Below are positions 1 through 64,000 of a DNA stretch of 64,000 bases, piece after piece (the stretch's first letter is position 1; every line of letters begins with the position of its first letter). The notes beneath the pieces are model-generated. The model did not search any database. It was not told where the DNA came from and worked only from the letters and a program-made list of their open reading frames with translations. This DNA comes from Hydrogenovibrio marinus (lineage in GTDB: Bacteria; Pseudomonadota; Gammaproteobacteria; Thiomicrospirales; Thiomicrospiraceae). Both the position numbers and the translations under genes were made by a program. The stretch spans positions 1,550,001 to 1,614,000 of the forward strand of contig NZ_AP020335.1 of the NCBI RefSeq assembly GCF_013340845.1. Reading direction: 5' to 3'.

Positions 1-425
1 ACGAGATAGAAGAGCGCATAGACCCAAATACCATCAAAGCCTATCAGCGCTTGAACCGCTGAGCCTATGAATATGACGATTGCCGCAGGCGCTAATGCAT
101 ACTCAATGAGTACCGCAAGCCCTGTGAGATAACCGCCAGTTGTACCCATTGCCTGACGTGCAAAACTATACCCGCCACCTGCAGTTGGAATTGCTGCAGA
201 CATTTCCGCCAATGACAGTACCAACGTGAAGTACATGATTGCCATCAACACCGCAGCAATTGCAAAACCACCCCAGCCTGCTTGTGCCAGCCCGAAGTTC
301 CAGCCGGCAAAGTCACCGGAAATAACATAAGAAACTCCCAAACCAGCTAACAAAAACCAGCCTGCTGTTCCTCTTTTCAACTGTCTCTTAGCGAGATAGT
401 CGTGATCAGTTTGAGACGCACTCAT
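1..425 (-). CDS. Ethanolamine/amino-acid permease, 3' end outside the window
   Basis: N-terminal 141 residues of an APC-superfamily transporter. It opens with MSASQTDHDYLAKRQL, then hydrophobic helices containing GVSYVISGDFAGWNFGL and PTAGGGYSFARQAMG, which resemble the ethanolamine permease (Eat) group and its substrate-binding loop. It lies 20 bp downstream of eutC on the same strand, so it probably imports ethanolamine for EutBC and is the last gene of the eutBC-permease unit. The C-terminal two thirds lie beyond base 1. Family assignment is firm; the ethanolamine substrate is inferred from sequence style and context. Confidence 0.82.
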   Translation of the reverse strand, partial: MSASQTDHDYLAKRQLKRGTAGWFLLAGLGVSYVISGDFAGWNFGLAQAGWGGFAIAAVLMAIMYFTLVLSLAEMSAAIPTAGGGYSFARQAMGTTGGYLTGLAVLIEYALAPAAIVIFIGSAVQALIGFDGIWVYALFYL

Positions 426-445
426 AACTTTCCTCCAAATGAACG

Positions 446-1318
446 CTATTTATCTAACGTATTAACTAAAAAATTTCCGGTATCGGACGAATGTTCGATT
501 ACCTTTTCGTCACTTCGGTCTTTCAAGTTCACCCCTGATAACTTCAACCGTCGTGACTCTTGCAGTAAAAAAAGCGCCCGCTTTGCCGCTTCCTTGTAGT
601 TCAGCCCTTCTGGGCGAATATTTGAGATGCAGTTTCTAAATGCATCGGTTAACCCAATATGTGGGTTCCAGGTTAAATACAACCCCAAACTATCCGGTGA
701 ACTTAACCCAGGTCGCTCGCCCACCAAAACCAGCACTGTTTTTGCATTGAAAAGCTCACCGATTTCATCACCGATAGCAACACGCCCCTGCTTCACAATA
801 GTGATAGGCGCTAGCGTCCAATCTTGCTGTGTTTCATTTGCCATCAAGTCCAATAACGCTTGTAAGAACGGCAAAGTATTGGTTTCAATTGCTTTGGATG
901 AAAGTCCGTCAACAACTGCAATCGCCAGGTCGCAAACCATGTCCTGATTGCCTGAGTAGTGCTCTTCTATATAGGTTTTTGAGTCCTTACTAAGCCTTCT
1001 ACCCAAATCTGGACGTTGAAGATAAATAAACCGATCAGAGGCTCGGCTTTGAACAACTTCAACCGTTTTGGGGAGCAATGTACTTTCAAGTTGTTCTAGA
1101 TCCTGCTGCAACTTATCAATATCCAAAGGCTGATGAACCGCATCTTTGGCTTGCGCATGAGATAATTGAAACTCCAGCAGTTCTTTAGTTGGGATACTGA
1201 CGCCCGCGCGACCAAGCCCGATTCTCGCTTGCGTAAACTGTTGCAAAACCTTCCACGGGTTTTCAGTAGTGCCACCTCCACTGAGCGCTTGGCTGTTTGA
1301 AAAGCTGATCTTACTCAT
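446..1318 (-). CDS. eutC: Ethanolamine ammonia-lyase small subunit
   Basis: 290 aa, close to the usual length of about 295. EutC pairs with EutB to form the adenosylcobalamin-dependent enzyme that splits ethanolamine into acetaldehyde and ammonia. Recognisable conserved stretches are FTQARIGLGRAG near residue 30, LQRPDLGRRL near 99 and GERPGLSSPDSLGLYLTW near 196. Its ATG overlaps the eutB stop by 4 bp (ATGA), so the two are translationally coupled. No microcompartment shell genes, eutA reactivase or acetaldehyde dehydrogenase are visible in the window, although upstream sequence beyond base 1 is unseen. Confidence 0.95.
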   Translation of the reverse strand: MSKISFSNSQALSGGGTTENPWKVLQQFTQARIGLGRAGVSIPTKELLEFQLSHAQAKDAVHQPLDIDKLQQDLEQLESTLLPKTVEVVQSRASDRFIYLQRPDLGRRLSKDSKTYIEEHYSGNQDMVCDLAIAVVDGLSSKAIETNTLPFLQALLDLMANETQQDWTLAPITIVKQGRVAIGDEIGELFNAKTVLVLVGERPGLSSPDSLGLYLTWNPHIGLTDAFRNCISNIRPEGLNYKEAAKRALFLLQESRRLKLSGVNLKDRSDEKVIEHSSDTGNFLVNTLDK

Positions 1319-2712
1319 TGCAACAGCCCCTTGAGAGAACCTGAAAACTTTCTAGGGACTTCTGAAGACAACAGGTATTTATCGGTGTCTGTAAAAACTT
1401 CCATATCCTTAAGCCATTTCTGAAATTCTGGTGCAGGATCTAATCCAAGCACTCTACGAACGTAAAGCGCATCATGAAAAGAGGTGGTTTGATAATTGAG
1501 CATGATGTCATCAGAACCGGGAATACCCATCACAAATGAACAGCCAGCTACGCCTAACAGGGTTAGCAAGTTATCCATATCGTTCTGATCAGCTTCGGCA
1601 TGATTGGTGTAACAAACATCACACCCCATCGGTAAACCTAACAGCTTTCCGCAGAAATGATCCTCCAGGCCTGCTCTTGTAATTTCTTTTCCATCAAACA
1701 AATACTCCGGACCTATAAACCCAACCACCGTATTGACCAGTAAGGGAGAAAACTTTCGCGCAACGGCATAAGCTCTTGCTTCACAAGTTTGTTGGTCAAC
1801 ACCATGATGGGCATTAGCTGAAAGTGAACTGCCTTGTCCAGTTTCAAAATACATGACATTCTGTCCCACTGTGCCTCTGTTGAGAGATAAAGCCGCTTGC
1901 TGAGCCTCTTCTAAAATATTCAGGTTAAACCCAAAGCTGCTATTGGTTGCTTCCGTGCCGCCAATTGATTGAAATACCAAATCGACTGGTGCGCCCTTTT
2001 CAATCGCTTCCATGGTGTTGGTTACATGGGTTAAAACACAAGATTGTGTGGGTATCTGGTAAGACTGAATAACTTCATCCATCAGCTTCATCAAACGCGT
2101 TGCCTGAGCAACATTATCGGTTGCTGGGTTGATACCAATCACCGCATCCCCATTTCCATAAAGCAAACCATCAAAAATACTGGCAGCAATTCCGTTTAAG
2201 TCATCAGTTGGATGATTGGGTTGTAACCTGGTTGACATACGGCCAGGCAAACCAATGGTGCTACGGAACCCGGTTGTAACATGGCACTTATGCGCCACCA
2301 TGATTAAATCTTGGTTACGCATAATCTTGCTGACGGCTGCGGCCATTTCGGGTGTAATACCCGGACGAATCTGCTCCAAAACTTCAGGCGTCACCGCATC
2401 GCTCAATAACCAGTTCCTGAAATCCCCTACCGTCAAATGCGAGATTAATGAAAACGCTTCAGCATCATGCTCATCCATAATCAGTCGCGTGACTTCGTCT
2501 ATTTCATAGGGAACAAGAGCTTCGTTCAAAAAAGTCTTAAGTGGCAGGTCCGCCAATGCCATTTGTGCAACTGAACGCTCCACTGCAGAGCTCGCAATAA
2601 CGCCAGCAAGTCTGTCACCCGAACGAGCTGGTGTTGCTTTGGCCATAAGGTCTGTTAAGTTTTTAAAATGATATGTCTGCTGACCTAACACATATTTGTA
2701 AGCAGTGCTCAT
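1315..2712 (-). CDS. eutB: Ethanolamine ammonia-lyase large subunit
   Basis: 465 aa, slightly longer than the E. coli protein (about 453). It is the TIM-barrel catalytic subunit that binds ethanolamine and, with EutC, adenosylcobalamin. Conserved stretches include GDAVIGINPATDN, GGTEATNSSFGFN and YFETGQGSSLSANAHHG. It is the first gene of the eutBC-permease unit. An AAGGAGG-rich stretch lies about 13 bp before the ATG. The divergent AraC-family gene 200 bp away is the likely regulator. Confidence 0.95.
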   Translation of the reverse strand: MSTAYKYVLGQQTYHFKNLTDLMAKATPARSGDRLAGVIASSAVERSVAQMALADLPLKTFLNEALVPYEIDEVTRLIMDEHDAEAFSLISHLTVGDFRNWLLSDAVTPEVLEQIRPGITPEMAAAVSKIMRNQDLIMVAHKCHVTTGFRSTIGLPGRMSTRLQPNHPTDDLNGIAASIFDGLLYGNGDAVIGINPATDNVAQATRLMKLMDEVIQSYQIPTQSCVLTHVTNTMEAIEKGAPVDLVFQSIGGTEATNSSFGFNLNILEEAQQAALSLNRGTVGQNVMYFETGQGSSLSANAHHGVDQQTCEARAYAVARKFSPLLVNTVVGFIGPEYLFDGKEITRAGLEDHFCGKLLGLPMGCDVCYTNHAEADQNDMDNLLTLLGVAGCSFVMGIPGSDDIMLNYQTTSFHDALYVRRVLGLDPAPEFQKWLKDMEVFTDTDKYLLSSEVPRKFSGSLKGLLQ

Positions 2713-2911
2713 TGATTACCACACCCCTCCTTTGAATGCTTCTTGTTATCAGTTAGGAATAAAGATTGCTTATTCAGTTGTTAAGAGAAACAGCCAGAAG
2801 CGTTCCCCGAGACTATCAAGTTTTGGCAAACTTAAAAAAGACGTTAAATATCAATTATTTAAAATGGATTTTTAACGATATTTGATTTGTAGGATTTTGG
2901 ATTCGATAAAT

Positions 2912-3886
2912 ATGAAATTTACAGAGCACCAAAAAGATACGCTTTCCGCACTCAAAAAGTGCGTTATTGAGACGATGGATATTGACCATCAAGCAGACAG
3001 CTTGACGAATTGGTCTCAAGCATATGATCAGATCAGTAATGGAAAGTTCTATGGGCGTACTGAAAAGATCGAGAGCGATCACGTCCATATTTTTCAAGAA
3101 TACACCAGCAACGCGTTACACCAGGATTGCCAACTCTGGTCGAATGCCATATGGTTTGGTATCCCCTTTCAAGATCAGAAAGACAGTAGAATCAATGGGC
3201 AATTAATCAGCAAAGATACCATTGCCTGCCATGTCGGCGACCAAGAGTTTGAGTTAGTAACACCCGAAGACTTTTCGATCTATGGTGTTGTATTAGAAGA
3301 AACCGCCTTAAAATCGATCGCCGAAAAACAAGGCGTTGATTTGCTGAACAGTCCACTTTATAAGTCTCTTCAGTTCCGTGTTACGCCAGAACAAAACTTG
3401 TTACTTCAAGCATTGCTAAAACGTTTTATGATCCAGTCAGAAAAATATGTCATCTCCGAAAAAATCAAACAAGACTTTCTCGTTACCGCCATTATTAATG
3501 CATTGCCTGAGGAACCAGATGGCGCCTCTAACCTAATTCCTAGCTATCAACATAGAAAGGCCGTGGTTGATAGAGTCAAAGCTTACTTGAATGAATGCCG
3601 GAATGATGTGCCCGTTACCATTACCGAGCTGTGTGAGATTGCCTATGTGAGTCGCCGAACGCTTCAGTACAGTTTCGAAACTATACTGGGCTGTAGCCCT
3701 CTCAAGTTTTTGAGAACCATGCGTTTGAATCAGGTAAGACGAGCTTTAAAGGAAGCTAAAGAAGACCAGTCCATTGCAGATATTGCCTCTTACTGGGGGT
3801 TTTGGCACGCGGGACAATTCAGCAAAGACTACAAACAGCTTTTCGGTGAAACCCCTTCCGAAACCACCCAGCGCCCACACCGCTGA
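2912..3886 (+). CDS. AraC-family regulator, EutR-like
   Basis: 324 aa from the ATG at 2912; an in-frame TTG at 2882 would add ten residues, but ATG is preferred. The C-terminal ~100 residues form a double helix-turn-helix AraC domain (ITELCEIAYVSRRTLQYSF, then IADIASYWGFWHAGQFSKDY). The N-terminal ~210 residues are not a recognised cupin and resemble the sensory half of EutR-type activators. Being divergent from eutBC suggests it activates that operon in response to ethanolamine and/or cobalamin, as EutR does in enterics; this is inference from position and length. Confidence 0.8.
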   Translation: MKFTEHQKDTLSALKKCVIETMDIDHQADSLTNWSQAYDQISNGKFYGRTEKIESDHVHIFQEYTSNALHQDCQLWSNAIWFGIPFQDQKDSRINGQLISKDTIACHVGDQEFELVTPEDFSIYGVVLEETALKSIAEKQGVDLLNSPLYKSLQFRVTPEQNLLLQALLKRFMIQSEKYVISEKIKQDFLVTAIINALPEEPDGASNLIPSYQHRKAVVDRVKAYLNECRNDVPVTITELCEIAYVSRRTLQYSFETILGCSPLKFLRTMRLNQVRRALKEAKEDQSIADIASYWGFWHAGQFSKDYKQLFGETPSETTQRPHR

Positions 3887-3908
3887 TAAGGTATTCCTCA
3901 AACCAACT

Positions 3909-5531
3909 CTACTGAATTACGAGAAAAGGGCTTTGACCTCCTCGTGTCGACGCCAATGTCTTTACCTTGTCTTTCATACCTTTAGGCAGCATCAAATAGC
4001 CTGGCTGAACTTTATGAAGAATGGCTTCAAGACTGTCATACAGGCGAACCTTTGAAGACTCAACAACCTCTCCTTCCGCATAAACACCTTTATCTTCAAA
4101 ATGACATAGCGCTTTCTTTAAAAGCTTTTCCGATGCTTCATAAGATTCCGGCTCTGCAATGTCTTCGTCAAACACATCATAAGTATGGATATATGCAACA
4201 TGAACGAATAACTTCCGACTCTTGGCTTGTTCAACCGCTCTATCCAATAATGATTCCTCTGCCTTATCGAAAATAACCAAAAGCAGTTTTTCCTTTCCCT
4301 TTTGCCCAGCAATCATCGCATCATGAATGGTACTTTCAATATAATTTTGCGCAAACCTTCCAAGTGAAGCTCTACGCGCAAATAAAATACTTGGCGCAAT
4401 AAGCAGTGCAATTGCAGCGATGATAAATGCCCATTGACTGCCAAAATGTTGCGCAACCAAAGGGGCTGAAAAAGGTGCTATCACTCCTGAAAACCAGCGA
4501 ACAAAATTATAGCCCGCCGACGCCACATGTTTTTCAATCTCGGAAACCTCTAGAGCCATCTCGGTATAAACCGTATTACAAATACCAATCAACGCACCAG
4601 AAGCAATCACCGACACAATAATGTCCGTCTTATCACCGAAAGCGATGACCAGTAGCAGAAAACTAAAGGTTAAGAGTATTGCAAATAGGATTTGAAGCCC
4701 ACTGAATCGCATTTGTAACCTAGGGGCGACAATCACTGAAAACAATGCCAGCAAAACGCCCCATCCGAAGAAAATCATCCCCACCGCATGGGCAGACATA
4801 TCTAACACAAAAGGTACAAAAGCCAGCACCGTAAAAAAGGCATAGTTGTAGAAAAATGCACTGGAAGCCGTTGTCAACAAACCACTATGCCCCAGCGCCT
4901 TGATTGGTTCCAATATGGATGTCTTTTTCACAGGCAACGGCTGCTTAGGTAACCATAACCAAATCGCAATAAAGCCTATTGTCATTAAAACGGCCGTACC
5001 AAAGAATGGATAACGCCACGAGTGAGCGCCGAGAAAAGCTCCCAATAATGGTCCGGCGGAAATACCCAAGCCAAGTGCCGACTCATACATCAAAATTGCA
5101 GCCACGGTTCCGCCACGAGATGATGCCACAATGACGGATAATGCAGTCACAACAAACAATGCATTACCAAACCCCCAACCCGCACGAAACCCCACCAACT
5201 CAGTCACCGATGATGACATACCAGATAGCGCAGAAAAAACAATAATGAAAAAGGCGCCGAGCAGCAACGTTTTGCCGCCCCCTAAACGACTGGAGATAAA
5301 TCCGGTGAATATCATCATCACTGATGTGACGAAAAAATAGCTGGTAAACAATAAAGAAACTTGTGTCGGTGTCGCATTCAACCCTTTGGAGATGGAAGTC
5401 AAAATTGGATCAACCAACCCTATCGACATAAACCCCACTACGGCAGCAAAAGCCGTTGCCCAAACAGCCTTTGGCTGATTGAGGAAGTTTGGCGCTTTTG
5501 AAGTTTGACGCAAAGACGCTTCACTTGACAT
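3909..5531 (-). CDS. MFS efflux transporter fused to a UspA-like domain
   Basis: 540 aa. Residues ~20-400 carry about 12 hydrophobic helices of a drug:H+ antiporter type major-facilitator protein. Residues ~410-540 are soluble and look like a universal stress protein (KEKLLLVIFDKAEESLL at the start, an SPFLVIQ terminal strand). Such a cytosolic nucleotide-binding-type tail could tie transport to energy or stress state; the substrate is unknown. The promoter carries a perfect palindrome next to a divergent marR gene, so repression by that MarR is likely. The Usp part is divergent and is the less certain call. Confidence 0.82.
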   Translation of the reverse strand: MSSEASLRQTSKAPNFLNQPKAVWATAFAAVVGFMSIGLVDPILTSISKGLNATPTQVSLLFTSYFFVTSVMMIFTGFISSRLGGGKTLLLGAFFIIVFSALSGMSSSVTELVGFRAGWGFGNALFVVTALSVIVASSRGGTVAAILMYESALGLGISAGPLLGAFLGAHSWRYPFFGTAVLMTIGFIAIWLWLPKQPLPVKKTSILEPIKALGHSGLLTTASSAFFYNYAFFTVLAFVPFVLDMSAHAVGMIFFGWGVLLALFSVIVAPRLQMRFSGLQILFAILLTFSFLLLVIAFGDKTDIIVSVIASGALIGICNTVYTEMALEVSEIEKHVASAGYNFVRWFSGVIAPFSAPLVAQHFGSQWAFIIAAIALLIAPSILFARRASLGRFAQNYIESTIHDAMIAGQKGKEKLLLVIFDKAEESLLDRAVEQAKSRKLFVHVAYIHTYDVFDEDIAEPESYEASEKLLKKALCHFEDKGVYAEGEVVESSKVRLYDSLEAILHKVQPGYLMLPKGMKDKVKTLASTRGGQSPFLVIQ

Positions 5532-5553
5532 GTACTTACCCTAAAAACTTAAT

Positions 5554-5570
5554 ATCTGTATTATACAGAT
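5554..5570. promoter_or_regulatory. Palindromic operator, probable MarR site
   Basis: ATCTGTA-TTA-TACAGAT is a perfect 7-bp inverted repeat with a 3-bp centre. It sits 23 bp before the MFS start and covers the expected transcription start just downstream of a -10 box, the classic place for a MarR-type repressor. The marR gene is divergent from the same intergenic region. Confidence 0.75.
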
Positions 5571-5598
5571 TATAATTTATTTCATCCTGATTGAACAA
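5569..5598 (-). promoter_or_regulatory. Sigma-70 type promoter of the MFS-Usp gene
   Basis: Read on the minus strand: TTGTTC (-35), 18-bp spacer, TATAAT (-10, consensus). The -10 abuts the ATCTGTA palindrome, so a protein bound there would block polymerase. Confidence 0.6.
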
Positions 5599-5661
5599 CG
5601 CAAAATTTCATTGCCAATTTTTGATATATTGAATTTACAAGGAAAGCGAAAAGGAACTACT

Positions 5662-6105
5662 TTGACACCTGACCAATATTTATCCGCGGAATCACTAGAA
5701 AAAGAAATGGCATTACTAATGCGTTTACTGGAAGCCTTGAACCGAAGACGAAACTATCCTCTTGAGCGTTCTCACTACTTACTGTTACTTCAAGTTCAGG
5801 CAGAAGCTAAGAAAATCAATGATCTTGCTGCAATATTGGCATTGGATGCCACTACGGTTACAAGACAGGTGACGGCAATGCAACTTAATGGTTTGGTCAC
5901 GAAAGAAAGTGATCCGTCGGATCGCCGCATTACTTGGGTGACTTCGACAGAAAAAGGGAGAACACTCGCCAGTGAAATGCGTGAAATCCGCATTCACCGC
6001 ATCAATGAAATGTTTAAGGAGTGGACGCCACAAGACAAAGATACTTTTTCCAAGATGCTTGGACGATGCAACGAATCTTTGTATAACCGCTTGGCGGAAA
6101 TGTAA
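5662..6105 (+). CDS. MarR-family transcriptional regulator
   Basis: 147 aa from a TTG at 5662 preceded by AAGGA at 7-bp spacing; a further-upstream TTG at 5611 would give 164 aa but has no clear ribosome site. The winged-helix core is recognisable: INDLAAILALDATTVTRQV (recognition helix) followed by the wing SDPSDRRITWVTSTEKG. Typically such proteins are ligand-responsive dimeric repressors of neighbouring efflux genes, which fits the divergent MFS gene. The stop codon is followed immediately by a copy of the dispersed 20-bp element and a terminator. Confidence 0.85.
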   Translation: MTPDQYLSAESLEKEMALLMRLLEALNRRRNYPLERSHYLLLLQVQAEAKKINDLAAILALDATTVTRQVTAMQLNGLVTKESDPSDRRITWVTSTEKGRTLASEMREIRIHRINEMFKEWTPQDKDTFSKMLGRCNESLYNRLAEM

Positions 6106-6125
6106 CCCCCAACCTGGCAGATTTT
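6106..6125 (-). repeat. Dispersed element, copy 1
   Basis: On the minus strand AAAATCTGCCAGGTTGGGGG. It begins at the base after the marR stop codon and is 17 bp before the terminator. Relative to marR transcription the RNA reads CCCCCAACCUGGCAGAUUUU. This and the copy at 46351 are the only ones on the minus strand, but here the adjacent gene is also inverted. Confidence 0.9.
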
Positions 6126-6141
6126 GTGTTTTTAAGACAAT

Positions 6142-6168
6142 AAAAAAGCGGCCGAAGCCGCTTTTTTT
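6142..6168. terminator. Bidirectional rho-independent terminator between marR and fliN
   Basis: Stem AAAAAAGCGGC / GCCGCTTTTTT with CGAA loop; U-tract available on both strands, so it can end both marR and the fliN end of the flagellar operon. Confidence 0.9.
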
Positions 6169-6185
6169 ATGCAATATCAGAAAAG

Positions 6186-6647
6186 TTATTTAAGCTTTTT
6201 GATTCGCTCTTGTGGGCTAACTACATCTGTGAGACGCACACCGAACTTATCATTGATAACGACAACTTCACCGTGTGCAATCAATGTGCCGTTCACAAGT
6301 AAATCCAAAGGCTCACCCGCCAAACGATCCATCTCAATGACAGAACCTTGCGTATAAGAAAGCAGGTTACGAATCGACACTTTGGCTCGACCGATTTCAA
6401 GCTGAAGTGTTACCGGGATGTCAAGTAATACATCCAAATCAACCTTCTCGCCACCTTCTCCACGACCTTTTTCAAGAGCGTCAAAGGAAGCGGCATCAAT
6501 GTCACCTTGCGAAGTGGCTTCAGCGTCGGCTTGCTCAGCTAATGCCGATCCCCATGGATCATCATCAGTCGCAGTCGATGAACCTTCAGCATCCGCTTGT
6601 TCTGCAAGTGCATCACCCCATGCACTCATGTCATCTTGATCACTCAT
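6186..6647 (-). CDS. fliN: Flagellar motor switch protein FliN
   Basis: 153 aa. The C-terminal ~80 residues are the conserved SpoA/FliN fold (LDVLLDIPVTLQLEIGRAK, then GSVIEMDRLAGEPLDLLVNG), which builds the lower C-ring and docks the export ATPase complex. The N-terminal half is acidic and holds two near-copies of a W-G-(D/S)-A-L-A-E-Q-A-D-A-E unit. The start overlaps fliM by 8 bp. Here fliN ends the operon; fliOPQR and flhBA, its usual followers, are not in the window. Confidence 0.96.
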   Translation of the reverse strand: MSDQDDMSAWGDALAEQADAEGSSTATDDDPWGSALAEQADAEATSQGDIDAASFDALEKGRGEGGEKVDLDVLLDIPVTLQLEIGRAKVSIRNLLSYTQGSVIEMDRLAGEPLDLLVNGTLIAHGEVVVINDKFGVRLTDVVSPQERIKKLK

Positions 6648-7659
6648 CGTACCATTCCTTTACGTTTTCTATCATTCGTTCCGAATAAGCTGGATGGTGG
6701 AGAATTTCTTCTACCTTCACCGCCTTCTTATCATTGCTTTCGCCCAGTTTACCTTTAACAAAAGCAATACCTTCAGCTTTGACGGCAACTCTATCCGGCA
6801 TTTCAATCGGAATAATGTCGCCTTTTTCCATTTTCATGAGGTCATCCATGTTCATCTTAAGCTCAGCAAGATTAACGGAAACTTCGACCTCAATGTTCTT
6901 GGCTTCTTCTTTAAGTGTGCGAGACCAACGGTTATCAGACTCACCTTGAAGGTTAGACATCCCTTCTTCAAGCTTATCTCTTACCGGCTCCAACATCGCA
7001 TAAGGCATGACAATGTCGACACGGCCTTCGACCCCTTCAAACCTCACGTTGATTGGGCTAACGACAATCATGTCGGTCGCTTCAACGATACTGGCAAACT
7101 TAGGGTTCATTTCCGAGTGCATGTAATCGATTTCAATATCCATTACAGGCCCCCAAGCTTTTCGGAGGTTATCGGAAGAAATATCCAGGATGCTTCTTAC
7201 CATACTCATTTCGACCGGCGTATATTCACGACCCTCGATTTTGAATGGCAGAAGTCCCGTACCACCAAAATAGATATCTACCGCGGTAAAAATCAGCTTT
7301 GAATCGAGTGTGAACAAAGACACACCGTTCAATGGATTAATACGATAGATATTCAAGCTCGTCGGTACAAACAAGTTACGAAGGTAGTCAATCATCTTGA
7401 TAATTTTCACTTCGCCCGCAGTCACTTCAACACTCGACATAATCATCTCGTTGAAGTGTCTTTGGAACCCTCGTGCAAACCTTTCGTTGATAATATCCAA
7501 CGCAGGTAAACGACCACGAACTATCCTTTCTTGGTTAGTAAAGTCATAGACTTTGGCAGACGTCGCTTCAGAAGAATCATCATCTTCTGTATCGATGTCA
7601 CCACCGCCCATACCCCTTAATAGGGCATCGACTTCGTCTTGACTTAATATATCTTCCAT
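6640..7659 (-). CDS. fliM: Flagellar motor switch protein FliM
   Basis: 339 aa, normal length. The N-terminal EDILSQDEVDALLRGM is the conserved CheY-P docking and FliM signature segment; a CheC-like middle domain follows and a C-terminal SpoA domain near residues 255-330. FliM links CheY-P binding to rotor reversal through FliG. It lies between fliL (21 bp upstream) and fliN (overlapping). Confidence 0.97.
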   Translation of the reverse strand: MEDILSQDEVDALLRGMGGGDIDTEDDDSSEATSAKVYDFTNQERIVRGRLPALDIINERFARGFQRHFNEMIMSSVEVTAGEVKIIKMIDYLRNLFVPTSLNIYRINPLNGVSLFTLDSKLIFTAVDIYFGGTGLLPFKIEGREYTPVEMSMVRSILDISSDNLRKAWGPVMDIEIDYMHSEMNPKFASIVEATDMIVVSPINVRFEGVEGRVDIVMPYAMLEPVRDKLEEGMSNLQGESDNRWSRTLKEEAKNIEVEVSVNLAELKMNMDDLMKMEKGDIIPIEMPDRVAVKAEGIAFVKGKLGESNDKKAVKVEEILHHPAYSERMIENVKEWYDE

Positions 7660-7680
7660 TTCTTTAAATCCAGTTCTCTA

Positions 7681-8277
7681 TTACTGCATTACAAAACGAT
7701 CGAAATATACCGCTTCAAGCAAATCAGGATAAATATTGTTTTTTTCCAAATCCGCTTTGGCAATCTTCAAAATCTTATCAGCTAAAAGCTGTTGTCCGTT
7801 GTCTTGGTTCAACTCTGTGTAGGTCTGAATTCTCAACATCGCCGTAATGTCATTTCGCAGCATAGGGCGGTAGTTTTCCAAGTCTTTTACCAACTGTGGG
7901 TAATGCGTCATGAATTTAATGGTTACTGCTAGGAACTTAGCTTGCCCTTGACCTTTGAAGTTCACAACAAAAGGCTCCATCGCAAAATACTGCGGTGCTG
8001 CCCCTGGCTCTGGTGGATCATACTGCTTGTATTTAGGAGAATAACTACGGACAACACCGTCTTTCACTTCTTCTTTTGCATCTCCATGTTCGGCAGAAGC
8101 GTGTTGTGCGGTTGCTGCCGCATCACCGCCACCTTCATGGTTTTTGGATGTCAAAAGGAAAAAGGTCAATACCCCAATCCCAATTATTAGCAAAATCATT
8201 ACCACCAAGAGAATGATAATAATGCCTTTTCCACCACTTTTTTTCTCTGTCGATTCTTCTTTTGCTTCTTCCGCCAT
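7681..8277 (-). CDS. fliL: Flagellar basal body-associated protein FliL
   Basis: 198 aa. A basic and acidic N-terminal tail (Lys-rich SGGKG) precedes one membrane helix at about 19-43; the rest is a periplasmic FliL domain ending in the typical VYFDRFVMQ-like terminus. FliL surrounds and supports the stator units at the motor. Here the direct neighbours are motAB upstream and fliMN downstream. Confidence 0.93.
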   Translation of the reverse strand: MAEEAKEESTEKKSGGKGIIIILLVVMILLIIGIGVLTFFLLTSKNHEGGGDAAATAQHASAEHGDAKEEVKDGVVRSYSPKYKQYDPPEPGAAPQYFAMEPFVVNFKGQGQAKFLAVTIKFMTHYPQLVKDLENYRPMLRNDITAMLRIQTYTELNQDNGQQLLADKILKIAKADLEKNNIYPDLLEAVYFDRFVMQ

Positions 8278-8306
8278 AGCTTTTCCCTTATTGCTTTACA
8301 ACCAAA

Positions 8307-9287
8307 TTAATGTGATGCCGGTGCGCCGGTCACTGGAGGAGAAATAGGTTCTTGTACCGGATTCACCTGTGGTTTGGTAGCATCCGTCGTTGTTTGAGTT
8401 TCCGGAGATTTTGACAAATCCTTTGACAAATCTTCTACCCCCGGAGCGTCGCTCAGACTTTTCAGCCTATCTTCCGCTTCTTTATTCAAGACGACAATAC
8501 TAATCCGTCTATTCCGAGGATTATACGGATTTTCCTTATCAAATGGCACCGTATCTGATAACCCTACTACTTGTGCGATTTTTTTAGGGTTAACCCCTCC
8601 ATCAATCAAAAGTCGTCTCGCAGCATTTGCTCTATCAGCGGACAACTCCCAGTTGGTATAAGCTGCATTCGAATGATAGCTTGATGAATCCGTATGCCCT
8701 GCAATACTGATTCGATTTTGTGTTTTTGACAACACCTGTCCCACTTCTTCAAGCAATTTCGCCGCATAATCTTTAGGTAAATCAACCCCAGATTCAAACA
8801 TCGGCTTTTTACGATCATCCAGCACCTGTATTTGCAACCCATTAGGCGTCAAATCAATCTTAAGCTGGTTCTTTAATTCTTTTAACGTCGGACTGTCATC
8901 TATCTTCTGATCAATCTGTTGTTTCAAATCCAACATTTGAGCCGCTTCAGCTTTCTTCTCTGCAGCATCAATATCTTTTCCGTCATCTTCAGAATGCTGC
9001 GGTGCATCCTTGAAGCCGCCCATATCAATAACTGAATTAGAGCTTTGCCCAGCTTCCTTGGACTTCACCAACACATTTGGCGAAGCTTCAATGACACTTG
9101 GATCGCGGAAATATTCGGCCATCGCTTTCATTTCTTCGTCATTGACACCACTCAATACCCATAGCATCAAAAAGAACGCCATTGCGGCCGTCATAAAGTC
9201 GGCGAATGCAACCTTCCATGCTCCACCATGTGCACAGTGCGGGCATTTTGTCAGGCGTTTTATAATTATTGACTGTTCATCAGCCAT
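8307..9287 (-). CDS. motB: Flagellar stator protein MotB
   Basis: 326 aa. One membrane helix (~27-46) begins with the FADFMT motif, whose aspartate (D30) is the ion-binding residue of the MotB/PomB family. A linker and an OmpA-like peptidoglycan-binding domain follow (GHTDSSSYHSNAAYTNWELS region, ~195-280). The N-terminus has a CPHCAHGG pair of cysteines. The C-terminal ~45 residues are Pro/Thr/Ser-rich. It is 29 bp downstream of motA, and together they make the torque-generating stator. Confidence 0.95.
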   Translation of the reverse strand: MADEQSIIIKRLTKCPHCAHGGAWKVAFADFMTAAMAFFLMLWVLSGVNDEEMKAMAEYFRDPSVIEASPNVLVKSKEAGQSSNSVIDMGGFKDAPQHSEDDGKDIDAAEKKAEAAQMLDLKQQIDQKIDDSPTLKELKNQLKIDLTPNGLQIQVLDDRKKPMFESGVDLPKDYAAKLLEEVGQVLSKTQNRISIAGHTDSSSYHSNAAYTNWELSADRANAARRLLIDGGVNPKKIAQVVGLSDTVPFDKENPYNPRNRRISIVVLNKEAEDRLKSLSDAPGVEDLSKDLSKSPETQTTTDATKPQVNPVQEPISPPVTGAPASH

Positions 9288-9316
9288 AGGTCTTGTCCCA
9301 GTTTAATCAGCAGCCT

Positions 9317-10168
9317 CTATTTTAAGGTTTGCAAGAATTCATCCACTTCCTGGAAGTTAGGTCTATTGACTCCAGGCACGGCTTTTCTTCCGAACTCAAT
9401 CGCAATTTGAGGTGCATAACCATTCAAGTTTGCCATCAAACAAGCCTTGATGGTTCCATAAAAAGCACCTTCATCATTTGCTCTGTTAGCCAAATCTGCA
9501 GAGATCGGCGCGACAAAACCGTAAGCAGCCAAAATACCGAGGAATGTCCCTACCAATGCCACAGACATATGATGGGCAATTTCCAAAGGCCCTGCATCCA
9601 AGTAACTCATCGTCACGATAATCCCTAGTACCGCAGCAACGATACCGAAACCAGGCAAAGCTTCTGCCACTTTCCCAATGGCTTCAGATGGTGCCAACGC
9701 TTCGTGGTGATGCGTATCCATCTCTAGGTTCATCAAATCTTCTAACTGATAAGGGTTACTCGCACCGGAAATCATCAATCTCAAATAGTCACAAATAAAG
9801 TCGACAACATGGTGATCCGCCATGATCTTTGGTGACGAATTAAACAACTCACTGGCATGCGGGTCTTCAACATCCGCTTCAATCGCCATCAATCCTTCTC
9901 TTCTTGCTTTGTTAAACAATCTGAACATCAACCCCAACAACTCCATATAGGTGTCTTTGTTGTAAGGAGAAGGTTTTGCAAGCCCCAAAGCTGCTGAGAA
10001 ACTCTTTTTAATAACCCAGCCCGGATTCGCAATAACGAAAGCACCAAATGCACTACCACAGATGATCACAACCTCTAATGGTTGAATCAGGATACCAACG
10101 CTCCCGTGAGGTAAATAACCTCCTAGAAGACATCCTATTACCACCAATGTGCCGACAATTGCTTTCAT
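9317..10168 (-). CDS. motA: Flagellar stator protein MotA
   Basis: 283 aa with four predicted membrane helices: two at the N-terminus, and two at ~170-215 including GFGIVAAVLGIIVTM and VALVGTFLGILAAYG. The cytoplasmic loop between helices 2 and 3 contacts FliG. Length and the early LVVIGCLLGGYL segment fit the proton-type MotA group. It is placed between an MCP-like gene and motB, inside what is otherwise a fliE-to-fliN string. Confidence 0.95.
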   Translation of the reverse strand: MKAIVGTLVVIGCLLGGYLPHGSVGILIQPLEVVIICGSAFGAFVIANPGWVIKKSFSAALGLAKPSPYNKDTYMELLGLMFRLFNKARREGLMAIEADVEDPHASELFNSSPKIMADHHVVDFICDYLRLMISGASNPYQLEDLMNLEMDTHHHEALAPSEAIGKVAEALPGFGIVAAVLGIIVTMSYLDAGPLEIAHHMSVALVGTFLGILAAYGFVAPISADLANRANDEGAFYGTIKACLMANLNGYAPQIAIEFGRKAVPGVNRPNFQEVDEFLQTLK

Positions 10169-10199
10169 TTAGAAAATCCCGTTAACTCAATCTTTTAGT

Positions 10200-11216
10200 T
10201 TAAATTTCCGCGACTGCTTGTTGTAACTCTGTCTGAACCGATTTCAGTTTATCCAACTGCTCATTAATATCACACAGTAGCTCATTGACGTTCGCAGCTT
10301 GGGATCGAGTCAATTCCACTTTGTCCTTCCCGTTGCTCATTACTTCCACCGCATTACGGGCACGTTGTTGCAGTTCCTCAATAATGCCTTGGATTTCAGT
10401 TGTAGCCTGTTGTGTTTTCCCTGCTAATAAACGTACTTCATCGGCAACAACGGCAAAGCCTCTTCCATGCTCACCTGCACGTGCTGCCTCGATTGCAGCA
10501 TTTAGCGCCAATAAGTTTGTTTGTTCTGCGATGTCTCGAATCAGCACCAATACTGTTCCGATATTGTTGCTGTCTTCTTCAAGCTTGATAATAACGCTTG
10601 ATGCTTGATTGACTTCCTCAGTCAAACCACCAACTTCTGAAATAACCTTAGAAGCGGAATCCATCCCAATTTTGGTACCTTCTCCCATCTTCGCAACCGC
10701 GTCAGAAAAATCGTCGGACAATTCTACCAATTTTGCCCCGACTTCTGCATCCATACAGGGTTTAGCTTCCAACTCTTGGTTTTGCTGTTGGCAAAAGGCA
10801 AGCGTGTCATTCAAAGATCCAATCTCTGATTGCAAGTTACTGATCTTAGCGTTTGCTTCATTCAGCGCTTCATCTTTTTCAGCAACCTGTGCTTGAAGCT
10901 TCACCATCAATTCGTTGATGGAGGATAGCAACTTCGGATCAGAAGAGGATGACGTTACTTTTGAAGAATAGTCAGCCTCAGAAACCACTTTGTTAATATT
11001 CGCTACCAGTTCAGACTGGTCACAAACACCCGCACGGTTACACCAGAATAAGTAAACCAGTGCTCCGGCAATTACTGCCGCGACGATAACAGCAATGACA
11101 ACAATGCCCATGGTCGATTGTCCTAACATCTCTGAACCTCCTGCATAGGCCGTTGGCAAAAAGGCCATAGCGGCTAAGCTAAAACAAAACTGTATAAAAC
11201 CTTTCATAACACTCAT
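10200..11216 (-). CDS. Methyl-accepting chemotaxis-like protein without a sensor domain
   Basis: 338 aa. A signal-peptide-like segment (ending PTAYA, ~residues 1-25) is followed after only ~12 residues by a membrane helix (~35-58), so almost nothing is exposed to the periplasm. A coiled-coil region (~95-150) leads to the conserved MCP signalling hairpin ([20 protein letters not shown]), which binds CheA/CheW. I see no PAS, Cache, four-helix or clear HAMP domain and no CheR-tether pentapeptide at the C-terminus. Cysteines flank the membrane exit (CNRAGVC). It lies 9 bp before fliK's end and 31 bp from motA, in the motor operon. It may sense the membrane, the motor itself or redox state; that is conjecture. 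Confidence 0.85.
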
Positions 11217-11225
11217 TCCTTTCGG

Positions 11226-13073
11226 CTATGCATAATAATCAATCAAACCATCGGTTTGTTTGACAATAACTGGCGCGCTTTCATGTTCACTTTCATCTGC
11301 TGAAAGAGATTGTCCGAAAGTTTTGCCTTGTTGATTACCTTGTTCATTATTCTGTTGTTGCGCTTCAAACTGGCTATCCTGATTCACATCTATCGAACCT
11401 AGGTCAATACCCGCCGAATCAAACATTTCCCTCAATTTTGGAATGGCCGCTTCCATCGTTTCTTTGGTCATATGATGGTGCGCCGACATCGCAACATGAA
11501 CTTGCTGATTCTTATCTAAGTGTAATTTTATTTGAACAGGCCCTAATTTTTCAGGGTTTAACGTAATTTTTGCTTCCTGAACTTTGTTGTTAGCCATGTA
11601 AATCATGCGCTGACCTAAAGCTTGGCTCCACTGCGGAGAACGCAGTGAATAAACGATTCCCTGCATGCCTGGTGGCAATTGCGCTTTGTTATCAAACCCT
11701 AAGCCACCTAGAAGCTTTGATGAGTCAGAAGACGTTGAGTCGGCTCCCATAGACAAGTCATTAAAGTTCTTCACCGCTGCTTGCTGCACGGCGGCTTGAT
11801 GAGCTTGCATCTGAGACTGAACAAATTGGTTCAACAGGTTGCTCTGGGACGATGGATTACCTTGCCCATTTTGAGAAAAACTTTGTTGTCCGCCACCTTG
11901 TTGTCCAGATTGAGAATTCAATGAATTATCTGAACTTGAAGTTGTCGCACTAGACACTGTAGTAGTGCTCGTACTAGTAGTCGTCGCACTAGCAGTAACT
12001 TGGTTTCCTGTATATTGAGAAGCCATTGCCACCTGTGATTTGTCGGTAGCAGGAGTAGCTGCTGTTGCGACTTCAGCAGTAATAGCTGGATTAGGAGTAC
12101 TTTGAACAGAAGCGGCTGGCGTGCTCGCCTGATCATTATTTACAGCATTTACTGTCAAATTCGTTTGGTGAGTATTTACCTTATGGCTGTCCACTAAGCT
12201 TTGCTGTACAGGTGTTGAGCTATTATCTACAACGTTCCTTTCTTGAGCCACTGGTGCGGGGGTAGCTACCTTACTCGCATCCACTCCCGTTGCTTTATTC
12301 GCATTTACGTTCACGTCCTGAGAGGCTACAACTTGCCCATTTGTCTTTTTATCAACAACACTCGGTGAAGGTTCATCATCTGCAGAAAGAGCAGCCACTG
12401 GCGCGCTTGTCGCGATGCTGCTTGAAACCGTCGTCACACTTTGAGTATTTGCTGCGCCAGCTTCATCAGTCTCTAGATTAGAAACATCAGTAACACTGCT
12501 GTCAGCGGCAACTGGTGATACAGAGGGCAAAGTCGCATTACCGTCTGTTTGCACAGGCACATTGACAAGCGCATCTGTGTCGACCGTATCTTTGCCGTCA
12601 GCTACTTCTGTTGAGGGCGGGGCAATGCCAGCGTCTTCTACCGAAATTGTTTCATCAGCTGGCGTTGAAGGAGATTGAGTTGAAACAGTTTGCGATGGAC
12701 TGTCTTTAGAAACGGTTAATGGTGTGTCTTTCAAAGAAAGCTGAGGAAGTACATCATCCAGTGCTTTTTTTGCACTTTTGCTATCGCTATCGCTTTCTTT
12801 TATCTTTTTGTCAGTAGAAACTTGTTCAGTAGATGCAACCGCCTCTTTACCACTATCAGCTTCAGTATTGTGTTTCTCTACTGATTTAGAGGTTGGAATT
12901 GATTTACTTGAATGATTGCCCGCCATTAATAAGGCAAATGCATTAGCGCCTTTAGGCAAAGTTTGCCGCTCGACATTGCTTGTCTGAGGCTCTTTTTCGG
13001 AAATGGCATTTAATAGGCTAATTTGTCCATTCATAAACATGCTCTTTGCAATTGAGTTGGTGATTTTATCCAT
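11226..13073 (-). CDS. fliK: Flagellar hook-length control protein FliK
   Basis: 615 aa, longer than the E. coli protein (~375). A long low-complexity N-terminal and central region rich in Ser, Thr, Val, Ala and Gln acts as the ruler in this family. The conserved C-terminal switch domain (~475-575) contains ALGQRMIYM and LNPEKLGPVQIKLHLD, which contacts FlhB to change export from hook to filament substrates. Placed between fliJ and the MCP gene. The long ruler could mean a longer hook; unverified. Confidence 0.9.
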   Translation of the reverse strand: MDKITNSIAKSMFMNGQISLLNAISEKEPQTSNVERQTLPKGANAFALLMAGNHSSKSIPTSKSVEKHNTEADSGKEAVASTEQVSTDKKIKESDSDSKSAKKALDDVLPQLSLKDTPLTVSKDSPSQTVSTQSPSTPADETISVEDAGIAPPSTEVADGKDTVDTDALVNVPVQTDGNATLPSVSPVAADSSVTDVSNLETDEAGAANTQSVTTVSSSIATSAPVAALSADDEPSPSVVDKKTNGQVVASQDVNVNANKATGVDASKVATPAPVAQERNVVDNSSTPVQQSLVDSHKVNTHQTNLTVNAVNNDQASTPAASVQSTPNPAITAEVATAATPATDKSQVAMASQYTGNQVTASATTTSTSTTTVSSATTSSSDNSLNSQSGQQGGGQQSFSQNGQGNPSSQSNLLNQFVQSQMQAHQAAVQQAAVKNFNDLSMGADSTSSDSSKLLGGLGFDNKAQLPPGMQGIVYSLRSPQWSQALGQRMIYMANNKVQEAKITLNPEKLGPVQIKLHLDKNQQVHVAMSAHHHMTKETMEAAIPKLREMFDSAGIDLGSIDVNQDSQFEAQQQNNEQGNQQGKTFGQSLSADESEHESAPVIVKQTDGLIDYYA

Positions 13074-13121
13074 GTCAAAGCAACTAGCAAGCCAATTTCA
13101 GAAAATATTGAACAAACGAGA

Positions 13122-13571
13122 TTAATCATCCAATTGATTTCTGAGAAAAAACTGTCTCCCGCTAAGGTCATCAAGAATTTTCTGTTCAGCCTTATCCATT
13201 TTAACATCATGATTTTTTTTAATTTTTTCGTAAAGTTTAACCAACGCTTGCTCTCGGGTCTTGAATTCAATCCAGGACTTTTCAGCTTCATCCGCAGCTT
13301 GATTAAGGCGCGCCACTTCTTCAGTTTGTTGGTCAATTGCCGTATTGAGCTTATCCAAAAACGCTTGGGTGGTATTCAACTGCTGTAAAGTTGTCGATTC
13401 TCTTCGGGTTAACTGCTGGATATAGTCAGATTGATAAGATTTTAGTGCCTCGATCTGGCTTTGATGCAGTGCAATCTGCTGCTGGATTCCTTTCAGATAA
13501 GTTGATGCTTTTTCAAGATCATCCTGAGCAAGTTCGACCAACTTTTTCATTCGTTCCAAACGTTTTAACAT
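13122..13571 (-). CDS. fliJ: Flagellar export protein FliJ
   Basis: 149 aa, almost entirely helical and coiled-coil, as expected for FliJ, which inserts into the FliI ATPase ring like a gamma subunit and shuttles chaperones. Starts MLKRLERMKKLVELA, the usual basic N-terminal helix. It lies 11 bp after fliI and 48 bp before fliK. Sequence conservation in the family is weak, so position supports the call. Confidence 0.88.
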   Translation of the reverse strand: MLKRLERMKKLVELAQDDLEKASTYLKGIQQQIALHQSQIEALKSYQSDYIQQLTRRESTTLQQLNTTQAFLDKLNTAIDQQTEEVARLNQAADEAEKSWIEFKTREQALVKLYEKIKKNHDVKMDKAEQKILDDLSGRQFFLRNQLDD

Positions 13572-13582
13572 TGAAAATTACT

Positions 13583-14923
13583 TTATGAAACAACAGCTTT
13601 TAAGGATTGAACACTTTCTTCAATCGTGTATTTTTCACCGATATCTTGAGAAAGGAATTGATTAAAAATCGGGTGTTTGGCAATCGCCAAATCAATTTCT
13701 CTGTCACTTCCTTGGCGGTAGGCGCCAACGTTAATCAGATCGATATTTTTCTGGTAGTTAGAATATATCTGCTTAAAACGACGCGCCACACTGACTTGTT
13801 CCTTAGGAACAATATCAATCATCAGACGACTAATGGAAGACTCTATGTCAATGGCAGGATAACGACCTGAGTCAGCAATATCTCTTGATAACAGAATATG
13901 CCCATCCAACACCCCTCTTGCTGAATCCACAACAGGGTCGACATGATCATCCCCTTCAGCCAACACGGTATAAATTGCCGTTATGGAACCGCCGTTCTCA
14001 AAGCCATTACCCGCTCTTTCCACCAATTGTGGTAACTTTGCAAAAACCGAAGGCGGGTAACCTTTACTGGCTGGTGGTTCTCCAACTGCTAGCGCAATCT
14101 CTCGCTGAGCTTGAGCAAAGCGCGTTAAGGAATCCATTAACAACAATACCTTTTTACCTTTGTCTCTAAAGTACTCAGCTATCGCGGTTGCCAACATAGC
14201 TCCATGCATTCTCATCAAAGGAGAAACGTCTGCAGGCGTTGCAATAACTACTGCTCGCTTCAACCCCTCAGGTCCTAAATTATTCCTTACAAAATCATTT
14301 ACTTCTCGACCACGTTCACCAATCAAACCAACAACAACGATATCGGCCTCCGTGTAGCGAGTCATCATCCCCAGCAGCACACTTTTACCAACACCGGTTC
14401 CTGCCATCAAGCCAACACGCTGACCTTTGCCAATTGTTAATAATGCATTGATTGCCTTAATACCGACGTCCAATGGTTCTTCGATTGGACTGCGCTCCAA
14501 AGGATTGATTTTCCTACCATGAAGCGGAACGCGATCCTCACAAACAACTGGTGATTTACCGTCCAAGGGTTTTCCAGCTCCATCCAACACTCGTCCCAAC
14601 ATAGCCTCACTAACCCCAACCTTGATACCACCAGGTATTGGTGTCACTTTTGCGCCTGACTCTAAGCCCTGAACATCGCCAATGGGCATCAAAAATAAAC
14701 GATCACCATTGAACCCGACCACTTCAGCTTCAACATCACCATGTGATTGAGACTGAATTTGGCATCTTGAGCCAATAGGTGCATAAGTTCCTTCAACTTC
14801 AAGTGTCATTCCAACACTTCGAGTAAGTCGCCCTTCTACTCTCAAAGGGGAAACTTCAGGAATCTGCTCAATGAGTTCTGAGGTTTTGTGGGATAAATAT
14901 TGATTGAAAAGCTGTTTAAGCAT
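13583..14923 (-). CDS. fliI: Flagellum-specific ATPase FliI
   Basis: 446 aa, typical. Walker A AGTGVGKS at 174-181, Walker B region VLLLMDSLTRFAQAQREIA and the family motif GEPPASKGYPPSVFA. It is the F1-beta-like hexameric ATPase that releases substrates from chaperones at the export gate, controlled by FliH. The gene sits in the fliHIJ block as in most gammaproteobacteria. Confidence 0.98.
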   Translation of the reverse strand: MLKQLFNQYLSHKTSELIEQIPEVSPLRVEGRLTRSVGMTLEVEGTYAPIGSRCQIQSQSHGDVEAEVVGFNGDRLFLMPIGDVQGLESGAKVTPIPGGIKVGVSEAMLGRVLDGAGKPLDGKSPVVCEDRVPLHGRKINPLERSPIEEPLDVGIKAINALLTIGKGQRVGLMAGTGVGKSVLLGMMTRYTEADIVVVGLIGERGREVNDFVRNNLGPEGLKRAVVIATPADVSPLMRMHGAMLATAIAEYFRDKGKKVLLLMDSLTRFAQAQREIALAVGEPPASKGYPPSVFAKLPQLVERAGNGFENGGSITAIYTVLAEGDDHVDPVVDSARGVLDGHILLSRDIADSGRYPAIDIESSISRLMIDIVPKEQVSVARRFKQIYSNYQKNIDLINVGAYRQGSDREIDLAIAKHPIFNQFLSQDIGEKYTIEESVQSLKAVVS

Positions 14924-14935
14924 GGCATCTTCTCT

Positions 14936-15787
14936 CTATAGGTTAGGCGAAGAAGATGTTTCGTCTACAGTTTGTTCTTGATTAGCGTCTTCAGCTGAAG
15001 CCGTTGTTTCTTCGGGTTCCGAAAGTTTTTCTGCAATGGAATAGGTTTCCTCTAACAAGGTTTCCAACTGCTCTCGCCAATCGTTAACCAAGGTTGATGC
15101 ATTCTGTTTAACCTTACAACTGCCGATAGAAATATTTTCATCCGCGATCAACACCCAATTGGTTCGAGAATCTTCCGCATAAGTTTCTACGATTTGTTTG
15201 TCTTCGGGATTCAAATGCACTTCTATCGGTTCAATCTCATTTGGAAGACGATTAACCGATTTTTTTACCGCTTCAAGAACCCAATCCTGGTGCTGAACGA
15301 TTTCCTTCTCAACGACTTTTTTGGCAATTTCAATCGACAACGCGGCTAACTGGGCAAATACTTGCTCCGTTATACGTTGATAAGGTGCAACCATGAATTC
15401 TGCAAGTTCTTGCAAAGATTTGACCTGAGGAGTTAGACGTTCTTCGGCTTCTTTCTGAGCTTGGCTTTTGCCTTCTAATCGCCCTGCCTTAACACCCTGC
15501 TGGAACCCTTCTTCATAACCCTTCTTCTGAGCTTCTTCGTAGGCTTGCCTTTTAATCAATATGGATTGTTCACGAACTTGAGGCTCCACTTCTTTACGAA
15601 GCTTTTCTAGCACATCATCACGAATTTTTTGATGTTCCTGTTTTGCCTGTTCTTCTAGGTTGGCAAATTTCCAGGCTTTTACCTCGGGAGCATTGAAAGC
15701 ATCCGAACTGATTACGGTCGCTTGAGGAATATCTTCTTGTTCATCAATGCTTGACGACACACCTTCCTTTTCAGTCTCCATCGACAT
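14936..15787 (-). CDS. fliH: Flagellar assembly protein FliH
   Basis: 283 aa. The middle has the FliH signature of small-residue repeats and an amphipathic helix (YEEAQKKGYEEGFQQGVKAG, ~85-105) and a C-terminal domain related to the V/F-ATPase peripheral stalk. Acidic, low-complexity tails at both ends. FliH holds FliI in check and tethers it to FliN. Starts 3 bp after the fliG stop. Confidence 0.92.
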   Translation of the reverse strand: MSMETEKEGVSSSIDEQEDIPQATVISSDAFNAPEVKAWKFANLEEQAKQEHQKIRDDVLEKLRKEVEPQVREQSILIKRQAYEEAQKKGYEEGFQQGVKAGRLEGKSQAQKEAEERLTPQVKSLQELAEFMVAPYQRITEQVFAQLAALSIEIAKKVVEKEIVQHQDWVLEAVKKSVNRLPNEIEPIEVHLNPEDKQIVETYAEDSRTNWVLIADENISIGSCKVKQNASTLVNDWREQLETLLEETYSIAEKLSEPEETTASAEDANQEQTVDETSSSPNL

Positions 15788-15790
15788 AGA

Positions 15791-16810
15791 TTATACAAAC
15801 TCCTCACCACCGCCAGGCATAACGATCTTATCTTCGTCTGCCAAACGCCTAACCGTTTGAATAATAGATCTTTGCGCATCTTCAACATCGCTGAGTTTGA
15901 CTGGCCCACTCATTTCGAGCTCTTCTTTCAACATTTCAGCCTGACGTTTAGACATGTTACCAAGGAATAGGTCGATCATATCTTGATCCGCACCTTTCAA
16001 TGCAACCTTAAGCACTTCATTCGGTACTTCGGAAAGAATTGTCTGAACACCACGAGGTTCAATGCCACTAATATCTTCAAAGACGAACATTTTGTCTTGA
16101 ATCGCTTTACTGATATCTTCATGTTCAACCGCAATATCGTCCAACACACGTGAATCAATACCACTACCAACAAAGTTGAGGATTTCCGCCGCTTTTTTCT
16201 CACCGCCAATTGTTGCCAGCTTACCACCTTCACCATCACTTGATGCATTTTGAATAACATCATTCAAATCAAATAGTGCTCTAGGCTGAATAGTGGTTAA
16301 CGTTGCAATACGATAAACAATTTCCGATTGGAACCGCTCCGGCAAACCTCTCAGGATTTCAGCGGATAATTCTGGATCAAAGTAAGACAAAACAATCGCT
16401 GTAACCTGAGGGTGTTCATTGCGCAACATATTGGAGATAGTTGATGGATGCATCCATTTCAATGCTTCCAAGCCCTTAATTTGATCTCCTAACATCGCGG
16501 CATCCATCAAACCGCCGCCGCCGTCGCCAAGTGCATCTACCATCAACGACTGCGCATACTCGGTAGGGTTAACACCAAGTGCATCTTCCCCTAACTCATC
16601 CATAAAGTCATGCATGACATAATGGATATCACTGTGAGAAACATCCGTCACACTTGTCATCGCTGTACCGATTTGCTGGACTTCTCTCGGGTTCAAATGC
16701 GCCAACACTTTAGAGGCCGTATCTTTACCCAAAGCCAACAGTAGAATGGAAGCTTTTTCCAAACCAGTCAGTTCTTTTTCTTCAACTTCTTCAATATTTG
16801 ACTTAGGCAT
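15791..16810 (-). CDS. fliG: Flagellar motor switch protein FliG
   Basis: 339 aa. N-terminal FliF-binding segment (LTGLEKASILLLALG), middle domain with EHPQ (RNEHPQVTAIVLSYF), and the charged C-terminal domain that meets MotA. FliG turns stator work into rotation. It starts 6 bp downstream of fliF and is followed by fliH. Confidence 0.97.
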   Translation of the reverse strand: MPKSNIEEVEEKELTGLEKASILLLALGKDTASKVLAHLNPREVQQIGTAMTSVTDVSHSDIHYVMHDFMDELGEDALGVNPTEYAQSLMVDALGDGGGGLMDAAMLGDQIKGLEALKWMHPSTISNMLRNEHPQVTAIVLSYFDPELSAEILRGLPERFQSEIVYRIATLTTIQPRALFDLNDVIQNASSDGEGGKLATIGGEKKAAEILNFVGSGIDSRVLDDIAVEHEDISKAIQDKMFVFEDISGIEPRGVQTILSEVPNEVLKVALKGADQDMIDLFLGNMSKRQAEMLKEELEMSGPVKLSDVEDAQRSIIQTVRRLADEDKIVMPGGGEEFV

Positions 16811-16816
16811 GACTAC

Positions 16817-18511
16817 TTACCTTTTTTCCGACGGCTTCATCCATTGCTTAATAATATGCGATGCCACTTTCGGGTTGGCTGCAACAATGGCTTTAACTTT
16901 CTCAATAACTTCTTTCTCTTCCTGAGACTCTTCTTGTACTTCTTCTGCGGTCGCTTTAACCTCTTCATTCATCTGTTCAAGCGCTTTAGAAATCTCGTCT
17001 GCATTTTCCAGCTCTTCTTCTTCCAGAGGAACATTTTCTAGGTAATCGTTAAAGGCTTCGTCTTGTTTCGACAAATCCCTCAACATCGGACGAATCACAC
17101 CGAAGATGATGATCAACACCGCAAGACCTGCAAGCACTTGTTTGACCAAATTCCAGAACCATGATTGTTCCCAAATCTTAGGTACTTCATATGACTGCTG
17201 AACTTCTGGCGCAAAGGCAGCATTGACAATACTTAATGTATCACCACGAGTTTCATCAAGCCCAACCGCATCACTAACCAATTGACGATAACGTTTCAAT
17301 TCGTCTTCCGTCAGCGGTTTCTTACTGGTCTTACCTTCAGCATCTACATCTGTTTTATCATCGATAACCACAGCAACGGAAAGACGTCTGATAGAACCGA
17401 CTGCATTTTTGATATGTGAAACCGTGCGATCCAACTCATAGTTTTTAGTGGTTTTTTCTTTTGAGCTTTGAACACCACCAGAAGCACCTGAAGATTTATA
17501 ACCCGTTTCTGGTGCCACACCAGCTCTTGGTGGTTGGTTGGTTAACGCACCTGGGATTCCGCCTGGATCAGGCTTATTATTCACTTCTTTGATTTCTTGC
17601 TCAGAGCGAATAGCTTCGGGATCAGGCTGATAGTTTTCCCTTGTTTGCTCTTGCTGAGTAAAGTCCATCTCCGCTGTCACCTGGGCACGGACTTTATGAT
17701 TACCACCCACAATCGGAGACAGTAACTGGGTAATTCTGCGTGATAAGGTATCTTCGATTTGTCGTGTATAAGCCAATTGCTTCAAGCTCGTACTCATACC
17801 ACCGATTTGCTGATCGCTCGTCAACAAGTTACCCTGCTGATCGACCACCGTCACATTTTTCGGTTGCAAATTGGGAACACTTGACGACACCAAGTACACA
17901 ATCGCGTTGACTTGTTCGTCATTCAAGCCTCGTCCTGGGTAAAGAGTCACAACAACAGAAGCGGTCGCATCTCTTTGCTTTCTGACAAAAACAGAACGTT
18001 TCGGCAGACCTAGCATGACTCTCGCCGACTTCACAGAATTGATAGTCTCTACAGACTTGGCCAGCTCACCTTCTAGTGCTCGGTGATACTGGGTGGTTTC
18101 TTTAAACTGAGAAATCCCATACCCCTGATCTTGGTCTAGAATCTGGTAGCCAGTAGGTGCTTGTTTAGGGAAGCCTTGAGCTGCAAGTTTAAGACGCAAT
18201 GAATGCACAATATCATCAGGCACAAGAATCGCGCCGGATCCTTCATCTAACTTATAAGGGACTTTTTCCTGGTCTAATGTTTGAATGACTTCAGTTAGGT
18301 CTTTGGCGTCCATACTGCCAAATAAAAGCGTATAGTTTTTCGCCTGCGACCACAGAACAATCCCTACCGCTAGAGAAATAGCGGCAGCCAGCGCTATGAC
18401 AAGGCTAACTTGTTTAGCAACGGACAAAGAGGTGAGGTTTTTAATGAGAGTCGATGCCGCTGACGGTTTAACCGTATTCAAGTTTGAATCCATTACAGGT
18501 TGTTCAGCCAT
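16817..18511 (-). CDS. fliF: Flagellar MS-ring protein FliF
   Basis: 564 aa. Two membrane helices (~37-57 and ~452-470) bracket a large periplasmic region with the YscJ/FliF fold (YTLLFGSMDAKDLTEVI; GYQILDQDQGYGISQF). The C-terminal cytoplasmic tail ends in a FliG-binding segment. FliF forms the inner-membrane ring that founds basal body assembly. It follows fliE by 21 bp. Confidence 0.97.
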   Translation of the reverse strand: MAEQPVMDSNLNTVKPSAASTLIKNLTSLSVAKQVSLVIALAAAISLAVGIVLWSQAKNYTLLFGSMDAKDLTEVIQTLDQEKVPYKLDEGSGAILVPDDIVHSLRLKLAAQGFPKQAPTGYQILDQDQGYGISQFKETTQYHRALEGELAKSVETINSVKSARVMLGLPKRSVFVRKQRDATASVVVTLYPGRGLNDEQVNAIVYLVSSSVPNLQPKNVTVVDQQGNLLTSDQQIGGMSTSLKQLAYTRQIEDTLSRRITQLLSPIVGGNHKVRAQVTAEMDFTQQEQTRENYQPDPEAIRSEQEIKEVNNKPDPGGIPGALTNQPPRAGVAPETGYKSSGASGGVQSSKEKTTKNYELDRTVSHIKNAVGSIRRLSVAVVIDDKTDVDAEGKTSKKPLTEDELKRYRQLVSDAVGLDETRGDTLSIVNAAFAPEVQQSYEVPKIWEQSWFWNLVKQVLAGLAVLIIIFGVIRPMLRDLSKQDEAFNDYLENVPLEEEELENADEISKALEQMNEEVKATAEEVQEESQEEKEVIEKVKAIVAANPKVASHIIKQWMKPSEKR

Positions 18512-18532
18512 CGACTACAGAATCCTTGTAAA

Positions 18533-18865
18533 TTAAATCGGCATGTTCTTGATGTCTTTATAAGCTTCTACAAGTTTATTACGAACCTGTGTCATTGCTT
18601 GAAAAGACAAACTTGCCTTCTGTGCCTGAATCATGACTTCTGTCAAATCAACTTTATCACCGCGCTCAAAAGCATCTTTCAGCTCAGAAGCTTTATTTTG
18701 CTGTTCAGCTACCGCGTTCACAGATTGGGACAGAAGGTCGGCAAAATTTTCCGCACTCTTCATCCCCGTCGCTTGTTCAGCTGGCTGCGCAGATTTGGAT
18801 GCAGCTTCAGAAGCAAGTGCTCGCATTTGCATCATTAAGCTTTGCGTATCAATTGTTTGACTCAT
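18533..18865 (-). CDS. fliE: Flagellar hook-basal body complex protein FliE
   Basis: 110 aa from the ATG at 18865, chosen because it gives the family length (~104) and a purine-rich site lies upstream; an open frame extends 23 codons further but reads into the promoter region. The C-terminal ending [19 protein letters not shown] is the characteristic FliE terminus. FliE joins the MS ring to the rod. First gene of the fliEFGHIJK unit, 94 bp downstream of a sigma-54 promoter. Confidence 0.93.
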
Positions 18866-18958
18866 TCTTTCAACCACTCCAGTGTCTACAATCAGCGTAT
18901 TTAAGCATTCTATCTTAAATAAACTAACCGTCAATTTCTTTCAATTATGACACAATTC

Positions 18959-18974
18959 AGCAATTGACATGCCA
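18959..18974 (-). promoter_or_regulatory. Sigma-54 promoter of fliE operon
   Basis: Minus strand TGGCATGTCAATTGCT: GG at -24 and GC at -12 with exact 10-bp spacing, close to the RpoN consensus. It overlaps an inverted repeat TTGACA-N11-TGTCAA (18964-18986). FlrC is encoded immediately upstream and is the expected activator. Confidence 0.85.
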
Positions 18975-18999
18975 AAAAAGTGTCAAATTTCCGACTTCA

Positions 19000-19019
19000 A
19001 AAATCTGCCAGGTTGGGGG
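19000..19019 (+). repeat. Dispersed element, copy 2
   Basis: AAAATCTGCCAGGTTGGGGG on the plus strand, 19 bp beyond the flrC stop codon and just upstream of the fliE sigma-54 promoter. Identical over 20 bp to copy 1. Confidence 0.9.
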
Positions 19020-19037
19020 CTCCCGACAAATGTCGAA

Positions 19038-20423
19038 TTACATAACTTCTAAACCTTGTTCTTTGAATCTCGCCAATTTGTATCTAAGCGTTCTAGGACT
19101 GATATTCAAGGCCTCTGCCGTTTTTTGTCTATGGCCGTCGTTGGCTTTAAGCGTTTCTAAAATCAGCTGCACTTCTCGCTCTTTCAAATCCATAGACATA
19201 GGTTCTGATTCAAGCATATCATCCATTTCAGATGCTTCTTGCATAGAAACGGTTTTCGGAGCTTCCGAGGTTTCCTCTGGAGCAGCTGGGGCATACCGAG
19301 GAACATCATCCAACAAAATATCGTTTTCATGAATGGTATTACCAGACATCACAACCAAGGCGCGCTGAATAACATTATCCAACTCTCGAATATTACCCGG
19401 CCACGGATACTGTAACAGTGCTTTCATGGCAGGTGCTGACATCATGGGTTCAACACGACTATTACCACAGTGTCTTTGCAACAATCTTTCCGCAATCGCG
19501 GCAATATCCTTAGGTCGCTCTTTCAACGAAGGCAATTTAATTGGAAATACATTGAGTCGATAGAATAGGTCTTCACGGAAATCACCATTCATAATGGCTT
19601 TTTTCATATCAACATTTGTAGCGCTCAATACTCGGACATCCAAATCCACCGACTTCAACCCGCCAATACGCTCCACCTCCCTTTCTTGCAACACACGCAG
19701 TAGCTTGGCTTGCAGGTCAGCTTTCATCTCACCTATCTCATCAAGAAAAATGGTACCGCCCTGCGCTTGCTCGAACTTTCCAGGCATAGATTTTAAGGCT
19801 CCTGTGAAGGAGCCTTTTTCATAACCAAATAAAGTGGCTTCCAACATATTTTCAGGAATGGCTGCACAGTTAATCGCAATAAATGGTTGGTCTTTTCTTT
19901 TGGAATTATTATGAATAAAGCGTGCTAACACTTCTTTACCCGTACCACTTTCACCGGAAATCATGACACTGGCTTCACTGTCTGCAACCTTCTGCGCCAT
20001 CGCTTTAAGCTGAATCATCGCAGGATCGGCCGTTACAAAATCCTCTGTACTGGAAGCATCACGATAAAAGTAGGCTTTGGCTTTTTCCACAAGAATATCG
20101 GCTTCAAATGGCTTCAGGATGTAATCCACTGCACCGGCTTTCATTGCTTCTACTGCCTGCTCAACCGTGCCATACGCAGTCATCAAAACAATCGGTAAAT
20201 AGGGTTTGATTGCACGAATGCGTTTCATCAACTCGTAGCCATCCATAGAACCATCCATACGAATATCCGAGAACACCATAGCAATCTCATCATCCAAAGC
20301 GACTAGAGCATCTTGTGCAGAGCTCACCGCAACGACTTCAAATTTGTTCAACTCAAGCGTATCGACTAGAGCTTCTTGAAGTTTGCTGTCATCTTCGACA
20401 ATCAAAATCTTTGCAATCGTCAT
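19038..20423 (-). CDS. flrC: Sigma-54 dependent flagellar response regulator FlrC/FleR
   Basis: 461 aa. Receiver domain (1-120) with phospho-acceptor D53 in FSDIRMDG; AAA+ domain with Walker A GESGTGKE (157-164) and the sigma-54 contact loop as GSFTGA (204-209), a variant of GAFTGA; C-terminal Fis-type helix-turn-helix (RQKTAEALNISPRTLRYKL). Activates middle flagellar genes from -24/-12 promoters of the kind seen before fliE, flgB, flgF and flgI. Starts inside the end of flrB (ATGA overlap). Confidence 0.94.
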   Translation of the reverse strand: MTIAKILIVEDDSKLQEALVDTLELNKFEVVAVSSAQDALVALDDEIAMVFSDIRMDGSMDGYELMKRIRAIKPYLPIVLMTAYGTVEQAVEAMKAGAVDYILKPFEADILVEKAKAYFYRDASSTEDFVTADPAMIQLKAMAQKVADSEASVMISGESGTGKEVLARFIHNNSKRKDQPFIAINCAAIPENMLEATLFGYEKGSFTGALKSMPGKFEQAQGGTIFLDEIGEMKADLQAKLLRVLQEREVERIGGLKSVDLDVRVLSATNVDMKKAIMNGDFREDLFYRLNVFPIKLPSLKERPKDIAAIAERLLQRHCGNSRVEPMMSAPAMKALLQYPWPGNIRELDNVIQRALVVMSGNTIHENDILLDDVPRYAPAAPEETSEAPKTVSMQEASEMDDMLESEPMSMDLKEREVQLILETLKANDGHRQKTAEALNISPRTLRYKLARFKEQGLEVM

Positions 20424-21610
20424 GCAGCCTCCTTCGTTTGAATCAGTGGCAGTCTAATACCAAATGTCGCCCCTTTTCCCTGGACGGACATCACCCAAGC
20501 TTCGCCATCATGCGCTTCTGCCACCGCACGCACGACCGCCAAACCCAAACCGGTTCCCTGAGCACGACTTGTGTAAAAAGGTTCGAAAACCTTATTCAAT
20601 AAGGTTTCATCAATTCCCGGGCCACGATCTGAAATTCTAATATCCACCATTTCTCTTTGGCCCTCTGTGATTTTTCTAACATCCACTGTGATATACGCAT
20701 GCTTATGTACAACGTCTATCGCATTTATCACCAAGTTTTGTAATGCTGTCAAGAGCGCATCAGTATCGCCGACCACATAGAATTCTTCAGAAATCGTTTC
20801 ATAGCGTATTTCGCTTTCCGACTGCTCTACACGACTTTCTACGGCGTGCTTAACATTTTCAATTAATTCTGCAATCTGAATTTTTTTATCATGAACACGC
20901 CCACCTTTTGCATATTGCAACATGTCTTTTATCAGGTTTTCAAGGTGGTGTAAGCTTTTCAAAGACTTGTCGACAAACTTTTGTCGCTTGTCATCATCCA
21001 GCTCTTCGGAGCCTAGTTGCGAAACATAGAGCAATGCAGAAGCTAAAGGGGTTCTGATTTGGTGAGCAAGTGAAGCAGCCATTTCACCCATTGAGCTTAA
21101 ACGTTGATAACGACTGATATGCTGTTGTAAATTGCGCGCATCAGTCACATCTTGTATCAACAAAATCTTTCCAACTGGCTGAGAAGATTCTCTTTCCGTT
21201 TCCGAAAAGGTCAATACAGACTCTGAAAGCTGGTAGGCCATCCGATTGTGAGTTAACAATGTCCCCGCATCGTCTTGCATCAAAAATGCATTTCTCACCA
21301 CAACATCCCATTGACGACCAATGGCATCTCGCCCAAGAATAGCGATAGCAGCAGGATTAAGGTCAATAATTTTTTGATCTAAATCCAGAACAATAACGCC
21401 CGCCGGCAAAAGGTTCAGGAGCTGCTCAAGACGCTCGCCGACTTTTTGTTTCTCTCTGTCACTCTCAGCTAGTTTTGTCTGAAGATCTTCAACCTGATTC
21501 TGTAAAGATTCATAGGCTTGCGTCAATTGCGAAGACGTTTGATTGAACAGCTCAAAGGCTGCTTCCAATTCGGCTAACCGTTTTTGTTCGAGTTCTGTAT
21601 TTTCAGACAC
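20420..21610 (-). CDS. flrB: Flagellar sensor histidine kinase FlrB/FleS
   Basis: 396 aa, soluble: no membrane helices. N-terminal coiled coil (~10-62), PAS domain (~63-160), HisKA with phosphorylated H183 in SLAHQIRTPL, and a HATPase_c domain with NLVINAIDVV, SDRGPGID and GTGLGLAVV boxes. Expected to phosphorylate FlrC in response to basal-body completion. Second gene of flrABC. Confidence 0.93.
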   Translation of the reverse strand: MSENTELEQKRLAELEAAFELFNQTSSQLTQAYESLQNQVEDLQTKLAESDREKQKVGERLEQLLNLLPAGVIVLDLDQKIIDLNPAAIAILGRDAIGRQWDVVVRNAFLMQDDAGTLLTHNRMAYQLSESVLTFSETERESSQPVGKILLIQDVTDARNLQQHISRYQRLSSMGEMAASLAHQIRTPLASALLYVSQLGSEELDDDKRQKFVDKSLKSLHHLENLIKDMLQYAKGGRVHDKKIQIAELIENVKHAVESRVEQSESEIRYETISEEFYVVGDTDALLTALQNLVINAIDVVHKHAYITVDVRKITEGQREMVDIRISDRGPGIDETLLNKVFEPFYTSRAQGTGLGLAVVRAVAEAHDGEAWVMSVQGKGATFGIRLPLIQTKEAA

Positions 21611-21625
21611 ACACGACTCTTAAGT

Positions 21626-22732
21626 TTAAAGGTTAAATTTGCGAATTTTTTCAACCAACGTTGTTCTGTTGGTCTGTAAGAGTTTCGCTGCCTGCGAAAC
21701 ATTCCCATCTGTTTGTGCCAAAGCTCTCTGAATTAGCTGAACTTCCATTTCAACCAAATATGACTTCAAGTCCAAACCGGACTCTAAGTCAGGAATACGA
21801 CCTAACCCACTCTCATAAACAACAGCCCCTTCTACACCGGGCAATTCTTCACTGTTACTCACTTCAGGAACATCAGTTTTTGATTCATCATCAGCGACTA
21901 ACGCTTTATTCGAGGTAATTAATGAAGTATCACTCACCTTAATGAGAGAAGCATTTTCTTTTAGCTCAACTTGGTACTTTTCAGGAAGGTCATCATAGTC
22001 GACAGTGAGACCAGGAAATAGGATAGACAATCTTTCTGCAAGATTACCAAGCTCACGTACATTTCCAGGCCAAGAATAATTTTGCAAAGCAATCATTGCC
22101 CTTTCGGAAATGAGTGGTATCTCTCGGCTCATCCCTTTGATTTTTTGAAACATGAACTCGAACAAATCTGGAATATCTTCTGGGCGTTCTCTTAGAGCCG
22201 GCATTTCGATAGGGAAAACGTTTAAGCGATAAAACAAATCTTCCCTAAACTTGCCTTCAGAAATATTGTCTTCCAAATTTCTGTGTGTCGCTGCAATAAC
22301 GCGTACATCGCACTCTAAGCTTCGCGTACCGCCCACACGCTCATAAATACGTTCTTGCAACACTCGCAACAGTTTGACCTGCATCGGCAAAGGCATGTCA
22401 CCAATCTCATCCAGGAAAATCGTGCCTTTCTCAGCCATTTCAAAACGCCCTTTTCGAGCAGTAATCGCGCCGGTAAACGCACCTTTTTCATGACCGAACA
22501 ACTCGGACTCTAGGAGTTCGCCTGGGATAGCGCCGCAATTGATAGGGACAAATGGCTTATCTGACCGAGCTGAAACCGTATGCAACGATTGTGCGACGAC
22601 TTCTTTACCTGTGCCTGATTCACCAAGAATAAGAACTGTGGCATCTGTTTTCGCCACTTGAAGAATGAGTTTTTTGACTTTCTGCATGGCTGGCCCGTTG
22701 CCAACCAAAGAGGTTAAAAGTTCTTGAGACAT
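21626..22732 (-). CDS. flrA: FlrA/FleQ-like flagellar master regulator lacking the N-terminal domain
   Basis: 368 aa against ~480-490 for FleQ/FlrA. It starts directly at the AAA+ domain ([19 protein letters not shown]), Walker A GESGTGKE 37-44, GAFTGA at 84-89, and ends with the FleQ-like DNA-binding helix [20 protein letters not shown]. Only 111 bp separate it from fliT, so no room exists for the missing FleQ N-terminal domain. In relatives FlrA sits at the top of the cascade and, as FleQ, binds c-di-GMP. A sigma-70 promoter lies 33 bp upstream, consistent with a class I gene. Confidence 0.85.
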
Positions 22733-22764
22733 CTAGTCGCCGTTCCGTTTTCGACATTTCCTAC

Positions 22765-22793
22765 TTTATAGCGGTTTTTCAGCGGGATGTCAA
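22765..22793 (-). promoter_or_regulatory. Sigma-70 promoter of flrABC
   Basis: Minus strand TTGACA, 17-bp spacer, TATAAA, 33 bp before the flrA ATG. A consensus -35 and optimal spacing make this the strongest housekeeping-type promoter seen in the window. Confidence 0.8.
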
Positions 22794-22843
22794 AAATTTG
22801 GCACGATTTTTAAATTAAAAGAATGATCTTAGAAGTTTTAGGG

Positions 22844-23140
22844 TTATTTTAAGTAGCTATTCATTGCTTTCTGTTGCTGAATAACTCGTGAGAAATTATT
22901 TTCAATTTCAGACATACGGCTCTTGATAAGCCCTTGAATTTTATCGACATCTGCTATCAACTCCACCAAAATGCTTGCTAAAGCTTCAGCATCTTCTTGC
23001 GGAGTGATACCAACGAAACACTTGCCGATTTCATCTTCCCAAACAGGGTGAAGCTCAATGAACTCTTCCCATTCTTGATTTTCGGCATGCATAAGCATCA
23101 ATTTTGAATGATGCAGGCACTGTACAACTTGATTATCCAC
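22844..23140 (-). CDS. fliT: FliT-like flagellar chaperone
   Basis: 98 aa, acidic and all-helical, overlapping the 3' end of fliS by 8 bp. Size, helical content and position right after fliS match FliT, the FliD chaperone and export factor, but sequence in this family is poorly conserved and there is no diagnostic motif. The last ~30 residues (IENNFSRVIQQQKAMNSYL) would form the terminal helix. Confidence 0.65.
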   Translation of the reverse strand: MDNQVVQCLHHSKLMLMHAENQEWEEFIELHPVWEDEIGKCFVGITPQEDAEALASILVELIADVDKIQGLIKSRMSEIENNFSRVIQQQKAMNSYLK

Positions 23141-23585
23141 GTCCAGCCTTCATTTTTTTAAGGTTACCCAACTGATCTTTAGTCGCAGACTTCATGTTGT
23201 CAGGCATCAAGTTCCAGCTATCACGCAAATTGCGAATCAAATCCATCACATCTGCTAGGGCTTCCAAATCGTTTTTAAAACTGACATGCAATAGTTTTTG
23301 GTTGATATAGCCATAAAGCTCCGCATAGTTGTTAGCAACCTCTCCACCGTTTTCCATATCCAACCCGCTACGCAATGTACCGATGATCAGAATGGCACGA
23401 TTTAGATTGTGCGCTTTGGCTTCATAATCTTTACGCTCTACGGCACCTTTAGCATTCGCCATGGTCTCAAGCGCACCATCATACAACATTGAAACCAGCT
23501 TATGAGGAGACGCATTCTCTAAACCCGTTTCCAATGAAGTTTGTTGGTATTGGTTTAGGAATTTCTGTTTCATCAATGGATTCAT
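23133..23585 (-). CDS. fliS: Flagellin chaperone FliS
   Basis: 150 aa. Conserved ASPHKLVSMLYDGALETM and LNRAILIIGTLRSGLDME identify FliS, which binds the flagellin C-terminus in the cytoplasm and delivers it to the export gate. An in-frame ATG four codons in (MKQKFLNQY) is an alternative start. Lies 36 bp after fliD. Confidence 0.95.
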   Translation of the reverse strand: MNPLMKQKFLNQYQQTSLETGLENASPHKLVSMLYDGALETMANAKGAVERKDYEAKAHNLNRAILIIGTLRSGLDMENGGEVANNYAELYGYINQKLLHVSFKNDLEALADVMDLIRNLRDSWNLMPDNMKSATKDQLGNLKKMKAGRG

Positions 23586-23621
23586 AATACTTCCCTTGGT
23601 TTACTTCTGGCTATTGATTTA

Positions 23622-25673
23622 TTATTTTCCAGTACTGCTGCTTAAAATGCCCGCTAAAGAGCTTGATAAAGACTGTCTGGTGCTATCCATTTGGTTCAAC
23701 AATGTTTGCAAAGCACCAAACTGAGCTTGGTAACGCGCCAATATTTTGTTGTAGCGGTCATCGACTTTTGTTTGCTCTTCTTTCACCCTGTCAAGTTTGT
23801 CTTGAATATTCGATAAACGAGTTCCAATCAGACCCGTTGAAGTATCATTCAACCCTGAAAACAATTTTGTTAGTTTATCTGCATAACCACGGTTAAACGT
23901 AATGGTTCCACGAGCACCTGTTTGTGTACCGTCAACATTAAACTCTAAGCCTTTTGGAGAACCGGCCAAGATACTGTTAATTGTGACATCTTGCCCTTTC
24001 CCTATAAAAGTATAGAAGCTACCGTTTTGATCAAGCGACCCTTGAACATCTTGACCTGTCACCTGTGCAGTCACAGCTAAACCAGTTACACCAGATGTCA
24101 ACAGTGTTCCACTATCCAACGACAAGGTAGATGCAGAACCATACTTATTCGTATTAATCGTGAATGCTTGAGTAGTCGTATCGTACTGAACGGACACACT
24201 ACTACCACCGGCCTTAATCGCGCTATCATTATTAATTGCACTCGTGATCGCTGTTGCCAAATCATTTGGCGTATAGGTTCCTGCTGCAAGCGTTAATGTC
24301 GAAGAACTGGTTCCATCCACACTGACTTGCAAAGTGTTGTTTGTGTTGTCGATAGTGATATTACCGCCACCAGTCGCGCCGCCGGTAATAGAAGCCTGTG
24401 CCGCAGCAACGTTTACGGTCAGGTTATAAGTACCTTCAACCGTATCCGTCGTTGACCCTTTGTAAGTCACCAAGCTGTCGGTCGCTGTGGCATTTGCAGC
24501 AAACAATTTTCCAACCGCATCCGGGCTAGTTGCCAACGCATTAGATAACATGGTTTTATCTAGACTTAATGTCCCATCCAAGTTAGATGTAATACCGATA
24601 TCAGCAAATGACTGGATAGCACCCGTAAGCCCTGGAATAGACTCAATCATTGATTGACGAATTTGGTTTTTAATTTCTCTTAATGCTGGGTCACCTTTCA
24701 ACGCACCTGTTTGATCTCCCTGTACAGGGTTACCACTCGCATCTGTTGGTGGCTTGTCATAAGATCCTAGCGTTTTAAAGATATTGTCTAATGAGTTATA
24801 TAGGTCAACAAAATCCGAAATGCTTTGATCTAACTTACTGGTATCTGAAGAAATCTGTAATGTTTTTGTTTGCCCTAGCGCTGAACCCTTCAAGTTCAAA
24901 GTCACGCCATCAATGATGCCTGAAACATTATTGGAAGCGCTATTAATGCTCAAGCCATTCAAGACAAAAGTAGCATCTTGTGCCGCTACGGTTTGATTCA
25001 TATTGGCATTGATTAATTGTGATAGACCACTTGTATCAGTGTTATTACCATCAGAATCTGTTACTGAAACAGTGAACTGATTGCTCGCCCCTGTATTGGC
25101 CGATGAAAATACAAGCTTGTACCCTGTTCCAACATTAATTACGGAAGCTGTCACACCAATACCTGCAGCATTAACAGCGTCTCTAATGCCTGTCAAAGTA
25201 TCATTCGTTGGGTCAATTGTCAGGTTGGTTGTCGTGCCGTTTGCAGTTATAGACAGAGTCCCTTGGCCAATCGCCGTCGCGGCTGAAGAATAAGCTGTTT
25301 GGGTTGCTATCGTTTGAGCAGTTGCAAGGTTTTGAACCTCAACCTGATAAGTTGCATTTGCAGGCGTACCTGTTACCGTCGCATCAATAACACTGGCGTC
25401 AGAGGACGTAATGGTTTTTTGCTGAAAATTTGAAAAGTCCGTTAGCGTTGAAATCTGCGAAGAAAAGCCTTCAAGCGCTTGCTTTAAAGTGTCAAAGCCG
25501 TTTTGAAGTGTTGTGTATTTGGTGTTTTGAGCATCCAGGTTCGCTCTTTGTGCTGCTACAGATGCTGTCGCTAATGTTTTCGTTATGGTTGTAACGTCAA
25601 ACTTATTAGCTCCCAAAGAGTTTAATATGCTAGCACCAATTTCACTATTCGTTGGTGTTGTTGATGTGGTCAT
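23622..25673 (-). CDS. fliD: Flagellar filament cap protein FliD
   Basis: 683 aa, large for the family (E. coli 468). N-terminal FliD_N begins around residue 16 (LGANKFDVTTITKTLA); a hook-IN type repeat region lies at ~115-180 and again at ~430-520 (TYTPNDLATAITSAIN), which accounts for the extra length; C-terminal coiled coil SNIQDKLDRVKEEQTKVDDR folds back in the cap. FliD caps the filament for flagellin folding. Own sigma-28 promoter upstream. Confidence 0.94.
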   Translation of the reverse strand: MTTSTTPTNSEIGASILNSLGANKFDVTTITKTLATASVAAQRANLDAQNTKYTTLQNGFDTLKQALEGFSSQISTLTDFSNFQQKTITSSDASVIDATVTGTPANATYQVEVQNLATAQTIATQTAYSSAATAIGQGTLSITANGTTTNLTIDPTNDTLTGIRDAVNAAGIGVTASVINVGTGYKLVFSSANTGASNQFTVSVTDSDGNNTDTSGLSQLINANMNQTVAAQDATFVLNGLSINSASNNVSGIIDGVTLNLKGSALGQTKTLQISSDTSKLDQSISDFVDLYNSLDNIFKTLGSYDKPPTDASGNPVQGDQTGALKGDPALREIKNQIRQSMIESIPGLTGAIQSFADIGITSNLDGTLSLDKTMLSNALATSPDAVGKLFAANATATDSLVTYKGSTTDTVEGTYNLTVNVAAAQASITGGATGGGNITIDNTNNTLQVSVDGTSSSTLTLAAGTYTPNDLATAITSAINNDSAIKAGGSSVSVQYDTTTQAFTINTNKYGSASTLSLDSGTLLTSGVTGLAVTAQVTGQDVQGSLDQNGSFYTFIGKGQDVTINSILAGSPKGLEFNVDGTQTGARGTITFNRGYADKLTKLFSGLNDTSTGLIGTRLSNIQDKLDRVKEEQTKVDDRYNKILARYQAQFGALQTLLNQMDSTRQSLSSSLAGILSSSTGK

Positions 25674-25754
25674 AACTTTTCTCCAGTCTCAAGGCGTGCA
25701 AGTTTTAATAACTTAACCGAGCTGCTCGTTGTTTTATTATAGCTCTTGATGACT

Positions 25755-25781
25755 AAATCGGCCAACTGAGCAATAACTTTA
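25755..25781 (-). promoter_or_regulatory. Sigma-28 (FliA) promoter of fliD
   Basis: Minus strand TAAAGTTA, 11-bp spacer, GCCGATTT; both boxes are close to TAAAGTTT / GCCGATAA with exact spacing. 82 bp before the fliD ATG. Confidence 0.85.
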
Positions 25782-25857
25782 AACATAGAAGAAGACTTTT
25801 CAATATTTATTCATGGTTAGAGAAAAGCTTCTAAACAAATTATGCGCCAACTTAAAC

Positions 25858-25884
25858 AAAAAAGCCCCTATCTGGGGCTTTTTT
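25858..25884. terminator. Terminator of flagellin A
   Basis: Stem AAAAAAGCCCC / GGGGCTTTTTT with TATCT loop, 6 bp after the flagellin A stop; a T-run follows on both strands. Confidence 0.92.
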
Positions 25885-25890
25885 GTTTTG

Positions 25891-26706
25891 TTATTTCAAC
25901 AGACCTAGAACGTTTTGTTGCGATTGGTTCGCTTGAGACAACATGCTCATACCTGCTTGTTGTAGGATCTGAGTTCTTGCTAAGTTCGCACTTTCAGTCG
26001 CAAAGTCTGCATCTTCAATTCGGCTTCTTGCCGCCATGATGTTTTCGTTTACGTTCTTCAAGTTCGATACGGTGTAGTCCAAACGGTTTTGTACCGCACC
26101 GTACTTAGCACGTGTCTTCGCAATCGATACCAACGCACCATCAACCTGTGACATTACACCAAGTGCAGATGCCGCTGTTTGAATAGTACCTGTTACACCT
26201 AATGCAGAAGCTGCTACACGCTTCAATGAGATTTTGATGGTGTTTTGTGAGGCTGTTTCCCAACCGGCTTGGATAGAAACAGTTTTACTAGATGCCATCA
26301 ACTTAACACCGTTAAATTTGGTGGTTGAAGCAATACGCCCCATCTCGATTCTCAACTGAGAAACTTCAATGTTCATTTGTGAACGCTGAGCCGAGCTGTA
26401 GGTGGCGTTGGTTGCCTGAACCGCTAGCTCACGAACACGGTAAAGCATGTTTACCACTTCTTCCGCAGCACCATCTACAGTTTGCACCAATGAGATACCA
26501 TCATTTGCATTACGGATAGCCATTGTGGTACCACGAACTTGTGATGTCATAGACATTACAACCGCTTTACCTGCCGCGTCATCCGCTGTTTTGTTGATTC
26601 TTAGACCGGAAGTCAAACGCTCCATAGAGGTTGACATTTCTTTTTGAGATCTGTCTAACAGACGTACTGCATTTTCAGATGCAATATTAGTATTAATCAC
26701 TAACAT
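25891..26706 (-). CDS. fliC: Flagellin A (proximal copy of an identical pair)
   Basis: 271 aa from the ATG at 26706, which has AAGGAG upstream. Conserved D0/D1 ends (INTNIASENAVRLLDRS; ARTQILQQAGMSMLSQANQ) with only a short bridge, so the variable surface domains D2/D3 are absent. Such short flagellins still polymerise into filaments. The coding DNA is base-for-base identical to the gene at 27329. Followed directly by a strong terminator; preceded by a sigma-28 promoter. Confidence 0.97.
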   Translation of the reverse strand: MLVINTNIASENAVRLLDRSQKEMSTSMERLTSGLRINKTADDAAGKAVVMSMTSQVRGTTMAIRNANDGISLVQTVDGAAEEVVNMLYRVRELAVQATNATYSSAQRSQMNIEVSQLRIEMGRIASTTKFNGVKLMASSKTVSIQAGWETASQNTIKISLKRVAASALGVTGTIQTAASALGVMSQVDGALVSIAKTRAKYGAVQNRLDYTVSNLKNVNENIMAARSRIEDADFATESANLARTQILQQAGMSMLSQANQSQQNVLGLLK

Positions 26707-26786
26707 GGTGATTCTCCTTGTGTGTGTTGTGTGTGTGTATCTTTTTATATATTTATGTGAGGCATTCTTTGCTGCCTTCAACTTAT

Positions 26787-26813
26787 TTATCGGCAGTAAA
26801 ACAAATGCTTTAG
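26787..26813 (-). promoter_or_regulatory. Sigma-28 promoter of flagellin A
   Basis: Minus strand CTAAAG box, 11-bp spacer counted from CTAAAGCA, and a perfect GCCGATAA. About 80 bp before the ATG. Confidence 0.85.
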
Positions 26814-26929
26814 TTTTTTTACTAAAAAAAATCTATATTTTTTTCAACGACTTAGAAAAATCAATGAAAAATAATGCTTTGATCACACTGAATTAGATAT
26901 GAAAAACAATGAGCATGGACGTACATGGC

Positions 26930-26949
26930 AAAATCTGCCAGGTTGGGGA
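26930..26949 (+). repeat. Dispersed element, copy 3
   Basis: AAAATCTGCCAGGTTGGGGA. Lies between the terminator of flagellin B and the flagellin A promoter; part of the 1.14-kb duplication, so copies 3 and 4 are not independent. Confidence 0.9.
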
Positions 26950-26983
26950 AACGGAGGTCGTTTGGAAAAGCTAAAAGCGGGAA

Positions 26984-27020
26984 TAAAAAAAACGGCAAGC
27001 CATTTCTGGACAATGCCGTT
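26984..27020 (-). terminator. Terminator downstream of flagellin B
   Basis: On the minus strand AACGGCA, 16-nt loop, TGCCGTT followed by a run of T. It lies ~310 bp past the flagellin B stop, implying a long 3' untranslated region. Confidence 0.8.
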
Positions 27021-27261
27021 AACACACAAGGAAAACTCCTAAGCTAATATGATATAACTTTCGTTAGTTTTTATAAAGCTCTTAATCAGGGTCAACCCTT
27101 GAATTTTTACTCAATACTTCAATGCAACAATGCATCAGCTTTTTCAATCACCAGTATTGATGTATCAAATCTCGTCAGTGTTGGTTCGAAATCGGATACA
27201 TAAAAACTGGTTGAATACAGGTAGTTTCCTTATCTCCGCAAAGTAAGTTGCGAACCTGTCC

Positions 27262-27299
27262 TTACTCTGGAGTTTACCTGTAAGGTATTTCCAGAGTAA
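27262..27299. other. Nested hairpin after flagellin B
   Basis: TTACTCTGG (27262-27270) pairs with CCAGAGTAA (27291-27299); inside it TACC pairs with GGTA around a TGTAA loop. It lies ~30 bp beyond the flagellin B stop and has no T-run, so it may be a 3'-end stabiliser or weak terminator. Confidence 0.55.
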
Positions 27300-27328
27300 A
27301 AACAAACTCGTATCAATCTAATACCTGA

Positions 27329-28144
27329 TTATTTCAACAGACCTAGAACGTTTTGTTGCGATTGGTTCGCTTGAGACAACATGCTCATACCTGCTTGTTG
27401 TAGGATCTGAGTTCTTGCTAAGTTCGCACTTTCAGTCGCAAAGTCTGCATCTTCAATTCGGCTTCTTGCCGCCATGATGTTTTCGTTTACGTTCTTCAAG
27501 TTCGATACGGTGTAGTCCAAACGGTTTTGTACCGCACCGTACTTAGCACGTGTCTTCGCAATCGATACCAACGCACCATCAACCTGTGACATTACACCAA
27601 GTGCAGATGCCGCTGTTTGAATAGTACCTGTTACACCTAATGCAGAAGCTGCTACACGCTTCAATGAGATTTTGATGGTGTTTTGTGAGGCTGTTTCCCA
27701 ACCGGCTTGGATAGAAACAGTTTTACTAGATGCCATCAACTTAACACCGTTAAATTTGGTGGTTGAAGCAATACGCCCCATCTCGATTCTCAACTGAGAA
27801 ACTTCAATGTTCATTTGTGAACGCTGAGCCGAGCTGTAGGTGGCGTTGGTTGCCTGAACCGCTAGCTCACGAACACGGTAAAGCATGTTTACCACTTCTT
27901 CCGCAGCACCATCTACAGTTTGCACCAATGAGATACCATCATTTGCATTACGGATAGCCATTGTGGTACCACGAACTTGTGATGTCATAGACATTACAAC
28001 CGCTTTACCTGCCGCGTCATCCGCTGTTTTGTTGATTCTTAGACCGGAAGTCAAACGCTCCATAGAGGTTGACATTTCTTTTTGAGATCTGTCTAACAGA
28101 CGTACTGCATTTTCAGATGCAATATTAGTATTAATCACTAACAT
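27329..28144 (-). CDS. fliC: Flagellin B (identical to flagellin A)
   Basis: 271 aa, identical in protein and in all 816 coding bases to flagellin A, as read line by line. It carries its own copy of the same ribosome site, sigma-28 promoter and upstream terminator. It has the same short D0/D1-only architecture. The flagellin A, B, C array is in tandem on the minus strand; dosage or recombination-based maintenance is likely (inference). Confidence 0.97.
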   Translation of the reverse strand: MLVINTNIASENAVRLLDRSQKEMSTSMERLTSGLRINKTADDAAGKAVVMSMTSQVRGTTMAIRNANDGISLVQTVDGAAEEVVNMLYRVRELAVQATNATYSSAQRSQMNIEVSQLRIEMGRIASTTKFNGVKLMASSKTVSIQAGWETASQNTIKISLKRVAASALGVTGTIQTAASALGVMSQVDGALVSIAKTRAKYGAVQNRLDYTVSNLKNVNENIMAARSRIEDADFATESANLARTQILQQAGMSMLSQANQSQQNVLGLLK

Positions 28145-28222
28145 GGTGATTCTCCTTGTGTGTGTTGTGTGTGTATCTTTTTATATATTTATGTGAGGCA
28201 TTCTTTGCTGCCTTCAACTTAT

Positions 28223-28249
28223 TTATCGGCAGTAAAACAAATGCTTTAG
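28223..28249 (-). promoter_or_regulatory. Sigma-28 promoter of flagellin B
   Basis: Same sequence as the flagellin A promoter: CTAAAG box and perfect GCCGATAA on the minus strand. Confidence 0.85.
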
Positions 28250-28364
28250 TTTTTTTACTAAAAAAATCTATATTTTTTTCAACAACTTAGAAAAATCAAT
28301 GAAAAATAATGCTTTGATCACACTGAATTAGATATGAAAAATAATGAGCATGGACGTACATGGC

Positions 28365-28384
28365 AAAATCTGCCAGGTTGGGGA
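28365..28384 (+). repeat. Dispersed element, copy 4
   Basis: AAAATCTGCCAGGTTGGGGA, the duplicate of copy 3, 37 bp downstream (minus strand) of the flagellin C terminator. Confidence 0.9.
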
Positions 28385-28420
28385 AACGGAGGTCGTTTGG
28401 AAAAGCTAAAAGCGGGAATA

Positions 28421-28455
28421 AAAAAAACGGCAAGCCATTTCTGAACAATGCCGTT
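28421..28455 (-). terminator. Terminator downstream of flagellin C
   Basis: Minus strand AACGGCA, 16-nt loop, TGCCGTT and a T-run; duplicate of the one at 26984. About 190 bp past the flagellin C stop. Confidence 0.8.
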
Positions 28456-28484
28456 AACACACAAGGGAAACCTTGAGAATAATT

Positions 28485-28501
28485 GCTGTAAGGGTTACAG
28501 C
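28485..28501. other. Compact hairpin in the flagellin C 3' region
   Basis: GCTGTAA-GGG-TTACAGC, a perfect 7-bp stem with a 3-nt loop. No T-run on the minus strand; may protect the mRNA 3' end. Confidence 0.5.
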
Positions 28502-28606
28502 TATCTTTTATTCAAAATCTATCATCTGAATATTGAATGCATTTAAAAACACATTTACTTTATTTCTAAAGCAAGAGAACTAAGGTAGATATGTTTTATA
28601 AAGGGA

Positions 28607-28632
28607 TAAGCCAGAGCTGTTGCCCTGGCTTA
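28607..28632. other. Hairpin immediately after flagellin C
   Basis: TAAGCCAG and CTGGCTTA form an 8-bp stem with a 10-nt loop, 10 bp past the stop codon. Weak T-run, so a partial terminator or stabilising element. Confidence 0.55.
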
Positions 28633-28641
28633 AGACTTCAC

Positions 28642-29460
28642 TTATCGAAGTAAGCTTAGTACGTTTTGTTGCGATTGGTTCGCTTGAGACAACATACTCA
28701 TACCTGCTTGTTGTAGGATCTGAGTTCTTGCCAAGTTCGCACTTTCAGTCGCAAAGTTAGCATCTTCGATTCGGCTTCTTGCCGCCATGATGTTTTCGTT
28801 TACGTTCTGCAAGTTCGATACTGTGTAGTCCAAACGGTTTTGTACCGCACCGTACTTCGCACGAGTTTTTGCGATTGACCCTAGGGCTGCATCAACCTGT
28901 GACATTACACCTAGTGCTGAAGCTGCTGTCTGGATAGTACCAGTTACACCTAAAGCAGATGCGTTCATAGTTTTAAGTGAGATTTTAACTGTGTTTTGAG
29001 AAGCAGTTTCCCAACCAGCTTGGATGGAAACAGTCTTACTAGACGCCATCAACTTAACACCGTTAAATTTAGTGGTTGAAGCGATACGGTTCATCTCGAT
29101 TCTCAACTGAGAAACTTCAAGGTTCATTTGTGAACGCTGAGCTGAACTGTAGGTGGCGTTGGATGCCTGAACCGCTAGCTCACGAACACGATAAAGCATG
29201 TTTACCGTTTCTTCTGCAGCACCGTCAACAGTCTGTACAAGAGAAATACCATCATTTGCGTTACGGATAGCCATTGTGGTACCACGAACCTGTGATGTCA
29301 TAGACATTACAACCGCTTTACCTGCCGCGTCATCCGCAGTTTTGTTGATACGTAGACCAGAAGTCAAACGTTCCATAGAGGTAGACATTTCTTTTTGAGA
29401 TCTGTCCAACAAACGTACTGCATTTTCAGCAGCGATATTTGTGTTGATTACCATAGCCAT
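28642..29460 (-). CDS. fliC: Flagellin C (divergent third flagellin)
   Basis: 272 aa from the ATG at 29460 (GGGAG upstream). It matches flagellins A and B over its full length with scattered changes (IAAENA for IASENA, EETVNML for EEVVNML, KTMNASALG for KRVAASALG, NVLSLLR at the end). Its upstream sequence is unlike that of A and B, so its promoter evolved separately though it is still sigma-28 type. It may be the ancestral or specialised filament subunit (inference). Confidence 0.96.
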   Translation of the reverse strand: MAMVINTNIAAENAVRLLDRSQKEMSTSMERLTSGLRINKTADDAAGKAVVMSMTSQVRGTTMAIRNANDGISLVQTVDGAAEETVNMLYRVRELAVQASNATYSSAQRSQMNLEVSQLRIEMNRIASTTKFNGVKLMASSKTVSIQAGWETASQNTVKISLKTMNASALGVTGTIQTAASALGVMSQVDAALGSIAKTRAKYGAVQNRLDYTVSNLQNVNENIMAARSRIEDANFATESANLARTQILQQAGMSMLSQANQSQQNVLSLLR

Positions 29461-29561
29461 AATACTTACTCCCAAGTGGTTACTTTAGATATAGCTAAAT
29501 TTGCTATGTCCTAAACACTTCACGCTAATTCAGTATTTAAAACATTTTCCTTTCAGTTTAG

Positions 29562-29588
29562 TTATCGGGTAAGAAATTAAAAACTTGA
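29562..29588 (-). promoter_or_regulatory. Sigma-28 promoter of flagellin C
   Basis: Minus strand TCAAGTTT, 11-bp spacer, CCCGATAA; one mismatch from the -10 consensus and exact spacing. Confidence 0.85.
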
Positions 29589-29801
29589 ACAGAATTGAGA
29601 AAAAAAACAAAAAAAATATATTTTTATATAAATATCAATAACTTAACATTTGTCTTTTTATTGCCACTTTTAGTCAATCATCTTTAAAATCAAGGATTAA
29701 GCAGCGTTAATAGCTATGATACGCGTGGAAAAGAACATATATAGTTAGGCGTAATAAAGAGGTTAAACACAACAAAGGTCGAAAAACCAAACATCAGAAA
29801 C

Positions 29802-29833
29802 AAAAAACGCAAAGAATTTTCATTCTCTGCGTT
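29802..29833 (-). terminator. Terminator of flaG
   Basis: Minus strand AACGCAGAGAAT-GAAA-ATTCTTTGCGTT, a 12-bp stem with one mismatch and a GAAA tetraloop, followed by TTTTTG. Confidence 0.88.
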
Positions 29834-29861
29834 CTTTAGCGAAAAGGACAAACTTATATAA

Positions 29862-30389
29862 TCAAGCGGATTCGCTAATAATATTACCTATAGCACTTGA
29901 AACACTTCTCGAATCTGTTGCACTACTTAAGGGTTGCGACGAATTCACACGATCCAAGTACTCAGTCAATCGCCTTGCGACATGCAAAAAGTCTTCAGAC
30001 GGATACTGCTTAATGACTTTATGTGTCGTGGAATCAATCAGCGAAAAATAGGTCAATCCGCTCACTTCGTCCTTTTTAAATTGCATTTGGTTATTCAGCT
30101 GCGCCAACTTGTTGTTCAATATCTCCATTGCCAGCTTATTGTCCTTACTAGAAGAACTGCTACTGGATGCTGGAGTCGACGTAGCCTGTGGCTGCTTTGA
30201 ATGCGTAGAAGATATAGCCGCATTAATCGCTACCTGCTGCGCGCTGACAGACGTCGTCACTTTTTTTGTGCTAGCGCCACTAACTTTTCCAGCATCTTGG
30301 ATTACGCCAGAAGATGCCGCTGTTTGAGCACTAACATCAATACTTTTATATTGCGTATCCGCAGATATAGAGTTTTGTAGAGTGTTCAT
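29862..30389 (-). CDS. flaG: FlaG-family protein
   Basis: 175 aa from the ATG at 30389 (AGGTG upstream); an in-frame start five codons upstream is less likely. The last ~90 residues are the FlaG domain (LNNQMQFKKDEVSGLTYFSL; VIKQYPSEDFLHVARRL). The N-terminal half is Ser/Ala/Thr-rich and disordered. FlaG influences filament length in several polar flagellates; it lies beside flagellins here as in Vibrio. It is divergent from maf1. Confidence 0.88.
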   Translation of the reverse strand: MNTLQNSISADTQYKSIDVSAQTAASSGVIQDAGKVSGASTKKVTTSVSAQQVAINAAISSTHSKQPQATSTPASSSSSSSKDNKLAMEILNNKLAQLNNQMQFKKDEVSGLTYFSLIDSTTHKVIKQYPSEDFLHVARRLTEYLDRVNSSQPLSSATDSRSVSSAIGNIISESA

Positions 30390-30619
30390 GACTCTCACCT
30401 TCATCTAGTAATGTGTAGCGACTTTCGTTAACGTCTTTGATAATTATCTTAACAAAATCCATATGTTATGTCACAAATTCCATTTTCTGGCTAACAGGCC
30501 GTTACGCTTAATTTATTTGTCCTCAACATCGTTAACGGCGGGTATTTATATATCTTTAGAAAAAAAACTTAATTTTTTTTCAATTTTTTTTGGCATACTT
30601 CCTGTTATCACCGTGAAAG

Positions 30620-30634
30620 CCTTTAAATTAAAGG
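30620..30634. promoter_or_regulatory. Palindrome upstream of maf1
   Basis: CCTTTAA-A-TTAAAGG, perfect 7-bp inverted repeat. It could be an operator; the protein is unknown. Confidence 0.45.
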
Positions 30635-30644
30635 ATTCTTACCC

Positions 30645-30666
30645 AAAAATTTTCATGAAAATTTTT
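30645..30666. promoter_or_regulatory. 22-bp perfect palindrome upstream of maf1
   Basis: AAAAATTTTC followed by ATGAAAATTTTT reads the same on both strands. It lies 25 bp before the maf1 ATG, where a stem in the mRNA leader or a bound protein could control expression. Confidence 0.5.
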
Positions 30667-30691
30667 TAAAAAAAGAGCAAGTGATTTACAT

Positions 30692-33175
30692 ATGAATAGC
30701 ATCGATACCTCAAAACTCTATACGAACGCTTTTGGAGACAACTATTTCCAGGAAATAAACCAAAACGCTTTTGATACAGTCGGTGCCACTTCGACCTTCA
30801 ATAAGGTTTTCAGCAAAACCCTTGATGTGGACAACATGCTATTCATTATCGTTGGCTCTGATTCGGGACTGCTTATTCCCTACCTGCAACAATTCCATAA
30901 AGATCGAGGCCGCCATTACATCATTATGGAGCGCCCTGAAATCATTGACTACATACAAGATCGCTTTAAAATCGATGAAGATATAATTGACCTGCAACCG
31001 ATGGATATGGATTTTGGCGTACTGCATGACTTATATACGGATTACGTGTCCCACAACCGATACATGTTGTTACGATCTCTTGCGGTGATTGATGGTAAAA
31101 GTCAAACCTACACCACCCACTGGGATCAGGCATTAGATAGATACAACATTTTCGCTTCCTCGGAAAGCGGTTATGCCATCAACAATATCTTCATCGACAG
31201 TCAACTCAGAAACCTAGCATCCAACAATATGCCACTGGCCAACCTTGGTCGTGCCTTGGAAGGCACAACTTCTATTATTATGGGGGGCGGGCCTTCTTTA
31301 GATGACAGCATCGGCTGGATTAAAGAAAACCAGGATAGACTGGTTATTTTCGCGGCTGCCCGTATTGCAAACCGTTTGAAAAAAGAAGGCATTCAGCCAG
31401 ATTTCTTTGTATCGGTTGACCCACATGATGTGAGCTATGACAACAGCAAACAAATTCTTCAGTTCGGCGATACGGCGATATTGGTTCACTCCAACAACGT
31501 CAACAGCAAACTTGTTGCGGAGTGGACAGGGCTTCATGCTTATTTAGGGTTGATGTTTCCTTGGCGAGACTCATTACATGAGCAACCAGAAAACCTCACC
31601 ACCGTTGGTCCAACGGTGACCAATACCATGGCATCGGTTGCAGGTTATTTAGGATCCGAACAGATTATCTTCTCAGGTGTTGATTTCTGTTATGGCGAAA
31701 ACGGTAAAAGCTACGAGTCCGAAAGCCTTGAGTCGAAAACTGGGAAATACTTAGATACGGCAACCAACCGCGTCAAGACCTATTCCGGGCGCATTGCGGA
31801 AACCACACCAAGCTTTGCCAATGCCCGACAAGGGATGGAAGAACTGGTTGCCCACGCAATTGAGTTCTTTGGCAATAAATTCTTTACACTCAGCCCAGAA
31901 ACAGCGCTGATGGAAAATGTCGCTTATAGCCGCCCAGAAGAAATCGTTCTGCCTGAGACCCAAAAAGCCGATGCCGTTCAGACAATGAAAGACATCCTGC
32001 ATTTTGATTTGAACGACTATAAAAAACACTTGGACTACGCCAAAACCTATTGCCAGGAAATGCGAGATATTTGTAAAGATGCCGTTAAAGAAGCGAAAAA
32101 CGGTAAGAAAATCGCGAAGAAACTTTTCGTTAACCTTGATGAAACCGACAAACTGACCCAAGAAATCATCTTGTCTCAGAAAAACACCACACACATCATG
32201 GGTGAGCATTCGGAGTTTATCTTCAACTACTCTATCAAAGCCTACAAAGAGTTTATGAACCCGAGTATCAAAGAAGACAATATGACTCGTGATGACATCA
32301 AAAACTCTTTCATCCATTATTTCAACGGCATCATCAACTCTGCGATTCCCCTGCGTAAATCCATTGAAACGGCGATTACCCGTCTCAACCATCGTATTAA
32401 CGAAACCAAAGGGACTAAATCCTTTACCAAATTGATTGAAAAATGGCAGGAATACCAAGAAGAAGGTCGCCCGCTTGTTTGGTTGAAAATGAATGGCCTG
32501 TCAATTGATGACTTGACTGAAGAACAGCAAAGCACACTAAAAAAAGTGCTTGATGCGTTTAACGAAGAGTTGCAACGCACTGAAACCAAACTCAGCCAAC
32601 AGTTGAAGTCTCAAGGTGACAATATTGGCGCGCTATATGAACGTATCAAACGTTACTTCTCGGAAAACCGTCCTTACGAGCTGGAAGAGCTGATCAACTA
32701 CATTGCGGAAAAAGACTTGTCCTACTCTGAAGATCTCTGTCACATAGGAACAGGTTATCTTTATGAATTAAAAGACATGCCGGATGATGCCGTAGACCGC
32801 TTCATTCAAATCAAAGACAACAAGCTTTTGCTTGAAGGCTTAAAACGTGTACTCAACATTCTGTTGATGAAGAAAGACTATGACAATGCGCTTAACACGC
32901 TGGAAGTTTTGACACATTATTCCGACGAATTCTTTGTCTCTTATGCTGACATGTTAGCGGCGATGGGCGACGGTTCCAGTGCGGTAGAAATCTATTTCCA
33001 CTACCTGCAAAAGCATGCTGACGATGCCGCTACCTGGATTAAGGTCGCCAAACTGCTGATTCACTTAAACATTCAAGAAGAAGCGATAGAGGCCATCAAT
33101 AAGATCAAGGCACTTGAGCCAGACAATTCCGTTTCCGACGAATTGATGGCTCTGGCCACTCAGCCCAGACACTAG
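30692..33175 (+). CDS. Motility-associated glycosyltransferase Maf1 (DUF115), long form
   Basis: 827 aa. The central Maf/DUF115 domain shows GGGPSLDDSI (198-207) and FVSVDPHDVSYDN, the nucleotide-sugar-binding-like core found in flagellin Pse/Leg transferases. The C-terminal ~150 residues are TPR-like (YNALNTLEVLTHYSDEF-type helical repeats; final LLIHLNIQEEAIEAINKIKA), suited to holding flagellin. It probably moves the nonulosonic acid made by the neighbouring genes onto flagellin in the cytoplasm. It is the only plus-strand gene in the ~57 kb of flagellar locus. Confidence 0.85.
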   Translation: MNSIDTSKLYTNAFGDNYFQEINQNAFDTVGATSTFNKVFSKTLDVDNMLFIIVGSDSGLLIPYLQQFHKDRGRHYIIMERPEIIDYIQDRFKIDEDIIDLQPMDMDFGVLHDLYTDYVSHNRYMLLRSLAVIDGKSQTYTTHWDQALDRYNIFASSESGYAINNIFIDSQLRNLASNNMPLANLGRALEGTTSIIMGGGPSLDDSIGWIKENQDRLVIFAAARIANRLKKEGIQPDFFVSVDPHDVSYDNSKQILQFGDTAILVHSNNVNSKLVAEWTGLHAYLGLMFPWRDSLHEQPENLTTVGPTVTNTMASVAGYLGSEQIIFSGVDFCYGENGKSYESESLESKTGKYLDTATNRVKTYSGRIAETTPSFANARQGMEELVAHAIEFFGNKFFTLSPETALMENVAYSRPEEIVLPETQKADAVQTMKDILHFDLNDYKKHLDYAKTYCQEMRDICKDAVKEAKNGKKIAKKLFVNLDETDKLTQEIILSQKNTTHIMGEHSEFIFNYSIKAYKEFMNPSIKEDNMTRDDIKNSFIHYFNGIINSAIPLRKSIETAITRLNHRINETKGTKSFTKLIEKWQEYQEEGRPLVWLKMNGLSIDDLTEEQQSTLKKVLDAFNEELQRTETKLSQQLKSQGDNIGALYERIKRYFSENRPYELEELINYIAEKDLSYSEDLCHIGTGYLYELKDMPDDAVDRFIQIKDNKLLLEGLKRVLNILLMKKDYDNALNTLEVLTHYSDEFFVSYADMLAAMGDGSSAVEIYFHYLQKHADDAATWIKVAKLLIHLNIQEEAIEAINKIKALEPDNSVSDELMALATQPRH

Positions 33176-33181
33176 TGCACA

Positions 33182-33208
33182 AAAAAGCCGACATAACGTC
33201 GGCTTTTT
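33182..33208. terminator. Bidirectional terminator between maf1 and ptmE
   Basis: AAAAAGCCGAC-ATAAC-GTCGGCTTTTT, an 11-bp stem with T-runs on both strands between convergent genes. Confidence 0.93.
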
Positions 33209-33233
33209 ACTTTGTAAACACAAGAGACTTTAA

Positions 33234-34295
33234 CTACTTAAAATAGACCTCATAGTCTGCCTGGGCTTGTTCATAGTCTGGAATATGCCCAATATCCATC
33301 CAATATTCTGTCAGCGGGAATCCCCCTGAGTTTTGACCATCCGCAATGACATCATCAACCAATGTTGGCATATCAAAAAACGCGTTATCAGGAATTCTGC
33401 CCAACGCACCCGGAGACAAACAATAAATACCGGCATTCACAAAATAACGGTAAATCGGTTTCTCGACCAGTTGATTGATATACGGCCCTTCCATTTCAAT
33501 CACGCCATAAGGTACTTGATGTGAATATTCTCTGACACAAGTTGTGACCGTATTCTTATGTTCTTGATGAAACTCCAGCAAAGAACGGAAATCGACCTTG
33601 GTCAGCAAATCACCATTCATCACAATCAAAGGTTCATCTACCGATTTCGCAGGCTCTGGCAATAGACTCAATGCCCCTGCCGTGCCTAATGGTTTAGTTT
33701 CCTCGATGTAGGTGATATGTATCCCCCACTGCTTTCCGTCACCAAAATATTGGCGAATTTTATCACCCAAATAGTTGATGCAAAAATAGAACTCGGTAAA
33801 CCCTTGATCGGCGATATGCTTGACGATGGTTTCCAAAATCGGTTGATTACCGACTGGCAACATTGGTTTTGGAATTGTCTCGGTTAAAGGTCTTAAACGC
33901 ATTCCCAAACCACCCAGCATCAATACAACCGGGTTGTTGCGTCGTGGCGTAGATTGGGTTTTGTGATAATAAAGTGCAACGATTTGTTTGTTGTCATTCA
34001 AGATCGGCAAGTGTCGCAACGAGCGACGTTTGATGTGCTGGCGCCAGACAATCTCGGTTTCCGATTCATAACCTACGGTCGGGCTTTTATTCGCTACACT
34101 GGTGATCAGGCTGTCCAGCGTTTCACCTCGTAGCAAACCACGGCGGATGTCTCCGTCCGTTACCGTTCCTTTTAATTGCTGGTGTTCGTCCACTACCAAA
34201 ACGATTTGCATCGCCTGTTGGTCAAGCACGGTCAATGCTTCACGAACGGTTGCGCTTTCATCAATTGCAATCATCTGCCAATCAAACAAATCCAT
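33234..34295 (-). CDS. ptmE: CBS-domain sugar nucleotidyltransferase, PtmE-like
   Basis: 353 aa. Two CBS repeats occupy ~8-120 and a nucleotidyltransferase domain ~122-350 with GGLGMRLRPLTETIPKPM and VMNGDLLTKVDF. This arrangement matches PtmE, which makes GDP-glucosamine at the head of the GDP-linked legionaminic acid route of Campylobacter. Last gene of the wbpG-to-ptmE operon. The GDP specificity is inferred from domain order and the leg genes around it. Confidence 0.85.
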   Translation of the reverse strand: MDLFDWQMIAIDESATVREALTVLDQQAMQIVLVVDEHQQLKGTVTDGDIRRGLLRGETLDSLITSVANKSPTVGYESETEIVWRQHIKRRSLRHLPILNDNKQIVALYYHKTQSTPRRNNPVVLMLGGLGMRLRPLTETIPKPMLPVGNQPILETIVKHIADQGFTEFYFCINYLGDKIRQYFGDGKQWGIHITYIEETKPLGTAGALSLLPEPAKSVDEPLIVMNGDLLTKVDFRSLLEFHQEHKNTVTTCVREYSHQVPYGVIEMEGPYINQLVEKPIYRYFVNAGIYCLSPGALGRIPDNAFFDMPTLVDDVIADGQNSGGFPLTEYWMDIGHIPDYEQAQADYEVYFK

Positions 34296-34307
34296 CGCAC
34301 CGCCCTC

Positions 34308-35024
34308 TTATTTAAGCTGCATCTGACGCATTTTCAACAAGGCTTCAACTTGGAATACGTCTGTCAAATCGTCGATATCGACACCGGAAATACAATCCAT
34401 CACAAACAGTTCGGATTCCCCTTCTCCAGTAAACTCCCCCTTTTCCCGCAACCATTGCGGCGTCACAATATAGATAGCGCCGTTAATGACATAATAGTCA
34501 TTGGTGTAATCCTGACGGCGAGAAACAAACTTCTCCGGTTTGGCAAGATATTGCCACTCACCGTCTTGTTGCTGGATACATTTAAATGGGTGCTCCTTCA
34601 TCGGCTGAACACTGACCAACGACTGCTTGTCACTCGCCAGGAACTGCTCAATGGCATCATCCATTTCCTCTACGGTTCTCAATGGAGACGTCGGCTGAAG
34701 CAAGATAATTGCATCGGGCAATTCATTTCTTTCTTCTAACCAATCAAGGGCATGCAACACCGCTTCTGCGGTGGTCGTGTGATCTTCTGCAAGCGATGCT
34801 GGGCGAATATAGTTCACCTTTACACCAAGGCTTTCTGCATAACGGTTGATCTCCACGTCTTCACTCGACATCATCAACTTAGTGATATGACGGCTTTTCT
34901 GCGCTTCATCAATGGTGTATTGCAATAGCGGTTTGTCTAAAATCGGATAAAGGTTCTTTCCGATCAACCCTTTAGAGCCACCTCTTGCTGGAATCAAGGC
35001 TAAGATATTTGCCTGTTGTGTCAT
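34308..35024 (-). CDS. legF: CMP-nonulosonate (legionaminate) cytidylyltransferase
   Basis: 238 aa. Begins with the NeuA-type signature ALIPARGGSKGLIGKNL and contains LLQPTSPLRTVEEMDDAI. It charges a nine-carbon acidic sugar with CMP for transfer. Context (LegI, LegG, LegC, LegB, PtmE) points to legionaminic acid rather than sialic or pseudaminic acid. 12 bp upstream of ptmE. Confidence 0.88.
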   Translation of the reverse strand: MTQQANILALIPARGGSKGLIGKNLYPILDKPLLQYTIDEAQKSRHITKLMMSSEDVEINRYAESLGVKVNYIRPASLAEDHTTTAEAVLHALDWLEERNELPDAIILLQPTSPLRTVEEMDDAIEQFLASDKQSLVSVQPMKEHPFKCIQQQDGEWQYLAKPEKFVSRRQDYTNDYYVINGAIYIVTPQWLREKGEFTGEGESELFVMDCISGVDIDDLTDVFQVEALLKMRQMQLK

Positions 35025-35053
35025 CCGTGTTCCCTTAGTGTGTCATTGTTTTT

Positions 35054-36220
35054 TTATCTATCTTGCTTTGAGCAAAAATCCGACCAAATCTTATTCACCA
35101 GAATATTTATCGACTCGCTCGCACTTGGTAAGTGCGCTTTGGCTTGTCGCCACAGTCGCTGTTGTACTGGTTGTGTCAGTCCTTGCTCAAAAACTTCTAG
35201 CATCTGCTCTTCTTTATCGACCGACAGTAACAAATCTTCACTAATCAACGGCATTTCTTGCAGATGACTGTATTCCTGCCACCAAGCAATCAATTCAGGT
35301 TCAAACCAAAGATAAACACTGCTATTAAAAGCTTCCGGCGCCATTTCATTCAGGTATAAATTATCAAACCCGCAAGTGGAGAACGCACTCAGCACCAAAT
35401 CACACACAACCAAGCTGTCTTTGATGTCATTAAAGTTATCCAAGAACACATCGTCACCAAATGCCTCCTGAAACAAACTCAGGGTTTTGTGGCGAAGCTC
35501 ATCGGATTCTTTAGGGTGTGGGCGGTACATCAGTTTGAAAGGTCTTTGCCATTTGGACAGTTGACGGGTCAAGGCTTCTATCGTGGCAAAGTAACCAGGA
35601 ATCTCCAAAATAGGTTGTCCATAAAACCCTAAAACAACAGGCTTTCCAGCCTTCTTTTCATCTGAAAAATCTACCAGGTTGGGTCTATGGCTGGCTCGCG
35701 CCAATATTGGATCGTAATGTTGATAGTCGATATGCTTGATGGAACCGATGGCAATGCTTTCCACTTGCGGATAGCGTCTTTGCGTGATTCTCACAGCTTC
35801 GTCATCCAGTACAAAAGCGGTATCGGGTATCGCGCCGGAGGCTTGGTTCATATCACCCCAAAAGCTTTGTAGTGCATAGCTGTCGATGCCATGTTCGCGT
35901 GCATAGTGCAAAACCGCTTCATCCACACCGGTATCCGGCCCGGAAATGCCGGTTAGCACCGCATCAGGCGCAAACTCGGTAAACTGGTTTCTAAGAAAAT
36001 CGTCTTCAATCACTTGTGTGAATTCATCTGCTGGCATTTCCACCAACGTCAAAGGTTTGGTGGCGGAAGCATAGGCTTCTACAAGTGGTGCAAAAATCTG
36101 ACAGGCTGGCGGTTGGCAAAGTACGCGGATGGTAAAACGGTCATCCGACATCAGGGTGGGAATCAATCTTTCAAAAGATACGGCGGTGGCTGGGTCTCTG
36201 GCTGTAATGAGTAGTTTCAT
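35054..36220 (-). CDS. Unrecognised cytosolic protein of the glycosylation operon, GT-B/epimerase-like
   Basis: 388 aa from ATG 36220. Rossmann-like N-terminus (KLLITARDPATAVSFERLIP), a central VVLGFYGQPILEIPGYFA strand-loop and LMYRPHPKESDELRH resemble GT-B glycosyltransferases or UDP-sugar epimerases, and the RPHP stretch recalls polysialyl- and capsule-type transferases. I cannot name it. It could modify or transfer the nonulosonate. The dispersed element (copy 5) lies in its coding sequence and encodes PNLVDF. Confidence 0.7.
   Translation of the reverse strand: MKLLITARDPATAVSFERLIPTLMSDDRFTIRVLCQPPACQIFAPLVEAYASATKPLTLVEMPADEFTQVIEDDFLRNQFTEFAPDAVLTGISGPDTGVDEAVLHYAREHGIDSYALQSFWGDMNQASGAIPDTAFVLDDEAVRITQRRYPQVESIAIGSIKHIDYQHYDPILARASHRPNLVDFSDEKKAGKPVVLGFYGQPILEIPGYFATIEALTRQLSKWQRPFKLMYRPHPKESDELRHKTLSLFQEAFGDDVFLDNFNDIKDSLVVCDLVLSAFSTCGFDNLYLNEMAPEAFNSSVYLWFEPELIAWWQEYSHLQEMPLISEDLLLSVDKEEQMLEVFEQGLTQPVQQRLWRQAKAHLPSASESINILVNKIWSDFCSKQDR
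35666..35685 (+). repeat. Dispersed element, copy 5 (inside a gene)
   Basis: AAAATCTACCAGGTTGGGTC: the A variant at the R position and a T in place of the fourth G. The gene is read from the other strand, so mRNA has CCCAACCUGGUAGAUUUU and the peptide is PNLVDF. Confidence 0.85.
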
Positions 36221-36241
36221 AAACGTTGATAACAACCCACT

Positions 36242-37336
36242 TCAAGTTCGCGTCGTGTAGGGTTGCGTAATATTCTCAAGCTCCATTCGGTGTCGTTCTG
36301 CTAGATTATATAGAAAAACAAACTTTTTCCACTCTGAATTTGTCACAGGCTGTCGTTTCAACGTTAATTCCGCCAGTAACAGCATGGCTCGTACCGCCAG
36401 CGCCTGTATTAAATCCACAAACCTTTGCGGAGAAACAACCGTTGAAGGGTAAGCTTCAAAGTAGGCATCCAGCAAGGCATAGGCATGAGACTCTAGTTGC
36501 TCTGGTTCATGTACGGTGAGTACAAAACGCTCAATGATAAACGCCAAATCCTTTAAAGGATCAAACCATGCCGTCAAGCTGTCTTCAAAATCCAGAAAAG
36601 CCACATCTCCCGTGTCCAAAAACAGAATATTTCCCACATTCAAATCGCCATGCACCATCTGCGCCTGTTCGGTCAAGTGCCACAGCCACTCAGGGTTATG
36701 TGAAGACAAAATCGCTTGCGCTTCCTCTGGTAAAGAAGTCATCTGCGCCGCGTGTTGTTGCAAGCTCTGCCAACGCGTCACCAGCATGTGATGGCGCTTT
36801 TCACCGGCTTGCTGAACCGACTCCCGCTGTGGATAACTCGCCAGCGTTTGATGCAACTGACCAACTGCTCGACCCAGTTGCTTCAAATCGGTCTCATCAT
36901 AATTCGTCAAACGTCCTTGCCAGAAAGGATAAGCAAACGCCGTCACATCGTCCGCCAACACCAAGGGAAATCCATCAATTAACGGAGGTGAAACAACGCC
37001 ATGCTGAGAAACATAGTCAGCGACGTTCTGCGCCGCCATCAACCTTTCAGCTTGAGAAGGGTCAACCAGTTTGACAAACCAATCAACTTTTTGAGTTTGA
37101 GATTCCTGAGTTGGATTTTTTAACGTAATCACGCCTTGAAAGCGGTAGAAACCATAAGGCTGAGGGTGATGTGTATCCAACCGGTAGACAGTCGGCAAGC
37201 TCTCAAAAAGTGCTGTTAAAATCTGCCAGGTTGGGGATAGATAGGCAAGCGAGTGGTCATCCAAAAAGTATGGATTCCATTCCAACTCCGGCGGTCTTAG
37301 CCCAAGAAATGCAGGTTCAGCAGGTAGCCAACTCAT
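36242..37336 (-). CDS. Phosphotransferase of the APH/choline-kinase fold
   Basis: 364 aa. Catalytic loop VHGDLNVGNILF and metal site VAFLDFED mark the aminoglycoside phosphotransferase/choline kinase superfamily. In this operon a small-molecule kinase is expected to phosphorylate a sugar or sugar amine rather than an antibiotic. Neighbours are the neuB-like gene (16 bp upstream) and the unnamed GT-B-like gene (21 bp downstream). Copy 6 of the dispersed element lies near its 5' end. Confidence 0.75.
   Translation of the reverse strand: MSWLPAEPAFLGLRPPELEWNPYFLDDHSLAYLSPTWQILTALFESLPTVYRLDTHHPQPYGFYRFQGVITLKNPTQESQTQKVDWFVKLVDPSQAERLMAAQNVADYVSQHGVVSPPLIDGFPLVLADDVTAFAYPFWQGRLTNYDETDLKQLGRAVGQLHQTLASYPQRESVQQAGEKRHHMLVTRWQSLQQHAAQMTSLPEEAQAILSSHNPEWLWHLTEQAQMVHGDLNVGNILFLDTGDVAFLDFEDSLTAWFDPLKDLAFIIERFVLTVHEPEQLESHAYALLDAYFEAYPSTVVSPQRFVDLIQALAVRAMLLLAELTLKRQPVTNSEWKKFVFLYNLAERHRMELENITQPYTTRT
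37218..37237 (+). repeat. Dispersed element, copy 6 (inside a gene)
   Basis: AAAATCTGCCAGGTTGGGGA inside the APH-fold gene; on the coding strand it is read as SPTWQIL, a different frame from copies 5 and 8. Confidence 0.88.
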
Positions 37337-37352
37337 GCCTCAAGCGCCTGAA

Positions 37353-38420
37353 TCAATCGTCTTTGAATTCAACATCCGACCAACGGATAACCTGACCCGC
37401 GGCAATCGGATTTTTAAGTACGTGCCCTTCCACTTCAGACCAATACTCAGCTTTGATACCCTGCGCTGGAAAAGCGAAGTGCACGCTTTCCAAGGTCAGA
37501 GTGTCCTGCGCCTTCAAGTGGGTTTTCGCTACCATCCCCATGCGAGAAACATACTTGTCTCGTTGACGCGGCAATACTCGGATGCCATCGCCCATCGCAT
37601 CGGCAATGTTATGAATTTTCTGCAATACTTCGGCAACTTGACCAATCGGCAAGGCATGACCGCCGTCCTGTTCATCACCCATATCGTCGTGACAAACGCC
37701 TTTCTCCAATACCACGGCACCCATAGCCGTCGCGGCATACAGCATTTCTTCACCACCATGATGGTCAGATAAACCATAAGGCAATCCAACGGCATTGCCT
37801 AAGGTTTGCATAAACTTGAGGTTTTGCTGATCCACAGGGTTTGGTGGGCCTTTCGGACTGTGCTCAACCACCAAGTCAACTTCATGGTTTGCAGCGGCAT
37901 CTTGTGCCCAGTTGACGGCTCTCGCCATCTCTTCAATCGTGGAATGACCGGTATCAATAATCATCGGCAACCCAAGGCGTGCGACATATTCAATCAGCGG
38001 TTGATGGGTGATATTTGAAGAAGCGATTTTGATGGCTTTGCAGCCAATTTCTTTGGCGAAATCTGCGCCTTCAAAATCATAGACAGAGACAATGACATCC
38101 ATGCCTTTTTGCTTGGCATAGTTGAACAACTCTTCATAAGCACTTAACGGCAAGACTTTACGTTCAATCAGCGCACGGTAATTTTCCTCGACAACTTGAC
38201 CTGTCTTGTGTCCCCAGAACTTTTCATTGCCGGATAATTCCGCATCCAGACAAACATCGGCATTTTGCAGAACCTCACCTTTAACCGTAGTGACACCCGT
38301 TGCCGCCAAAGCATCAATCATGCTTTTGGCTTCATCCATGTCCTGATTGAAATAGGTACCGATGTCCGGTAAAAACAACGGGCGTTTCGAATCTTGAATG
38401 TGTTGCCAATAACCTGCCAT
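37353..38420 (-). CDS. Second NeuB-family synthase homologue with an altered metal site
   Basis: 355 aa from ATG 38420 (GGAG 7 bp upstream); a GTG six codons earlier is less likely. A TIM-barrel NeuB fold is followed by a C-terminal SAF (antifreeze-like) domain (HVLKNPIAAGQVIRWSDV). Of the two metal-binding histidines of the family, the SDH histidine is present (H220) but the EKH histidine 21 residues on is glycine (EKG, G241). The N-terminal VKFQT is replaced by VKGEV. A different reaction or a non-catalytic role is likely. Classic LegI is encoded separately at 44976. Confidence 0.8.
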   Translation of the reverse strand: MAGYWQHIQDSKRPLFLPDIGTYFNQDMDEAKSMIDALAATGVTTVKGEVLQNADVCLDAELSGNEKFWGHKTGQVVEENYRALIERKVLPLSAYEELFNYAKQKGMDVIVSVYDFEGADFAKEIGCKAIKIASSNITHQPLIEYVARLGLPMIIDTGHSTIEEMARAVNWAQDAAANHEVDLVVEHSPKGPPNPVDQQNLKFMQTLGNAVGLPYGLSDHHGGEEMLYAATAMGAVVLEKGVCHDDMGDEQDGGHALPIGQVAEVLQKIHNIADAMGDGIRVLPRQRDKYVSRMGMVAKTHLKAQDTLTLESVHFAFPAQGIKAEYWSEVEGHVLKNPIAAGQVIRWSDVEFKDD

Positions 38421-38451
38421 CTGCTTCTCCAATAGCACCTTTAATTTAGGC

Positions 38452-39087
38452 TCATACCTTCAAAAAGGCTTCAATCAATCTTAAACCCATCTCACCCGAT
38501 TTTTCCGGGTGGAACTGACAGCCCATGCGGTTATCCTGCTGCACTGCCGCGGTAATAGCGTGACCACCGAAATCAAATACCGCCAATTGATCAGTTTCAT
38601 TCGCCACATCGGCAAAATAAGAATGCACAAAATAGAACGCATTGGTTTCCGGTACGGATGTCAATAGACTGTTTTGCCAAGGCGTTTTGTTCGGTCTGAT
38701 TTGCGCCCACCCCATGTGTGGAATCGTCATGATTTCACCTGAAATACTGGTTTCCGGTAGTTTTCTGACTTTGCCGGGTAAAAGTTTTAAGCCTTCGGTG
38801 GTACCGAATTCTTCACTTTCCTCTAGCATCATCTGCATGCCCAGGCATATCCCTAAAAAGGGTTTTTGCTCGGCAGCGATCTGAATGGCTTCTACCAGGT
38901 TTTGTGTTTTAAGTTGTTGCATGGCTTCAGGAAACGCCCCTACGCCGGGGAATACCAAACGATCTGCTTGCTCAACTTGCTCTGGGGTGGTGGCGATTTC
39001 GGTTTGCGCACCTTGATGTTCAAACGCACGCTGCACATTCAGCAGGTTACCTGCGCCGTAATCGATAATGGTGACCTTTGCACTCAT
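38452..39087 (-). CDS. hisH: HisH-type glutamine amidotransferase for sugar amidation
   Basis: 211 aa. Class I glutaminase: nucleophile C81 in LGICLGMQMM and His/Glu in QFHPEKSGE (~residue 193). Overlaps hisF by 4 bp, and both stand in an operon with a WbpG-type amidotransferase. In Pseudomonas O-antigen loci the HisH2/HisF2/WbpG set makes acetamidino groups; the same job on legionaminic acid fits here better than histidine synthesis, since no other his gene is near. Confidence 0.87.
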   Translation of the reverse strand: MSAKVTIIDYGAGNLLNVQRAFEHQGAQTEIATTPEQVEQADRLVFPGVGAFPEAMQQLKTQNLVEAIQIAAEQKPFLGICLGMQMMLEESEEFGTTEGLKLLPGKVRKLPETSISGEIMTIPHMGWAQIRPNKTPWQNSLLTSVPETNAFYFVHSYFADVANETDQLAVFDFGGHAITAAVQQDNRMGCQFHPEKSGEMGLRLIEAFLKV

Positions 39088-39860
39088 GATGCGGCCTCCA
39101 AAATCGCTTGGGGAGGACGCACCTCCAACCCATTGTCCAAACAGACTTGGCGAATGCCGCCTACCGCATCACGGTCATAATGCAGAATATCCGCCATCGC
39201 AATGGCATCCGCTCCCGCTTTCACCGCATCCACACCGTGCATGGCTTCACCCATACCGCCGGAAGCGATTACGGGGACATTCACCGCAGAGGTCACCGCT
39301 CTCACCAAATCCAAATCATAGCCTTTACGCCCGCCTTCATGGTCAACCGATGTCAGCAATATTTCACCCGCGCCTCTCTCCACAGCCTGCGTTACCCACT
39401 CGACCACATCCAATCCTGTGTGCTCACGACCGTTATCGGTAAACGCTAACCATCTGCCATCTGCTTGTTTAATGGCTTCTACCGACAGCACCACGCATTG
39501 CTCACCAAAGGTTTTCGCCATCTCATTAATCAAATCAGGGCGTTGAACGGCTGCGGTATTGATAGCAACTTTATCTGCACCGGAACGCAGGATTTCACGG
39601 GCATCCGCTACCGAACGAATTCCGCCACCAACAGTAATCGGGATAAACACGGATTTAACAGTTTCTTTGATGATTTCCGTCAGGTTGTTACGACCATAAA
39701 GCGAAGCCACTGCATCCATATAGAGCAGTTCATCCGCGCCTTGCTCGTAATAACGGCGGGCATATTCATTCGGGTTACCAATTTTACGCAACCCTTCCAA
39801 CTTCACCCCTTTAATCAGGTGAGAGGATTTAATATCAAGACGAGGGATTAAGCGAATCAT
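39084..39860 (-). CDS. hisF: HisF-type ammonia-channelling partner for sugar amidation
   Basis: 258 aa. A (beta/alpha)8 barrel very like HisF: RLDIK at 8-12 holds the first catalytic-type aspartate (D9), but the second catalytic aspartate of imidazoleglycerol-phosphate synthase (the AIDAKR site) is glutamate here (SVEAIK, E128). That change is consistent with delivering ammonia to WbpG rather than closing imidazole. Upstream neighbour is an unknown membrane protein whose end overlaps this start by 26 bp. Confidence 0.87.
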   Translation of the reverse strand: MIRLIPRLDIKSSHLIKGVKLEGLRKIGNPNEYARRYYEQGADELLYMDAVASLYGRNNLTEIIKETVKSVFIPITVGGGIRSVADAREILRSGADKVAINTAAVQRPDLINEMAKTFGEQCVVLSVEAIKQADGRWLAFTDNGREHTGLDVVEWVTQAVERGAGEILLTSVDHEGGRKGYDLDLVRAVTSAVNVPVIASGGMGEAMHGVDAVKAGADAIAMADILHYDRDAVGGIRQVCLDNGLEVRPPQAILEAAS

Positions 39861-40503
39861 GTTTAATATCTAATTTTTTTAACAAAAATTCTGCACTTGA
39901 TAACTGGTCATGTTCATCAAGAGCACTCCATGCAATCAGGTAAAAAGTTACACATAAAAATGCCAATACATAAAGATCTTCAAAGCTAGCTAGGGCTTTT
40001 GCCAAAGCGGGAATAAACGCCAAGATCATAGTAGCTAAAAATGCTGTTATAAAATAAATGCAAAAATACCAATATTTTTTTACAGTTAATTTACTCAATT
40101 TTCTAAATAAAAAAGAATGTTTGTCATATTCTTTTTTAATTTTCACTTCATTCAAATTTGGATCAAATTCAATATATTTAGTTGACTTAGAATAAAGTCT
40201 CAATAATTCGGATGTATCATATTTTTCTAAAAAAAAATTAAGCAACGTATAGCTAAAATCAAATCCGTATCTCATCGAAAAACTTTGCTCTAATAATACT
40301 TCCTTTAACTTACGAGGAAGCTTGCTTGAATGATATTCACTCAGCGCCTTTGAAAGTGCTTCTACACTATCCCGTTCATTCTTCTTTGATTTCATCTGAT
40401 ATTCTCTAAGCTTGTAGAATGAATAAACACCAAACATAGAAAGCATAATGATTACAGACGAACCCGTTATGTAGTGAACTAGAATATTAATTTCGGAAAA
40501 CAC
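39835..40503 (-). CDS. Unknown AT-rich membrane protein
   Basis: 222 aa, not recognised. One hydrophobic helix near residues 11-30 and two near 145-165 and 175-195; between them a charged, Lys/Leu/Tyr-rich cytoplasmic stretch. Base composition is clearly more A/T-rich than the flanking hisF and wbpG genes, suggesting late arrival in the operon. It overlaps the 5' end of hisF by 26 bp, so it is probably expressed with the amidotransferase set. Confidence 0.7.
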   Translation of the reverse strand: MFSEINILVHYITGSSVIIMLSMFGVYSFYKLREYQMKSKKNERDSVEALSKALSEYHSSKLPRKLKEVLLEQSFSMRYGFDFSYTLLNFFLEKYDTSELLRLYSKSTKYIEFDPNLNEVKIKKEYDKHSFLFRKLSKLTVKKYWYFCIYFITAFLATMILAFIPALAKALASFEDLYVLAFLCVTFYLIAWSALDEHDQLSSAEFLLKKLDIKHDSLNPSS

Positions 40504-40509
40504 CGGAAT

Positions 40510-41826
40510 TTACCTCCAAACCGTATGACGTTGCACCCAAACCCCATTTTCTTTCTTCCATAAATGCGGTGAGCGGAAAGTGTCTGCCAATAGGTCAAAA
40601 TACTCTCTGTCCATAATCGGTTGCTCGAACATTTTGGAGGCGATTGGGAATTCTTTTTCCGGAATACTCAGGTATTGGAAAATCTCTTCGGCAAAACGCT
40701 CAGGGAATTCCATATCAAAACGTTTCACTAGCGCCACACCTTCTTCGCGGTCAATATCGCCGGAACGAATCTCTTGCGCGGCATCATAGGTTGCACGCCC
40801 AATACCGAATTTCACACCCGTGGTGTAGTAATGAAAGTCATCGATTTTGTCATCAATGGAGTTGTACTTGGAATAGGTGCCCGGCGTTCTCTCAGGAGAA
40901 GCTTCAAACCCACCATGTTCATGCGCATAGTAGTAGCAGCTTTGTGGATGCCATTTCAGGTAGTAACCCAAGTAATGCACTTCCACACCCGTTTCTTTCA
41001 ACTTCTCAGGGTCTGCCGGCATATAAGGGTCTAGGTCGGACTTTTCCAACCCGAAATCTTCTTTTAGGGACTTGATGGACACACCGCCGATATTGATGTC
41101 CGCTTCATCAGTCATGGTGAAATATTGCCAATCACGTTGCGCCTTATCGGTATCGCCTTTTGGATTACCGTATTCGGCTTCGTTCTCACCGAAGAATACC
41201 AACGGGATATTCATCATCGCCGCCATTTTCGGTGCCAAGGCTTTTTGCCCGATCATAAACGCTTGGAACGGATGGAACAGCTTCTCTACCGACAAACGGG
41301 TCAACAAGCGGTGTACACGACCGTTTGGCGTCATCAGTTGATTATCGAAACCAGCATGAATCCAACGTTGGAAATTACGCCATCCCCATTCGGTATAGAT
41401 ATGCGGTGCCCAAGTCACGGTAAATGGGTGCATGCCGTATTTTTCTTTCAGGATATGCGAGGCATAAAAACTGTCTTTTCCACCTGAGCCTGGCAATAAA
41501 CAATCATAAGAACCGTCTTTTGAGCGATGCTTGTCGCACAAGGCTTGCAACTCTTCTTCACGCATGCCCCAGTCAATCGTATGTTCTTTTTCTTCCGCGA
41601 CACGACACGCATCACACACACCCTCTTCATCAAAATTGATGGTGGCTTTTTTGGAGTCTTTGGTGTGCTTATACTCGACTGCAGAGTTAGGTCGTTGGTT
41701 GGAAATGGTACATTTTTTACAGAACTTCACATCATGCGGCAGACCGTATTTGGTAGCGAGCTGGTCTTCTGGAAGTTCAAATTGAGAAAGATCGACAGGT
41801 GTTGGTTTTGGAATTAGAAATGACAT
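40510..41826 (-). CDS. N-acetyl sugar amidotransferase, WbpG/PseA family
   Basis: 438 aa. PP-loop ATPase motif SGGKDS at 114-119 and two CxxC pairs (C36/C39 in FCKKC; C71/C74 in CDAC) that would bind zinc. The family converts an N-acetyl group on a sugar to an acetamidino group using ammonia from HisH/HisF. First gene of an operon that runs to ptmE, started by a sigma-28 promoter. Substrate, probably a Leg or Pse derivative, is inferred. Confidence 0.9.
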   Translation of the reverse strand: MSFLIPKPTPVDLSQFELPEDQLATKYGLPHDVKFCKKCTISNQRPNSAVEYKHTKDSKKATINFDEEGVCDACRVAEEKEHTIDWGMREEELQALCDKHRSKDGSYDCLLPGSGGKDSFYASHILKEKYGMHPFTVTWAPHIYTEWGWRNFQRWIHAGFDNQLMTPNGRVHRLLTRLSVEKLFHPFQAFMIGQKALAPKMAAMMNIPLVFFGENEAEYGNPKGDTDKAQRDWQYFTMTDEADINIGGVSIKSLKEDFGLEKSDLDPYMPADPEKLKETGVEVHYLGYYLKWHPQSCYYYAHEHGGFEASPERTPGTYSKYNSIDDKIDDFHYYTTGVKFGIGRATYDAAQEIRSGDIDREEGVALVKRFDMEFPERFAEEIFQYLSIPEKEFPIASKMFEQPIMDREYFDLLADTFRSPHLWKKENGVWVQRHTVWR

Positions 41827-41866
41827 TTAAACGTACTTCCCCTGATTGTTTTCATTGTTTTATGTT

Positions 41867-41893
41867 TTATCGGCAAGTTATAGCAAAAATCGA
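41867..41893 (-). promoter_or_regulatory. Sigma-28 promoter of the wbpG-hisFH-legF-ptmE operon
   Basis: Minus strand TCGATTTT, 11-bp spacer, perfect GCCGATAA; the -35 is only partial. It ties flagellin modification to the late, FliA-controlled class. Confidence 0.72.
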
Positions 41894-41951
41894 CCCTAAA
41901 TTGCACCTTTCATGTAATTTCTAGCCGGCAATTTATTTTTTTACCCTTCAA

Positions 41952-43769
41952 TCAGCCCACCGCCTCGATTTTATGCGCATTTTTTGTGAAATAAGCGAAG
42001 GTGTTTTTCGATAATTCCTGCTGCTGTTTTTGCTGCTCGTCTATCGCTGTTTGCAACTGATTGTAAATTGCTGGTGCATCCTGCTGCGCTTGTGCTGCTA
42101 AGGTTGAATGCTTCAATCGCCAAGGCAAGAAACGGTGCGGTTTATCATGCTGCAACCAAAGCTTTGTCAGTGCTTCGAAATCGTGCTCAGCTTCCAGCTC
42201 GTGCAATAGAAACTGCCCTTTTTCCTGCGACTGCTGAACGGTAGCAATCAACTGTGCCGCTGAGTCACGATAAGCTTCAAATAGTGTTTGAAAATATTGC
42301 CGCGTCAAAGCTTGGTTGTTAGGTTCTTGCTCCAGTTTTTCTGTCAACTGAATCACAAATGTGAAAAACTTAAAGCCGAATCGCTGGATAAAGGCATCCT
42401 CGCTGTGAGTTAACTTCTTCAGCTTTTTATCGGCTTTGGCGAACTTTTGTATCAACACTTCATCCGGCTGAGAAGACGACGAAGCTGCAAGCGTTTTGAT
42501 GCAAAGTTGTTTAATATCTCGGTACTTTCTTTGCAGCGAGTGTAGTTCCGTCAGGAGGTGTTTGATAGCCGTTTTGCCTGAAGGGCTTTCTACAGACAAC
42601 TTTGCTTGCAGATCATCAATAGATGTCTTTTGAGAGGATGGCAGCTTAAGGCTTGTGATGTCAGTTACATTGACACCATCGATTCTGGCGGCTTTAGGAT
42701 TAAGGTTCCATAACTCAAAATCATTTGGCAAACCATAACGCTGAACGAGTGTTTGCAGCTGCTCTGGCAAAGCATCTATCGCGCTTTTGAATTCCAGCGT
42801 TGTCTCACAGATTTCACCCAAATAGTTTTCGACCTGCTCGCTTTGTTCATAGCGATGGGTGTGATTGGATTCTATGCTCCCCTTTAGGTGGGTTTCACCG
42901 GATGGTGGAAAACAAAAATCGAACCCTGCCAGGTAAACCGTTTTGCACCCCATGCCTAAAGCCGATACCACTGCAAGATTGGCAACGGTGCCGCCTGACA
43001 CTTCCACATTCCTTTCTTGCCCGAAATCTTTACTTTCTTGAGGCCATTTTGGCCCCCAGTAAAGCATGCTGCCACCCCAACGCTCCAACAATGCTGGCTT
43101 GCTATAGTGTTGCACCACCAGAACACTCTTGTTCTGCAACAGCTCCATGTCTTGTGCATGCGCCAGTGAAGCTTCAGTAGGATCTGAGGCAACGAGAAAG
43201 TCGGGATAAACGTCCTCTTCCAAGAGTTTTTTGGCAAGCCTTGCCACAGCGAAAACAACCAACTTTTCCTGATGTTGTTTCAACCAGGGCAATAGCTTCT
43301 CAAGTGAAGGTGCCGCACCCAGAACCACCGCTGTTTTGCCTTCATAAGCATCCGAAAATTCAATAATCGGATGACTGAGGTCATAAACATTCAGCAAAGC
43401 ATTTTTGACGTAAAAAGGATAATCCGCCCGAAGTTTGAAATATCTTAGAGATTCCAGCGCTTGAGGTAGTTGTTGCATCAAATCCAAAGCCAATGCATTC
43501 TGTTTGGACAATACAATCGCTTCTAGCTCTCGTGACTCCAACAGTTCATAAAAAGGTAACAGCGTGGTTTGCAAATCAGTTTGATAACCAACTCTGTGTA
43601 ATTGTTCAGGTAGTTTACGATTGGTGGTCTCTGCGCTTTCAGTCTCGATTAAAAGGTAATGATCAGATTCAGCACTTTGAATTCGGGTATGAAGTTCGGC
43701 GTTCAGTTCGTCCAATGCGCCAATCAAAACGACAATAGGGTTACTGTCATCAGTCGCATTAAACGTCAT
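41952..43769 (-). CDS. Motility-associated glycosyltransferase Maf2 (DUF115), short form
   Basis: 605 aa from ATG 43769, which overlaps the legG stop; the open frame extends 31 codons further inside legG and lacks family sequence. Core motif GAAPSLEK (151-158) and FLVASDPTEASLAHA match the Maf family. The C-terminal ~250 residues are helical and Gln-rich. Last gene of the legBCHIG-maf2 operon. Two Maf proteins of different size may divide flagellins or sugars between them. Confidence 0.85.
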   Translation of the reverse strand: MTFNATDDSNPIVVLIGALDELNAELHTRIQSAESDHYLLIETESAETTNRKLPEQLHRVGYQTDLQTTLLPFYELLESRELEAIVLSKQNALALDLMQQLPQALESLRYFKLRADYPFYVKNALLNVYDLSHPIIEFSDAYEGKTAVVLGAAPSLEKLLPWLKQHQEKLVVFAVARLAKKLLEEDVYPDFLVASDPTEASLAHAQDMELLQNKSVLVVQHYSKPALLERWGGSMLYWGPKWPQESKDFGQERNVEVSGGTVANLAVVSALGMGCKTVYLAGFDFCFPPSGETHLKGSIESNHTHRYEQSEQVENYLGEICETTLEFKSAIDALPEQLQTLVQRYGLPNDFELWNLNPKAARIDGVNVTDITSLKLPSSQKTSIDDLQAKLSVESPSGKTAIKHLLTELHSLQRKYRDIKQLCIKTLAASSSSQPDEVLIQKFAKADKKLKKLTHSEDAFIQRFGFKFFTFVIQLTEKLEQEPNNQALTRQYFQTLFEAYRDSAAQLIATVQQSQEKGQFLLHELEAEHDFEALTKLWLQHDKPHRFLPWRLKHSTLAAQAQQDAPAIYNQLQTAIDEQQKQQQELSKNTFAYFTKNAHKIEAVG

Positions 43770-44973
43770 AAGAGAGGTCGTAGAATCGCTTAGGCAGCAA
43801 GGTGTCAAAATCTGTTTTTTCAAGCACTTGGAGTATCTGTTGGGCGGTATCGCCTTTACCATAAAGGCTGGTGACGCCAGCTGTCGATAACTTCATGGCG
43901 TGGTGGATGGCGTCAATGATAGCGGCTGTAGATTCATCACATTGGATAATAGAGTCTGCCATCAGTCTGCCTTTTTGGCGTTCGCCTATATTCACAGTCG
44001 GCGTACCGATGGCGGGTGCTTCGATGATGCCGCTGGAGGAGTTCCCCACGACGACATCGCATAAGCCCATCAAGCTCAAATAACGCTGCGAGCCTAGTGA
44101 GGTAACAAACTCGGCATTCACTTCGGTTTCCACCACCCATTGTTGGATGCGCTGATTCAAAGCATGCCCACCGACATCAGTGTTGGACGCCGTCCAAACA
44201 ATCGACATATCCGGGTAATCTGTTTTCAAGGATTCAAAGGCATTAAACAGGTTTTCCAGTGCCTGTTGCCCTTGTGTGTCCCCCCAAGAAACCGGATGAT
44301 AAGTCACCAAAAAAATCGGGGAGTGAATGGTCATCTCCAAAAAGGTTTCGATCTCAGTCAACGGCAGTTTGTCGATCTGATAAATCACATCCAAACCCGG
44401 TGCGCCAACATTAAAGACGGTATCGGGTTGCTCGCCCATCTGAACCACTCTCTGGCGATAAGGTTCTGCAGCAACAAAGTGTAGGGAAGCCATTTTGGTA
44501 ACCGCATGGCGGATAGCGTCATCTACCGCGCCTTCTGTCACCTCTCCCCCATGGAGATGGAAAATGGGGATATTCGCCAATAAGGCTGCCGAGCAGATGC
44601 CGAGTAACTCATAACGATCGCCCAAAACAAAGAGTGCATCAGGATGATGTTGTGCAAAAACCGACGCGAAACCTTCTAGTGCTTTGGCAGTGGTTTTGGA
44701 AATGCCGAATGGTGTGTCTAGCTCTGAATGGCTCAAAATGGGCACTTCTGCCGTAATGGGATGACCATCCTGACGGATGCGCTCAACGGTATAGCCTTGC
44801 TCATCTGACAAGTGTCCACCGGTAACATACAGCTGCAACTCAAAATCAGGATGCTTTTCCAGCAAACCAATCAATTGTGACAGTAGCCCATACTCGGCAC
44901 GGGTTGCCGTCACCACAGCGATTTTGCGCCGGTTTTGTGCTTGTTGAAACTGTTTAGTCGAGGCTATCGTCAA
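43759..44973 (-). CDS. legG: UDP-sugar 2-epimerase (hydrolysing), LegG/NeuC-like
   Basis: 404 aa. KIAVVTATRAEYGLLSQL and LHGGEVTEGAVDDAIRHAVTKM are hallmarks of NeuC-type enzymes that invert C2 and release the nucleotide to give a 2,4-diacetamido-mannose precursor of legionaminic acid. A ~15-residue N-terminal extension (to QNRRK) precedes the fold. It lies between legI (2 bp upstream) and maf2. Confidence 0.9.
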   Translation of the reverse strand: MTIASTKQFQQAQNRRKIAVVTATRAEYGLLSQLIGLLEKHPDFELQLYVTGGHLSDEQGYTVERIRQDGHPITAEVPILSHSELDTPFGISKTTAKALEGFASVFAQHHPDALFVLGDRYELLGICSAALLANIPIFHLHGGEVTEGAVDDAIRHAVTKMASLHFVAAEPYRQRVVQMGEQPDTVFNVGAPGLDVIYQIDKLPLTEIETFLEMTIHSPIFLVTYHPVSWGDTQGQQALENLFNAFESLKTDYPDMSIVWTASNTDVGGHALNQRIQQWVVETEVNAEFVTSLGSQRYLSLMGLCDVVVGNSSSGIIEAPAIGTPTVNIGERQKGRLMADSIIQCDESTAAIIDAIHHAMKLSTAGVTSLYGKGDTAQQILQVLEKTDFDTLLPKRFYDLSYDV

Positions 44974-44975
44974 GG

Positions 44976-46004
44976 CTATACTCCATCATCACCATCAATG
45001 CCAATCTCAATGCCATCATCCACTTCATAGTCCAACTGCGCCGTTTGCCCAAGAATCCTATCCCACTCGGCCGCTAGTGCACCTTTTTCCGAACGCTTGA
45101 GGGTGACATTGTCTTCACTCAAAATCATACCCGCTTCAATCGGCTGTTTGGCAACAATGCGCTTGCGAACCAAAGATTTGTGCCCGCTTTCGGAGGTTGA
45201 GGTAACTTTTTCACCCGACCCCAGAGCCAATTCGATATGACGAATGGCACTCACCATCGCCTTTAATTCCTGAGGTTCAAGACTGGCTTGATGATCTGGC
45301 CCCGGCAGGGTTTTATCCAATGTGAAGTGCTTTTCAATCACCGCAGCGCCTAACGCTACCGCTGCCGTTGGCACTTCAATGCCAAGAGAGTGATCCGACA
45401 AACCTACTGCCACCTGAAAAGTTTCCGCCAGCGTCAGCATCGCTCTTAAATTGACGTCCTCAAAAGGCGTTGGGTAAGCGGTGTTTGCATGCAGAATGGT
45501 GAGATGTTTTTTGCTCAAACCCGCTTTCAACAAGGTATCGACCGCTAAATGTACTTCGGCAAGATTCCCCATACCTGTCGAGAGAATGGTTGGCTCATCA
45601 AACGCGGCGATTTTGCGTAAATAAGGAATGGACAACAATTCGCCCGATGGAATTTTCCAGCGACGCATGCCCAAAGCTTTCAAGAAATCGATACTGTCAT
45701 CGTCAAACGGCGTTGACATGAACTCGATGTTTTTATCGTTACAGTAATCAAACAATTCCTTGTGTGCGGCTTCAGAAAGCTCAAGTGATTTGAGTAGTTC
45801 GTACTGTGTTTGCGTTTGCCCGGTATTTTTTTCCTGATAAGCCGCTTGCGCCAGACTTTTCGACACCAAGCTGTCCGCCTTGAAAGTCTGGAATTTGACG
45901 GCATCCGCGCCTGCTTCTACCGCAGCGTCGACCAACGCAAAGGCTCGGGGTAAATCACCGTTATGATTCACGCCTGCTTCGGCGATGACAAAGACTGCAG
46001 CCAT
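44976..46004 (-). CDS. legI: N,N'-diacetyllegionaminate synthase
   Basis: 342 aa. IAEAGVNHNGDLPRAFALVD start, both metal ligands present (GLSDH, H205; VIEKH, H226) and a C-terminal SAF domain (KRIVAKQPIEAGMILSEDNV). Condenses phosphoenolpyruvate with the 6-deoxy-mannosamine-type sugar from LegG. Its ATG shares bases with the neuD stop. In contrast to the homologue at 37353, the active site looks intact. Confidence 0.92.
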   Translation of the reverse strand: MAAVFVIAEAGVNHNGDLPRAFALVDAAVEAGADAVKFQTFKADSLVSKSLAQAAYQEKNTGQTQTQYELLKSLELSEAAHKELFDYCNDKNIEFMSTPFDDDSIDFLKALGMRRWKIPSGELLSIPYLRKIAAFDEPTILSTGMGNLAEVHLAVDTLLKAGLSKKHLTILHANTAYPTPFEDVNLRAMLTLAETFQVAVGLSDHSLGIEVPTAAVALGAAVIEKHFTLDKTLPGPDHQASLEPQELKAMVSAIRHIELALGSGEKVTSTSESGHKSLVRKRIVAKQPIEAGMILSEDNVTLKRSEKGALAAEWDRILGQTAQLDYEVDDGIEIGIDGDDGV

Positions 46005-46678
46005 CAGTTATCCCCCAAATGATCATCACGCGAAATTGAACGAGGCTTTTTCAACACCGCCGGGCAACCGACATAAACTCCCGGTGTTTGCAAATGATGT
46101 GTCACCACCGCACCCGCGCCAACTAAAGAGTTTTCAGGAATCATCACCCCTTGAACCAACACAGCACCACTGCCGACAAAGCATTCATCCGACACTTCAA
46201 CATCCCCGTTCAAGGTTGCGCTGGTAGAAATATGACAATGCTTGCCAACCAGAGCACCATGCTCAACTAATGCCTTGTGATTGATAATACTGTTATCACC
46301 AATACTAGCAAAATGGTTAACAATGGCATGATGCATCACCACAACCCCTTCCCCCAACCTGGCAGATCTTGCAACTCTTGCCAACGGCGAAACAATGCTC
46401 GGCAATTGTCCACCCAGTTTTTTCACCTTGGCGAATAAAGACTTTCTGACCGCGGCATGCTCGATTTGCCCGACGGTAATCACGCAATTCTGTGTGGTTT
46501 TGAGTAGCTCACTCAAATGATCGTCGGTACCGATAACCGGATAGCCCAACAAAGATTTGGTCTCTGCGCCTGGTGCTTCGACAATGCCAACAATCTCAAA
46601 ACTGTCATTGGCCTCAATGACATCAATCACCGATGCACAATGACCACCGCCGCCGATCAGGAGCAAAGGCGTCTTCAT
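46004..46678 (-). CDS. legH: Sugar N-acetyltransferase, NeuD/LegH family
   Basis: 224 aa from ATG 46678, which overlaps the legC stop (ATGA); nine further in-frame codons upstream lie inside legC. N-terminal PglD-like Rossmann part (PLLLIGGGGHCASVIDVI) then a left-handed hexapeptide-repeat helix (IGDNSIINHKALVEHGALVG). Adds the second acetyl group on the 4-amino sugar from LegC. Copy 7 of the dispersed element lies within the gene. Confidence 0.87.
   Translation of the reverse strand: MKTPLLLIGGGGHCASVIDVIEANDSFEIVGIVEAPGAETKSLLGYPVIGTDDHLSELLKTTQNCVITVGQIEHAAVRKSLFAKVKKLGGQLPSIVSPLARVARSARLGEGVVVMHHAIVNHFASIGDNSIINHKALVEHGALVGKHCHISTSATLNGDVEVSDECFVGSGAVLVQGVMIPENSLVGAGAVVTHHLQTPGVYVGCPAVLKKPRSISRDDHLGDN
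46351..46370 (-). repeat. Dispersed element, copy 7 (inside a gene, reversed)
   Basis: Minus strand AAGATCTGCCAGGTTGGGGG, one change from consensus. It is the only copy whose G-rich strand is the coding strand; it encodes RSARLGE in legH. Confidence 0.85.
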
Positions 46679-47937
46679 AATGCTAACTCCACAGGTGGCG
46701 GGCAAATGACACCACTCGGTACATTCACGACTCGCTCGGCAAAAAATTCGGTATGCGTCATGTCACCACGCAATTCGTTTTGATAAATCTCAAGACGATG
46801 CATCGGCGTCCATAAAGGGCGAGTTTGTAAATTAGCGCCATTGAACTCGGATAAGAAGGCATCTCGATCTTCATTTGAATTCAGTACACATGCGTTCAGC
46901 CAGTAGTTTGGTAGATTGTCTGGAAAGTTCTGACGATAATCCGCGCCAAAATCTACCAGGTTGGGGGAGCCAGAAGTTTGAGTACTGCTCACCCAATCTT
47001 GATATTGCAACGCCAACTGATGTTTTTCAGCCAAGAAACTCGGCAGCTTTTTCATCTGTGCCACACCCAGTGCGGCATTGAGGTTTGGCATGCGCAGGTT
47101 GTAACCGATTTCATCGTGTTCAAACAACCATTGATGCGGAATTTTTGCCGTGGTGCTCAAATGCTTGGCATGTGCAGCAATATCTGGGTTGTTGGTCACC
47201 AGCATACCGCCGCCACCAGTGGTAATGACTTTATTACCGTTGAAGCTGAACACGCCGACATCGCCAAACGTACCGGTATGCACACCGTTGACAAACGAGC
47301 CCAAGCTCTCGGCGGCATCTTCAACCACCTTGATGCCATATTCATGACAGAGCGAAACGACTTGCTCAATCTCCATGGGAAAGCCAAGGGTATGCATCGG
47401 CGCACAAGCAGAAATAAGGCGATGCGAAGCCTTATGAAAACACTTGCCGTTCTGTTGATAGGTTTGTGTGCTTAAAAATTCTGCCAAAGCTTCTGCGCTC
47501 AACCCCATGGTTTTGGGAGCAACATCTACAAACACAGGATCGGCACCCAGCATTTTGATGGCATTCGGCGTAGCAACAAAGGTCAACGACTGGGTCAGTA
47601 CCAAGTCTCCTGCCTTCACCCCAACCACTTTTAAACCGAGAAATAATCCCATGGTGCCGTTGACGACAGCTACTGCATGCTTTGCGCCAGTAAAGTCAGC
47701 AATCTGTTCTTCGAACGCGCCGACAAACTCACCTACCGAGGACACAAAGGTAGAATCAATGCAGGCGTTGAGCAGTTCTTTTTCGGTTTCATCAAAGCAC
47801 GGCGCGTGTAACGGAACGAAATCGGATTCGGCAACCTGATAATGGTTACGAATAGCATTGGCAAGGCTTTGCCAGCGATCAGACTGAGCTTCTGAAGTTA
47901 CATTTTTCAAATTGTCCGCCGTCATAAATTTTGCCAC
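46675..47937 (-). CDS. legC: PLP-dependent aminotransferase LegC
   Basis: 420 aa, DegT/DnrJ/EryC1 family. The lysine-bearing stretch FSFNGNKVITTGGGGMLVT forms the internal aldimine site; ~40 N-terminal residues precede the fold. It aminates the 4-keto sugar made by LegB. Copy 8 of the dispersed element lies in its last third and encodes PNLVDF. Confidence 0.9.
   Translation of the reverse strand: MAKFMTADNLKNVTSEAQSDRWQSLANAIRNHYQVAESDFVPLHAPCFDETEKELLNACIDSTFVSSVGEFVGAFEEQIADFTGAKHAVAVVNGTMGLFLGLKVVGVKAGDLVLTQSLTFVATPNAIKMLGADPVFVDVAPKTMGLSAEALAEFLSTQTYQQNGKCFHKASHRLISACAPMHTLGFPMEIEQVVSLCHEYGIKVVEDAAESLGSFVNGVHTGTFGDVGVFSFNGNKVITTGGGGMLVTNNPDIAAHAKHLSTTAKIPHQWLFEHDEIGYNLRMPNLNAALGVAQMKKLPSFLAEKHQLALQYQDWVSSTQTSGSPNLVDFGADYRQNFPDNLPNYWLNACVLNSNEDRDAFLSEFNGANLQTRPLWTPMHRLEIYQNELRGDMTHTEFFAERVVNVPSGVICPPPVELAL
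46948..46967 (+). repeat. Dispersed element, copy 8 (inside a gene)
   Basis: AAAATCTACCAGGTTGGGGG, the A variant, in legC. Read as SPNLVDF, the same peptide and frame as copy 5 although the two proteins are unrelated. Confidence 0.9.
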
Positions 47938-47976
47938 CTACCCATTTTCATCTAAATGTCTCGTCTAAAACCGGAG

Positions 47977-48975
47977 TTAGACATTATAGATATCGGCTTT
48001 GTAACGCTTAAGATTAGTTGGGTTGGTGAACCAATCAATGGTTTGTTGCAAGCCTGCGCGAATATCCGTTGCAGGTTCAAACCCGGTCAACTCACGAATC
48101 ATCGTATTATCACACCACAGGCGGAAAACCTCAGAGTCTTTCGGACGGATACGTTGTTCATCCTGCACAAACACCACATCACTGCCCATCAGTTCTTTAA
48201 TCAACTCTAGCGTATCTTGAACAGAGATCTCGTAGTTGGAGCCGATATTCACAGTTTCACCAATGGTTTTTTCCGATTGGGCAATCGCCATCATGCCACG
48301 GCAGGTATCGGTTACAAAATTGAAATCACGCGTTGGAGAGGTATCGCCCAACTTGATTTCTTTCATACCGTTGGCAATCTGCGTGATGATGGTTGGAATC
48401 ACCGCTCTCGCGGATTGTCTTGGTCCATAGGTGTTGAATGGACGGGCAATGGAAACCGGAAATTCAAAGGCGTTGAAATAGGACATCACCATCGCATCTG
48501 CACCGATTTTACTGGCACTGTAAGGTGACTGGGGTTGTAACGGATGTTTTTCGTCAATCGGCACATACTGCGCCGTACCGTAAACTTCGGAGGTTGAGGT
48601 ATGCATAAAACGTTGCACGCCATTTTCCATTGCCGCCTGTACCATGTTCAAAGAACCATTAACATTGGTTTCGACATAAGAGTTTGGGGCGACATAAGAA
48701 TACGGGATGGCAATCAGAGCGGCCAAATGAAACACCGTGTGGCAATCCTTTGTAATTTGCTTACAAAGGAATGGATCACGAACATCGCCGCTCACCACTT
48801 CAACTTGGCTCAATACTGGAGATTGTTCGAGCCAACCCCAGTCGTTAAACGAATTGTATAGCGCTAGCGCTCTGACTTTAGCACCTGCATTGATCAGTGC
48901 TTCCACCAAATGAGAACCGATAAAACCATCTGCTCCCGTTACCAAAACCTGTTTGCCCTGCCAATATGGCTGCAT
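47977..48975 (-). CDS. legB: NAD-dependent sugar 4,6-dehydratase LegB
   Basis: 332 aa. Extended SDR: VTGADGFIGSHLVEAL (NAD-binding GxxGxxG type), STSEVYGTAQ and YSASKIGAD (catalytic YxxxK). Makes the 4-keto-6-deoxy sugar at the start of the legionaminic pathway. AAGGA ribosome site 8 bp upstream. Only 38 bp separates it from the lytic transglycosylase gene, so read-through from there is possible. Confidence 0.9.
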   Translation of the reverse strand: MQPYWQGKQVLVTGADGFIGSHLVEALINAGAKVRALALYNSFNDWGWLEQSPVLSQVEVVSGDVRDPFLCKQITKDCHTVFHLAALIAIPYSYVAPNSYVETNVNGSLNMVQAAMENGVQRFMHTSTSEVYGTAQYVPIDEKHPLQPQSPYSASKIGADAMVMSYFNAFEFPVSIARPFNTYGPRQSARAVIPTIITQIANGMKEIKLGDTSPTRDFNFVTDTCRGMMAIAQSEKTIGETVNIGSNYEISVQDTLELIKELMGSDVVFVQDEQRIRPKDSEVFRLWCDNTMIRELTGFEPATDIRAGLQQTIDWFTNPTNLKRYKADIYNV

Positions 48976-49013
48976 CTCGATATCCTTTTTGTCCTTAACG
49001 ATTTGGAGATGAC

Positions 49014-50411
49014 TTAAGCATCATCCAATAATGCTTTATAACGGCTTTCGGCACGCAAGACTTTATCCAAATAACGACGCGTTTCATCCGATTGATGTTG
49101 ATAACGCAAGGTACGATAAACCTGTTTTGGATTGAGTCGATTCAAGCGTGCAATGGCTTTGTCCGGCGTTTTACCAAACAAACCAAGTACCGTCTTAATG
49201 CCCCCATTATAAGAAGAAATGGTGACCATTTGCTTGATTTTGTCATTGCGAATATCTGAAAGATAGTCGTGCTTCAACAAGCTGAGGTAGGCGATGCCCA
49301 TGCGGATATTTTTTTCTGAATCGAACAAATCCCATTTAGAAGGCTGTCCCGGTTTTTGGTCGATGTACTGATAGACGTCTTTTCCGGCGGTGCCCGGCTT
49401 TAATTGCATTAAACCAATCGCATTCGAAGAGCTCACCGCTTTCGGGTTAAATCCGCTCTCGGTTTCCATCACCGCATAAACCAGTGCCGGGTTAATATCG
49501 AATTTATTGGCGTAGGTGTTCACGATTTCGCGATAGCTTTTAGCCGGCCCTTTCAAACCGCTTTCATGTAAAGGAATATGCACTTCAACAAACTCACCGT
49601 CCTCGTCTTTTACCTCTTCCACCGAGGCGCTCATCAGGTAGTTGATGTAATCATATGCTTGTTTCGGATAACGGATTGGCAGTTTGTTTTCATCCAACAC
49701 TTTACGGTAGAAATAGGGACGATTTGTATAATCAAGATGCTTGTCCGACAACAAATTGCCATCTCTGACCAAATGATGCGATAGCAAAAGTCTTGTCACG
49801 GCTTTTTTGATGTTTTGCGTGGTGGCAATTGCCTTTGGAAACTCCACGACCAATTCGTCCTGATAAATAACAAACGAAGGGGTGAGTTTTGACGCATGAT
49901 TATGAGACAGTGTAGCTTTCTGCGGTTTTGCAATTGTCAAAACCGCAGGTCTCACGGAGAAATTAGTTGGCGTATCGGAAGCTTCAACCAAATCTAACCT
50001 TTCAGGCTGAGGCGAGCTGTATGTCTTGATGACAGGATTCGGCATACTCGAAACTCTAGTCGCGACATTGGTGGTGACACGAGTTTCAACCACTTGCAGC
50101 TTGGGCGTTTCTGAAACATCTACAACAGTATCTGTAGCAGCGTCCGGTTTAGTCTCAGGTTCGTTTTTCTCTGCATCTTTATTGTCCCAAGCGGTACTCA
50201 ACATAACACGATGCGATTGAACAGGCTTGGCAGATGCGACTTGTAGGGTATTTTGTGTTGATGAACGCGGAATGATGGATTCAATTACTGATACGGCATT
50301 TGGCGATTCCTTGACGACCCAATGCTGGAAAGACACGAACAGGCTACCACTCACCACCATCAACATGGTAGAGGCAATAATCAAATAGACCCAGATTCTC
50401 GTATTAGACAT
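49014..50411 (-). CDS. MltC-like membrane-bound lytic transglycosylase
   Basis: 465 aa from ATG 50411 (GAGAAAG upstream). N-terminal membrane helix (~10-30), a long low-complexity segment, then a MltC-type DUF3393 region (~190-300) and an SLT domain (~315-450) with the catalytic glutamate in AVMETESGFNP and the SSNAIGLMQL motif. It cleaves peptidoglycan. Placed directly after flgL and before the leg genes. Because FlgJ in this window has no muramidase half, this enzyme may open the wall for the rod (inference). Confidence 0.85.
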   Translation of the reverse strand: MSNTRIWVYLIIASTMLMVVSGSLFVSFQHWVVKESPNAVSVIESIIPRSSTQNTLQVASAKPVQSHRVMLSTAWDNKDAEKNEPETKPDAATDTVVDVSETPKLQVVETRVTTNVATRVSSMPNPVIKTYSSPQPERLDLVEASDTPTNFSVRPAVLTIAKPQKATLSHNHASKLTPSFVIYQDELVVEFPKAIATTQNIKKAVTRLLLSHHLVRDGNLLSDKHLDYTNRPYFYRKVLDENKLPIRYPKQAYDYINYLMSASVEEVKDEDGEFVEVHIPLHESGLKGPAKSYREIVNTYANKFDINPALVYAVMETESGFNPKAVSSSNAIGLMQLKPGTAGKDVYQYIDQKPGQPSKWDLFDSEKNIRMGIAYLSLLKHDYLSDIRNDKIKQMVTISSYNGGIKTVLGLFGKTPDKAIARLNRLNPKQVYRTLRYQHQSDETRRYLDKVLRAESRYKALLDDA

Positions 50412-50529
50412 GGCTTTCTCTGTCAAAAATTCATCATTATTATCAGTAAAGTATCAACAAAGAAGATATTAGCAATATGAAAGCCAATTCTGAAGAGAAA
50501 GGAAGCTTTTATAGAAAATTCAGAAAGAT

Positions 50530-50553
50530 AAGCCTCTCTGAGAGGAGAGGCTT
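50530..50553. terminator. Terminator-like hairpin after flgL
   Basis: AAGCCTCTC-TGAGAG-GAGAGGCTT, a 9-bp stem 11 bp past the flgL stop; only a weak T-run (ATCTTTCT) follows on the minus strand. Confidence 0.65.
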
Positions 50554-50564
50554 GTCAGTAATGA

Positions 50565-51605
50565 TTAGCGGATATAGTCGAACAACGACATACCTTGCAC
50601 TTTGGCAAACACTTGCTGTGCAATCTGCAAAGAGTTTTGTTTGGTCGTCAGGTCTGTGACACCTTGAACCATATCCATGTCTTGCAGGTTGGATAAACGT
50701 TGTTTCAAAGCAATGGTAAAAGTATCACCCGCAGTGCTTTGCGCATCAATACGGTTTTGGCGTCCACCAATTTCAGCAAGTGATGATCCCAGCTGTTTGA
50801 TGCCGGTTTCCAAATCCGTTGCAATACTTGCCGGCGGCGCCAAACCTTGGTCAAGGTTGTCTTTCAATGTCACCAAAACATTCAAAAGACTAGGATCCAC
50901 CCCAGCAGGCAAAGACGTTGCACCACCAGATAAATTAAATACAGATGCACCATTATCGGTAATTCTTACACGGCTTGAATCCCCTTTGTCGTTCGGGGTC
51001 AGCGTATTATCCGAATCGAAACCGATCTGAACAAATCGGGCACCATAGTTTGATTGTGAATCAACTGGCACACCACCATTTGAGTTATTACTACCGATAT
51101 AGGCATAGTATTGGTTACCACGGGCAGTCATCGCAGCAGTAGTGTTACCATTTGCATCTGGAATGAACGCTGCCGTCGCATTGACGCTGTTTCCAGCGAA
51201 CAACAACTCTCCTTGAGAGTTTTTGCTATTCATCAAGCTGCTCATGTGATCAATAATCTGACCGATTTCTTTTGCAGTCGCTTGTCTATCGGTTGCCGAA
51301 TAGGTTCCGTTACTCATTTGCAGCGCCAACTCTCGCGCGCGCTGAACAGAGTTCACAACAGAATTCAACTGCGTTTCTTCCAAAGACAATTGAGAAGAAG
51401 CAAATTGACCATTTGTCTTATACTGAGACAAGCTATTAATTGTTTTATTCAACAGATTAATTTGCGGATTAGCAGAAGGATCATCACTCGGCTTGTTCAC
51501 TCTTTTGCCTGAAGCAATCTGTTCTTGCAGGTTGAGAACCGCATTCTGATTATCCTGAATGGCAGAGTAACTTTTTGTATAAAACTGCATTGTTGAGACT
51601 CGCAT
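50565..51605 (-). CDS. flgL: Hook-filament junction protein FlgL
   Basis: 346 aa. Starts MRVSTMQFYTKSYSAIQDNQ and has QEQIASGKRVNKPSDDPSA, the FlgL signature; flagellin-like coiled ends. Second junction protein between hook and filament. Last gene of flgIJKL and followed by a hairpin. Confidence 0.95.
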   Translation of the reverse strand: MRVSTMQFYTKSYSAIQDNQNAVLNLQEQIASGKRVNKPSDDPSANPQINLLNKTINSLSQYKTNGQFASSQLSLEETQLNSVVNSVQRARELALQMSNGTYSATDRQATAKEIGQIIDHMSSLMNSKNSQGELLFAGNSVNATAAFIPDANGNTTAAMTARGNQYYAYIGSNNSNGGVPVDSQSNYGARFVQIGFDSDNTLTPNDKGDSSRVRITDNGASVFNLSGGATSLPAGVDPSLLNVLVTLKDNLDQGLAPPASIATDLETGIKQLGSSLAEIGGRQNRIDAQSTAGDTFTIALKQRLSNLQDMDMVQGVTDLTTKQNSLQIAQQVFAKVQGMSLFDYIR

Positions 51606-51622
51606 AACCTTCTCCTTCTACC

Positions 51623-53425
51623 CTATCGGATTGCGCCAATCAACGTATCAAACAAGGTCTTTGACGCCTGAATGATTTGAGCAGACGCTTGATAGGCTTG
51701 CTGGAATTTTATCAAGTTTGCCGCCTCTTCGTCCAAACTTACACCAGACATACTTTCACGTCTGTCTGAAATCTGCTTATAAACGTTTGTTTGCGCTACT
51801 GATTGTGTTTGCGTTGCCTGAACATAAGCCCCCACATGCGTAGACATAAGTGAGTAGCCGCCTAAAAGCGTCTGAGCAGGATTGCCAGATGCATCATTAA
51901 ACAATAACTTTTTATCCGACAAGTTCGCCAAGTTTGCAATATTGGTATTGTCTCCGATTGCTGCCGGTGTTGGCGCGACGTCAGCTGGATTAGGGCTTTG
52001 CCCACGTGTTGCCAGCTTATTAGGATCAGAGATTTCCGTTTTAAAATTATCAAGCATCCCTTGGTTAGGCTTAATCAAAAACTTATCACCAGATTGAACC
52101 GTACCCGCCGCAACTGAAGTGAAATCAAAGTTCAGTCCATCCACTTGCCCTGAAGCACCAAGTGCTACCGTCCCCAAAATAGTGGTTGGATCCTTTTGAT
52201 CATAAATTTCAAAGTTACCGCCCGCATTAACCTTAATAAGATAATCTTTCGGTTGCAAATTACCAATAGCCGCATTCGCGGTTGCTAAGTCTGTTTGTTT
52301 CGCAGTATAAGTAGCAGGCTGTGTTGCTGGCGTATATGGCGGCTGATTACCGGCGATTGCTGGCTTGAAGCTGACAACGATATTCGTCCCATCTTCCGTA
52401 CCAACGTTTTTGACACTCTTATCCGCAGTCAAACTAAGTGGCGTGTAAACATTACCGCCAGCGTTACCGTTCGCATCATAACCTTGGTAATGCTGCCAAT
52501 TCACGCCTGCCACCAAGCCATTCAACATAACACCCAAATCATTGATTGTGTTGTCGAGCATATTAGAGCGAAAATCTAGAACCGCTCCCATTTGCCCGCC
52601 TTTAATTTGGCTAGACACCATTGTTTTCTGACCACTAATGTCCATATAGACTTCTGTGCGTCCATCATTCGTAAACTCTGAGGAGCTAGCTTGAAGATGG
52701 TTAACGGTATTGCCCGTTACCAATGGGTATTTACCATTCCCGGTGTAGACAACCATTTCTCCATCCGACTGAGTATAGGTCTTGATGTCCATATACTTAC
52801 TCAACTCAAGTATTGCCTGATCTCGCTGGTCTAATAATTCATTCGGAGACGCTGTACCACCACTTTGCGCAATCGATACTTGTTTATTGATTTGATAAAT
52901 CGTATCAAGACGGTTGTTGATTTCATCCGTCATACCACTGATTTGATCATTCACTTGTTTTTGTGTGTCTTTCAAAACGCCAGAAAGGTTACCCACCATC
53001 GTTTGCAGGTTGTTGGACTGATCGATGACTTGCTGACGACTACTGGTATCTGTTGGATTGTTTGCCAAGTTTTGGAAAGAATCGAACAGATTTTGCATGA
53101 AGTTCTGGATACTACCGTCGTTACTGGCAACCACCCCTTCTACTTGCTGCGCCAGCGAAAGCTGCTCATCATAACGAGACTTCAAACTATTGGCACTGAC
53201 CAGTTGGGTTTGGATATAACTCGCATAAATGCGCTGAACGGATTCAACAGTGGAACCACCGCCTGTATAAGCGTTTCCAACCAAACCTGTTGAATTACTG
53301 ATGATTTCGGCTCTTTGACGGTTGTAGCCTGGGGTCGATACGTTGGCAGTGTTGTTACCAGTTACCTCAATTGCTTTTTGGAAGGTACTGGCTGCACTAA
53401 TGCCTATCGTAAGTAAGTTCGCCAT
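51623..53425 (-). CDS. flgK: Hook-filament junction protein FlgK (HAP1)
   Basis: 600 aa. The N-terminal rod-type segment LLTIGISAASTFQKAIEVTGNNTANVSTPGYNRQ contains the conserved SxxGYNRQ-like block (quoted in part), and the C-terminus (SGVSLDEEAANLIKFQQAY) is the classical HAP1 end. Forms the first junction ring on the hook. Between flgJ (20 bp) and flgL (17 bp). Confidence 0.96.
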   Translation of the reverse strand: MANLLTIGISAASTFQKAIEVTGNNTANVSTPGYNRQRAEIISNSTGLVGNAYTGGGSTVESVQRIYASYIQTQLVSANSLKSRYDEQLSLAQQVEGVVASNDGSIQNFMQNLFDSFQNLANNPTDTSSRQQVIDQSNNLQTMVGNLSGVLKDTQKQVNDQISGMTDEINNRLDTIYQINKQVSIAQSGGTASPNELLDQRDQAILELSKYMDIKTYTQSDGEMVVYTGNGKYPLVTGNTVNHLQASSSEFTNDGRTEVYMDISGQKTMVSSQIKGGQMGAVLDFRSNMLDNTINDLGVMLNGLVAGVNWQHYQGYDANGNAGGNVYTPLSLTADKSVKNVGTEDGTNIVVSFKPAIAGNQPPYTPATQPATYTAKQTDLATANAAIGNLQPKDYLIKVNAGGNFEIYDQKDPTTILGTVALGASGQVDGLNFDFTSVAAGTVQSGDKFLIKPNQGMLDNFKTEISDPNKLATRGQSPNPADVAPTPAAIGDNTNIANLANLSDKKLLFNDASGNPAQTLLGGYSLMSTHVGAYVQATQTQSVAQTNVYKQISDRRESMSGVSLDEEAANLIKFQQAYQASAQIIQASKTLFDTLIGAIR

Positions 53426-53445
53426 AGTTTATTTCCTTTCTGGTC

Positions 53446-53928
53446 CTAGTCAGCACTAGCGCTATTTTTATTGATTGGTCTTGATGCCAAATTGCTTGCT
53501 GTCGTCATTGTCTGAACAGCTTGTCCTTCTTTACCTGTCAGAACATTCAGTGAATTTCCTTCTTGATGGAAATTCGCTTTAAGATCTGTTGGTTTCAGCG
53601 AAGGGTTCTTTGGCGCCAGTTGCTTAACTATCATATCGGCCAAACCAAGACTTCCTTTAGTCGAAAGCTCTTGGGCAATTTGCTGGTTATACCAATCTTT
53701 ATAAAAATCCGCTTGGCCGCCATCCAGCCAACCGTTATCAAATTTTACTTTACTCGCTTCTTTTAAGATTTGCGATAAAAACAGTGCTTCAAACTGCTGA
53801 GCGACAGGCTTTAACGCCGCTAGCTGATTTTTTTTGGCTTCAAGCTTCAGTTCGTTTAAGTTATTCGGGCTCGAATAAATTTGCTGATACGCTTTCAAAT
53901 CAGAAGATGGTGCAATCATATCTGCCAT
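53446..53928 (-). CDS. flgJ: Short FlgJ, rod-cap part only
   Basis: 160 aa against ~313 in E. coli. Only the N-terminal rod-binding domain is present (PVAQQFEALFLSQILKEASK; LGLADMIVKQL); the C-terminal muramidase domain is missing altogether. Such single-domain FlgJ occurs widely and needs a separate wall hydrolase. The next genes downstream after flgKL include a lytic transglycosylase. Confidence 0.92.
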   Translation of the reverse strand: MADMIAPSSDLKAYQQIYSSPNNLNELKLEAKKNQLAALKPVAQQFEALFLSQILKEASKVKFDNGWLDGGQADFYKDWYNQQIAQELSTKGSLGLADMIVKQLAPKNPSLKPTDLKANFHQEGNSLNVLTGKEGQAVQTMTTASNLASRPINKNSASAD

Positions 53929-53947
53929 GGCACTGCCCCTCTTTTCC

Positions 53948-55048
53948 TTAAATAACCATCAAGTCGGCTTGCAAAGCACCGGCTTGTTTTAATGCTTCCA
54001 AAATCGCAATCAAATCACTTGGCGCTGCGCCGACTTTGTTCACCGCTTGAACGATATCGTCCAAGGTCACGCCCTTTGGAAATCTCATCATCTGATTGGT
54101 TCCCAGATTTTGAATACTTAATTGCGAAGACTGTGTAACTGCTGTCTGACCACCCGCCAAAGCATTCGGTTGAGAGACCTTAGGGGCTTCCGATACCTTG
54201 ACCACCAAATTACCATGGGTCACTGCCGCGGCAGAGACTTTGACGTCGGCACCGATAACAACCGTTCCAGTACGGGAGTTGATGATCACTCGAGCCGCTT
54301 CAACACCCGGTTTGACTTGAATGTTTTCTATCATGGACAAGAACGCAACACGTTGGTTTGGCATTCTTGGCGCCATCACTTCAACAGAATCACCATCCAT
54401 CGCCGAAGCCGTTCCTGGCCCAAGTTTCTCATTAATGGCATTGACCAAGTTCGTCGCAGTTGTGAAATCCGAATTCTTCAGGTTAAGGGTAATGGTGTTC
54501 CCTAAATCAAACCCGGTATTAACCGTTTTTTCAACCATAGCACCATTTGGAATACGACCGACACTTGGAATATTGATGGTGATTTTAGAACCATCCGCTC
54601 CAGTTGCATTCAAGCCACCAACCACCAAGCTGCCTTGCGCTAGTGCATAAACATTACCGTCCACCCCTTTCAGCGGCGTTAGCAATAGCGTTCCACCGCG
54701 TAGACTTTTGGCATTCCCCAACGAGGAAACCGTCACATCAATACGTTGCCCAGACTTGGAAAATGCAGGCAAGTCGGCATGAACCGCAACGGCAGCAATG
54801 TTTTTCGAATTGGTTTTTGTTCCAGAAGGAAGGTTGATACCAAATTTATTCAGCATACTCATCAAGCTTTGATCGGCATAAGCAGTCTTGTCGCCCGTAC
54901 CGTCCAAGCCGACAACCAAGCCGTAACCAATCAATTGGTTGCTTCGCACGCCTGCAATATTAGCCAAATCTTTGACACGAGCCGCTTGCGCAAAGCTACT
55001 CCAAAGAATTAATGCCGTCATGAAAATGGCGATTTTTCTGGTAAACAT
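53948..55048 (-). CDS. flgI: Flagellar P-ring protein FlgI
   Basis: 366 aa from ATG 55048 (AGGAG 7 bp upstream; the frame runs two codons further to a TTG). A signal peptide ends at FAQA; mature protein begins [21 protein letters not shown], the FlgI signature. Periplasmic ring around the rod. First gene of flgIJKL, with its own sigma-54 promoter. Confidence 0.96.
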
Positions 55049-55099
55049 GGTCAAACTCCTATCTTTCAGGATTTCTATTGTTATCTTTAGAAAGAATTA

Positions 55100-55115
55100 A
55101 GCATCAGATATGCCA
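55100..55115 (-). promoter_or_regulatory. Sigma-54 promoter of flgIJKL
   Basis: Minus strand TGGCATATCTGATGCT: GG and GC with exact 10-bp spacing, 52 bp before the flgI ATG. The -12 element is ATGC rather than TTGC. Confidence 0.7.
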
Positions 55116-55181
55116 TTTATACAAAAAAATGAGAAAAAAGTTAAAGTTTTCGAGAATTTGCCGAACGACGATTTTTAGATA

Positions 55182-55206
55182 AAAAAATGGGGCGAATAAA
55201 CGCCCC
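55182..55206 (-). terminator. Terminator of flgFGH
   Basis: Minus strand GGGGCG-TTTATT-CGCCCC followed by A and seven T. It lies ~120 bp after the flgH stop, with dispersed element copy 9 between. Confidence 0.88.
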
Positions 55207-55241
55207 CAAAGACCAGAAAAAAACCGGTAGATATGTATTAA

Positions 55242-55261
55242 AAAATCTGCCAGGTTGGGGT
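55242..55261 (+). repeat. Dispersed element, copy 9
   Basis: AAAATCTGCCAGGTTGGGGT, between the flgH stop codon and its terminator, so it is transcribed as CCCCAACCUGGCAGAUUUU in the flgFGH 3' untranslated region. Confidence 0.9.
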
Positions 55262-55328
55262 AACCCGCCCCGGCAGTAGACACTAAATTAAACTTTTAAA
55301 TCTATTACTCAATAATCAAGGCGTTGCT

Positions 55329-56072
55329 TTAAAGCGGCCAGTATTTATGCAACCACTGCGTCACCGCACTTGGTTTTGTCATGTCGCCAGCGACACCTGT
55401 ATCTTTGTAGATTAGGCGTACATCTGCCACTTTGGTTGAATCAATCGTATTGTCCGGACGAATGTCTTGAGGACGGATAATGCCGGCAAAACGAATCACT
55501 TCTTCTCCGTCATGAATCGTCAGCCATTTTTCGCCTCGGATCACTAGATTTCCATTTGGAATCACTTCAACAACGGTGACGGCAATCGCCCCCGACAAAC
55601 TTGAGTTTTGTTTAACGTCGGATTTACCATTGAAGGCACCTTTCGAGCCATAGCCGATTCCCAACCCGGTTGTCCCACCTAATGTAGTACCGAATGCTGT
55701 TGCGTTAGATCCGACTGTGCCGGAGCCATTCAAACCAAAGTTTTGGGTATTGGTTTTGTTATATTTGGCTTCGTCTTTTTTCTTGGCGTCAAACTTCTCA
55801 TCCAACTGAATGGTGATAATGTCCCCGACCTTATGGGCACGAGAGTCGTCAAATAGCGTCATGCTATCGCCCGTCTGATACAAAGAACCGTTTGTCGGTG
55901 TGCTTTTCGTTGGAATATTCGTTGGATAATTTGGCTCGTAGCTGAATTTATCCATACGTTCCGGAGTCGCTGAACAACCTACCAAGAGAGCAGGCATCAC
56001 TGCCGCAGCAATGGCCAACTTCACTAAAGTGTTCAACGATTTTCTTGTTTTATTGTTTGTTTTTCTGGTCAT
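55329..56072 (-). CDS. flgH: Flagellar L-ring lipoprotein FlgH
   Basis: 247 aa. Signal peptide with lipobox LVGC (C33 lipidated), then FSYEPNYPTNIP and the FlgH core GSLYQTGDSMTLFDDSRAHKVGD. Forms the outer-membrane ring around the rod. 45 bp after flgG. Confidence 0.96.
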   Translation of the reverse strand: MTRKTNNKTRKSLNTLVKLAIAAAVMPALLVGCSATPERMDKFSYEPNYPTNIPTKSTPTNGSLYQTGDSMTLFDDSRAHKVGDIITIQLDEKFDAKKKDEAKYNKTNTQNFGLNGSGTVGSNATAFGTTLGGTTGLGIGYGSKGAFNGKSDVKQNSSLSGAIAVTVVEVIPNGNLVIRGEKWLTIHDGEEVIRFAGIIRPQDIRPDNTIDSTKVADVRLIYKDTGVAGDMTKPSAVTQWLHKYWPL

Positions 56073-56117
56073 GGTTCTACCCTCCTTATCGTTAGGAGAT
56101 TTCAGATGTTTAACGCA

Positions 56118-56909
56118 TTAAACATTATTGTTTAGGTATTTCATCATGCCGTCAGCCGCACTCACGACTTTCGAGTTCATTTCATAAGTTCGCTGAGCTT
56201 CGATCATACTCACCAACTCTTCAACCGTGTTAACGTTCGAAGATTCCAACGCACCTTGCAAAATACTTCCTGCCTCATCCGTCTCCGGGTTTTTGTCTTG
56301 AGGCGTACCACTCGCTAGCGTTTCTTTGTAGAAGTTCTGACCTACTGACTCCAAACCGGCTGGGTTGATGAAAGTAGACAACTCCAACTGTCCCAAAACG
56401 GTTGGCTGGGTGTTACCAGGTTCTTGACCTGCTACTTGCCCATCACTGGAGATGGTAATCTCAGTAACGTTTTGTGGAATGTTGATGTTCGGGTCGATCA
56501 AATAGCCTGATGAGGTTACCAAGTCACCGTTTTGGTTGACCTGTAATGAACCATCGCGGGTATAAAGAATGTTTCCGTTTTGATCCAATGCTCTTAAAAA
56601 ACCTTTCCCCTGAATCATGACATCCAGTTGGTTGTTGGTAATCATCGCATTACCTTCAGTAAAGATTTTTTGAACACCAATAGCTTTCACCCCTGTACCC
56701 AGCTGTAGCCCAGAAGGAAGTGTATTCGCTTCATCCTGCGTGGCCTGCGCGCCTGGCTGACGGACGTTTTGGTACATCAAGTCTTCAAACTCTGCACGGC
56801 CTGACTTAAAGCCATAGGTGTTGGCATTGGCAATGTTGTTAGAAATAGCAGCTAATCGGAATGACTGACCTTCTAACCCCGTTTTGGCGACATAAAGTGC
56901 TCTTTCCAT
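56118..56909 (-). CDS. flgG: Distal rod protein FlgG
   Basis: 263 aa. N-terminal motif TGLEGQSFRLAAISNNIANANTYG and C-terminal SSNVNTVEELVSMIEAQRTY are the rod/hook family ends. It makes the distal rod under the hook. 15 bp after flgF. Confidence 0.96.
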   Translation of the reverse strand: MERALYVAKTGLEGQSFRLAAISNNIANANTYGFKSGRAEFEDLMYQNVRQPGAQATQDEANTLPSGLQLGTGVKAIGVQKIFTEGNAMITNNQLDVMIQGKGFLRALDQNGNILYTRDGSLQVNQNGDLVTSSGYLIDPNINIPQNVTEITISSDGQVAGQEPGNTQPTVLGQLELSTFINPAGLESVGQNFYKETLASGTPQDKNPETDEAGSILQGALESSNVNTVEELVSMIEAQRTYEMNSKVVSAADGMMKYLNNNV

Positions 56910-56924
56910 TGTTCTCTCCTATTC

Positions 56925-57662
56925 CTAACTTAAGCTCAACAAGCTATCGGATTTTTGTGCATGTGCTTTCGATGTGTTCATCATCTTCACTTGCATTTCA
57001 TATTTTCTGGATAATTCGATCATATTCGTCAGTGCTTCTACCGTGTTCACGTTACTGGTTTCCAAAGCGCCACTGGTAACCTTGACAATCGCTTGATCCA
57101 AATTACCACCCGTATTGCGGATATAACCATCCAACCCTTTTTGCAGGTTTTTGATATCCGGTTCAACCAGTCGTAACTGATCTGCAGTTACCATAATGTT
57201 GGTTTGAGAATCTGCCGGTAAAAACGAGATGGTTCCATCGGAAGCAATCGATATTTTTTTGGCAGGTGGAATATTGATCGGAGATCCGCCTTCGTTAAGA
57301 ACCGGATCGCCCCTAACATCAACCAAATCCCCTTCCGGAGTAACATGCATGGATGCAGAGCGCACCAATGCTTCGGAACCGTCAGGTGCCTGAACAGCCA
57401 TAAAGCCGTTTTCCTTCGTTACGACATCCAAATCTCGCCCCGTGACCTTAATCGGTCCTGGAGTAAAATCCGTACCAGAACGTTCATCCAAAGCATAAGC
57501 TCTGGAGTTCCAACCAGGACCTTCCACGTGCATGGCACGAAATTGGTTGAAGTCCTGCTTGAATCCGTCTGTTGTCGCATTTGCCAAATTGTTTGCGTTG
57601 TTGGCTTGAGAAAGAGCAACTTCCTTCGCACCACTCATCGCAATGTATAACATACGATCCAT
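56925..57662 (-). CDS. flgF: Proximal rod protein FlgF
   Basis: 245 aa from ATG 57662, picked for AAGGA 8 bp upstream and for beginning MDRMLYIAMSGAKEV, the FlgF start; the frame runs 18 codons further. C-terminal SNVNTVEALTNMIELSRKYEM matches the rod family. First gene of flgFGH with a sigma-54 promoter 183 bp upstream. Confidence 0.95.
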   Translation of the reverse strand: MDRMLYIAMSGAKEVALSQANNANNLANATTDGFKQDFNQFRAMHVEGPGWNSRAYALDERSGTDFTPGPIKVTGRDLDVVTKENGFMAVQAPDGSEALVRSASMHVTPEGDLVDVRGDPVLNEGGSPINIPPAKKISIASDGTISFLPADSQTNIMVTADQLRLVEPDIKNLQKGLDGYIRNTGGNLDQAIVKVTSGALETSNVNTVEALTNMIELSRKYEMQVKMMNTSKAHAQKSDSLLSLS

Positions 57663-57844
57663 CTGACAGTTCCTTGCAATTTTTATCCAGTCAAAAAATC
57701 TGAACCAAGACAGCAAAATCGTGCTGCCCTAGTTCAAACGATGAAACACTTTTTAAATTGACTCTTACGGTCTCGGTTTCATTTCCTTGTGTGTTAACGT
57801 TCTATTGCCAAAAAGCTGACGTCTTTATTCATCAGTTAAGTAGA

Positions 57845-57860
57845 AGCATTCAACGTGCCA
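57845..57860 (-). promoter_or_regulatory. Sigma-54 promoter of flgFGH
   Basis: Minus strand TGGCACGTTGAATGCT; perfect -24 box (TGGCACG) and GC at -12 with correct spacing. Confidence 0.85.
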
Positions 57861-57927
57861 ACACGGTATAAAAATTTAATTAAAGCTTTTAGAAAACGGC
57901 CGATAACCTGTTTAGCGGCAGAACAAA

Positions 57928-57956
57928 CAAAAAAGCCGGCAAAAGTTGCCGGCTTT
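57928..57956 (-). terminator. Terminator of flgBCDE
   Basis: Minus strand AAAGCCGGCAA-CTT-TTGCCGGCTTT and more T; 11-bp stem 18 bp beyond the flgE stop. Confidence 0.93.
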
Positions 57957-57974
57957 CCATGCAATGAGAACTGT

Positions 57975-59576
57975 TTATAGCTGCAGAATTCTTTGCATCA
58001 GGGTTTGCGAAGTTGACAATACCTGCGTACTTGCTTGATAAGTACGTTGTGTTTGAATCATCTTAACCAGCTCACCAGCCGTATCAACGTTTGAATACTC
58101 CAGTGAACCCGAGTTAATTTTCCCAAATCCGTTGTTGTTAGCTGTTCCGACCTGAACCGTACCAGAACCATAAGACTCTGCATAAGTTTGACCACCCAGC
58201 TTCGTCAACGCATTCTTGTCGCTGAAGTTAGCCAGAGCAACCTGTGCAATGGGTACTGCTCGACCATTTGAATAGTTAGCCTGAATAACACCATCCAGAC
58301 CCGTCTTCAAACCAACCAAGTCACCGATTGCATAACCGTTCTGAGAAACACCGCGAAGGTTATTGGAACCCGCAAATTGGGTCATATCCGTAAAGTCAGC
58401 CGCGATATTAATAGATGCACTGGTAGGATTACCTAGTGGGTCATTTGCACCTGTCAGTGGGGAATCCACAACCCAATTCAAAGCCGCACTTTTATTTGTT
58501 ACCTGAGTCCAACTCGCAGGAGGTAATTCGCCATTGGTTGTGTTAATACCAACCGGTGCATTTAGGGAGTTGGGTTGTTGAACATCTACCAAGTTACCAT
58601 CTGTATCAAATCGTAATTCAAAGATTTGACCATCCAGCAAATCCGTACCCGCAGGTGCCGGAATCGTCGCTACCGCAGCGCCCGCATTATCAACAAGCTG
58701 ACCAGCAGTGTTTGATACGTGACCACTAGTTACCCAGTTACCGTTAGCATCTTGGTCTTCCATGGTGTATTGAACGATCCAACTCGTATACTTATCGTTA
58801 GTACCGTCACCATTGTAATCTTGTGTCGAGTTCCCAACCGAAACAACATCACGTTTATAGTAGTTAGCCGTTAGACGGTGCTCACCGCCCAAAGAATCAT
58901 AAACAGTTTTATTGGTCGAGAAGTCTGGAGAACCTGAATAAGGATCTTTAGAACCACCTGTCGCATCGTTGAAATCCACCAAACGTTGAAAGTTTGTTCT
59001 AGCAGGCGCGCCTGTCGTCGTGGTTGAACCTACGCCATTACCATTTGGATCAACGTTATTAGCCGTATCACCGTTCAAGTTGATGTTATAGGTCATTTCA
59101 TCCGTTGCTTTCGGCGTTTTATTCAACTTATTCAAGTCAATAGAGCCCAGCGTGGTTTCAAACACCGGTTTGGTTTCAGTTGAAAGCGTCGTATTCAACA
59201 AGTACCCTTGCAACTTGTTACCGTTCTGGTCGGTAATAAAACCGTCCTGATCTAACTTGAATGAACCATTACGAGTATAAACGTTAGGGTATTTACCAGA
59301 CTGGTCATCCAAGATGAAGAAACCTTCTCCATCGATTGCCATATCCAAGTCACGCCCCGTACTGTTTAGAGTCCCTTGTGTGAAATCCTGAGTGATTGCG
59401 TTGACACGAGTACCACTCCCTGGAGAGCTTTGTGCGCCAGTAAACATATCGGCGAACTCAGCTCGTGAGCTTTTGAAACCAACCGTTTCTGAGTTAGCCA
59501 AGTTGTTGGAGATAACCGACAACCCTGTTGATGCGGCATTAATACCACTTAATGCATTTAAATCATAAGACGACAT
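57975..59576 (-). CDS. flgE: Flagellar hook protein FlgE
   Basis: 533 aa, larger than E. coli (~402), with extra length in the surface-exposed middle domain. Family ends are clear: LSGINAASTGLSVISNNLANSETVG at the N-terminus (in part) and SSGSLEYSNVDTAGELVKMIQTQ-like C-terminus. It builds the hook. Last of flgBCDE and followed by a terminator. Confidence 0.96.
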   Translation of the reverse strand: MSSYDLNALSGINAASTGLSVISNNLANSETVGFKSSRAEFADMFTGAQSSPGSGTRVNAITQDFTQGTLNSTGRDLDMAIDGEGFFILDDQSGKYPNVYTRNGSFKLDQDGFITDQNGNKLQGYLLNTTLSTETKPVFETTLGSIDLNKLNKTPKATDEMTYNINLNGDTANNVDPNGNGVGSTTTTGAPARTNFQRLVDFNDATGGSKDPYSGSPDFSTNKTVYDSLGGEHRLTANYYKRDVVSVGNSTQDYNGDGTNDKYTSWIVQYTMEDQDANGNWVTSGHVSNTAGQLVDNAGAAVATIPAPAGTDLLDGQIFELRFDTDGNLVDVQQPNSLNAPVGINTTNGELPPASWTQVTNKSAALNWVVDSPLTGANDPLGNPTSASINIAADFTDMTQFAGSNNLRGVSQNGYAIGDLVGLKTGLDGVIQANYSNGRAVPIAQVALANFSDKNALTKLGGQTYAESYGSGTVQVGTANNNGFGKINSGSLEYSNVDTAGELVKMIQTQRTYQASTQVLSTSQTLMQRILQL

Positions 59577-59590
59577 AATCCACCTCTCTC

Positions 59591-60274
59591 TTATTGACCA
59601 ATTTCACGAACCGCATCCATTGCAACCTGTTCACCTGTTGCAAGGGTCAGTTTCATTTTGCCATCCGTCCCGATAGCAACACTGTTAACCTTAGTACCCA
59701 CGACTGTGCTTATTTGTTGGATACTTCCATTGGAATCCGTTCCATAAGCGGTCAATTTATAAGTACCATCCGCTAGGGCGTTGCCGTTATCATCGGTTCC
59801 GTCCCAATTGATTGTTTTATCAGCAGACAAATCACCTACCGAAATATTTTTCACTGCCTCACCATCTTTCGAGACAACCACTTTGACATCCGTCAAGGCT
59901 TGGTCAGTTTTCGCCGTCAAGCGGAACTGAGCATCCTGGCCCTGGGTATAAGTCAAGTCTTCACCATTGGCCTGTACAGACTTACCGATAATACTGGCCG
60001 CCTGCAAAGTTTGTAGTCCTTGGAAACCAGACAACATCGCCGTCATTGATGTATTCAAATCCTGCGTTGACTGCAACTGACTCATTTGTGTCAAGTTTGT
60101 AACAAAATCTTTAGGGTCCATTGGTTTATTAGGATCCTGGTTTTGCAATTGCGTTGTTAGCAATCTTAAGAAATCCGCTTGTCCTAGCTGTTGATTCGGA
60201 GCAGATGCTGCCGTATTCGACGACTGCTGAAGCGCCTTAATATAATCACTAGAAGTTGATGATACCGTTGACAT
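59591..60274 (-). CDS. flgD: Hook assembly scaffold protein FlgD
   Basis: 227 aa. GQADFLRLLTTQLQNQDPNKPMDP is the FlgD signature (quoted in part here as LRLLTTQLQNQDP); C-terminal Ig/FlgD-Tudor-like domain with TINWDGTDDNGNALADGTY. It caps the growing hook. 10 bp after flgC. Confidence 0.95.
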   Translation of the reverse strand: MSTVSSTSSDYIKALQQSSNTAASAPNQQLGQADFLRLLTTQLQNQDPNKPMDPKDFVTNLTQMSQLQSTQDLNTSMTAMLSGFQGLQTLQAASIIGKSVQANGEDLTYTQGQDAQFRLTAKTDQALTDVKVVVSKDGEAVKNISVGDLSADKTINWDGTDDNGNALADGTYKLTAYGTDSNGSIQQISTVVGTKVNSVAIGTDGKMKLTLATGEQVAMDAVREIGQ

Positions 60275-60284
60275 AACCTACTCC

Positions 60285-60695
60285 TTATTTACCCATCTGA
60301 ATGGTTCTTAGCAGTAATTGCTTAGACGTATTCATGACTTGGATATTGGTTTCATAAGAACGAGAGGCATCCAACATGTTTGCCATCTCTTCTACCGGAT
60401 TAACATTAGGACGGAAAATATAACCATCTTTATTTGCCATCGGGTTATTCGGCGCATACTCCATTTTCAAAGGAGCCTTGCTTTCAACGATTTTGTCAAC
60501 TTCAACACCACCTTCCGGTAGCCCTGTTTCGTTATCCATAATCGTTTTGAAAATCGGTTGTTTGGAACGATAAGTCTCAGCCGAGTTGGAGCTGATACTG
60601 TCTGCATTCGCCATATTCGAGGCAATCGTATTCAAACGAATCGTCTGCGCACTCATGCCTGTCGCAGAAATATCTAGAGTCGGAAATACTGACAT
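60285..60695 (-). CDS. flgC: Proximal rod protein FlgC
   Basis: 136 aa. DISATGMSAQTIRLNTIASNMANADS near the start and NPVEEMANMLDASRSYETN near the end identify FlgC. Rod subunit; sits 5 bp after flgB. Confidence 0.96.
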   Translation of the reverse strand: MSVFPTLDISATGMSAQTIRLNTIASNMANADSISSNSAETYRSKQPIFKTIMDNETGLPEGGVEVDKIVESKAPLKMEYAPNNPMANKDGYIFRPNVNPVEEMANMLDASRSYETNIQVMNTSKQLLLRTIQMGK

Positions 60696-60700
60696 TTATC

Positions 60701-61105
60701 TTAGCCTCCACCTGTTAATGCGGTACGAATACCGGAAATCTTGCCATTGATAAATTCAAGCGAAGCTTGGTACTGAATGGCGTTTTCCATAAACTTGGCT
60801 TTTTCAATATGCGCTTCAACTGTGTTGCCATCCAAAGAAGGCTGAGTCGGAACGCGATACTTCAAATAGTCACCCGTTGTCATGTCACCAAAAGCTTCGA
60901 TATGACGGCTATTTGTCATTTCCAAGTCTGGAGCAAATTTTTTGGCATCCATCTGATCTTGAGCGTTTTTAATTTCTTTACGCCAATCAATATCTCTAGC
61001 CTTGAAATTTGGCGTATCCGCATTGGCAAGGTTATTTGCCAAAATACTTTCGCGTTCTTTGCGAATCAGCAAAGCCTGCTCATGTATTCCAAATATCGAT
61101 TCCAT
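60701..61105 (-). CDS. flgB: Proximal rod protein FlgB
   Basis: 134 aa from ATG 61105 (AAGGA upstream); an open frame extends 14 codons further into the leader. FGIHEQALLIRKERESILANNLANADTP matches FlgB (quoted only as ILANNLANADTP). First gene of flgBCDE; perfect sigma-54 promoter 87 bp upstream. Confidence 0.95.
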   Translation of the reverse strand: MESIFGIHEQALLIRKERESILANNLANADTPNFKARDIDWRKEIKNAQDQMDAKKFAPDLEMTNSRHIEAFGDMTTGDYLKYRVPTQPSLDGNTVEAHIEKAKFMENAIQYQASLEFINGKISGIRTALTGGG

Positions 61106-61191
61106 AACCTTATTCCTTAAATTTAATCTGGTCGTAACGGAATACACTAAGTGTCAATTTTTTATTATGGTTTTTCCGTCATGTAGCTTTT

Positions 61192-61207
61192 AGCAACCAG
61201 AGTGCCA
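61192..61207 (-). promoter_or_regulatory. Sigma-54 promoter of flgBCDE
   Basis: Minus strand TGGCACTCTGGTTGCT, a full match to the TGGCAC-N5-TTGC consensus, 87 bp before the flgB ATG. Confidence 0.9.
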
Positions 61208-61303
61208 AAATTGAAAAAAATGTCTAAAGTTACGAAAAAACGGGCGTTTATCGGCAGGGCTTAAAAAAACTTTAGGCAGAAAAGTCAAAAAAATACAAAG
61301 TTT

Positions 61304-61318
61304 CGGCAAATATTGCCG
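61304..61318. promoter_or_regulatory. Inverted repeat upstream of the flgB promoter
   Basis: CGGCAA-ATA-TTGCCG, perfect 6-bp arms, ~97 bp upstream of the -24 element, a distance at which sigma-54 activators bind. A candidate FlrC enhancer site; unproven. Confidence 0.5.
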
Positions 61319-61347
61319 ACACCGACAAACCACTTATGAATATGATC

Positions 61348-61367
61348 AAAATCTACCAGGTTGGGGT
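61348..61367 (+). repeat. Dispersed element, copy 10
   Basis: AAAATCTACCAGGTTGGGGT, the A variant, 22 bp past the flgT terminator. Confidence 0.9.
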
Positions 61368-61388
61368 AAAAGAAAAGAAGATAGAAAC

Positions 61389-61416
61389 AAGCCGCCTTTT
61401 GAGAAAAAGACGACTT
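61389..61416 (-). terminator. Terminator of cheV-flgT
   Basis: Minus strand AAGTCGTCTTTT-TCTC-AAAAGGCGGCTT: all 12 positions pair when G-U is allowed; a U-rich stretch follows. 6 bp after the flgT stop. Confidence 0.7.
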
Positions 61417-61421
61417 TAAGA

Positions 61422-62741
61422 TTACCAGGAGCGGACTTCGTCCCCTACTTGAATAAGCCCTTTTTCAGCTGTCACTTTTGCTACAGCGAATTTGGATTGA
61501 ATACGCTCGATTTTCAGGAAACCGGCCGGCACCGAATCAAAACCAAGGTTTTGCCCTTGATATTGAACACTGCTGCCAAACTGATGATAAACCGCTAGTT
61601 CATCACCCACTTTTGCGCCGGATTCTTCAGAAAGGTAAAGAATATATTCGCCGTTACGAATATCGATAATGCGTGTTTTTAAAGGCTGGCAATGCAAGTA
61701 ACGATAAGCATCGCGTGATTGCTGTTGTAACATCGCATGAAACGCCATACCGGTATTGGTCGCAAAAAACGCATTGGTGCCAAAAGGTCGATCACGTCCA
61801 ACCGTTACCTTACCTTTAATATCAAACCCATAACGCTTCTGGAAAACGATTTGAAAAGTCGTCAAGTCGATAATATAAGAATCCGCCTCGATATAACGCG
61901 CATCAGGCTTCACTTCCAAATCATAATAGCCTTTAATTTTGTTCCAAACTGCAGGATCAGTGTTATGTCTCGATAGCGACCGCAACACCGTCATCATCAG
62001 ATATTGCGCCCCCGTGTTCTCACGAACAGGCTGCAGCACATCTCTTGATACGTTTGGTGCCACCATGCTTGGCGACTCGGTCAACTGACTACCGGTTTCC
62101 AACATTTTCTCATTCAAATATCCTAAATCACGAATTCGACGATTTAATTCCAGTTGGTAACCAGACAACAAGTTGGAAATATCTCTGCCACCGTAACCAT
62201 CTGTTGTCACCACTTGGGCGATCGCCAGTTTTGGCTGATATTGGTTACCTGGATAATTACTACATGCCAGTGGATCTTCGGTCAGGCAGACTTTCAGTGT
62301 CACTTGGTAGGTTTTAGAACGCGTGTCTTTTAAAGGCTTGCCGTCTTTATCAAACTGCTCATCGAAAGGCAGTTCTTTATAGCCTTCTCTGACAACTTTA
62401 AATCCAGACACTTTAGAATGCGTTGTAAAACGCGTGACATCATTTGATATTGCGTAGTCTTTAACTTCTTGTGCACTGGAGACTCGAAGGTTGTTTTGCA
62501 TGCTTGCTAACTTCAAAGCATCACGGATTGCCATTTTTCTGGCATAAGCTTCTGTCACACCGTCGGTTGATGCCGTTCCGGTGACAGTTACGCACTTTAT
62601 AGGGTAAGGATTTGCAGAATTACTTTGAGGTGCCTGTTGAGGTAAATCACGTTGTTGATATGCAGCTTGCTCGGCAAAACTTTGAAAAGACACTGTCAGG
62701 CCAAAAGCCAGCCCCAAGGCCATTAACCAAAATTTTGTCAT
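61422..62741 (-). CDS. flgT: Flagellar H-ring protein FlgT
   Basis: 439 aa from ATG 62741 (AGGA 9 bp upstream; the frame runs to a TTG ten codons earlier). Signal peptide to ~25 (QSFA), an N-terminal domain with YARKMAIRDALKLASMQNN typical of FlgT_N, a middle domain (PKLAIAQVVTTDGYGGRDI), and a C-terminal SH3-like part. In Vibrio FlgT forms a ring on the basal body that helps hold stators. Vibrio FlgT is ~377 aa, so this one is longer. Lies between cheV and flgB. Confidence 0.85.
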   Translation of the reverse strand: MTKFWLMALGLAFGLTVSFQSFAEQAAYQQRDLPQQAPQSNSANPYPIKCVTVTGTASTDGVTEAYARKMAIRDALKLASMQNNLRVSSAQEVKDYAISNDVTRFTTHSKVSGFKVVREGYKELPFDEQFDKDGKPLKDTRSKTYQVTLKVCLTEDPLACSNYPGNQYQPKLAIAQVVTTDGYGGRDISNLLSGYQLELNRRIRDLGYLNEKMLETGSQLTESPSMVAPNVSRDVLQPVRENTGAQYLMMTVLRSLSRHNTDPAVWNKIKGYYDLEVKPDARYIEADSYIIDLTTFQIVFQKRYGFDIKGKVTVGRDRPFGTNAFFATNTGMAFHAMLQQQSRDAYRYLHCQPLKTRIIDIRNGEYILYLSEESGAKVGDELAVYHQFGSSVQYQGQNLGFDSVPAGFLKIERIQSKFAVAKVTAEKGLIQVGDEVRSW

Positions 62742-62825
62742 AGAAACAAATCCTGAACTTTGCAAAACCAACCGCCTTGTATCAACTTTTACTCAACGCC
62801 AAACAAATCAAACATCAACTTAAAT

Positions 62826-63797
62826 TTAAGCAGACTTTTCAATCTGAGACTTTACTTCATCAATGCGATCAATAATCGCTTGTGCCAACTCTTCAGGATG
62901 CCATTTCGACATAAACTTGTTCGCACCGACCTTCTCGGTCAAAGATGCATTGAACCCACCACTCAAAGAAGAACTCAATACAACATAGATATCGCTTAAA
63001 CGAGGATCTTTTCGGATATTCGTGGTTAGGGTGTAACCATCCATCTCTGGCATCTCAATATCTGAAATCACCATCAAGACGCGTTGCCCAACCGGCTCAG
63101 AAATACCTTTATCAGCATCGTCAGCCCACTTCTTCAGGAAGTCCAACGCAATGCGACCGTTGGTAACGATCTTATTGGCGATACCCAGCTTATCAAGCGT
63201 AACTTTTAACTGGTTACGCGCAACCGCGGAATCATCCGCACCCAGCACAAAGAAGTTGTGTCCTGCTGTCTTGTCTTGGTTTGCATGCAAAAACTCGTCT
63301 GACATTTCTTCTTGACGACCCGATACTTCTGCCAAGACTTTTTCGACATCGACAATTTCAACAATGCGATCTTGGGCACGGGTAATACCTGTGAGATAGT
63401 TGACGTTCTGCAAAGAGTCCGGCGGTGGCAAGATATCTTCCCAACGAAGATGCACGATGCGATCAACATCTTCCACCAAGAACCCCTGAACCGAACTGTT
63501 AAACTCTGTCACAATGGTCAGAGAATCACTGTATTTATCCTTCGGAATTGAAGGAAGATCCAAAGCTTTTGCCAGATCAATCATCGGCATGGTCTGCCCA
63601 CGAATATCCGCTACGCCAACAATACGCGAGTCAGCCTTAGGAACAGGTGAAATAAAAGGTGTACGAATGACTTCGCGAACTTTAAACACGTTTATTCCAA
63701 ATAACTGTTCACCTTGAATCTTAAACAACAACAACTCCATACGGTTCATCCCCGCAAGAGACGTTCTTTGGTCAACCCCTTTTAGAAAACTAGACAT
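62826..63797 (-). CDS. cheV: Chemotaxis coupling protein CheV
   Basis: 323 aa. CheW-like domain (~20-165) then a receiver domain (~170-320) with the phospho-acceptor aspartate in VISDIEMPEMDGY. Couples receptors to CheA and damps the signal when phosphorylated. Placed before flg genes, as in many gammaproteobacteria. Followed 84 bp later by flgT. Confidence 0.95.
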   Translation of the reverse strand: MSSFLKGVDQRTSLAGMNRMELLLFKIQGEQLFGINVFKVREVIRTPFISPVPKADSRIVGVADIRGQTMPMIDLAKALDLPSIPKDKYSDSLTIVTEFNSSVQGFLVEDVDRIVHLRWEDILPPPDSLQNVNYLTGITRAQDRIVEIVDVEKVLAEVSGRQEEMSDEFLHANQDKTAGHNFFVLGADDSAVARNQLKVTLDKLGIANKIVTNGRIALDFLKKWADDADKGISEPVGQRVLMVISDIEMPEMDGYTLTTNIRKDPRLSDIYVVLSSSLSGGFNASLTEKVGANKFMSKWHPEELAQAIIDRIDEVKSQIEKSA

Positions 63798-63890
63798 GTA
63801 AAGCCACCTTTATTATCTACCTTAGAAAGCAATCTCCCTTTACATCGCACCGCAATCGGCAACAATGAAAAGCGAGAAAATTGATTTCAA

Positions 63891-63909
63891 TTCAGTTAAT
63901 ATAACTGAA
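63891..63909. promoter_or_regulatory. Inverted repeat on the cheV promoter
   Basis: TTCAGTTA-ATA-TAACTGAA, perfect 8-bp arms around a 3-bp centre, overlapping the -10 box of the cheV promoter. Looks like a repressor operator; the protein is unknown. Confidence 0.6.
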
Positions 63910-63926
63910 ATTTTCTATGCAATCAA
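63898..63926 (-). promoter_or_regulatory. Sigma-70 type promoter of cheV
   Basis: Minus strand TTGATT, 17-bp spacer, TATATT, ~100 bp before cheV. A GCCGATTG box nearer the gene resembles a sigma-28 -10 but lacks a matching -35. Confidence 0.6.
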
Positions 63927-64000
63927 AACGAAACCCAACACTGGATTAGAGTGCATTTTGACACATTATCCCACTTATTATTCATCCAACCTCTTTTCCG

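Follow-up and report, generated by a model that had tools for sequence, protein, structure and literature searches.

A clade of NeuB-like proteins with a replaced active-site pocket accompanies an APH-fold kinase in nonulosonate loci

In a 64,000-nucleotide stretch of Hydrogenovibrio marinus DNA (hereafter the window), a NeuB-like protein encoded next to genes that make a sialic acid-like sugar for the flagellum carries a set of pocket replacements that recurs in three phyla, in about 25 bacteria altogether. Judged by sequence, this paralogue of the LegI encoded nearby represents a distinct deep clade and is not a recently damaged LegI copy. The explanation that we favor, with middling confidence, is that the clade is an ancient group of active NeuB-fold enzymes whose pocket has been remodeled for chemistry that differs from the standard condensation of PEP with an N-acyl-hexose. 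NeuB homologues serve as markers of sialic acid-like sugars, and a clade member would by similarity be annotated as an N-acetylneuraminate synthase, an annotation that is probably wrong. The clade marks a paired enzyme–kinase step in nonulosonate biosynthesis for which we found no description in the open-access literature, and it provides a clean test of how the NeuB superfamily changes chemistry.

A Divergent NeuB-Like Protein That Retains Fold and Domains

The paralogue (355 aa) is encoded on the minus strand at 37353 to 38420, from an ATG at 38420, preceded 8 bases upstream by GGAG, to a stop codon at 37353 to 37355; the plus strand across the same interval is interrupted by stops. It consists of a NeuB TIM barrel (residues 34 to 280, minus strand, 37581 to 38321; Pfam PF03102, E = 8e-45, 153.6 bits with a cutoff of 22.1) followed by a SAF domain (residues 297 to 351, minus strand, 37368 to 37532; PF08666, E = 5e-11, 43.3 bits with a cutoff of 21). 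The protein falls far under the NCBIfam equivalog cutoffs for both NeuB_NnaB (167.7 versus 399.65) and PseI (147.1 versus 340.25). Its AlphaFold2 model (mean pLDDT 83) superposes on Neisseria meningitidis NeuB (NmNeuB) with a VIA Z of 32 over 337 residues, in keeping with the preliminary description, which had stated that the SAF domain and the NeuB fold remain. Because the rmsd is 8.3 for the whole chain and only 2.2 (256 residues) for the barrel alone compared with 6ncs, the SAF domain appears to be displaced in the model.

Distribution and Phylogeny of the Clade

Eleven other genomes of the same taxonomic family contain a full-length relative with at least 44% identity to the paralogue. A scan of 84,980 species, with one genome per species, recovered 24 paralogue loci, which is a lower bound because the scan rested on two peptide patterns. 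The hosts are Piscirickettsiaceae (Hydrogenovibrio, Thiomicrorhabdus), Methyloprofundus, Legionellaceae, several Alphaproteobacteria, Verrucomicrobiota and Desulfovibrio; many of the loci come from MAGs, the names of which may be unreliable, and two near-identical contigs (L037 and L038) bear different names. The clade is rare, as a 398-genome sample of the phylum contained no clear member besides that of the window (the best other protein, which has EKH at the second metal site, scored 198 bits versus 524 for the paralogue). The plasmid collection yielded 59 records, all with less than 60% identity to the paralogue, and the ten matches listed are all below 30%.

A maximum-likelihood tree built from 84 proteins places the members in one clade (support 100/100, stem length 1.62), separate from the LegI group, a PseI-like group and a group with Thr at the second metal His (EKT). 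The tree is unrooted and the word "lost," as applied to this histidine, thus cannot be read from it. We reject a recent pseudogene or damaged LegI copy on the strength of a dN/dS of 0.03 between the paralogue and a 95% identical relative, the depth of the clade and the invariance of its new residues.

The Active-Site Pocket Is Replaced in a Coordinated Manner

Sites were counted over 29 clade members and 61 canonical synthases, with totals that differ by site because contig ends cut some members. NmNeuB numbering was transferred through the LegI alignment, and the position of R314 was fixed by the R314A/R314K chains. Ligand contacts in NmNeuB comprise Glu25, Gln55, Asn74, Thr110, Phe112, Lys129, Asn184, Tyr186, Ser213, His215, Glu234, Phe288 and Arg314 (PMC6795526), and the Neu, Leg and Pse synthases are described as having in common the surroundings of PEP and C1, with N184 listed near PEP in NmNeuB (PMC7371886).

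Two metal-binding histidines, 21 residues apart, are present in LegI (H205 and H226). As described before, the paralogue keeps the first, His220 (minus strand, 37761 to 37763; NmNeuB H215), which is His in 27/27 clade members, and has Gly241 (minus strand, 37698 to 37700) in place of the second, NmNeuB H236. All 26 clade members that cover this site carry the EKG motif, and His is found in 61/61 canonical synthases, which argues that the glycine is not a matter of chance. The change noted earlier in the VKFQT segment is likewise seen: the paralogue reads VKGEV, with the Lys kept and the Gln changed to Glu. This Glu49 (minus strand, 38274 to 38276) replaces NmNeuB Gln55 and is invariant in the clade (29/29; Gln in 61/61 canonical synthases).

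To speak of a lost histidine understates the change: six or more further positions of the active site are switched, and Arg314 of the SAF domain is missing as well. Asp156 (minus strand, 37953 to 37955) replaces NmNeuB Ser154 (Asp in 27/27 clade members, Ser in 61/61 canonical synthases), E134 is replaced by Asn (N136 in the paralogue; 27/27), F112 by Tyr (28/28), and Y186 by Pro, Asn or His. Canonical synthases have Ser or Thr at the N184 position, which is unconstrained in the clade; together with S154 it presumably lies at the PEP phosphate in the NmNeuB structure. Arg314, which in NmNeuB reaches from the SAF domain into the active site of the partner subunit, is replaced by Phe317 (minus strand, 37470 to 37472), the residue being aromatic in 26/26 members (17 Phe and 9 Trp; 58 Arg and 4 Gly in the canonical set). 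Further invariants found only in the clade include an ENYRxLIERK helix, H139 and P189. The new pocket residues, switched ones included, show the same invariance as their canonical counterparts.

Not everything has changed. The clade keeps K53 (29/29), T110 (as Ser), K129, S213 (with one Thr), H215 and E234, and mostly keeps S132 and D247. In the paralogue, the residues retained include the carboxylate-holding lysines K47 and K131, along with S218, H220 and E239, and the protein would therefore probably still bind a three-carbon unit or a completed ulosonic acid by its carboxylate end. The replacements affect the surroundings of the PEP phosphate, the second metal ligand and the sugar-contacting SAF-domain Arg, and the sequence shows two new invariant acids, E49 and D156, and a new histidine, H255. 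The altered positions belong to the very PEP/C1 region that is conserved in Neu, Leg and Pse synthases, which, together with the dN/dS of 0.03, makes decay unlikely.

These replacements bear on the main rival to our favored explanation, a PEP-dependent ulosonate synthase that uses an unusual sugar and either an alternative metal site (E49, D156, D252 or H255) or no metal. The fold and the PEP-carboxylate residues are kept, and non-metal KDO8P synthases occur in the superfamily; moreover, the sugar substrate could be phosphorylated by the linked kinase (see below), much as animals proceed through ManNAc-6-P. Use of PEP is possible given the retained equivalents of K53, T110 (as Ser), K129, S132 and S213, and an alternative metal ligand is possible too, with E49, D156, D252 and H255 as candidates. 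H255 does not serve as a universal replacement ligand, since it is present in 21/26 members and the other five have H188 instead. However, S154 is Asp in 27/27 members, the N184 position is unconstrained, and on the sugar side both R314 and Y186 are gone, so that we regard a PEP-dependent synthase as a somewhat doubtful possibility. The active enzyme with non-standard chemistry is favored indirectly, in that residues on the PEP side and the sugar side are replaced in a coordinated and invariant manner, which is also as far as the earlier suggestion of a different aldol-type reaction is borne out.

Comparison with Related Synthases

With the NeuB, LegI and PseI synthases, its closest known counterparts (NmNeuB 1XUU/1XUZ, Campylobacter jejuni PseI 8H2C and Bacillus subtilis SpsE 1VLI), the paralogue shares the TIM barrel and SAF domain, one metal His, the PEP-carboxylate lysines, and the equivalents of S213 and E234. 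In contrast to these enzymes, its second metal His is Gly and Q55, E134, S154, Y186 and R314 are switched. The best sequence match in the PDB, a putative SpsE from Chromobacterium violaceum (3G8R; E = 2e-17), differs in that it keeps the second His (EKH). The barrel is also shared with KDO8P and DAHP synthases (VIA Z 22 to 24), which are without a SAF domain and have their own set of metal ligands.

The EKT group (L060, L061 and L078) resembles the clade in that it is without the second metal His and has Asp at S154 and Pro at P189; E134 is replaced here as well, by Asp. However, it has Thr rather than Gly at the metal site, keeps Q55, Y186 and R314, and forms a separate clade, and no linked kinase was seen in its three loci. 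The EKT neighborhoods (L086, L087 and L088) contain hisH, hisF, wbpG and a cytidylyltransferase gene in L086 and hisF in L088.

An APH-Fold Kinase Accompanies the Paralogue

Immediately downstream of the paralogue (minus strand, 36242 to 37336) lies a gene for an APH-fold small-molecule kinase (Pfam APH, 58.8 bits), in which the HGDxxxxN and DFE/D motifs are intact (HGDLNVGN and DFED). Such a kinase is present in 20/20 loci whose contig continues past the paralogue, and directly downstream in 18; in the other four of the 24 loci the contigs end within the paralogue gene. The kinase profile matches structures of YihE, maltokinase and glucosamine kinase. The partner kinase would phosphorylate the substrate or the product of the paralogue.

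Five members, from Verrucomicrobiota and Rhodospirillaceae, have R134, H188, C219 and S/T255 in place of S/T134, S/R188, D219 and H255. In exactly this subclade with the swapped pocket (L047, L049, L051, L052 and L055), the HGD of the kinase becomes HGQ, HAQ or HGE. As the five members form a single clade, the co-change of the two proteins counts as one evolutionary event. Because both changed together, these data suggest that the paralogue and the kinase may share a target molecule or work as a pair. Phosphorylation may not extend to the whole clade, since the kinase of the subclade is without the canonical catalytic Asp.

From these sequence patterns we infer that the paralogue is a catalyst, that it does not use PEP as such synthases usually do, and that the molecule which it consumes or produces is the target of the kinase. 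The step would be of aldol or retro-aldol type, on or beside the legionaminic acid pathway. More tentatively, and as a possibility that we consider well short of probable, the clade may have left PEP chemistry for a new step that makes or breaks a C–C bond on molecules of the nonulosonate pathway, with the kinase as an obligate partner, and bacterial flagellar and surface glycans would then contain a ulosonic acid, phosphorylated or rearranged, of a kind not described so far.

Biosynthetic Neighborhood and LegI

The canonical LegI-type synthase (minus strand, 44976 to 46004; TIGR03569, 474.8 bits, cutoff 399.65) is accompanied by a NeuC/LegG-type UDP-sugar 2-epimerase (minus strand, 43759 to 44973; TIGR03568, 430.8 bits, cutoff 235.9). 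A LegI/NeuB-type synthase was found in 8/8 other genomes tested, and none of these eight carried the paralogue without LegI, which speaks neither for nor against a regulation of LegI by the paralogue.

This co-occurrence is relevant to two further alternatives. According to the first, the paralogue has no catalytic activity and regulates LegI or the kinase, or serves one of them as a scaffold, as the missing second metal ligand, the LegI-type synthase in every genome tested and the strict kinase linkage would allow. A scaffold would have little reason to acquire and hold constant a novel group of residues in its pocket, yet these vary no more than the canonical ones do. Such fixation within the pocket speaks against a pseudoenzyme, which we consider unlikely, a role limited to binding being possible. 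The second alternative, a lyase or epimerase, would give an epimer by reversibly cleaving the C3–C4 bond of completed legionaminic acid, either free or CMP-linked, and would not need the PEP phosphate pocket. This would agree with a kept carboxylate side, a changed phosphate side and the co-occurrence with LegI, and epi-legionaminic acids are mentioned in the literature, the terms occurring in PMC11356810 and PMC4345345. However, it leaves the kinase unexplained and no epimer is known from these organisms, so that we regard it as very unlikely.

Upstream of the paralogue lies an amidotransferase set consisting of a HisH-type glutaminase (minus strand, 38452 to 39087; TIGR01855, 218 bits, cutoff 105), a HisF/WbuZ-type cyclase subunit (minus strand, 39084 to 39860; Pfam His_biosynth, 215 bits) and a WbpG/WbuX N-acetyl sugar amidotransferase (minus strand, 40510 to 41826; TIGR03573, 393.8 bits, cutoff 203.2). 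The WbuX and HisH family models are above their cutoffs, and the HisF/WbuZ-type gene is narrowly under the WbuZ equivalog cutoff (282 versus 299.7). The wbpG-hisF-hisH order beside the paralogue occurs in 8/24 loci, in the near clade only, which rules out a wbpG link as a clade-wide rule. Thus, of the EKG change next to wbpG, for which the preliminary description proposed a search, the EKG motif holds throughout and the link does not; likewise, of the kinase and amidotransferase that it placed in the operon, the kinase proves general and the amidotransferase does not. Formyltransferase and PIG-L deacetylase genes replace wbpG and hisHF in other loci; the tailoring genes differ between loci and the paralogue–kinase pair is constant. 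On this synteny, the pair is an add-on to a Leg-type pathway, whatever its N-substituent genes (amidino or formyl).

Downstream of the kinase, a protein that we call surf393 (minus strand, 35054 to 36235; AlphaFold2 pLDDT 89) has a GT-B fold (VIA Z 24.9 over 334 residues), resembles NeuC/UDP-GlcNAc 2-epimerase and MurG, and accompanies the paralogue in 11 related loci. By itself, the GT-B fold is no indication of function. Assignment as a CDP-alcohol transferase was rejected, as the Glyphos_transf match (E = 6e-4) is below cutoff and found in one member only, and the fold is nearer to NeuC and MurG. The sole cytidylyltransferase of the cluster follows (minus strand, 34308 to 35024) and is PseF-like (Pfam CTP_transf_3, 78 bits; PseF 131 versus a cutoff of 205.7).

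The slot between wbpG and hisF (39835 to 40503 in the window, 5678 to 6546 in L032 and 5861 to 6550 in L034) holds seemingly unrelated small proteins in close relatives, some of them membrane-like, and is empty in L033 and L035; the 222-aa protein of the window has no clear relative in any related locus. Four of the more distant loci encode a radical SAM/SPASM protein close to the paralogue (L046, 1152 to 2198; L048, 2024 to 3073; L050, 11883 to 12800; L052, 2456 to 3481). Elsewhere in the window, two flagellin genes (25891 to 26706 and 27329 to 28144) are identical over 816 bases with zero mismatch, the result of a recent duplication or gene conversion, and a third similar copy lies beside them at 28642 to 29475.
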